Below are positions 1-33,588 of a stretch of 33,588 bases of DNA, in pieces. Numbering within the stretch: position 1 is the first letter of the stretch; the number at the start of each line of letters is the position of its first letter. This DNA comes from an uncultured Clostridia bacterium (lineage in GTDB: Bacteria; Bacillota; Clostridia; TANB77; CAG-508), in the NCBI GenBank assembly GCA_944388675.1, contig CALXJR010000004.1, positions 1 to 33,588 of the forward strand, written 5' to 3'. The notes beneath the pieces are model-generated. The model was not told the DNA's origin. It made no database searches and was given only the letters and a program-made list of their open reading frames with translations. Made by a program: the position numbers and the translations under genes.

Positions 1-1155
1 ATAAAGTATTTTAAGGATAATGGCAAACTAATAGAAGCTCAAAGAATAGAAGAAAGAACAAACTTTGATATAGAAATGATGAAAGAAACTGGATTTTGTC
101 AAGGAATAGAAAATTATTCAAGACATATTAGTGGACGTGCACCTGGAAGTGCACCATATACATTATTTGATTATTTTCCAAAAGATTTTCTATTACTTAT
201 TGACGAATCTCACGCAACAATTCCTCAGGTAAGAGCTATGTATAATGGAGATAGAGCAAGAAAAGAATCATTAGTAAAATATGGATTTAGACTTCCTTCT
301 GCTTTTGATAATAGACCATTAAAATTTGAAGAATTTGAGCAAAGAATTAATCAAGTAATATTTGTAAGTGCAACTCCTGGAGAATACGAAAAAGAACATT
401 CAGGTAAAAATATAGTAGAACAAATTATACGTCCAACAGGACTTCTAGATCCAAAGATTGAAGTAAAACCAGTAGAAAATCAAATCGATGATTTAATAGC
501 TCAAATTCATGAAAGAGTTGAGAAAAATGAAAGAGTGTTAGTAACAACACTTACTAAAAAAATGGCAGAAGATTTAACAAGTTACTTAGCAGGACTAGAC
601 ATAAAGGTAAGATATATGCACTCAGATATTAAAGCTCTAGAGAGAATGGACATAATAAGAGATTTAAGGCTTGGTGAATTTGATGTATTAGTTGGAATTA
701 ACCTATTAAGGGAGGGACTAGATATTCCAGAAGTATCTTTAGTTGCAATACTTGATGCAGATAAAGAAGGTTTCTTACGTTCAGAACGTTCATTAATACA
801 AACAATAGGACGTGCTGCAAGAAACACAGACGGAACAGTAATAATGTATGCAGATGAATTAACTGACTCTATGGACAAAGCTATAACAGAAACAAATAGA
901 AGAAGAAAGATACAAATGGAATATAACAAGGAACATGGAATAGTTCCTCAAACAATTAAGAAATCTGTAAGAGATACAATTAGAGCAAGTATTGTAGAAG
1001 AAACATCAGAAAAATATGAATTAGGCAAAGACGCAAGCTTAGAAGACATTATAAACAAACTAACAGAAGAAATGCTTGCACATGCAGAAAAAATGGAATT
1101 TGAGGAAGCTGCAAAACTAAGAGATCAAATAAAAAAATTAGAAAAATCATTATAA
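1..1155 (+). CDS. uvrB: UvrABC system protein B (3' part; 5' end outside window)
   Basis: Nucleotide excision repair helicase-like subunit. It receives damaged DNA from UvrA, verifies the lesion and recruits UvrC. The frame is open from base 1, so 384 C-terminal residues are visible and roughly the first 270 of a usual ~660-residue UvrB, including Walker A, lie upstream. Visible hallmarks, numbered from the window edge, are the Walker B motif DESH near residue 68, SATP near 123, RPTGLLDP near 140, the helicase block [19 protein letters not shown] near 265, and a C-terminal UVR motif ([15 protein letters not shown]) that contacts UvrC. The first ATG at 76 is internal and is not the real start. 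It ends at a strong terminator, so this is the last gene of its transcript. Confidence 0.97.
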
Positions 1156-1187
1156 ATTGCCAAAGGGTATACCTCCTTTGGCAATTT
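1154..1187. terminator. Bidirectional rho-independent terminator between uvrB and cysE
   Basis: A perfect 13-bp inverted repeat (1154-1166 with 1175-1187) encloses an 8-base loop. The stem has a GC-containing core (GCCAAAGG) flanked by A/T runs on both sides, so it can work in either direction. It overlaps the uvrB stop codon and lies just past the end of the convergent cysE gene. Confidence 0.85.
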
Positions 1188-1194
1188 AATCAAT

Positions 1195-1752
1195 TTATTT
1201 ATAAATTCCTACTACTGTGGTATTATTTGGAACGTCTTTTAAAACTATTGCATTTGCACCTATTTTTACATTATTACCAATATGTATAGGACCTAGAACT
1301 TTAGCGCCACAACCTACTAAAACGTTGTCTCCTAAATCTGGATGCCTTTTTAATTTGTCTTTCCCAGTTCCACCTAATGTTACTCCATGATATATTGTGC
1401 AATCATCTCCAATTGTAGCTGTTTGACCAATTACAATTCCCATTCCATGGTCTATAAATAATCTTTTCCCAATTTTTGCTCCAGGATGAATTTCTATACC
1501 TGTAAAGAAACGACCTATTTGAGAGATTAATCTAGCGATAAAGAATAGTTTGTAATGATAGAAAAAATGAGCAATTTTATAAAAAACGAGAACATGGAAT
1601 CCTTGATATAATAAAATTACATATAATATATTATTTGCTGCAGGATCTTTTCCCTGTATATTTTTTGCATCTAAATATAGTTCGTAGCAAGAAGAAAGGA
1701 AAGTTTTAAAGCATCTTCGTATAAAATAAAAAATATTTTTAATTATATTCAT
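1195..1752 (-). CDS. cysE: Serine O-acetyltransferase (CysE/EpsC type)
   Basis: Acetylates L-serine with acetyl-CoA to O-acetylserine, the first committed step of cysteine synthesis. The 185 residues begin with a helical region containing DPAAN and a hydrophobic stretch typical of clostridial CysE ([19 protein letters not shown]). A left-handed beta-helix of hexapeptide repeats follows, with the active-site segments [12 protein letters not shown] and [10 protein letters not shown]. The start ATG at 1752 has a good SD (AGGTGAT, 1756-1762). The protein stops at VVGIYK, where relatives usually read VVG-I/V-PA and continue for some residues, so the C-terminal tail is short. It is the only - strand gene here and is transcribed convergently with uvrB. 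No T-box or S-box leader was seen in the 218 bases upstream. Confidence 0.93.
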
Positions 1753-1910
1753 AATATCACCTATTATATATTATGAAATTTATATAAATATGTGAAAATA
1801 AATTAATTACAGTTTACTTACTATTTGTTTTTGCTTTAAGAAAATTATAATTTTATGTCGGTGAACTATAAAATAATTATTACTAAAATTTACAAAAAAT
1901 ATTATTTTTC

Positions 1911-1939
1911 TTGTGATTTTAATTAAACTGTGATAGTAT
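1911..1939 (+). promoter_or_regulatory. Putative sigma-A promoter for the DUF5662 gene
   Basis: TTGTGA at 1911-1916, a 17-base spacer and TAGTAT at 1934-1939, 31 bases before the GTG start at 1971. Both hexamers are imperfect, but the spacing is exact and this is the only unit facing + in the divergent cysE/DUF5662 region. Confidence 0.5.
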
Positions 1940-1970
1940 TACCTTGTGATTAAAAGAAAGAGGAAAAAAC

Positions 1971-2531
1971 GTGTCAAAAAATATTTTAATAAATGCATTT
2001 AAACATTTTAAATTAATAACTAGACATAAGTGGGAAGTTTTTAAATTATGTTGCAAAGCAGGTATTCCATATAGAGGGCTAGTTCATGATTTATCTAAAT
2101 ATTCACCAACAGAATTTTGGGAGTCTGCAAAATATTATAATGGAAATATGAGCCCAATTTTACTTGCAAAAAGAAGACAAGGATACTCTAAAGCATGGCT
2201 TCATCATAAAGGAAGAAACAAACATCATGCTGAATATTGGTATGACCCAATGTCTAGAAAACCAACTCCTATTATTCCATATAAATATACAGTAGAAATG
2301 ATATGTGACAATTTAGCTGCAGGTATTGTATATAATGGAAAAAGATGGAGAAACGATACTCAGCTTAAGTATTGGAATAAAAGAAAAGATAGTATGCCTA
2401 TGAACGAAAAAAATAAGGCCATGTTAACAGAAGTATTTACACAAATAAGTATAAATGGAATAAACAAAACAATAAAAAAAGCAAACTTAAAGAAGTTATA
2501 TAATAAGTATTGCGGAAATAACAAATCATAA
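1971..2531 (+). CDS. DUF5662 family protein
   Basis: 186 residues starting with GTG at 1971, with SD AAAGAGG (1957-1963) seven bases upstream. The protein resembles the DUF5662 family, small proteins of unknown function sometimes loosely labelled catalase in databases. Visible conserved features are GLVHDLSKYSPTEFW (His39-Asp40), the His-rich segment WLHHKGRNKHHAEYW (residues 77-91) and a C-terminal YNGKRWRN block. The HD and HH..HH arrangement suggests a metal-binding helical protein, possibly HD-like; that is inference. The C-terminus is basic. It appears to be a single-gene unit, with about 110 bases before the next gene. Confidence 0.8.
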   Translation: MSKNILINAFKHFKLITRHKWEVFKLCCKAGIPYRGLVHDLSKYSPTEFWESAKYYNGNMSPILLAKRRQGYSKAWLHHKGRNKHHAEYWYDPMSRKPTPIIPYKYTVEMICDNLAAGIVYNGKRWRNDTQLKYWNKRKDSMPMNEKNKAMLTEVFTQISINGINKTIKKANLKKLYNKYCGNNKS

Positions 2532-2641
2532 TAATAGTAAAATATTTTGATTACTAAACAAGTATTATTTAATACCTTTATAGAATAATTTGACTTAAAA
2601 AATTATTTTACTTGCAATTTTGGGAAGGAATATGGTTAAAA

Positions 2642-3349
2642 ATGATTAAATTAAGACAGGAAATATTAGAAGATATAAGGGATTTAGCAGATGAAAAATA
2701 TAGAGTGTTCCATAGTGAATTATGTCCAGGAACAGATAATATAATAGGCGTAAGAGTACCAGTACTACGAAAATATGCCAAACAATTATCAGATTTTTGT
2801 TGGGAAAGAAATTATAGAAATATAGGTAATGAATATTATGAAGAAAAATTATTAAAAGGTATGATTTTAGGATATGCAAAAACTGACATAGAAAACAGGT
2901 TAAATTATGTAAGAAATTTTGTACCATTAATAGATAACTGGGCTGTTTGTGATATTACATGTACTGGTTTTAGATTTGTAAAGAAAAATCAAAATACAAT
3001 GCTTAAATTTATAACACCATATTTTGATTCAAACAATGAGTTTGAAACTAGGTTTGCAATAGTAATCTTATTAGATTATTATTTAAACGATATGTATATA
3101 GATGAAACTTTAAACATTCTAGACAATATAAAAAGTACCAATTATTATTATGTAAAGATGGCTATAGCTTGGGCTATATCAATTGCATATATTAAGTACC
3201 CAGAAAAACTAAGAGAATATTTAAAAGAAGGAAATAATCATTTAGATGATGATACATATAATAAAGCTTTGCAAAAAATTATTGAATCAACAAGAATAGA
3301 TAAACTTGAAAAAAACGAATTAAGAAAGATGAAAAAGCATATTAAGTAA
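2642..3349 (+). CDS. DNA alkylation repair protein (AlkD-like HEAT-repeat glycosylase)
   Basis: 235 residues of helical HEAT-like repeats, like the AlkC/AlkD family that removes alkylated purines. Family signatures are IIGVRVPVLRKYAK (residues 34-47) and IDNWAVCD (97-104), whose Trp and Asp belong to the DNA-binding/catalytic cleft. A later WAISIAYIKYPEK segment is also typical. The frame extends upstream to a TTG at 2612, but that codon has no SD. The ATG at 2642 fits the family N-terminus, with GGGAAGGA (2622-2629) 12 bases upstream. An out-of-frame ATG at 2632 opens a five-codon ORF that overlaps the start. Confidence 0.88.
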   Translation: MIKLRQEILEDIRDLADEKYRVFHSELCPGTDNIIGVRVPVLRKYAKQLSDFCWERNYRNIGNEYYEEKLLKGMILGYAKTDIENRLNYVRNFVPLIDNWAVCDITCTGFRFVKKNQNTMLKFITPYFDSNNEFETRFAIVILLDYYLNDMYIDETLNILDNIKSTNYYYVKMAIAWAISIAYIKYPEKLREYLKEGNNHLDDDTYNKALQKIIESTRIDKLEKNELRKMKKHIK

Positions 3350-3374
3350 TTGTAATATTGAAAGGAATAGAACT

Positions 3375-3989
3375 ATGAAACTTATTTATGGAACAACTAA
3401 TAAAGGAAAACTTAATCAAGTAAAAGAATATTTAGAATATAAGAAAGCAAATATAGAATTATTATCATTACAAGATATTAACTTCAATGAAGATGTAGAA
3501 GAAAACGGGACTACTTTTGAAGAAAATTCAATGATAAAAGCTAGAGCAATTAGAAAATTTTGTGATGAAAATAATATAGAAATTCCTGTTGTAACAGATG
3601 ATGCAGGACTTTGTATAGATGCATTAAATGGAGAACCAGGAGTTTATAGTGCTAGATATGCAGGAGACCATGCTCCACAAAATATATCAATAAATAAAGT
3701 ATTAGATAAGATGAAAAATGTTGAGGATGAAAAAAGAACAGCAAAATTTGTATGTGTTTTAACACTAATAATGCCAAATGGAAAAATTTATGTTGAAAGA
3801 GGAGAAACATTAGGAAAAATCACAAAAACTCCAGGTCCACTTGGAAAATTAACTTATGGTCCCATATTCATTCCTGATGGATTTAATAAAACAATGAATG
3901 AATTAACAGAAGAAGAATTAGGAGAAACACATAGAGAAAAGGCTTTAAATAAAATAATAGAAGATTTAAAAATAGAACAAAATTATTAA
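3375..3989 (+). CDS. rdgB: RdgB/HAM1-family non-canonical purine NTP pyrophosphatase
   Basis: Hydrolyses ITP, dITP and XTP to monophosphates to keep deaminated purines out of DNA and RNA. The 204 residues carry the N-terminal nucleotide-binding motif TTNKGKLNQVKEYL, the acidic metal pair in VTDDAGL (Asp75-Asp76), GVYSARYAG (89-97) and a C-terminal THREKAL that matches the usual SHR.AL. The normally conserved YDPIF segment reads YGPIF (161-165) and is preceded by GPLGKLT rather than a GxGFG-type motif. Function is likely retained, but base recognition may differ. The start ATG has SD AAAGGA eight bases upstream. It follows the alkylation repair gene by 25 bases and probably shares its transcript. 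Confidence 0.88.
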   Translation: MKLIYGTTNKGKLNQVKEYLEYKKANIELLSLQDINFNEDVEENGTTFEENSMIKARAIRKFCDENNIEIPVVTDDAGLCIDALNGEPGVYSARYAGDHAPQNISINKVLDKMKNVEDEKRTAKFVCVLTLIMPNGKIYVERGETLGKITKTPGPLGKLTYGPIFIPDGFNKTMNELTEEELGETHREKALNKIIEDLKIEQNY

Positions 3990-4050
3990 AGAAAAGATAA
4001 TTTTGCCATATGCAGACAAAGCAAAAACAAATGTGAGGGAGGAATTAATT

Positions 4051-4527
4051 ATGAATATTGGTTTTTATGCAGGTAGTTTTGATCCATTTACAATGGGACA
4101 TATGCATGTTGTAAAAACTGCATCAAAATTATTTGATAAATTAATAGTAGGTATAGGAATTAATTCAAAAAAGAAAAGAACATATGATAAGGAAATAATG
4201 AAACAAGCAATTATGCAGGCTTTAAAAGATGAAAACTTACTCAACGTTCAAGTAGTAACATATGAAGGTCTTTCTGTTGACTCGGCTAAAGAGCATAACT
4301 GTAATTACTTAGTAAGAGGAATTAGAGACGATATGGATTATTACTATGAAGAAAATATAGCACAAATAAATGAAGAAATTTCAGGATTAAATACAATCTA
4401 TATAAGAGCTGGAATATTAGGAAGTATTAGTTCAAGCACAGTAAAAGAATTATTTAATAATGGAAAAGATGTATCAAAATATGTTCCTAAAGCAATAGAA
4501 AAGATGCTTTTGGGGACGTTTCACTAA
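4051..4527 (+). CDS. coaD: Phosphopantetheine adenylyltransferase
   Basis: Transfers AMP from ATP to 4'-phosphopantetheine, the penultimate step of coenzyme A synthesis. The start is ATG 4051, preceded by SD GGGAGGA (4037-4043); an upstream in-frame TTG at 4003 has no SD. The 158 residues match the usual ~160. Visible motifs are GSFDPFTMGH (residues 8-17, catalytic His17), LVRGIRDDMDYYYE (87-100) and ISSSTVKEL (126-134). The middle motif is somewhat divergent from the usual LVRGLR..(S/T)DFEYE. The last seven residues and the stop codon lie inside the first unit of a 36-bp tandem repeat array, so the C-terminus MLLGTFH is repeat-encoded. Confidence 0.95.
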   Translation: MNIGFYAGSFDPFTMGHMHVVKTASKLFDKLIVGIGINSKKKRTYDKEIMKQAIMQALKDENLLNVQVVTYEGLSVDSAKEHNCNYLVRGIRDDMDYYYEENIAQINEEISGLNTIYIRAGILGSISSSTVKELFNNGKDVSKYVPKAIEKMLLGTFH

Positions 4528-4631
4528 AACATCTTTTGGGTGCTTTTGGGGACGTTTCACTAAAACATCTTTTGGGTGTTTTTGGGGACAGGTTACTTAA
4601 ACATTTTTAGATATCTTTGAGGTCATGTTAC
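4505..4631. repeat. 36-bp tandem repeat array at the 3' end of coaD
   Basis: Units 4505-4540 and 4541-4576 are identical 36-mers built around GGGGACGTTTCACT. A third, diverged unit (4577-4610) has GGGGACAGGTTACTT at the same place, and a fourth, decayed copy (about 4614-4631) ends in CATGTTAC. No unique spacers separate the units, so this is not a CRISPR. The first unit overlaps the last codons of coaD. An 8-bp inverted repeat (4499-4506 with 4530-4537) could fold into a hairpin around the core. The GGGGAC...GTTACTT core resembles small intergenic repeats seen in many bacteria and thought to be mobilised by REP-associated Y1 transposases. That link comes from memory, and no transposase is present here. 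Confidence 0.85.
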
Positions 4632-4673
4632 AAAAAAATTAGTATAAAAAAGATACAGGGAGGAAATGAAAAA

Positions 4674-5180
4674 ATGAAATTAAATATTGTAATGTGTGAA
4701 CCAGAAATTCCACAAAATACTGGTAATATAGCTAGAACTTGTGCAATAATAGGTGCAAAATTACATTTGATATATCCACTAGGGTTTAATATAGATGATA
4801 AACATCTAAAAAGAGCAGGTTTGGATTATTGGGACAAGTTAGAAATAGAAGAACATGATTCCCTAAAAGCTTTTTTGGAAAAATATAAGCCAGAAGAAAA
4901 TAACATGTTTTTTGCGACTACTAAAGCAAAACATTGTTATTCAGATGTAGATTATAGTAAATTTAAAGATGGAGAAGTTTTTGTAATGTTTGGTAAAGAA
5001 ACAAAAGGTTTACCAGAAGACTTATTACAAAAATATATAGATAAAACAATAAGAATACCAATGAGACCAGTTCTTCGTTCATTAAATCTTTCTAATTCAG
5101 TATGTATTATTGCATATGAGATATTAAGACAAGTAAATTTTGAAGGTCTTCAAGAAGAAAGTACATATTTTGATTTATAA
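4674..5180 (+). CDS. trmL: tRNA (cytidine/uridine-2'-O-)-methyltransferase, TrmL-like SPOUT family
   Basis: Methylates the 2'-O of the wobble nucleotide 34 in certain leucine tRNAs, using S-adenosylmethionine bound in the SPOUT trefoil knot. The 168 residues carry all three family motifs: PQNTGNIART (13-22), FGKETKGLP (106-114) and RSLNLSN (135-141). The start ATG 4674 has SD GGGAGGA (4658-4664). A longer in-frame reading from 4617 runs through repeat DNA and is not credible. The gene follows the repeat array directly. Substrate specificity is assigned by family only. Confidence 0.93.
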   Translation: MKLNIVMCEPEIPQNTGNIARTCAIIGAKLHLIYPLGFNIDDKHLKRAGLDYWDKLEIEEHDSLKAFLEKYKPEENNMFFATTKAKHCYSDVDYSKFKDGEVFVMFGKETKGLPEDLLQKYIDKTIRIPMRPVLRSLNLSNSVCIIAYEILRQVNFEGLQEESTYFDL

Positions 5181-5184
5181 AAAG

Positions 5185-5213
5185 TTGAAATTATAGTTAG
5201 TTAAAGCTATAAT
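5185..5213 (+). promoter_or_regulatory. Sigma-A promoter for rpiA and probably the polysaccharide operon
   Basis: TTGAAA (5185-5190), a 17-base spacer and a perfect TATAAT (5208-5213), 30 bases before the rpiA start. No terminator-like hairpin was found between rpiA and 12608, so this promoter may also serve the glycosyltransferase genes downstream. Confidence 0.8.
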
Positions 5214-5243
5214 ATGAATATAAAAAAATGGAGGAAAAGTTAA

Positions 5244-5939
5244 ATGGATTGGAACAGAGAAATTTTAGAAAAGCCAATGTGGAAAGAAGAAATAAAAAAT
5301 AGAGAGCAAAAAGAAATTTTAGCTAGTAGAATGGCAGAGAAAGTTCAAGATGGTGATGTGATTGGTTTTGGCTCTGGGTCTACATCTTATTTAACAGCAA
5401 TTAAAATTGCAGAAAAATGCCAAAAAGAAAATTTAAAAATTATTGCAATACCAACTTCATATGAAATAAAAATGTTATGTACGTATTTAAATATTCCTAC
5501 GGCTAGTCTAGAAGAAAAAAAGCCAGATTGGTGTTTTGATGGAGCAGATGAAGTAGACCATGATAATTGGATGATAAAAGGTAGGGGTGCGGCAATGTTT
5601 AATGAAAAATTAAATATTAAGTCTGCTAAACAAACCTACATTTTAGTTGATGAGTCTAAAATTGTAAATAAATTAGGAACAAATTTTCCAATCCCAGTTG
5701 AAGTAAATCCTAAAGCAATTAATTTAGTCAAACAGGAAATTTACAATATGGGAGCAGAAGAAATAACCTTACGTATGGCATTAAAAAAAGATGGACCAGT
5801 AATAACAGAAAATGGAAACATTATTTTAGATGTTCGCTTTAAAGATATAGACGAAACTTTAGAAAGAAGATTAAAAAATATTACAGGAGTAATAGAAACT
5901 GGTTTATTTATTGGTTATAATGTAGAAATTTTAAAATAA
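5244..5939 (+). CDS. rpiA: Ribose-5-phosphate isomerase A
   Basis: Interconverts ribose-5-phosphate and ribulose-5-phosphate in the pentose phosphate pathway. The 231 residues show the phosphate-binding loop GFGSGSTS (41-48), the catalytic DGADEVD (99-105) and KGRGAAMFNEK (112-122), where most RpiA read KGGGGA, followed by KLG. There is an N-terminal extension of about 20 residues compared with E. coli RpiA. The start is fixed by SD GGAGGA (5230-5235), eight bases from the ATG. It has its own promoter and leads the polysaccharide gene run, 19 bases ahead of the first glycosyltransferase, which suggests cotranscription. Confidence 0.95.
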   Translation: MDWNREILEKPMWKEEIKNREQKEILASRMAEKVQDGDVIGFGSGSTSYLTAIKIAEKCQKENLKIIAIPTSYEIKMLCTYLNIPTASLEEKKPDWCFDGADEVDHDNWMIKGRGAAMFNEKLNIKSAKQTYILVDESKIVNKLGTNFPIPVEVNPKAINLVKQEIYNMGAEEITLRMALKKDGPVITENGNIILDVRFKDIDETLERRLKNITGVIETGLFIGYNVEILK

Positions 5940-5958
5940 ATTATAGAAATGAGATAAA

Positions 5959-7065
5959 ATGATGAAGAAACTTCTTTTTTCAGCAGTAAACTTAGATGTG
6001 GGAGGGATAGAAACAGCACTTGTAACCCTTTTAAATACACTTGCACAAAATAGAAATTATGATATAACACTATTTTTAGAAAAAAAACAAGGGCTATTTC
6101 TAAATGATTTAGATAAAAAAATAAAAATATTGGAGTTTACACCTAATAATTGTAAAAATGTCCCTTTAAGAAAATTAATAAATTTACTAAAGCAAACAAT
6201 TTTTAAATTAAAATATAAAAATAAATTCGACTTTTCTTGTTGTTATGCTACATACTCAAACCCTTCAGCTTTTGTAGCAAGAACAGCTTCTAAAAATTCT
6301 GTATTATGGTGTCATTGTGATTATTTAAGTTATTTTTATGGTGATATTAATAAAACAAAAGAATTTTTTGAAGAAAAAAAATATAATGAATTTAATAAAA
6401 TAATTTTTGTATCAAAACAGAGCAAAAAAAGCTTTTTAAAAATATATCCTGAATGCAAAGAAAAAGCTATTTGCATAAATAATTTAATTGATTACAAAAA
6501 GATAATATCAAAATCAGAAGAAAGTATAGATGAGACTAATCTTTTTGAAAATAAAAACATTATTACTTTTATAAACATTGGTAGACATGAAGAAAGACAA
6601 AAAAGATTATCAAGAATCATAGAAGCTACAAAATTATTAAAACAAGAAGAAGAAACAAAAAATAAGTTTAGGGTAATATTTGTGGGAGATGGACCAGATA
6701 CAAAAGAATATGAAAAATTAATAAAGGAAAATAATTTAAATGATAAAATTATTTTAGTAGGTAGAAAAAAGAATCCATATCCATACTTAAAAAAATCAGA
6801 TTGTTTAATATTAACTTCTGATTATGAAGGATTTCCAGTAGTATATGTTGAAGGCATGATTTTAAACAAACCAATTATTACAACAAATGTGTCTGGAACT
6901 GATGAAATAAAAGAAAAAGGATTTGCAATTATTACAGACAAAGACATTTTTGAAATTTATATAACCATGAAGAATTTTATCTTAAATAAATATAAGATGA
7001 AAAAAGAATTTAACCCAGAAGCTTATAATAATGAAATTTTAGAAAAAATTGAAAAATTATTTTAA
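5959..7065 (+). CDS. Glycosyltransferase family 4 (GT-B fold)
   Basis: 368 residues with two Rossmann halves. The N-terminal half starts LFSAVNLDVGGIETALVTLL, where the GGIE segment is the usual GT4 acceptor-side loop. The C-terminal half has VGDGPDTKEYEKLI and an E-x7-E nucleotide-sugar motif (EGFPVVYVE, Glu290 and Glu298). It probably transfers a sugar from an NDP donor to a lipid-linked oligosaccharide at the cytoplasmic face. Donor and acceptor cannot be told from sequence. Two adjacent ATG codons (5959, 5962) are possible starts and the SD is weak (GAGA). It is the first glycosyltransferase of the polysaccharide locus. Confidence 0.88.
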   Translation: MMKKLLFSAVNLDVGGIETALVTLLNTLAQNRNYDITLFLEKKQGLFLNDLDKKIKILEFTPNNCKNVPLRKLINLLKQTIFKLKYKNKFDFSCCYATYSNPSAFVARTASKNSVLWCHCDYLSYFYGDINKTKEFFEEKKYNEFNKIIFVSKQSKKSFLKIYPECKEKAICINNLIDYKKIISKSEESIDETNLFENKNIITFINIGRHEERQKRLSRIIEATKLLKQEEETKNKFRVIFVGDGPDTKEYEKLIKENNLNDKIILVGRKKNPYPYLKKSDCLILTSDYEGFPVVYVEGMILNKPIITTNVSGTDEIKEKGFAIITDKDIFEIYITMKNFILNKYKMKKEFNPEAYNNEILEKIEKLF

Positions 7066-7080
7066 AACAGGAGATTTTAA

Positions 7081-8034
7081 GTGAAAATTAGCATAATAGT
7101 ACCAATATATAATGTTCAAAGTCAATTAAAAAAATGTATTAATTCTTTACTAGGGCAAGAAAAAAATGATTTAAGAACACAGATAATACTTGTAAATGAT
7201 GGGAGCACGGATGATTCAGGAAACATTGCAAGGGAATATTATGAAAACAATAAAAATAAAATAACATATTTAGAAAAAGAAAATGGTGGATTATCTGATG
7301 CAAGAAATTATGCTTTAAATTATATAGATAAAGATTCAGATTATATATCTTTTATTGATTCTGATGATTATATTTCGAATGATTTATATGAAAAGTTGCT
7401 ACCATATATGCAAGAAAAATATGACATGGTAAAATTTAAAGTTAATAAAGTTAAAGAAAATGGAGAATTGATAGAAGAAAATTACAGTCCAGAATTTACT
7501 AAAAAAACTGGTGAAGAAGCATTTGATATTTTATATAAATCAGATGTAATGACAGAAATTGCTTGTGGATATATATATAGAAAAGATTTCTTTATAGAAA
7601 ATAATTTTAAATTTGCAAAAGGTATGTATCATGAAGATTTTGGTTTAATTCCATTAATTATATTAAAAGCTAAAAATGTTGCTTCTGTTAATGTTGGAAA
7701 CTATTATTATGTTCAAACAGAAAAAAGTATTACAAGAGGAGATAATTCAAAACAAGAAAAAAGAGCAGAAGATTTACTAAAACATTATGATAATATGATT
7801 AAAACGATAGAAAAATATGATATATCACAAAAATCAAAAGAAAATATAAAAATATATTATACAAATTGTATAATATTAAATGTCAATAATTTAAAAGGAC
7901 AAGCAAAAAAGAATTATATAAGAGAAATAAGAAAAAGAAAAATGACTAAAAATATAAAAGCAAGAAATTTAAAACAATTAATAAAGAAAATAGTATTAAG
8001 TTTTAGCATAAATCTATATTTAAAAATAAGGTAA
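7081..8034 (+). CDS. Glycosyltransferase family 2 (EpsJ/WaaV-like)
   Basis: 317-residue GT-A enzyme beginning with GTG at 7081 behind SD AGGAGA. Motifs seen are SIIVPIYNV at the N-terminus, NDGSTD (39-44) for nucleotide binding, GGLSDARN, and the metal-binding DSDD (93-96). A C-terminal lysine-rich helical tail may contact the membrane. It is closely related to the next gene: the segments around GGLSDARN are almost the same and share a 30-base identical stretch (7271-7300 and 8259-8288), which indicates tandem duplication. The sugar transferred is unknown. Confidence 0.88.
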   Translation: MKISIIVPIYNVQSQLKKCINSLLGQEKNDLRTQIILVNDGSTDDSGNIAREYYENNKNKITYLEKENGGLSDARNYALNYIDKDSDYISFIDSDDYISNDLYEKLLPYMQEKYDMVKFKVNKVKENGELIEENYSPEFTKKTGEEAFDILYKSDVMTEIACGYIYRKDFFIENNFKFAKGMYHEDFGLIPLIILKAKNVASVNVGNYYYVQTEKSITRGDNSKQEKRAEDLLKHYDNMIKTIEKYDISQKSKENIKIYYTNCIILNVNNLKGQAKKNYIREIRKRKMTKNIKARNLKQLIKKIVLSFSINLYLKIR

Positions 8035-8071
8035 AATTTTAACTTAACGTCATTTAGGAAGGAAATAAAAT

Positions 8072-9028
8072 ATGGCCAAGGTAAGCATAATTGTTCCAAT
8101 ATATAATGTAGAAAAATATTTGCCTAAATGTTTAGATTCATTAGTAAACCAAACATTAGATGATATTGAAATAATATTAGTAAATGATGGAAGCACAGAT
8201 AATTCAGGAATAATTGCAAAACAATATTATGAAAATCATAAAAATAAAATAAAATATCTAGAAAAAGAAAATGGTGGATTATCTGATGCTAGAAATTTTG
8301 GTATCCCATATGCTACAGGAGAATACATTGCTTTTTTAGATTCAGATGATTACATCGAAATAGATAGCTATAAAAAAATGCATGAGAAAGCAAAAGAAGA
8401 AGATGCAGATTATATAGAATGTGATTTTATATGGGAATATCCAAACAAACAAATTATAGATAAGAGATTAAGTTATAATAACAAACAAGAAATGCTTACA
8501 AATGTAAGAGTAGTTGCTTGGAACAAATTAATAAAAAGAGAAATCATCATCAAAAATAATTTAAAATTTCCTAAAGGGCTAAGATACGAAGATATTGAAT
8601 TTACTTATAAACTGATACCGCTTTTAAATAAAGTTTCATATATAGATAAGCCATTTATACATTATGTACAAAGAAATAATTCTATTGCTAATGTTCAAAA
8701 TGAAAAAACAGCAGATATATTTGCAATATTAGAAAATGTAGAAAAATATTATATAGAAAAAAATTTATATAATGAGTATAAAGACCAATTAGAATATAAT
8801 TATGCAAGATATTTATTATGTAGTTCGTTAAAAAGAATTTGCAAAGTAGGAAATAAAGAAAAAAGAAAAGATCTAATAAATAAAACTTGGAATGAGCTAA
8901 ATACAAAATATCCAAATTGGCATAAAAACAAAATATTAAAAACAGTTAACTCAGGAAAAAATTTGTATATAAAATCTGTCAACAAATTTAGTTATAAAAT
9001 ATATACAAAAATATTTTCATTTATATAA
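8072..9028 (+). CDS. Glycosyltransferase family 2 (EpsJ-like), tandem paralogue
   Basis: 318 residues, GT-A fold: SIIVPIYNVEKYLPKC at the N-terminus, NDGSTDNSG (38-46), GGLSDARN, DSDD (90-93) and a later RYEDIEFTYKL segment in the position of the catalytic-base ED motif. The start ATG 8072 has a clear SD (AGGAAGG). It is a paralogue of the gene just upstream; the first ~100 residues are very similar and the C-terminal acceptor part has diverged, so the two probably add different sugars or linkages. Eleven bases separate it from the ligase-like membrane protein gene. Confidence 0.88.
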   Translation: MAKVSIIVPIYNVEKYLPKCLDSLVNQTLDDIEIILVNDGSTDNSGIIAKQYYENHKNKIKYLEKENGGLSDARNFGIPYATGEYIAFLDSDDYIEIDSYKKMHEKAKEEDADYIECDFIWEYPNKQIIDKRLSYNNKQEMLTNVRVVAWNKLIKREIIIKNNLKFPKGLRYEDIEFTYKLIPLLNKVSYIDKPFIHYVQRNNSIANVQNEKTADIFAILENVEKYYIEKNLYNEYKDQLEYNYARYLLCSSLKRICKVGNKEKRKDLINKTWNELNTKYPNWHKNKILKTVNSGKNLYIKSVNKFSYKIYTKIFSFI

Positions 9029-9038
9029 GGAGAAGTTT

Positions 9039-10547
9039 ATGGAACAAAGTAAAAAACTTAAAATAAAGAAAATATTTACAATTGAAAATCTTTTATGCTT
9101 TTTTATAATAATTTGTCCAATTTTAGATGTTTCAAGTTTTTTATTTAGAAATTATTTTAATACTAGTTTTTCTATTTCAACATTTGTAAGGCCAATAATT
9201 CCAATTATAGCAGTTTTGTATATTTTCTTTAAAGATAAGCTTAAGCCTCAAATGATACTTACTGCTATTATATATGGTGTATATGCAATTTGCCATCTAT
9301 ATGTATTTTATAGAATAAAGACTGGGTGTGCATATGGTAATGAATTAAGAGAATTACAATATTTAGTAAATTATACTTTTATGGTTATGAATTTATTCAT
9401 TTATTATTTCTTTTTCACAAAATATAACAGAGAAAGAGAACTAAAAGATGAAGATAAAGGAAGAGCAATTAATAAATTAAAATTTTCTATGTTAATAGCT
9501 TTAACATTATATGTTGGATTTATGTACTTATCATTAATTACTGGAACTTCATCTTATACATATCCAGAAGACCAAATTGGATTTAAAGGATGGTTTGAAT
9601 CTGGAAATAGCATTGGAACTATCATGATTTTATGCTTATTTATAGTACTTCCAATGGTAAGAAAAAAAAATAAAATAAGTATTAGAATTTGGTCATTTTT
9701 ATTAACAGTTTTGACAGGTGTATATTTGACAACACTCTTAGGTACAAGAACAGGATTATTTGGTTTTATTCTAGTTGTGGTAGCTTACATTATAATTTGT
9801 ATAATATATGGGCTAATACAAAGTAAAAAAATTAATAGAAAGACAATTACAATTGGTACAATAATTTTTATATTTATAATAGCAGTTGTTGCAGTATTTG
9901 GCTCAAGAACATTTGAAAGAAGGAAACTTTTACAAGATAGAGAAGATTTAATATATGATACAATGACAGGACAGTCTTCTCATGTAACAGGAGATATGCT
10001 AGCAATGTGTGAGCAAATAAAAAATGGACAAATGAGTACAGACTATATGTCTGAAGAAATGCAACAAACAATGTTAGATGTATACGATTTAGCAAATGAG
10101 TATGAAATACCAAGTACAGACAATAGAGCACTTCAATTTTTGTATCATAGTACATTAGTCAAAAATCAAGATGGAATTTCTCTTACTTTGTTTGGAAATG
10201 GGTATATGACACATTATAGAGAAATGATATTTGAGATGGAAATACCAGCATTTCTTTATAATTTTGGAGTAATAGGATTTTTCCTATATTGTATGCCATT
10301 TGTATTTATTGCTCTTTATGGAGTTTATGTTTTAATAAAAAGAGTAAAACAAGTAAATGTAGAATATGCAATGGCAGTATGTGGTTTATGTTTTGCAATA
10401 GCAATATCATTCATATCAGGCTATACATTCTTTAACTCCTCTTCAATGATGATGATTGTTGTATTATGTAGTGTAATTGTAAATAATATAAAAGATTTTG
10501 AAGATAGTGAGATGAAGATTTATACTTTAAAAGAAGGGAAAAAATAA
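9039..10547 (+). CDS. O-antigen ligase / Wzy polymerase-like membrane protein
   Basis: 502 residues with roughly ten to twelve transmembrane segments. A large extracytoplasmic loop (about 293-402) sits before the last helices, the layout of the O-antigen ligase and Wzy polymerase superfamily. The LLGTRTGL segment (233-240) and the EIPAFLYNFGVIGFFLY block (from residue 401) are typical of the family. The protein probably polymerises repeat units or joins a finished glycan to its acceptor on the outer face. In a Gram-positive it cannot be a lipid A ligase, so polymerase or a cell-wall ligase is more likely. It ends directly against the next start codon (TAA then ATG), so expression is coupled. 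Confidence 0.8.
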   Translation: MEQSKKLKIKKIFTIENLLCFFIIICPILDVSSFLFRNYFNTSFSISTFVRPIIPIIAVLYIFFKDKLKPQMILTAIIYGVYAICHLYVFYRIKTGCAYGNELRELQYLVNYTFMVMNLFIYYFFFTKYNRERELKDEDKGRAINKLKFSMLIALTLYVGFMYLSLITGTSSYTYPEDQIGFKGWFESGNSIGTIMILCLFIVLPMVRKKNKISIRIWSFLLTVLTGVYLTTLLGTRTGLFGFILVVVAYIIICIIYGLIQSKKINRKTITIGTIIFIFIIAVVAVFGSRTFERRKLLQDREDLIYDTMTGQSSHVTGDMLAMCEQIKNGQMSTDYMSEEMQQTMLDVYDLANEYEIPSTDNRALQFLYHSTLVKNQDGISLTLFGNGYMTHYREMIFEMEIPAFLYNFGVIGFFLYCMPFVFIALYGVYVLIKRVKQVNVEYAMAVCGLCFAIAISFISGYTFFNSSSMMMIVVLCSVIVNNIKDFEDSEMKIYTLKEGKK

Positions 10548-11699
10548 ATGGATAAAGTGATATTTGGTATAACTGGACTTACTCTTGGTGGTGCAGAGAG
10601 AGTTTTGGTTGATATAGTAAATAGACTTGTAGATAAATATGATATTACTATTTTTACTATTTATGCAAATGGCGAGTTAGAAAGTGAGCTAGACAAAAGA
10701 ATACATCTTAATTCATTGTATAATTTTAGCTACAACAGTTTAGGAGGACTTAAGAAAAAATTAATTCCTTTAAAAGTTCTACTTATGCAAAGAAAAATAT
10801 TTAGAGAAAATATAGATAATGATGAATATAAAGCTCAAATAGCTTTTTTATTTTTTTCTATTACAAGAATTTTTAGTGTAAAAAGTAAGAAAAACACTAA
10901 GAAAATAGCATGGATTCATAATGATATTTCAAAAGTATTTGGAAAGGGTCCAAAATCTAGGTTAAAAAGAATAATAGATAGAAATACTTATGAAAAATAC
11001 AATACTCTTGTATTTGTAAGTATAGATAACTTAGATAAATTTAATAGAGTATATGATGATATGCTCCTTCCACATGAAACAGTTGTAAATAATTATATAA
11101 ATAGTAAAAGGATTTTGCAACTAGCTAAAGAAGATATAAAAGAGGAAGATAAAGAATTATTTACAGATAAAACTTTAAAAATTGTACAAGTTTCTAGATT
11201 AGTTAAACAAAAAGCTATAGATAGATTAATAAAAGTTCATTCAAAACTAATTAAACAAGGCGTCAAACATAAAATATATATCATTGGAGATGGACCTTTA
11301 AAAGAAAAATTGAACAAGTTAATTAAAGAAAACAATATACAAGATACATTTAAATTATTAGGTGCAAGGGAGAATCCCTATCCATATATGAAAAAAGCAG
11401 ATGTAGTTTCTTTGTTTTCAGAATTTGAAGGTTATCCAATGGTAATAGAAGAGGCAAAAGTTTTAAATAAATACATTTTAGCAACAAATACAGCAACAAG
11501 AGAAGCATTAATAAATTATTCTAAAAAAAGTCAGATTGTAGAAAATACAGAAGAAGGAATAGAAAAGGCAATAAGGTTTGCGGTAAAAAACAAAAAACAA
11601 ATTTCTAAATATGAAAATGATTTTGTTTATGAAAACGAAAAATTAATAGAAAAAATAATTAAAATTATAGAATCAAATGAAAAGCGAAAGGACAAATGA
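10548..11699 (+). CDS. Glycosyltransferase family 4
   Basis: 383 residues, GT-B fold. The N-terminal half has GLTLGGAERVLVDIV (GGAE loop). The C-terminal half has VSRLVKQKAIDRLI, GDGPLKEKLNKLI and an E-x7-E motif (EGYPMVIEE, Glu294 and Glu302). The arrangement is that of amino-sugar or galactosyl transferases in capsule loci; exact specificity is not predictable. The ATG follows the stop codon of the ligase-like gene without a gap, and three bases separate its own stop from the next gene, so the three are translationally linked. Confidence 0.88.
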   Translation: MDKVIFGITGLTLGGAERVLVDIVNRLVDKYDITIFTIYANGELESELDKRIHLNSLYNFSYNSLGGLKKKLIPLKVLLMQRKIFRENIDNDEYKAQIAFLFFSITRIFSVKSKKNTKKIAWIHNDISKVFGKGPKSRLKRIIDRNTYEKYNTLVFVSIDNLDKFNRVYDDMLLPHETVVNNYINSKRILQLAKEDIKEEDKELFTDKTLKIVQVSRLVKQKAIDRLIKVHSKLIKQGVKHKIYIIGDGPLKEKLNKLIKENNIQDTFKLLGARENPYPYMKKADVVSLFSEFEGYPMVIEEAKVLNKYILATNTATREALINYSKKSQIVENTEEGIEKAIRFAVKNKKQISKYENDFVYENEKLIEKIIKIIESNEKRKDK

Positions 11700-11702
11700 C
11701 AA

Positions 11703-12608
11703 ATGAAAATTTCAATACTAACAGCTACATATAATAGGGCAAATTTACTAGATAAATTATATACAAGCATAATAATAAATAATAATAATTGTGAAGAATT
11801 TGAGACAGAATGGTTAATTATGGATGATGGCTCGGCAGACAACACTAAAAGAATTGTAGAAGAGTATGTAAAAGAAGGAATAATTGACGTAAAATATTTT
11901 CATCAAGAAAACCAGGGAAAGATGAAGGCAATTAACAAATTAGTTAAAGAAGCAACAGGTGATTTAATAATTGAATGTGACTCTGATGACTATTTTACAG
12001 AAAATGCTTTCAACATCATTTTGAAATCAATAAGAGAATGTAGAGACATAGGAAATGTTTATGCACTTGTATTTTTAAAATATGATCAAGACGGCAAAAA
12101 TATGGGCAATGACTTTTTTGAAGATAATTATGAAAGTACTATGTTTGATTTATATTTTAAAGAAGGAATTACAGGAGAAAAGGCATTAGTTTTTAATGCA
12201 AATGTTAGAAAACAATTTGAGTATGAAGTTGAAGATGGAGAAAAATTCGTAACAGAGGCCAGAATGCAACATAAAATGGATTTACAATATGTTGTAAGAT
12301 GCTTTAATAAACCAATTATGATATGTGAATATCAAAAAGAAGGATATAGTAAAAATATAAACAAATTATTTTTAGAAAATCCTTGTGGATATTATAATTA
12401 TTTTAAAGAAATATTTGATCAAGATATGCATGGAGTTACAGCTAAAAAAAGGTTATATGTTTATAAACATTATATATTATTTGCAACATTATCTAATCAA
12501 AAACATGTAATTAGAAATGTTAAAGGAATTATTAATAAAATAGCTGTTCTTTTACTGTATATTCCTGGAAAAATTGCTACAAAATTAAGAATAAGAGACA
12601 ACAAATAA
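11703..12608 (+). CDS. Glycosyltransferase family 2
   Basis: 301 residues, GT-A fold: SILTATYNRANLLDKL at the N-terminus, DDGSADNT (41-48), QENQGKMKAIN and the DxD-type ECDSDDYF (Asp93, Asp95, Asp96). The SD AAAGGA lies about ten bases upstream and overlaps the end of the preceding gene. It resembles capsule GT2 enzymes that work on short lipid-linked oligosaccharides; donor and acceptor are not assignable. It is the last gene before a new consensus promoter, so transcription of the first half of the locus may end or be reinforced here. No terminator hairpin follows it. Confidence 0.87.
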   Translation: MKISILTATYNRANLLDKLYTSIIINNNNCEEFETEWLIMDDGSADNTKRIVEEYVKEGIIDVKYFHQENQGKMKAINKLVKEATGDLIIECDSDDYFTENAFNIILKSIRECRDIGNVYALVFLKYDQDGKNMGNDFFEDNYESTMFDLYFKEGITGEKALVFNANVRKQFEYEVEDGEKFVTEARMQHKMDLQYVVRCFNKPIMICEYQKEGYSKNINKLFLENPCGYYNYFKEIFDQDMHGVTAKKRLYVYKHYILFATLSNQKHVIRNVKGIINKIAVLLLYIPGKIATKLRIRDNK

Positions 12609-12611
12609 TCT

Positions 12612-12640
12612 TTGACAATAAAAATAATATAATATATAAT
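12612..12640 (+). promoter_or_regulatory. Perfect-consensus sigma-A promoter ahead of the ABC exporter genes
   Basis: TTGACA (12612-12617), exactly 17 bases, TATAAT (12635-12640). Both hexamers match consensus at every position. It starts three bases after the preceding stop codon and 38 bases before the ABC ATPase start, in an otherwise tightly packed gene run. Confidence 0.88.
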
Positions 12641-12677
12641 TATGAAGAATTTTAAATAAGTAGAAAGGTGCAAAATA

Positions 12678-13415
12678 ATGGCAAAAGAAGAAAATAGAAT
12701 AATTGTTGAACATGTATATAAATCTTTTGATATATACATGGACAAGGCAAATAGCTTAAAAGAGAAATTACTATTCTGGAATAGAAATAAAAAAGAAAAA
12801 AGAGAAGTCTTAAAAGATATTAATCTTACAATAAAAAATGGAGAAGCTGTTGGACTTATTGGCGTAAATGGTAGTGGTAAATCTACCTTATTAAAATTAA
12901 TGACAAAAATAATTTACCCAAATAAAGGAAAAATAACTACAAATGGTAAATTAACATCTCTTTTAGAGCTAGGTGCAGGATTTCATCCAGACTTTTCTGG
13001 TAGGGAAAATATATATTTTAATGCCTCGATTTTTGGTTTAACAAAAAAACAAATAGATGAAAGATTAGATAATATTATAGAGTTTTCAGAGCTTGGAGCA
13101 TATATAGATAACCCTGTAAGAACATATTCATCAGGAATGTATATGAGACTTGCTTTTGCAGTTGCAATAAATGTAGATGCAGATATTTTATTAGTAGATG
13201 AGGTGCTAGCAGTAGGAGATCAACATTTTCAGGAAAAATGTATTGCGAAAATGAAAGAGTTAAAAGAACAAGGAAAAACAATGGTATTTGTAACTCATAG
13301 TTTAGGAACTGTAAAAGATTTTTGTAATAGAGCTATATGGTTAAATCAAGGCGAAATACAAATGGATGGAGAACCAGAACCAGTAATAGATGCTTATTTA
13401 AAAGCTACAACTTAG
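12678..13415 (+). CDS. Polysaccharide ABC exporter ATP-binding subunit (Wzt/TagH-like, short form)
   Basis: Energises export of a lipid-linked glycan with the permease encoded next. The 245 residues contain Walker A GVNGSGKST (62-70), the Q-loop region with SLLELGAGFHPDFSGREN typical of the Wzt/TagH/RfbE subfamily, the signature YSSGM (150-154), Walker B ILLVDE (170-175) and the H-loop His207. It lacks the long C-terminal carbohydrate-binding or extracellular domain of long Wzt and B. subtilis TagH, so it is the short type. SD AAAGGTG precedes the ATG by eight bases. Confidence 0.93.
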   Translation: MAKEENRIIVEHVYKSFDIYMDKANSLKEKLLFWNRNKKEKREVLKDINLTIKNGEAVGLIGVNGSGKSTLLKLMTKIIYPNKGKITTNGKLTSLLELGAGFHPDFSGRENIYFNASIFGLTKKQIDERLDNIIEFSELGAYIDNPVRTYSSGMYMRLAFAVAINVDADILLVDEVLAVGDQHFQEKCIAKMKELKEQGKTMVFVTHSLGTVKDFCNRAIWLNQGEIQMDGEPEPVIDAYLKATT

Positions 13416-13439
13416 AACAGTGAAGAAAGGAACAATCAA

Positions 13440-14213
13440 ATGAATTTAGTAAAAGATTTATATAATTATAGAGAATTATTAAAAACAAATATAAAAAAGG
13501 ATGTTGGTGGAAAATATAAAAATTCTGTACTAGGTGTATTATGGTCTTTTATTAATCCACTTTTGCAAATAGCTGTATATGCACTAGTATTCCAGGTTAT
13601 ATTAAAAAGTGATATAGATAATTATACAGTTTACCTATGCTGTGGATTAATACCTTGGCAATATTTTTCATCTGTAGTGCTAAGAGGTGCTGCAACAATT
13701 ATTGATAATGGTAATATAATTAAAAAAGTGTATTTTCCAAGAGAAATTTTACCAATTTCTGTAGTAACGAGCGAGGGAGTAAACTTTTTAATATCAACTA
13801 TAATCATATTAGGTTTTGTAATTTTTGGGGGAATAGGGCTTTCTTGGAATGTACTTTGGTATTTTCTAATATTTGCAATTCAATTTATAGTATCAATTGG
13901 AGTATCTTTCATTGTTTCAAGTTTAACTGTATATTTTAGAGACTTGCAGCATTTATTAGGTATATTTATTCAATTGTTATTTTATGCAACACCTATAGTA
14001 TATGCAATTAGTTCAGTACCAGCTGGTTTACAATGGATTGTAAAAATAAATCCAATGTCTTATTTAATAGAAGGATATAGAGCAATATTTTACAATAAAA
14101 CAATGCCAGACTTCCAAGAGTTATTAATAGCTTTAGCAATGGGTATAGTACTTTGTATAATTGGTTATTTTATATTTAAAAAGCTAGAGAAAAAATTTGC
14201 TGAAGAATTATAA
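13440..14213 (+). CDS. Polysaccharide ABC exporter permease (Wzm/TagG-like, ABC-2 family)
   Basis: 257 residues with about six transmembrane segments. An N-terminal amphipathic stretch holds KDVGGKYKNSVLGVLWSFINPLL, split here as KDVGGKYKNS and VLGVLWSFINP, a strong ABC-2 exporter signature. SSLTVYFRDLQHLLGI and NPMSYLIEGYRAIFY are also typical. It forms the channel for the ATPase encoded 24 bases upstream and moves undecaprenyl-linked polysaccharide or teichoic acid outward. The ATPase gene comes first here, the reverse of the usual TagG-TagH or Wzm-Wzt order. SD is AAAGGA. Confidence 0.92.
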   Translation: MNLVKDLYNYRELLKTNIKKDVGGKYKNSVLGVLWSFINPLLQIAVYALVFQVILKSDIDNYTVYLCCGLIPWQYFSSVVLRGAATIIDNGNIIKKVYFPREILPISVVTSEGVNFLISTIIILGFVIFGGIGLSWNVLWYFLIFAIQFIVSIGVSFIVSSLTVYFRDLQHLLGIFIQLLFYATPIVYAISSVPAGLQWIVKINPMSYLIEGYRAIFYNKTMPDFQELLIALAMGIVLCIIGYFIFKKLEKKFAEEL

Positions 14214-14247
14214 ACTTATTCTAGAAATAGAAAGGATTGATTAAAAT

Positions 14248-16509
14248 ATGGATAAATCTGAAGAAATGTTATATTTTAATTTTAATAAAAAAATAACAGA
14301 TATTAAGAAAAACTCTTTAGATATTGATAATGCTTTAATACACATTATTACTACATATTCTGGAAAGAATATTAATTTTCAGCAAACAATAAATTCAGTT
14401 ATTAATCAAACTTTTTTATATTGGAAATGGACTATTATATGCACAAATGATGAATTAGATTTTAATTTACAAGATGATAATAGAATAAATACAATAAAAC
14501 AAAATAAAGATGTATGTGACATTAGGAATGGATTAATTAATAATGGCAAATATGAATATGTTTTTATTCTGGACGAAAATAGTATATTAGATGAAACTAT
14601 GTTAGAGTGCTCATATTGGACTATGCAAACAAATCCAGATGCAAGTTGGTGTTATTCTAATTATGTTATTAATAACAGTAGTTTAGGTAATGCACTATTT
14701 ATGTCAGAAGATGAAAAAAATGCAAATATTGTAAGTAAATCATATTTAATTAGAAAAAATGATTTGTTACAAGTTGGAGGTTATGAAAAAAAGCTAGAAA
14801 AAACCAATATAGATTGGCTATTATTTTTAAAATTATTAAGTGAAAATAAGTATCCTGTAAAAATGGATTTTTATGGAAGCTGGGATAATTTAAAAGAAGA
14901 TGTTAAAACAGATGAAATTGTAAAAGAAAGTAAAAAAATAGAAAACAAATTAATGGGAATTAACTACCCAGTTGGTAGTGATTATTGGTTTGATACACAG
15001 CCTTTTGAATTAGAGTGGGATAAAAACTTAGAAAATACTAATAAAACAAATTTATTATTCATATTTCCATGGTTTAAAGTTGGTGGAGCAGATAAATTTA
15101 ATTTTGATTTAATTTCAAACTTAGATAAAGAAAAGTACAATATTACAATAATTACAACTGAGCCATGCAATTATATTTGGAGACAAAAGTTTGAAGATTA
15201 TGCAGAGATATTTGATTTAACATCATTCTTGCACAGGAAATATTGGGCACCATTTATTCATTATATAATTAAAACTAGAAATATTAATTTAGTTATGAAT
15301 TCAAATAGTTTTTATGGATATTATGCTATTCCTTGGCTAAAAAGCAAGTTTCCTAAAGTAATTTTTACAGATTATTTGCATGCAGTAAATTGGAATTGGA
15401 GACATGGGGAATACCCAATTGACTCTACAGCAATTTCTCGCCTGTTAGATAAAACTTTTGTGTCTAATAAAGCACTAGATACAATAATGCAAGAAAAAAT
15501 GGGAAGAACAAAATCTAATACAAAAGTTGTTTATATAGGTGTAGACACAAATAAATTTAATATAAATAATGAAGAAATTAAATTAGATGAAGATTTAATG
15601 AAATATAGAGAAAAATATGAAGGTAAGAAAGTAATATTATTTTGTGCTAGAATTTCAGATGAAAAAAGACCATTGTTAATGGTAAAAATAATGGAAGAAT
15701 TATGTAAAAGAAGAAAAGATGTAGTTCTTTTTGTAGTAGGAGATGGAAACTTACTTCAAAATATGAAGGAACTTGCAAAAGAGCTTAATTTGCAAGATGA
15801 TATTATCTTTTTCGGAATGAAAGAAGAGGTTAGACCTTTCTACAAAGAGGCAAATGTTTTAGTTAATTGCTCAATAAGAGAAGGAATACCACTTACAACT
15901 TATGAGGCTTTATCTATGTCTGTTCCAATAGTTACAGGAGATGTAGGTGGACAAAGTGAAATAATAGATAACTCTTGTGGAATAATAGTAAAAAACATTC
16001 AAAATGTTGCAGATGGTGAAAAAAATAAAGAATTTTTACCTGAAGAAATAAAAATATATTCAGATGCAATAGAAAAGATTTTAGACAATAGCGAATATGA
16101 GCAAATGAGAATAAATTGTAGAAAAAGAATAAAAGACAATTTTACAATTAATAAAATGGTTAGTGATATTGAGACAGAATTTGATACTTTAATAAAAGAA
16201 GGTTCAAAAATTCCTATAGATTTAATAAATAATGAAGAATTTTATAAAAACCACTTAGTATTATTTAATGAGTATGATAGAAGATATTATAATAGTGCAA
16301 AAGGTGGCATAATACCTGAAAGAGAATATAGCAATGAAGAAATTTTAAAACAAACATTAGATAAAGCACAAAACCAAATTAAAGATTATGAAGAACAACT
16401 AAAACAAAAAAATTATTTAATAGAAGAAAAAGAAAAAGAATTAAAAAACATAATAAGTAGCAAAAGATGGAGATATACTCAAAAACTTCTTAAATTTTTT
16501 AATAAATAA
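14248..16509 (+). CDS. Two-domain glycosyltransferase: degenerate GT2 domain plus intact GT4 domain
   Basis: 753 residues. Residues about 28-220 align with a GT2 domain (NSVINQTF, LIRK, GGY, YPV, FYG in register with the next gene), but the donor-binding DDGS is replaced by ICTNDE (64-69) and the metal-binding DxD by LDENS (108-112), so this half is probably inactive. Residues about 270-660 are an intact GT4 domain, starting at IFPWFKVGGADKF and including ARISDEKRPLLMV, VVGDGNLLQNM and an E-x7-E motif (EGIPLTTYE, Glu545 and Glu553). The C-terminus is a coiled coil (about 690-735) ending in the SKRWRYTQKLL motif common in surface-glycan transferases. SD is AAAGGA. Confidence 0.82.
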   Translation: MDKSEEMLYFNFNKKITDIKKNSLDIDNALIHIITTYSGKNINFQQTINSVINQTFLYWKWTIICTNDELDFNLQDDNRINTIKQNKDVCDIRNGLINNGKYEYVFILDENSILDETMLECSYWTMQTNPDASWCYSNYVINNSSLGNALFMSEDEKNANIVSKSYLIRKNDLLQVGGYEKKLEKTNIDWLLFLKLLSENKYPVKMDFYGSWDNLKEDVKTDEIVKESKKIENKLMGINYPVGSDYWFDTQPFELEWDKNLENTNKTNLLFIFPWFKVGGADKFNFDLISNLDKEKYNITIITTEPCNYIWRQKFEDYAEIFDLTSFLHRKYWAPFIHYIIKTRNINLVMNSNSFYGYYAIPWLKSKFPKVIFTDYLHAVNWNWRHGEYPIDSTAISRLLDKTFVSNKALDTIMQEKMGRTKSNTKVVYIGVDTNKFNINNEEIKLDEDLMKYREKYEGKKVILFCARISDEKRPLLMVKIMEELCKRRKDVVLFVVGDGNLLQNMKELAKELNLQDDIIFFGMKEEVRPFYKEANVLVNCSIREGIPLTTYEALSMSVPIVTGDVGGQSEIIDNSCGIIVKNIQNVADGEKNKEFLPEEIKIYSDAIEKILDNSEYEQMRINCRKRIKDNFTINKMVSDIETEFDTLIKEGSKIPIDLINNEEFYKNHLVLFNEYDRRYYNSAKGGIIPEREYSNEEILKQTLDKAQNQIKDYEEQLKQKNYLIEEKEKELKNIISSKRWRYTQKLLKFFNK

Positions 16510-16535
16510 AACGGTAAATTGAAGAGGAAAAATTA

Positions 16536-17822
16536 ATGGTAGATGAAAATATCTTTTTTGATTATGAAAAAAGACCTGGATTAAAACAAAAAAATAAATT
16601 TATAAAAGAGCAAATTAAACCACTAGTTAGCATTATTACTTCTTATTATAATTCTAAAGAGTTTTTAAAACAAACAGTAAACTCAGTAATAAATCAGACA
16701 TTTCCTTATTGGGAATGGATTATAGTGGATGATGGAAGCACCCAAAAAGAAACTTATGAAATTTTAAAAAGTTTAGAAGCTAAAGACTCTAGAATAAAAG
16801 TATATCATAAACAAAATGAGGGACTTGCAAAAGGTAGAGATTATGCAATAAAATATTCTACGACAAAATATATTTTACCTTTAGATGCTGATGATTTAAT
16901 AGATCCAACATATATAGAAACATTATATTTTACATTAGAGACTAATAAAGAAGCAAGTTTTGCATTTACAAATTCTGTTGGGTTTGGAAAATATATTTAT
17001 TTATCTAATCCGGATTTTGATTCTGAGAGAATGAAAACAGATAATCATATAACTGCAACTTCACTTATTAGAAAAGAAAAAATTATTGAACTTGGTGGTT
17101 ATGGTTTGGCAAAAAGATATGTAAATGAAGATTGGCATTTATGGCTAAGGATGCTAGCTAAAGGTTACTACCCAGTACAAGTTTCATTTTATGGATTTTG
17201 GTATAGAAGAAGAAAAATAAGCTTATTAAGTGAAATAAATGATGAGAAGAAAAAAGAAAATATTTTACGATTACAGGACTTGAAAGCTGAAGCTGACAAA
17301 ATAACAAAAAAGGTTAATGCAAAAATTTATCCACAAGATGATAAGACTAATATAGAATATAATAAACTAGATTTTACAGAAGATATAAAACCAATAGACA
17401 ATGGAGATAATGTACTATATATTATTCCATGGCTAAAATCAGATGAAAAACTATTTAAGAAAATTAAAGAAGAAAGTAAAAATAAAAATGTTATAATTTT
17501 AACAACTAAATATTTAGGCTATGTTAATAGACAAAAATTAGAGCAATATTCAACAATTTTTGATTTAACCACATTTTTAGATAAAAAATATTGGTTAGGA
17601 TTTATAGAATATATTCTTAATTCAAGAAAAGTAATTAAAATAGTTGTTGATAAAACACAAGATAAAAAAATACTAAATTTTGTTTCAAATAAAAATATTG
17701 AAACAAATCTTATTGAGTATAAAGATGATGAAAAAGAATACAAAAGATTGATAAAAAGATATAACTTTAATCAAAGCATAATTGGGAGAATATTAAGAAA
17801 AATAAGAAGATCTTTTATATGA
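16536..17822 (+). CDS. GT2 glycosyltransferase with a truncated GT4-like C-terminal half
   Basis: 428 residues. The GT2 domain is complete: VSIITSYYNS, DDGST (65-69), DADD (117-120), EDW (198-200) and the FYGFWYRRR segment. Residues about 290-395 (VLYIIPWLK, ILTTKYLGYVNRQKLEQYS, IFDLTTFLDKKYWLGFIEYI) match the N-terminal Rossmann half of the GT4 domain in the preceding protein. The GG loop is lost (KSDEK in place of KVGGA) and the whole donor-binding C-terminal half is missing. So the GT2 part should be active and the GT4 part a relic or docking module. SD GAAGAGG precedes the ATG. Confidence 0.82.
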   Translation: MVDENIFFDYEKRPGLKQKNKFIKEQIKPLVSIITSYYNSKEFLKQTVNSVINQTFPYWEWIIVDDGSTQKETYEILKSLEAKDSRIKVYHKQNEGLAKGRDYAIKYSTTKYILPLDADDLIDPTYIETLYFTLETNKEASFAFTNSVGFGKYIYLSNPDFDSERMKTDNHITATSLIRKEKIIELGGYGLAKRYVNEDWHLWLRMLAKGYYPVQVSFYGFWYRRRKISLLSEINDEKKKENILRLQDLKAEADKITKKVNAKIYPQDDKTNIEYNKLDFTEDIKPIDNGDNVLYIIPWLKSDEKLFKKIKEESKNKNVIILTTKYLGYVNRQKLEQYSTIFDLTTFLDKKYWLGFIEYILNSRKVIKIVVDKTQDKKILNFVSNKNIETNLIEYKDDEKEYKRLIKRYNFNQSIIGRILRKIRRSFI

Positions 17823-17835
17823 AAGGATGGATAAT

Positions 17836-20034
17836 ATGAAAATATGGTTTTTAACAGGTGAATTTGCTCCAGACTTTGGTGGAGGTATTGGTACATATGT
17901 AGAAAACTGTGCAAAAATGTTTGCCCAGGCAGGTGATGATGTAACAGTAATTGTTAGAAGTATTAATGGAGATAAAACAGAAAAAGCAAAAGAAGGGTAT
18001 AGAATTGTAAGATTCCAGCAAGGTGAAGGAGAATATTATCAATATTTAGGATATGATAATGCCTTAGCATATCAATATTATGATGTAATATCAAAAATGA
18101 TTGATAAATATGGAAAACCAGATATCTTAGAAATGCAAGAATATAATGCATATGGTCAATATATAATTCAAAGTAAATTAATGCTTAATGAAAAATTTAA
18201 AGATATTCCACTTGTTGTACATCTACATACTCCAAGTTTTGAAACATTAAGAATTAACCAATTTAATACATATGAATTACCATTTTATTGGATAGGAGAA
18301 ATGGAAAAATTCTGTATTAAAGGAGCAGATGCTTTAGTTTGCCCAAGCCAGTTTTTAGCCGATAAATTACAATATTTAGTAAAAGATAAAATAAAGGTTA
18401 TTAATTTACCATTTGACATAGATAAGGATGAGCTTAAAAAATATGAAGAAGCAGGAATAGAAAAGCCAGAGAAAAAGACTATTCTATATTTTGGTAGAAC
18501 AGAATATAGAAAAGGCGTTGTGCAAATGCTAAAAGGTGCAGAAAAGCTTTGGAAGAAAGGTTTAGACTTTAAAATAAAAATAATTGGTGGAGACACAAAA
18601 TTAGAATCTAAAGGAACCTTTGTTGGAGAAGATATAAAGAAAAAATATGCAAAATATATAGAAAGTGGAAATCTAGAAATGCTAAACTCTATTCCACATT
18701 TAGAGTTAATTCCACATATTCTTTCTGCAACAGCTGTAACAATTCCATCATTATATGAAAATTTCCCAAATACATGTATTTATGCAATGTGGCTTGGAAA
18801 ACCAGTACTAGTTTCTAAGAGTGGTGGACAAGCTGAAATGGTAAAAGATTCTGGTAAAAATGGATTAATATTTGACTGGGATAAAGAAGGAGACTTTGAA
18901 GAAAAATTAGAACAGCTTCTTAATATGTCTGATGAAGAACTAGAGGCTATGGGTAATAATGCAAAAGAAAGAATCCATAAATTATGCAATATGGAAGATA
19001 ATATTAAGAAAAGAAGAGAATTTTTTGAAGAAGTAATTAAAAATAAAAAAGAAAAGACAGAATTTCCATTTGTAGAAGAAATGCCTAAAGATGAATATGT
19101 TACAAAATATGATGGTGAAAAAAATTTATTATCAGTTGTAATTCCTTATTATAATTTAGGAAGTACACTTCCAGAAACAATCGAAAGTATTAAAAATTCA
19201 GATTATAAAAATTATGAGATAGTAGTTGTAAATGATGGAAGTACAGATGAGGAAAGTATAAAAGTTTTAGATAATTACAAAGATGATGAAAAAGTAAGAA
19301 TTATAAATATAGAAAATAAAGGCTTAGCAAATGCAAGAAATGTTGGAGCAAAAGAAGCCAAAGGTGAGTTTGTAGCATTTTTAGATGCGGATGATAAAAT
19401 AGATAAAACATTTTACACAAAAGCAATTAATATTCTGCACAAATACAGTAATGTATCTTATGTATATAGTTGGGTGCAATATTTTGAAGGAAGCACAGCT
19501 GTTTGGCCAACATTTAATGTTCATATTCCATATTTACTTTGTGCAAATATGCTTGCAGCATTTGTAGTAATTAGAAAAAATGATTTTCTAAACTTTGGAC
19601 AAAATAGAATTAAGATGGAATATGGAATGGAAGATTATGATGGCTGGGTAAGCTTAGCAGAGCATGGATATTTAGGAGTATCTATACCTGAAAAACTAAA
19701 TCTTTATAGAGTAAGAAAAGATTCAATGTCTAGACAATTTAATAAAAAGATGAGAATTTATCTATATGAAACATCAATACAAGGACATGAAAAATTATTT
19801 GAAAAATATTCTAAAGATGTATATATGCTATTATTAACTAATGGACAACCATATTACTGGAACAATCCTACAACGCCAGTATATGTGCCAACATCTGGAG
19901 AGCCACAACCAGTTGATGAAAGAGTTCTAAAAATAGAAAGATTCTTAAACTCTTTCCCTGGAAGAGTTTTAAGAAAAATATATAGAGGTTTAAGAAAAAT
20001 TAAACATGCTATTATAAAGGAGCAGTCAAATTGA
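17836..20034 (+). CDS. Two-domain glycosyltransferase: N-terminal GT4, C-terminal GT2
   Basis: 732 residues. The start at 17836 is preferred over an in-frame ATG at 17827 because AAAGGATGG sits at proper distance only from 17836. Residues 1-395 are GT4 (WFLTGEFAPDFGGGIGTYVE at the N-terminus, LYFGRTEYRKGV). In the usual E-x7-E site the second Glu appears to be Tyr (ENFPNTCIY, 308-316). Residues about 430-650 are GT2 with SVVIPYYNLGSTLPETI, NDGSTDEE (466-473), NKGLANARN and DADD (517-520). The domain order is the opposite of the two preceding genes. It may add two consecutive sugars. Its stop overlaps the TTG start of the next frame. Confidence 0.88.
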   Translation: MKIWFLTGEFAPDFGGGIGTYVENCAKMFAQAGDDVTVIVRSINGDKTEKAKEGYRIVRFQQGEGEYYQYLGYDNALAYQYYDVISKMIDKYGKPDILEMQEYNAYGQYIIQSKLMLNEKFKDIPLVVHLHTPSFETLRINQFNTYELPFYWIGEMEKFCIKGADALVCPSQFLADKLQYLVKDKIKVINLPFDIDKDELKKYEEAGIEKPEKKTILYFGRTEYRKGVVQMLKGAEKLWKKGLDFKIKIIGGDTKLESKGTFVGEDIKKKYAKYIESGNLEMLNSIPHLELIPHILSATAVTIPSLYENFPNTCIYAMWLGKPVLVSKSGGQAEMVKDSGKNGLIFDWDKEGDFEEKLEQLLNMSDEELEAMGNNAKERIHKLCNMEDNIKKRREFFEEVIKNKKEKTEFPFVEEMPKDEYVTKYDGEKNLLSVVIPYYNLGSTLPETIESIKNSDYKNYEIVVVNDGSTDEESIKVLDNYKDDEKVRIINIENKGLANARNVGAKEAKGEFVAFLDADDKIDKTFYTKAINILHKYSNVSYVYSWVQYFEGSTAVWPTFNVHIPYLLCANMLAAFVVIRKNDFLNFGQNRIKMEYGMEDYDGWVSLAEHGYLGVSIPEKLNLYRVRKDSMSRQFNKKMRIYLYETSIQGHEKLFEKYSKDVYMLLLTNGQPYYWNNPTTPVYVPTSGEPQPVDERVLKIERFLNSFPGRVLRKIYRGLRKIKHAIIKEQSN

Positions 20035-20433
20035 AAAAGTATAAAAATAGTATTATAGCAATATTATTATCTCTTATATTAATAATATTTGTATGGCATA
20101 AATTTTTAGTAAGTCGGAAATACAGTAATATTTATTTTACTGCTACTAGGAATTTACACATTCTTAAAAAAAGTACTAGATACAGAAAATAAAAGAAAAT
20201 GTATTATATCACTAATAATTGGAATTTTATTTGGAATAATAGAAGTAATATGTACAAGTATAAATACAGATTATACATTAAATAATATATTATTTGATAA
20301 ATGGACTATAATCAATTTCTTAGGTTACTCAATCTTAGGTTTTAGTATTACTTCATTCATATATACTATATTAGAGAAACAAGAATTACCAAATAAAACT
20401 TCTAAAATAGGAAAAGTAGAATTCTTTATTAAT
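20031..20433 (+). pseudogene. Frameshifted 5' end of the following membrane protein gene
   Basis: This apparent 400-base gap is coding. A TTG at 20031 overlaps the preceding TGA stop and has SD AAGGAG (20017-20022) eight bases upstream. It opens MKKYKNSIIAILLSLILIIF, a membrane helix. That frame runs on to a stop at 20190, but from 20113 the +1 frame is open without interruption into the next gene and encodes hydrophobic sequence (NTVIFILLLLGIYTFLKK). The +1 frame has stops at 20107 and 20110 and no ATG, GTG or TTG between 20113 and 20434. One extra base, or two lost, near 20112-20125 would explain it. Sequencing error, true mutation or recoding are all possible. Confidence 0.75.
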
Positions 20434-21759
20434 ATGGCTCTAATATTTCTTGCTTGGCTACCATATTTTTTAAGATACTATCCTGGTCTGCTTACCTCAG
20501 ATTCAATAGTACAATTATCACAAGCAATAGGAATATCAGAACTTACTAACCATCATCCAATTTTTCATACAGGAATAATTGCACTTTTTGTAAATATAGG
20601 ACAAGCAATTTTTGGTAATATAAATGCAGGTGTAGCCTTTTATACAATAGCACAAATGCTAATTATGTCTGGGATATTTGCGTTTATATTAAGATACTTA
20701 AGTAAAAAACAAGTGCCAGTTATAGTTAGAGTTATAACATTATTATATTACATGTTCTATCCAATAAATGCATTATTTTCTGTAACTATGTGGAAAGACG
20801 TACTATTTGCAGGAATACTTCCAATATTCATCATTTTATGTGTGGATTTAATAACAAATACAGAAGAATTTTTTAGCAAAAAGAAAAATATTGTAAGTTA
20901 TATAATTGTGTCTTTATTAGTATTTTTTGCAAGAAATAATGGAATGTATGTAGTGGTTTTAACAATGCCATTCATAATTATCGTACTAAGAAAATATTGG
21001 AAAAAAGTCATACCTTTGTTTGTTAGCATAATACTTTTATATGCAATAATCAAAACATCAGTATTTGCTATATTAGATGTAAAAAATGGTTCAGTTGCAG
21101 AAATGCTTTCAATTCCACTGCAACAAATTGCAAGAGTTGTAAAATATCATGGAGAAGAATTAGATGAAGAAACAATAAACAAAATAAATAGTTTCTTCAA
21201 TTGTGAAAATATAGGAGAAAAATATAATCCAATTATATCTGATCCAGTTAAAGCAGAGTTAAATGTGGATTATTTTAACGATAATAAAAGTGAATTTATA
21301 AGTTTATGGTTTAATCTATTAACAAGATATTTTAAAGACTATGTAGAATCATTTATTTCAAACTCATATGGATATTATTATCCTGAAGCAAGCTATTGGG
21401 TTGCAAATAGAACAATGGAACCAAATAATTTGGGAGTAGAGCAAACACCTTTAATTAATGGAAATATAGTATCTATAGTAGATTCATTAATTGAAAGAAG
21501 AGATATTCCAATCTTATATATGTGCTTTAGTATAGGAACAGCATTTTGGCTTATTGTAATTTGTTTGGGCTATAAAATATTAAATAAAGAGTATAAATTT
21601 ATATTAGTTTATTTACCAATATTTATATTGTGGCTTACAATAGTTGCATCACCAGTATTTTGTGAATATAGATATGCATATTCTATGTTTACATCTTTAC
21701 CAATATATATATCTTTAAATTTTATTAAAAATAAGAAAGATAATAGGAAGGAAGAGTAA
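20434..21759 (+). CDS. Polytopic membrane protein, probable lipid-linked-sugar glycosyltransferase (DUF6020-like), frameshifted upstream
   Basis: The position given is the first ATG of the frame, but this ATG has no SD and the open frame reaches back to 20113; the native gene very probably starts at TTG 20031. The 441 visible residues have about nine to ten hydrophobic segments. An extracytoplasmic-side motif, YYPGLLTSDS with NHHPIFHT shortly after, is the pattern of an Asp-containing first loop in GT-C-type membrane glycosyltransferases. A soluble loop of about 100 residues precedes the last helices. It may glycosylate or modify the polysaccharide on the outer face. The DUF6020 assignment is from memory of the motif and tentative. 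Confidence 0.65.
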   Translation: MALIFLAWLPYFLRYYPGLLTSDSIVQLSQAIGISELTNHHPIFHTGIIALFVNIGQAIFGNINAGVAFYTIAQMLIMSGIFAFILRYLSKKQVPVIVRVITLLYYMFYPINALFSVTMWKDVLFAGILPIFIILCVDLITNTEEFFSKKKNIVSYIIVSLLVFFARNNGMYVVVLTMPFIIIVLRKYWKKVIPLFVSIILLYAIIKTSVFAILDVKNGSVAEMLSIPLQQIARVVKYHGEELDEETINKINSFFNCENIGEKYNPIISDPVKAELNVDYFNDNKSEFISLWFNLLTRYFKDYVESFISNSYGYYYPEASYWVANRTMEPNNLGVEQTPLINGNIVSIVDSLIERRDIPILYMCFSIGTAFWLIVICLGYKILNKEYKFILVYLPIFILWLTIVASPVFCEYRYAYSMFTSLPIYISLNFIKNKKDNRKEE

Positions 21760-21760
21760 A

Positions 21761-22711
21761 ATGGAGAAAATAGCAGTATTAATACCATGTTATAATGAAG
21801 AACTAACAATAGAAAAAGTAATAAAAGATTTTAGAAAAGAATTACCAAATGCAGATATTTATGTTTATAACAACAATTCTAAAGATAAAACAGCAGAAAT
21901 TGCAAAAGATAATGGTGCAATTGTTATAAATGAATATAAACAAGGAAAAGGTAATGTTGTAAGAAGTCAATTTAGAGATATAGATGCAGACATTTATGTA
22001 ATGGTAGATGGTGATGACACATATCCTGCTGAATTTGTTCATAAACTAATAGAACCTGTAAGAAATGGACAGGCTGATATGGCAATAGGAGATAGATTAT
22101 CTAATGGAACATATCAAAAAGAAAATAAGAGGCCTTTTCACGAATTTGGAAATAATCTAGTTAGAAAAGCTATCAACGTATTGTTTAACACAGACCTAAA
22201 AGATATAATGACAGGCTATAGAGTATTTAATAAAAGATTTGTAAAAAATATGCCAGTACTTAGTCCTAAATTTGAAATAGAAACTGAAATGTCTTTATAT
22301 GCATTAGATAAAAGATATATTATAAAAGAAATTCCAATTGTTTATAGAGATAGACCAGAAGGAAGTTCTTCTAAATTAAATACAGTATCAGATGGAATAA
22401 AAGTTGTTAAAACAATTATAAGGATGTTTAAAGATTATAAACCATTTAGATTTTTTGGAATAATTGCATTAATATTTTTAATATTAGGATTAATAGTTGG
22501 AATACCAGTATTGGTAGAATTTTTCAAAACTTCTTATATTACTAAAGTACCTTCTGCAATACTTGCAACAGGATTTGTAAGCTTAGCTGCAATTACATTT
22601 CAATGTGGAATTTTATTAGACACAATTACAAGACAGCATAGAGAAAATTATGAATTACAAGTTTTAAGATATGAACAAATAGAAAAACTTTCAAAAAAAT
22701 TAGATAAATAA
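21761..22711 (+). CDS. Membrane-anchored GT2 glycosyltransferase (polyprenyl-phosphate type)
   Basis: 316 residues. The GT-A domain has AVLIPCYNEELTIEKVI, NNNSKDKTAEIA and a metal-binding DGDD (83-86), then MTGYRVFNKRF and RPEGSSSKL, typical of DPM1/GtrB-like enzymes that load a sugar onto polyprenyl phosphate. Two C-terminal transmembrane helices (about 228-252 and 262-288) are followed by a cytoplasmic tail. The product, a polyprenyl-P-sugar, would be a donor for outer-face GT-C enzymes such as the membrane protein encoded just upstream. SD GGAAGGAAGAG overlaps the end of that gene. It is the last gene before the terminator. Confidence 0.88.
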   Translation: MEKIAVLIPCYNEELTIEKVIKDFRKELPNADIYVYNNNSKDKTAEIAKDNGAIVINEYKQGKGNVVRSQFRDIDADIYVMVDGDDTYPAEFVHKLIEPVRNGQADMAIGDRLSNGTYQKENKRPFHEFGNNLVRKAINVLFNTDLKDIMTGYRVFNKRFVKNMPVLSPKFEIETEMSLYALDKRYIIKEIPIVYRDRPEGSSSKLNTVSDGIKVVKTIIRMFKDYKPFRFFGIIALIFLILGLIVGIPVLVEFFKTSYITKVPSAILATGFVSLAAITFQCGILLDTITRQHRENYELQVLRYEQIEKLSKKLDK

Positions 22712-22750
22712 AAAATAAAGTGGTATAGATTAAAATTGTATATTAAATAT

Positions 22751-22789
22751 AAGAAGATATAATTAAGCGATTTTTATATCTTCTTTTTT
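22751..22789 (+). terminator. Rho-independent terminator closing the polysaccharide locus
   Basis: A 12-bp stem (22751-22762 with 22774-22785) and an 11-base loop, with a run of T at 22784-22789. It lies 40 bases after the last gene and ahead of a new promoter, so it separates two transcripts. Confidence 0.85.
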
Positions 22790-22889
22790 GTTAATAAAAA
22801 AGTTATTTAATTAAATGAAAAAGTAAGACTTTTTGAGCAATTTATATTTTGTTTTCTATTAGAAAATTGGCTAATTTTTACCTAATTTG

Positions 22890-22917
22890 TTGAAAAAAAA
22901 CTTAAGTATGATATAAT
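22890..22917 (+). promoter_or_regulatory. Sigma-A promoter for the tagO/wecA-like operon
   Basis: TTGAAA (22890-22895), a 16-base spacer and a perfect TATAAT (22912-22917), 35 bases before the ATG at 22952. It is preceded by the terminator of the upstream locus and about 100 AT-rich bases with no other recognisable signal. Confidence 0.82.
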
Positions 22918-22951
22918 CATACATGAAAATATATATGAGAGGTAAGTTAAT

Positions 22952-24085
22952 ATGTGGGGAGATATAGCAATTGCATTTTTATTAGCATTTATTACAGCTT
23001 TTGTAATAACACCATATACAATTAGACTCGCAATAAAAGTTGGCGCAGTAGATATTCCAGCAGATCGAAGAGTAAATAAAAAGCCAATGCCAAGGCTTGG
23101 AGGAATAGCAGTAATTGCAGGCTTTCTGGTATCTGCAGTTTATCTTATAATTTCAATGTATATAGAAAAGAAAATAGACTTTACTACAGATGGACTAACT
23201 CCTAAGTTAGTAGGATTTTTTATAGGTCTAGTAATTTTAGGAATAACATGTTTTATTGATGATGTAAAAGGAATTAAGCCAATTGTAAAACTAATAGGAC
23301 AAATATTAGCAGCTATTGCAGTTACAAGTAGTGGCTTATTAATAGATAATTTTACAATACCTTTTAAAGAAAATAATCTAGTTTTAAATGAAGTGTTTAG
23401 TTATATATTAACAATTGGATGGATAGTAGGAATAACAAATGCAATTAATTTAATAGATGGATTAGATGGTCTATCTTCAGGTATAACATTAATTGCATGT
23501 ATATCATTACTAATTATATTTTCGTTAAATGAATCACCACTAATTGCAATAGTATTAATAACAGCTCTAGCTGGAGCAATAGTAGGATTCTTACCATATA
23601 ATTTTAATCCTGCAAAAACTTTTATTGGAGATGTAGGAGCAAATTTTATGGGGTATGCTATTGCAGTAATTTCAATTTTGGGAGTTGCAAAAACATATAC
23701 AGCAATTGTTATAATTGCACCTATTATAGTATTAGCTCTTCCAATATTTGATACCCTTTGGGCTATTGTTAGAAGAATTGCAAAAACTAAGTCATTAAAA
23801 GGCGTATTTAAAGCAGATAATGGACATTTGCATCATAAATTAATGGCAAGAGGCTATACTCAAAAGCAATCTGTTTTAATATTATATGGAATAACAGCAA
23901 CTTTAGGAATGGTTGCAATAATATTATTAGATAGTGGAATTTGGAAAGCAATATCTTTTGCTTTATTAGTTATTGCAATTGTTGCAATAGGTTATAAAGA
24001 CATATTACATTTAAGAGAAGATGACGAAAAAGAAGATACAGAAGAAACAATTAATAAAGCAAAACTTCGTAAGGATAAGGAGTAA
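22952..24085 (+). CDS. Undecaprenyl-phosphate N-acetylglucosaminyl-1-phosphate transferase (TagO/WecA-like)
   Basis: Starts lipid-linked glycan synthesis by moving GlcNAc-1-P from UDP-GlcNAc to undecaprenyl phosphate at the inner membrane face. The 377 residues have about ten to eleven transmembrane helices and the family motifs: MPRLGGIAV (46-54), the Mg-binding FIDDVKG (101-107), NLIDGLDGL (166-174), FIGDVG (224-229) and GHLHH (291-295), which marks the TagO/WecA branch rather than MraY. The C-terminus is a charged cytoplasmic tail. SD GAGAGG is nine bases from the ATG. It is the likely initiating enzyme for the polysaccharide locus upstream, or for wall teichoic acid. Confidence 0.93.
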   Translation: MWGDIAIAFLLAFITAFVITPYTIRLAIKVGAVDIPADRRVNKKPMPRLGGIAVIAGFLVSAVYLIISMYIEKKIDFTTDGLTPKLVGFFIGLVILGITCFIDDVKGIKPIVKLIGQILAAIAVTSSGLLIDNFTIPFKENNLVLNEVFSYILTIGWIVGITNAINLIDGLDGLSSGITLIACISLLIIFSLNESPLIAIVLITALAGAIVGFLPYNFNPAKTFIGDVGANFMGYAIAVISILGVAKTYTAIVIIAPIIVLALPIFDTLWAIVRRIAKTKSLKGVFKADNGHLHHKLMARGYTQKQSVLILYGITATLGMVAIILLDSGIWKAISFALLVIAIVAIGYKDILHLREDDEKEDTEETINKAKLRKDKE

Positions 24086-24091
24086 AAAATT

Positions 24092-25039
24092 ATGAAAAAA
24101 ATAACAATATTAGTACCAGCATATAATGAAGAAGAAGCATTACCTTTTCTATATGAAAGAGTAAGTAAAATAATGGATGAAATGAAAAACTATGAATTTG
24201 AGCTTTTATTTGTTAATGATGGAAGCAAAGATAATACATTAAAAGAAATAAAAGAATTAAGAGAAAAAGATAAAAGAGTTTCTTATGTGGATTTTTCTAG
24301 AAATTTTGGTAAAGAAATTGGAATGATTGCAGGTCTAGATTATGCGACAGGAGACTGTGTAATTATAATGGATGCAGACCTTCAAGACCCACCAGAGTTA
24401 ATACCACAAATGGTTGAATTATGGGAACAAGGATATGATGATGTATATGCACAAAGAAAATCTAGAGCAGGTGAAACTTGGCTTAAAAAATTTACATCAA
24501 AAATGTATTATAAAGTTTTACAAAGTTTGACTAAAGTAGAAATACAAAAAGATACAGGGGATTTTAGATTATTAGATAGAAGATGTGTAAATGCTTTGAA
24601 GAAAATGAGAGAAACAGGTAGATGCTCAAAATCTATGTTTAGTTGGATTGGGTATAACAAAAAAGCAATATTTTATGACAGAGATCCAAGAATTGCAGGA
24701 AAAACTAAATGGAATTACAAAAAATTAATAGATTTAGCAATTGATGGGATAACTTCATTTACTACATCACCTTTAAGAATATCAACTTATATTAGTATTC
24801 CAACATTCCTTGCATTATTTATATATTTTATATATGTAATTATTAAATGTATTAGGCTAAATATTGCAATACAAGCATATCAAGCAATAATATTATTGAT
24901 ATTATTTTTTGCTGGAGTACAAATTATTTTAATTGGAATAATGGGAGAATATTTAGGAAGGATTTTTAACGAATCTAAACATAGACCTTTATACTTGGTA
25001 AATGAATATAATGGAAAAAAGGAAATGAATGATAAATAA
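24092..25039 (+). CDS. GT2 polyprenyl-phosphate glycosyltransferase (GtrB/ArnC-like)
   Basis: 315 residues. The GT-A domain has ITILVPAYNEEEALPFLYE, NDGSKDNT (42-49), FSRNFGKEIGMIAGL, DADLQDPPE (94-102) and GDFRLLDR. Two C-terminal transmembrane segments follow (about 230-255 and 265-290), ending in GEYLGRIFNESKHRPLY, all hallmarks of bactoprenol glucosyltransferase GtrB and relatives. It makes undecaprenyl-P-hexose for outer-face GT-C enzymes. It follows the TagO/WecA-like gene by six bases. No GtrA-type flippase is visible in the window. Confidence 0.92.
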   Translation: MKKITILVPAYNEEEALPFLYERVSKIMDEMKNYEFELLFVNDGSKDNTLKEIKELREKDKRVSYVDFSRNFGKEIGMIAGLDYATGDCVIIMDADLQDPPELIPQMVELWEQGYDDVYAQRKSRAGETWLKKFTSKMYYKVLQSLTKVEIQKDTGDFRLLDRRCVNALKKMRETGRCSKSMFSWIGYNKKAIFYDRDPRIAGKTKWNYKKLIDLAIDGITSFTTSPLRISTYISIPTFLALFIYFIYVIIKCIRLNIAIQAYQAIILLILFFAGVQIILIGIMGEYLGRIFNESKHRPLYLVNEYNGKKEMNDK

Positions 25040-25057
25040 AATGGGAAGGAGCTAAAT

Positions 25058-26068
25058 ATGAAAGATAGTCAGCTAATTAATCCAGCAGTAGTTGATAATA
25101 ATGAAGAAAAATTAGAAACTACATTAAGACCTCAACTTCTTGACGAATATATTGGACAAGATAAAGTAAAAGAAAGTATGAAAATATATATAGAAGCTGC
25201 AAAACAAAGAAATGAATCTCTTGACCATGTTCTTTTGTATGGACCTCCTGGACTCGGAAAAACAACTCTTGCAAATATTATTGCAAATGAAATGGGATCA
25301 AAAATAAAGATTACATCAGGACCAGCTATAACAAAACCTGGAGACTTAGCAGCAATACTTACAACCCTATCAGAAAATGATGTTTTATTTATAGATGAAA
25401 TTCATAGATTAAATAAAAATGTAGAAGAAATTTTATATCCTGCTTTAGAAGATTTTGTACTTGATATAATAATTGGTAAAGGTCCTACTGCAAAATCAAT
25501 AAGACTTAATTTACCACATTTTACATTAATAGGAGCTACAACAAAAGCAGGCTCACTTACAACACCACTTCGTGATAGATTTGGAATTGTGCATAGATTA
25601 GAATTATATGGTGAAGATGACCTAATTAAAATTATAAATAGATCTGCTAAAATATTAGATATAGAAATAGATGAAGAATCAAGTAGAGAAATTGCTAGAC
25701 GTTCGAGAGGTACACCAAGAATAGCTAATAGATTATTAAAAAGAGTAAGAGACTATGCAACAGTTTTAGGAAATGGAAAGATAGATTTAAAAATTGCAAA
25801 AATGTCATTAGATAAATTAGGAATTGATGAATTAGGCTTAGATGAAATAGATAGAAAAATATTAGAAACTATGATAGTTAAATATCAAGGAAAACCAATT
25901 GGAATAGATGCATTAGCAACAACTGTTGGAGAAGACATAGATACAATAGAAGATGTATATGAACCCTACTTAATACAAATAGGATTTATATCAAGAACAC
26001 AAAGAGGAAGAATCCCACTTCCTGCAGCATATAAACATATTGGAGCAGAATATCAATTACAACTGTAA
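25058..26068 (+). CDS. ruvB: Holliday junction branch migration ATPase RuvB
   Basis: AAA+ motor that drives branch migration of Holliday junctions together with RuvA. The 336 residues are the usual length. Visible are the N-terminal [19 protein letters not shown] block, Walker [10 protein letters not shown] (62-70), Walker B FIDEIHRL (111-118), the sensor region [20 protein letters not shown], Arg-finger region [14 protein letters not shown], and the winged-helix end [28 protein letters not shown] precedes the ATG. ruvA is not adjacent. It sits inside a run of membrane glycan genes. Confidence 0.98.
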
Positions 26069-26090
26069 GTTTTATAAAAAGAGGTAACAA

Positions 26091-27440
26091 ATGAGTATCA
26101 AACCATATTTGATTCAATTTTTAAAATACATATTAGTATTTATAATATTAATATGTATATATCTTATTACTTTAACTTTAAGTGGATTAATCCCATCAGA
26201 ATGGATGAAAGATAATGTAACAAAAAGTTCTGAAGTTTTAAATGAAGAAGGAGAAAAAAAGTTTATAGATTTGGGCTATAAACAAGAATCTGTATTTTTA
26301 TTTACAGATGCATTAATGATTAATACAGCTTATTCTGTAGACTCAAACACTCCACTTGCAAGTTCAATGCTTGCAAGAAAAAATTATATACCAGGCCAAA
26401 CAACAGAAATTTACATAGATAGCCAATATAATCTAGGAGCTTCACCAAACTATATAAATAAATCAAATGGAGATTTATATCAAACTAAAGAATTATATGG
26501 ACTAATGCATGGAGAAAACATTACACAATCATTTGAATATGCAAGATACTGGCATGGTTATTTAGTAATTTTAAGACCTCTATTAGCAATCATTAGTTAT
26601 TCTGGAATAAGGATAGTTTTATTAATTGTAGCAATAGCTTTAATAGGAGTTTTATTATTTCTAATAGGAAAGAAAATTAACTTACAAACTGCAGTATTCT
26701 TCTTAATTGGTTTACTTGCAATCCATATATTCTATGTAACACAATCAATGAATGAAAGTATTGTTATTTTGTTTGGACTTGCTTCATCAATTTTTATATT
26801 ACTAAAAAAAGATACAAAAAAGAACATTGGTATAAACTTTTTCGTTATTGGTTCAGTAACAATATTTATTGACTTATTAACAGAACCACTAATTACTTTA
26901 GGACTTCCATTAATAATATATTTACTATTAATGCAAAAACAAGGAAGTACACTAAAAGAAAACATTATAGACTTTTTTAAAATCTGTATTGCATGGGCAA
27001 TTGGCTATGGATTAACTTGGTTTGCAAAATGGATTTTAGTTTCATTATTATACAACAGACCAATATTACAAATAGCACTAGAGCAAGCAAGATTTAGGAG
27101 TGGGGAAGGAAGTAGTAATAGTTATACTCTTGGATTTGTAGTAGATAGAAACTTTAATTTTTTATCTATTACAATAATGCAGGCTTTAACTTTATTTATT
27201 TTAATTTATGCAATGATTAAAATAATAGTTAATATTAAAAAGAAAATTAATATAAAAGATAATTTGTTACAATGCATACCATTTATTTTAACAGCACTTT
27301 TGCCAATTGTATGGTATTTTGCTTTAAGACAACACTCAGTAATACATGCATTTTTTACATACAGAATTTTAATTATAACTTTAATTAGTTTAATGATATT
27401 ACCAGATATATTATTTAAAAAGGAGAAAGAAAAAACATGA
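26091..27440 (+). CDS. Polytopic membrane protein of unknown function, possibly a GT-C-like glycosyltransferase
   Basis: 449 residues. An N-terminal transmembrane helix (about 10-32) is followed by an outside domain of about 130 residues with TDALMINTAYS and YARYWHGYLVILRPLLA, then roughly nine hydrophobic segments. The layout (large first loop, Asp-containing segment, many helices) recalls membrane glycosyltransferases, but no diagnostic motif is recognised, so the function is not claimed. It starts 22 bases after ruvB with SD AGAGGT, and its TGA overlaps the ATG of the next gene by four bases (ATGA). Confidence 0.75.
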   Translation: MSIKPYLIQFLKYILVFIILICIYLITLTLSGLIPSEWMKDNVTKSSEVLNEEGEKKFIDLGYKQESVFLFTDALMINTAYSVDSNTPLASSMLARKNYIPGQTTEIYIDSQYNLGASPNYINKSNGDLYQTKELYGLMHGENITQSFEYARYWHGYLVILRPLLAIISYSGIRIVLLIVAIALIGVLLFLIGKKINLQTAVFFLIGLLAIHIFYVTQSMNESIVILFGLASSIFILLKKDTKKNIGINFFVIGSVTIFIDLLTEPLITLGLPLIIYLLLMQKQGSTLKENIIDFFKICIAWAIGYGLTWFAKWILVSLLYNRPILQIALEQARFRSGEGSSNSYTLGFVVDRNFNFLSITIMQALTLFILIYAMIKIIVNIKKKINIKDNLLQCIPFILTALLPIVWYFALRQHSVIHAFFTYRILIITLISLMILPDILFKKEKEKT

Positions 27441-28474
27441 AATTATTAATGCACACATGTTGCGCACCATGTAGTGTGTTTTGTATAGATTCATTAAGAG
27501 AAGAGAAAATAGAGCCTACTGTGTATTGGTATAATCCTAACATACATCCTTATGAAGAATATGCTAAAAGAAGAGATTGCTTAAAAGAATATTGTAAAAG
27601 CATTAAAGTAAATGCAATATTTGATGATGAATACGGATTAGATAATTTTTGTAAAGAAGCTGCAGGAGATATAAAAGCAAGATGCGTTAATTATTGTTAT
27701 CCAGTAAGATTAAGGAAAACCTGTGAATATGCAAAGGCAAATGGATATGATGCAGTAACAACAACATTGTTATATAGCATATATCAAAACCATAATTTTA
27801 TAAAAAACTATTTAGAAAAATTATGCAAGGAATATGGTTTAGAATTTGTATATAGAGATTTTAGAGTAGGATTTTGGAAAGGACAACAAAAAGCTCATGA
27901 TTTAGGATTATATATGCAAAAGTATTGTGGATGTATTTTTTCTTTGGAAGATAAGGAGCTAAATAGAAATGTGCAAAAACCAAAGCTTCCAGAAAATTTT
28001 AAGTTTTTACCTGCAATAAAAATGATAAATATAAAAAAGGAGAAAAATAATAAAGAAAAGTATTTGGATTTATTGTTGGAAGCAGACCCAAGTAAAGAAA
28101 TGATTGAAAAATATTTACAAGATGGTGAAATGTTTGTACTAACTTATAAAGAAGAACCTGCTTGTATTGCAGTTACTATAAAACTAAATGAAAACGCAAT
28201 TGAACTAAAGAATTTAGTAACAAAGGAAAAATATAGAGGAAAAGGTTATGCTAAAAGAATGATTAAATATTTAGCTGATAATTATAAAACTAAATATAAT
28301 AAAATGATAGTAGGGACAACAGAGAATAATATACCTTTTTATGTAAAACAAGGCTTTGATAATTATGAAAAAACAATTAAAAACTTTTTTATAGATAATT
28401 ATAAAAAAGACCTCTATGATGGGTCATTACATTGTACAGATCTTTACTATTATTCAAGAAATTTGAAAAAATAG
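27437..28474 (+). CDS. Epoxyqueuosine reductase QueH fused to a GNAT acetyltransferase domain
   Basis: 345 residues. Residues 1-200 are QueH (formerly DUF208): adjacent Cys8-Cys9 in MHTCCAPCSVFC, YNPNIHPYEEYAKRR, RCVNYCYPVRLRKT and YCGCIFSLED, the cysteines and motifs expected for iron-sulfur cluster binding and reduction of epoxyqueuosine to queuosine in tRNA. The usual SPYQ reads SIYQ. Residues about 210-345 form a GNAT domain with the acetyl-CoA loop KYRGKGYAKRMIKYL and IPFYVKQGFDNY. QueH is normally about 180-220 residues, so this is a fusion. The target of the acetyltransferase is unknown. The start overlaps the preceding stop (ATGA). Confidence 0.85.
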   Translation: MKLLMHTCCAPCSVFCIDSLREEKIEPTVYWYNPNIHPYEEYAKRRDCLKEYCKSIKVNAIFDDEYGLDNFCKEAAGDIKARCVNYCYPVRLRKTCEYAKANGYDAVTTTLLYSIYQNHNFIKNYLEKLCKEYGLEFVYRDFRVGFWKGQQKAHDLGLYMQKYCGCIFSLEDKELNRNVQKPKLPENFKFLPAIKMINIKKEKNNKEKYLDLLLEADPSKEMIEKYLQDGEMFVLTYKEEPACIAVTIKLNENAIELKNLVTKEKYRGKGYAKRMIKYLADNYKTKYNKMIVGTTENNIPFYVKQGFDNYEKTIKNFFIDNYKKDLYDGSLHCTDLYYYSRNLKK

Positions 28475-28530
28475 AAATAATTATTTTTAAATTATACTAA
28501 TGTTTTGTTAAAATTAGAGGAAGTGATATT

Positions 28531-29421
28531 ATGATAAATTTTACAAAAATGGAAGGTCTAGGTAATGACTATGTATATATAGATTGTACAAAAAAGGACT
28601 TAAAAGATGCAAGTAATCTTGCTAAAATTATAAGTGATAGACATTTTGGAGTAGGTTCAGACGGTTTAATATTTATAAAAAATAGCAATAAAGCAGATTT
28701 TAGAATGCAAATGTTTAATAGTGATGGCTCAGAAGCTGAAATGTGTGGAAATGGAATTAGGTGTGTTGGAAAATATGTTTATGATAATGGACTAACACAG
28801 AAAAAAATACTTACAATAGAAACACTAGCAGGTATAAAAACTCTTGAATTAAATATAGAAGAAGGCAAAGTTAAAACCGTCAAAGTAGATATGGGAGAGC
28901 CTATACTAGATTTTAGTTTGATACCGGTAACAGATGTATGTGAATATGAATCTGATGAAAAAATTAAATTTTATAAGTTAAACATAGAAGTAGAAAAAGA
29001 ACAAAAAGAATTTTCATGTGTATCCATGGGAAATCCACATACAATTAATTATGTAAAAAATGTAAAAGATTTAAATATTAATAAATATGGACCAATAATA
29101 GAAAAAGACAAACATTTTCCTAACAAAACAAATGTTGAATTTATAGAATTGATTGATAATAATAATATAAAAATGAGAGTTTGGGAAAGAGGAGCTGGTG
29201 AAACACTTGCATGTGGAACAGGTGCTTGTGCATCTGTTGTTGCAAGTGTACTAAATGGCTATACAGACAGAAATGTAACTGTAGAACTTCTTGGTGGAAA
29301 TTTAAATATAGAATGGAATAAAGAAAATAACCATGTATATATGACAGGTAGTGCAACAAAAGTTTTCGAAGGAAAAATAGATGAGGAAAATATTCTAAAT
29401 AAATTATTTTGCAAAGGGTAG
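28531..29421 (+). CDS. dapF: Diaminopimelate epimerase
   Basis: Converts LL- to meso-diaminopimelate for lysine and peptidoglycan synthesis, by a cofactor-free two-base mechanism. The 296 residues show [15 protein letters not shown] at the N-terminus, [16 protein letters not shown] (catalytic Cys72), and [14 protein letters not shown] (catalytic Cys228). SD AGAGGAAGTGA precedes the ATG. A TATACT box at 28493-28498 could be a promoter element, but no good -35 sits at the right distance. Its presence suggests a meso-DAP wall. Confidence 0.97.
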
Positions 29422-29442
29422 TGTTAATAAAAAGGAGAATTT

Positions 29443-30387
29443 ATGAACGGAAGAATTGATTTAGCAAATTTAAAATTTGTAAAAGGAGAATTTGAATTAC
29501 CTGGAAATTCTACATCTGTTAGAGGAGAATACTATATTCCACAAATTAATAAAACAGCGTTTTTTAAGCAAAACGGATGTATGCTTGGAGATACAATTTA
29601 TCAAGAAGATCTAACTGAATTATTTGCAACTAGAATAATGGATATTATTGGAACTCCACATGCACAAATATTACTTGCCAGGAGCGATCTTTTTGGAACT
29701 GGTTGTTTGTCAGTAAATATATTGGAGCAAAATGAACACTTTGTAGAGCCAAAACAAACAGGAGGAGCCTATAGTACTATTAGAGATGTTGATGATTTTA
29801 TAAATAGAGATTTAACTCAAATTTCTTCAATTCCAGGTATTACATCACAAGATTTAAGTTATAGAAAAAATTATTTATTAAAATATTTATATGTGTCTGC
29901 TTTAATAAGCAATACAGATGTAAAGATGGATAATATGCTTCTTGTAAAAAATGAGGTTACAGGTAGATTTAGAAATCCTGAATATTATGACATGGGTATT
30001 GCTTTTTCAGAAAGTAATAGAGTATTTTTTGGTAGATTTACATCTGAGGATATTTTGCAACAATTATATGAAAAATATCCAAGTGAAGTTGTTCCATTTG
30101 GGCAAAAAGTTCAAGAAAGATTAACAAGAGATAAAGTAATTGGATTAGCAAATGGCGAATTTTATAATAGGGGTATGTCTAATGCTTTAAGATCGTCAAT
30201 AGTAAAACAATTAACAAGAAGGATTTCTTTAGTAAAAAGTTTAAACTCAAAAGAAATTAATAAATTTAGATATGGAACAAACAATCTACATGAAGCATAT
30301 AAAAATACAAAGGTTTCATTAATAGATAATGTAAGAAATTATTTATCACAAATAAAAAATAAAGTTTTAGGTGGTGAAGGTAGATGA
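29443..30387 (+). CDS. HipA-like kinase-fold protein
   Basis: 314 residues. Several features line up with the HipA/CtkA kinase fold: a lysine in a beta strand (TAFFKQN, Lys42) for ATP phosphate, a helix Glu (LTELFATRI, Glu59), a catalytic-loop-like NTDVKMDN (157-164) matching GNTDRHxxN of HipA, and YYDMGIAF with Asp183 in the place of the metal-binding DxG. The HipA N-terminal subdomain is absent. It probably phosphorylates a protein or another partner; the target is unknown. Classical HipB is absent; instead a small ORF overlaps its stop by four bases (ATGA), suggesting a two-component unit. SD AAAGGAG. The family call is by eye and would need profile confirmation. Confidence 0.65.
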   Translation: MNGRIDLANLKFVKGEFELPGNSTSVRGEYYIPQINKTAFFKQNGCMLGDTIYQEDLTELFATRIMDIIGTPHAQILLARSDLFGTGCLSVNILEQNEHFVEPKQTGGAYSTIRDVDDFINRDLTQISSIPGITSQDLSYRKNYLLKYLYVSALISNTDVKMDNMLLVKNEVTGRFRNPEYYDMGIAFSESNRVFFGRFTSEDILQQLYEKYPSEVVPFGQKVQERLTRDKVIGLANGEFYNRGMSNALRSSIVKQLTRRISLVKSLNSKEINKFRYGTNNLHEAYKNTKVSLIDNVRNYLSQIKNKVLGGEGR

Positions 30388-30851
30388 ATAATGTTATGAT
30401 TTATGATGAAAAACAATACAAAATGGCTTGTACAGAAATGTTGGAAATATTGAAATATATTCCAGACTTAGACTTTAAGAAAATTCCCCAAGATGTTATT
30501 GAAGCACTAAAAAATAATATGGATAAGACATATGAATTTAAGTTGGACTTAAATAAAGATATAGAAAAGCAAAAGATTTCTAATTTAACAAAAGCCATGA
30601 TAGAAAACTTTTATAGAGATTATTGGGTAACAGAGCCTGAAAGAAAAATGATTCTTAAAGAACAAGAAATTGCTAGAAGAAAAGTTGATGAAGAAAAAAA
30701 TATAAAATTTAATACGAAAAATGTTTTTGAAACGAAAGATGTTGCAAATAAAAAAGAAGAAAATAAGAGTTTAGATTTAGTTGAAGTAAAAGAAAAAAGT
30801 TTTTTTGAAAAAATATTAGAAAAAATAAAGAGTTTCTTCAGAAAACATTAA
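30384..30851 (+). CDS. Small conserved partner of the HipA-like protein, unknown function
   Basis: 155 residues, not assigned to a named family. Residues about 14-85 carry a pattern I recall in many uncharacterised clostridial proteins: EMLEILKYI, then KIPQDVIEAL, a KNNMDKTYEF turn, and a TKAMIENFYRDYWV helix. The middle is highly charged and probably disordered (about 90-135). The C-terminus is a short basic amphipathic helix (SFFEKILEKIKSFFRKH) that could touch the membrane. There is no helix-turn-helix, so it is not a HipB antitoxin. Its ATG overlaps the stop of the HipA-like gene, so the two are translationally coupled and likely act together. Confidence 0.75.
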   Translation: MNNVMIYDEKQYKMACTEMLEILKYIPDLDFKKIPQDVIEALKNNMDKTYEFKLDLNKDIEKQKISNLTKAMIENFYRDYWVTEPERKMILKEQEIARRKVDEEKNIKFNTKNVFETKDVANKKEENKSLDLVEVKEKSFFEKILEKIKSFFRKH

Positions 30852-30875
30852 TTGGTAAAACTAATAGGAGAAAAA

Positions 30876-32381
30876 ATGAAAAAAATCATAAATATTTTTG
30901 CAATAATCTTTTTAATTATAATTATTATATTAAATTTAATATTTACCACATATTTGAATGCAAAAGAGTGTACTAGTATAAGTGTTAATAGTTTCATTTA
31001 CATAGTATGCAACATACTTCTAGCCTTAGCGTTATTCTTTGTATCGAAATATTTAGATAATTTACAAGAACAATTAAAAAAACGTATAATTACTATTGGT
31101 GTTATAGTGTTTGTTTTATTTAATATAATATGGGTTCTTATAGTAAATCCTAATGTAGTAGGAGATTCTGTTCATGTATGCAATTTGGCACAAACATTTT
31201 ATAGAGGTGATTCTCAGGAACTATTAAGTAATCTTACATATTTAGGTATTCCTTTAGCACAATATGCGGAAAATTACCACCAACAAATTTCGCTTGCCTT
31301 TGTTTTTAGTATGTTTTTTAGACTAATACATTTTGATGCAATGGAATCCTTAAGAGCCTTAAATGTTTTAGGAAATTTCCTAATAATTTATGCTTTATAT
31401 AAAATCTGTATGCAGGTAACTAAGAAATATGAGATTAATAAAATATTATTCTTTATATTAATTCTTACTTTTGTATCTTTACCAATACTTTCAACATTTA
31501 TATATGGTGATATTCCAAGTATTGCTTTATGCTTACTAGCGGTTTATTTAATGATGAAATATACAGAAAGTAAAAATATTAAATATGCAATATTTGCTTC
31601 AATCCTTACAATGATTGCATACATGATGAGAATGAATAGTTTAATTTTTATAATTGCTACAGTAATTTACTTATTACTTAATATAATTAAAGAATTTAAA
31701 CAAAATAATTTTAAGAAGAATATATTAAATTTTTCAATAATTATATTTTATTTAATTGTTTCAACTATTCCAGCTCAATTAGTTGATAATTATTATTTAG
31801 ATAAATACAATTTAAATAAAAACAATTCATCTCCAACTGTAAGATATATTTTAATGGCAATGGAAGAATCACCAAGAGGTAATGGTTGGTATAATGAAGA
31901 AATTGCAGAAAAAGCTATAAATAATCCAGACATAAAAGAAGAATATAATGAAAAAGTTAAAGAAAGATTGCAATGTTTTGCAAATAATATAGGTTATACA
32001 TTTAGATTTTATACCATGAAAATTGCATCAATGTGGACAGAAAACACTTATTCTGCAATTAGAAATAATACAGTAGATGATAGCGCCTTTCTAGACAATT
32101 CAATTTGGATTTTAACCTTTTATCAAAAAGCATTGTTAATATTAACTTCAGTATGTTGTTTAATAAATTTAATACAAAATAGAAAAATCTTATCATTAGA
32201 AATTATATTTTTGCTTTTAATTTTTATAGGAGGATTTACATTTCATATATTGTGGGAAGCAAAATCTAGATATATAATTCCATATATATTAGTATTAATC
32301 CCAATTGCTGCAATTAAAATAGAGCATTTACCAAAGTTTAAATTTTTATGTAAATTCTCTTTAAAAGGAAATAAGAAATAA
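30876..32381 (+). CDS. GT39-like membrane glycosyltransferase
   Basis: 501 residues from ATG 30876, chosen for SD AGGAG (30866-30870); an in-frame TTG at 30852 lacks one. About ten to twelve transmembrane segments. The first long outer loop begins NPNVVGDSVHVCNLA, with an Asp in the place where PMT/ArnT-type (GT39/GT83) enzymes hold their catalytic acid. GDIPSIALCLLAVYLMMKY and AYMMRMNSLIFI are typical of the family. It likely transfers a sugar from polyprenyl-P-sugar to a surface acceptor, and would use donors from GtrB-like enzymes such as the one at 24092-25039. Confidence 0.8.
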   Translation: MKKIINIFAIIFLIIIIILNLIFTTYLNAKECTSISVNSFIYIVCNILLALALFFVSKYLDNLQEQLKKRIITIGVIVFVLFNIIWVLIVNPNVVGDSVHVCNLAQTFYRGDSQELLSNLTYLGIPLAQYAENYHQQISLAFVFSMFFRLIHFDAMESLRALNVLGNFLIIYALYKICMQVTKKYEINKILFFILILTFVSLPILSTFIYGDIPSIALCLLAVYLMMKYTESKNIKYAIFASILTMIAYMMRMNSLIFIIATVIYLLLNIIKEFKQNNFKKNILNFSIIIFYLIVSTIPAQLVDNYYLDKYNLNKNNSSPTVRYILMAMEESPRGNGWYNEEIAEKAINNPDIKEEYNEKVKERLQCFANNIGYTFRFYTMKIASMWTENTYSAIRNNTVDDSAFLDNSIWILTFYQKALLILTSVCCLINLIQNRKILSLEIIFLLLIFIGGFTFHILWEAKSRYIIPYILVLIPIAAIKIEHLPKFKFLCKFSLKGNKK

Positions 32382-32396
32382 GAGGGGGAAAATGAT

Positions 32397-33227
32397 ATGA
32401 AGAAAAAAACGAAGATTATTTTATTAGTTTTAATTATTGTAATAATACTTATTGGTTTAATTATATGGGGATTATATGAAGCAAGTATAACAAAACATTA
32501 TTCTTTTACAATCACAAATATTGAAGGAACAAAAATTACTGGTGCACGTTTGGTAGTTTCACAATTTGATTATGATATAAATTCAGATAATTATAAAGAT
32601 TATAATGGAAATACAGTTGACTTTTCTAAATTAACAGTAGGAGATAAAATTTATATTTATAACGAAAGACTAGGTGAAAGTTATTTAAATACTATAAAAA
32701 AAATAACAAATAATAAAGTTTTTACAAATTTTGAAAACTTAGAATATTTTTCATTAGACATAGGAGATGTATCTATTAAAGATATAAATGGAAATAAAAT
32801 AGATATTTCTGGACTATCTGTTGGAGATAGAATTGAGGTTACAAATAAAGAGGTAGGATTAGAACCAGCTAGAGCAAACAGTTATGAAGGTTATCCATAT
32901 GATTACTTGAATAATATTAAAAAGATAAAAGTTATAAAAGACAATCCAGCTGAGGCCAAAGCAATTGGTGATAGAAATATGAATGCTATAAAAAAAGCAA
33001 TTGTAGTTAAAGTTGAAGAAGATTATTTATCTGTTGCTGAAATAGATGATAATACTAAAATATTTAAAGTAAAATATCCAGAGAATAATATTACAAGCTT
33101 TGAACAAGGACAAGAAGTTTTAATTTATTTTAATGGTAGAGGTAATATTGATCTTACTATGCAAATAGACAATGTAGGTAAAATTGAAGTTATTAATGGA
33201 GAAAATGCTAACCAAATAACTGAATAA
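32397..33227 (+). CDS. Membrane-anchored protein with internal beta repeats, unknown function
   Basis: 276 residues, not recognised. A Lys-rich start and one transmembrane helix (about 7-27) place the rest outside. Two internal repeats are visible: [18 protein letters not shown] with LNTIKKI (68-103), and [18 protein letters not shown] with LNNIKKI (129-177). Each has a D-x-N-G turn, an L-(T/S)-VGD-(K/R)-I strand and an NIKKI-like end. A weaker third unit ([13 protein letters not shown], near 235) precedes KIEVI. These look like small beta-barrel (OB- or SH3-like) modules; that is inference. SD GAGGGGG. It follows the GT39-like gene by 15 bases and probably shares its transcript. Confidence 0.7.
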
Positions 33228-33262
33228 AGTATATTCATAAAATAAAAAAATGGAGTAAAGGA

Positions 33263-33588
33263 ATGAAAAGTGTAATAATAATTGGAGCAGGGCCTGCAGG
33301 ACTAACTTCTGCCTATGAATTGTCCAAAAATAAAGAATATAAAATAGTTGTCTTAGAAGAATCAAATGATATTGGAGGAATTTCCAAAACAATTAAATAT
33401 AATAATAATAGAATGGATATAGGTGGTCATAGATTTTTCTCAAAGAACGAAAAGGTAATGAATTTTTGGAAAGAAATTATGCCTTTGCAAGGTGAAAAAT
33501 CACTGGATGATAAAAAATTAACTCGAGAAGCTTCCTCAGAAAAAGGTGGGCATGACCCAGAAAACGATGACAATGTTATGCTTATTAG
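33263..33588 (+). CDS. FAD/NAD(P)-dependent oxidoreductase, amine-oxidase / UDP-galactopyranose-mutase-like (5' part; truncated by window end)
   Basis: The frame is open from ATG 33263 to the window edge, giving 108 residues. The N-terminus has the dinucleotide-binding motif [17 protein letters not shown], a beta-strand acid in VVLEES, and DIGGISKT followed by [19 protein letters not shown]. This pattern belongs to a group of COG1232-like flavoproteins often found beside polyprenyl-phosphate sugar transferases and membrane glycosyltransferases. The exact reaction is unknown; protoporphyrinogen oxidase labels in databases for this group are probably wrong. A GGAG motif lies seven bases before the start. 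Confidence 0.85.

Follow-up and report, generated by a model that had tools for sequence, protein, structure and literature searches.

Two adjacent genes in the stretch of DNA analysed here (the window, 33,588 nucleotides from an uncultured Clostridia bacterium) encode related GT proteins, each of which appears to have kept one of two catalytic domains and to have lost the other. In the reading that we prefer, to which we would give a probability of roughly 65%, these proteins, here called A and B, belong as two modules to a cytoplasmic GT assembly for a polysaccharide exported by a Wzm/Wzt pair; they would come from separate branches of a family of bifunctional GT2–GT4 enzymes and form an exchangeable cassette, with A responsible for the GT4 step and B for the GT2 step. 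The explanation is built on the homology of the two proteins, motif loss, predicted folds, the structure of the cassette, its exchange, phylogeny and purifying selection within the family; from these we infer the activities, the order of events and docking. An assembly artefact was ruled out, because the gene order A, B and a third gene for a GT4–GT2 protein recurs in a second genome, G032 (JAAWKA010000014.1). The arrangement is real and well defined, and it is evolutionarily instructive, although it is a variant of known modular GT organisation and not a new type of system.

Domain organisation of A and B

Gene A lies at 14248–16509 and gene B at 16536–17822, both on the forward strand, and they encode proteins of 753 and 428 amino acids, respectively. 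Both are open reading frames with their modules in the same order, as the sequence-only reading had proposed. BLASTP aligns residues 5–346 of A with residues 3–366 of B (E=6e-50, 33% identity over 378 amino acids), a region that spans the GT2 domain and the start of GT4, and the shared segments on which that reading relied (NSVINQTF, LIRK, GGY, FYG, FPWFK/IPWLK and IFDLT[ST]FL) fall in register in this alignment.

The N-terminal half of A (14332–14886, forward strand) is a GT2-like domain with a GT-A fold, modelled by AlphaFold with pLDDT values mostly of 77–97, from which the GT2 motifs are missing. CTNDE (14440–14454, forward strand) stands where intact homologues have DDGST or NDGST, and LDENS (14569–14583, forward strand) where they have LD[AS]DD; in the motif census as a whole, IVDDGST is replaced by IICTN--, LDADD by LDENS, NEDW by NIDW and WYRRR by WDNLK. 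A Pfam scan found no GT2 domain in A (no match to PF00535) and detected GT4 (PF00534, E=8e-29). The features taken to mark an active GT2 enzyme, namely a DDGS-like motif, DxD, the ED base and the YR loop, are therefore not present together in A, and the claim that its GT2 catalytic residues have been lost while a full GT4 half is kept is borne out, with the refinement that the first D of DxDD and the D of ED are still there. It could be argued that this half is a changed enzyme, or a domain that binds sugar or acceptor, rather than a dead one, given that the predicted fold is retained and certain GT2 positions remain conserved; but none of DDGST, DxDD, the E of ED and WYR survives unchanged, and in the G032 homologue the DxDD motif is wholly gone, first Asp included, so that we regard this as very unlikely.

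The GT4 (GT-B) domain of A (15043–16203, forward strand) is complete. It carries GGADKF, R468/K473 and E545-x7-E553, with G279, G280, R468, K473, E545 and E553 as the invariant positions, and by sequence and predicted fold it has all that is expected of an active GT4 enzyme (two Rossmann lobes, the GG loop, the Arg/Lys pair and E-x7-E). The model of the whole protein is confident (pLDDT 87.5). A fold search with it gave matches dominated by GT4, among them BshA-type GT4 structures (BaBshA, 3mbo: Z 25.6, rmsd 3.1, 354 residues aligned). The protein ends in long helices that form a coiled-coil-like tail (16333–16503, forward strand), which differs from the tail of the intact homologues.

B shows the converse pattern. 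Its GT2 domain (16623–17213, forward strand) is complete, with IVDDGST, LDADD, NEDW and WYRRR intact; the Pfam scan detected GT2 (PF00535, E=1e-30) and no GT4 domain, and both the motifs and the GT-A fold are those of an active GT2 enzyme. The model is again confident (pLDDT 87.6), and the matches found with it are dominated by the GT2 domain, which resembles K4CP, RmlT, TarP and other GT2 enzymes (the best being K4CP, 2z86: Z 24.9, rmsd 2.7, 236 residues aligned). What follows (17406–17723, forward strand) is, from the model and BLASTP, a stub of the GT4 acceptor lobe with five strands, placed by AlphaFold at residues 292–297, 318–323, 340–343, 366–372 and 389–393, and then a basic C-terminal helix (17730–17816, forward strand, also from the model). 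B has neither the GG loop nor the donor lobe nor E-x7-E, and does not have the features of an active GT4 enzyme. The loss of the GG loop and the donor half had been recognized from the sequence; it can be added that the alignment of B stops within the acceptor lobe, the last part of which is missing as well. Neither A nor B combines two intact catalytic domains in its chain, and as judged from their sequences A would now specialize in the GT4 reaction and B in the GT2 reaction.

Intact enzymes and other variants

Homologues were found in about 50 of 195 genomes in a family-wide search, mostly as one gene of about 750–790 codons with both domains intact. A class-level search with A returned 8 of 391 genomes at E<=1e-40, which indicates that most of the family belongs to this order and that its other members are scattered; intact copies outside the order occur in Alicyclobacillus mengziensis, a Lachnospiraceae MAG and a Roseburia MAG. 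The sequence-only reading had suggested a search for homologues that carry both intact domains in a single gene; these are thus numerous and extend beyond the order. Wzt, wzm and one long gene were the pattern in 88 fully read loci (a count of loci and not of genomes, since some genomes were entered twice, in which the long genes were only partly checked individually for both motifs), and the intact bifunctional enzyme is the usual occupant of the position beside wzt/wzm. Such single-gene proteins (for example at loci L080 and L084, L212 in Alicyclobacillus and L219 in Roseburia) have the domains and domain order of A and B, and mostly the same Wzt/Wzm neighbourhood, but differ in that both sites are intact in one polypeptide and, in the loci examined, in having no GT4–GT2 companion.

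A second group of proteins, in which the GT2 half is dead and the GT4 half to which it is fused is intact, comprises those of genomes G135, G161, G198, G210, G212 and G216 and of loci L131, L133, L134, L140, L174–L177, L179 and L181. This group, referred to below as clade 2, keeps EDW, does not lie in wzt/wzm loci as far as its context was read, and is found without any B; its dead GT2 half is conserved across genomes from two families. In an uncultured Anaerofilum (L223:7920-12795), an intact bifunctional GT2–GT4 protein of 767 amino acids is followed by one of 856 amino acids in which GT2 is joined by a short stub resembling GT4 and by a polysaccharide pyruvyl transferase domain.

Three other arrangements should be mentioned. 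At L171:8001-10293 the bifunctional gene consists of two overlapping open reading frames (256 and 543 amino acids) that break just past the WYR of GT2, and is either frameshifted or split. Two intact bifunctional GT2–GT4 genes stand in tandem in a Eubacterium MAG (L216:7953-12557), and two lie about 3 kb apart in A. mengziensis (L212:2687-10322).

Loci that contain B

In the window, A is preceded by a Wzt/TagH-like exporter ATPase (12678–13415, forward strand; NF010065, E=1e-70) and a Wzm-like permease (13440–14213, forward strand; NF050109, E=5e-24), both scoring below the model cut-off; with such a pair beside GT genes, this is an ABC-transporter-dependent polysaccharide locus. B is followed by a GT4–GT2 protein of 735 amino acids (17827–20034, forward strand), the domain order of which is the reverse of that in the A/B family and which is strictly linked to B in the loci read.

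B-type genes occur in 13 genomes (the window, G021, G032, G042, G072, G099, G140, G297, G298, G316, G337, G346 and G733), with a frame break in those of G072, G099 and G733. A GT4–GT2 protein of 718–739 amino acids is encoded directly 3' of B in all 13, and in the loci examined no single bifunctional gene has one as its neighbour. The position before B is more variable, being occupied by an unrelated small GT4 (about 335–350 amino acids) in 10 of the 13 and by an A-type gene in two (the window and G032), while G140 has no GT gene there.

The B homologues of G099 (L078:8843-10181) and G733 (L230:8552-9896, minus strand), two species that differ by about 10–14% at the nucleotide level, have in common a +1 frame break that directly follows NDGST; no other lesions were seen, and dN/dS is about 0.13–0.29 on either side of the break. 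A translational frameshift or a shared lesion is possible. Left out of the B-type count was a short open reading frame in G083 (L095:2237-3622), which the end of the contig truncates and which has an adapter-like tail: the contig ends in ...LLYTSPSPRDRG, which resembles a translated sequencing adapter, and the length of this B-like frame is an artefact.

Exchange of the A–B block

The congeneric species G072 has exporter and GT4–GT2 proteins that are 97% identical to those of the window, but between them it has a small GT4 and a B-type gene (B'), and A is absent. DNA identity between the two is 85–93% in wzm, 59–79% within B and 87–97% in the GT4–GT2 gene (95–97% at its start), and the GT4–GT2 protein tree pairs the window with G072, whereas the B tree does not. 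The jump in identity and the discordance of the trees together identify A and B as an exchanged block, which runs from the end of wzm to the boundary of B and the GT4–GT2 gene (14214–17870, the right edge lying between about 17722 and 17872). Exchange of a GT module between sister gut Clostridia would plausibly alter their surface polysaccharide.

Phylogeny and origin

A and its G032 copy, the only two A-type genes among the genomes searched, are sisters (100/100), and their next nearest kin are intact bifunctional enzymes, among which the pair nests with support of 98/98 for the shared region and 99.5/99 for the full GT4. The ten complete B-type genes form one clade (100/100) outside the intact clade that holds A. 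It should be noted that the long branches of the GT2 half of A and of the stub of B may mislead the trees.

The sequence-only reading derives A and B from a tandem duplication of one bifunctional gene, with reciprocal decay of the two copies afterwards. The adjacency of A and B, their equal domain order and their strong homology are what would be expected from this; moreover, both of the Bs that are linked to an A branch early in the B clade, so that the two may be old partners. Forcing A and B into one clade costs 29.9 log-likelihood units on the full-length alignment (p-AU 0.004), a value that leans on the donor lobe of A, which B does not have, and to which domain mosaicism could matter; on the shared region only (342 columns) the cost is 8.9 units, and monophyly is not rejected (p-AU 0.198). 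A tree of the stub region places B weakly beside A (49.6/29), from 78 columns that are too few to place B. A single local duplication is thus rejected on the full-length alignment, and the placement of A among intact bifunctionals and the occurrence of most Bs without A also speak against it; we hold it to be improbable. The alignments are best read as placing the origins of A and B on separate branches of the bifunctional family, rather than in the copying and later splitting of a single gene. The part of the earlier proposal that stands is the descent from a bifunctional GT2–GT4 ancestor, supported by the many intact single-gene homologues, and the specialization of both proteins as far as their sequences tell.

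A single origin of GT2 death was likewise rejected (p-AU 0.0002), and from the alignments GT2 death happened independently at least twice. Degenerate halves of separate origin at other loci had been named in advance as evidence against the duplication model, and this holds in part: clade 2 is one such case, and the GT2-intact, GT4-truncated protein at L223 is another.

Selection on the inactive halves

In low-divergence pairs of B-type genes, dN/dS is 0.13–0.39 for the stub against 0.04–0.13 for GT2, and in the closer pairs of clade 2 it is 0.04–0.24 for the dead GT2 against 0.03–0.10 for GT4. The intact enzymes show stronger conservation of GT2 (0.04–0.10) than of GT4 (0.07–0.18). The values for A (0.39 for the dead GT2 and 0.31 for GT4) come from a single divergent pair with dS about 1 and are uninformative alone. 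It follows that inactive halves evolve faster than active ones yet remain constrained, and the suggestion that each protein keeps its inactive half agrees with purifying selection on such halves within the family.

The inactive halves might nevertheless be mere relics, kept through fusion to a useful domain and perhaps for its folding. A dN/dS for the stub that is several-fold above that of the catalytic half, and the long stems of the stub and the dead GT2 in the trees, would suit such an account; dN/dS clearly below 1 in low-divergence pairs and the conservation of the dead GT2 of clade 2 in two families do not, and we think it rather unlikely. Repeated, independent loss of active sites with the fold under selection suggests a non-catalytic role for these halves, and purifying selection on them makes docking plausible, to the extent that sequence data allow. 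A natural series within one family (intact fusion, GT2-dead, GT4-truncated and replaced partner) offers a test bed for non-catalytic GT domains.

Proposed mechanism and known systems

The ancestral unit would have been a bifunctional GT2–GT4 enzyme that adds two sugars, one by GT2 (inverting) and one by GT4 (retaining). If the glycan needs one step of each kind, these would be supplied by the fused enzyme in most genomes, by a small GT4 with B in others and by A with B in the window. There, B would perform the GT2 step, its GT4 half having shrunk to a small Rossmann stub, and A, with its catalytically dead GT2 half, the GT4 step, filling the slot that an unrelated small GT4 holds in most loci with B. 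We propose that the presence of B made the GT2 site of A redundant and that this site then decayed. The two proteins, drawn from different branches of the family, would move as an exchangeable cassette, and the retained non-catalytic halves would most likely be structural or docking elements.

Among the structures that best match the GT2 domain of B are the GT2-type domains of two bifunctional polymerases, K4 chondroitin polymerase (2z86) and Pasteurella heparosan synthase 2 (8vh7). In K4CP both domains are GT-A and active, and there is no GT4 half. Pairs of the GtfA–GtfB type, which act in the glycosylation of serine-rich repeat adhesins, combine a catalytic GT with an inactive GT homologue; there the inactive partner is a whole protein, whereas in A and B inactivation is reciprocal and by domain.

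No paper on this GT2–GT4 family came up in a literature search for GT domains that are inactive or degenerate; the most relevant papers were PMC11231755 and PMC12269835. In the part of PMC11231755 used here, GT modules of the Klebsiella pathways for ABC-exported glycans are variably spread over single- and multi-module, interacting proteins, and the loci were likely assembled from different sources; our mechanism is read from this known biology together with the position of the locus. The O-antigen polymerases described there (WbbB, WbdA/WbdD and the O4 and O7 proteins) show the modular spread and the interaction of separate modules that we propose for A and B, but they belong to a different gene family, and that part of the source describes no separate module with a dead copy of its partner's domain.

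A stronger proposal makes A and B an obligate heterodimer, joined by docking of the inactive halves, in which the bifunctional enzyme is restored in trans. In its favour, the models of both inactive halves are confident, purifying selection still acts on halves of this kind in the family, and ABC-dependent O-antigen systems are known to include split polymerases whose modules interact (PMC11231755). Most B-type proteins, however, are paired with an unrelated GT4 that has no GT2-like half, and clade 2 exists without any B; docking through these halves is evidently unneeded in those cases, which argues against an obligatory A–B dock, and we consider the heterodimer unlikely. The more specific version, in which A would dock by its dead GT2, and B by its GT4 stub, on the live counterpart in the other protein to give a bifunctional polymerase, and a swap of partner (A or the small GT4) would change the glycan, is slightly less likely still.

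Other features of the window

Further downstream, the window encodes a DUF6020 membrane protein of 441 amino acids (20434–21759); its homologues in several related loci have about 590–610, so that the copy in the window may be truncated. At 27437–28474, a QueH epoxyqueuosine reductase is fused to a GNAT acetyltransferase domain.
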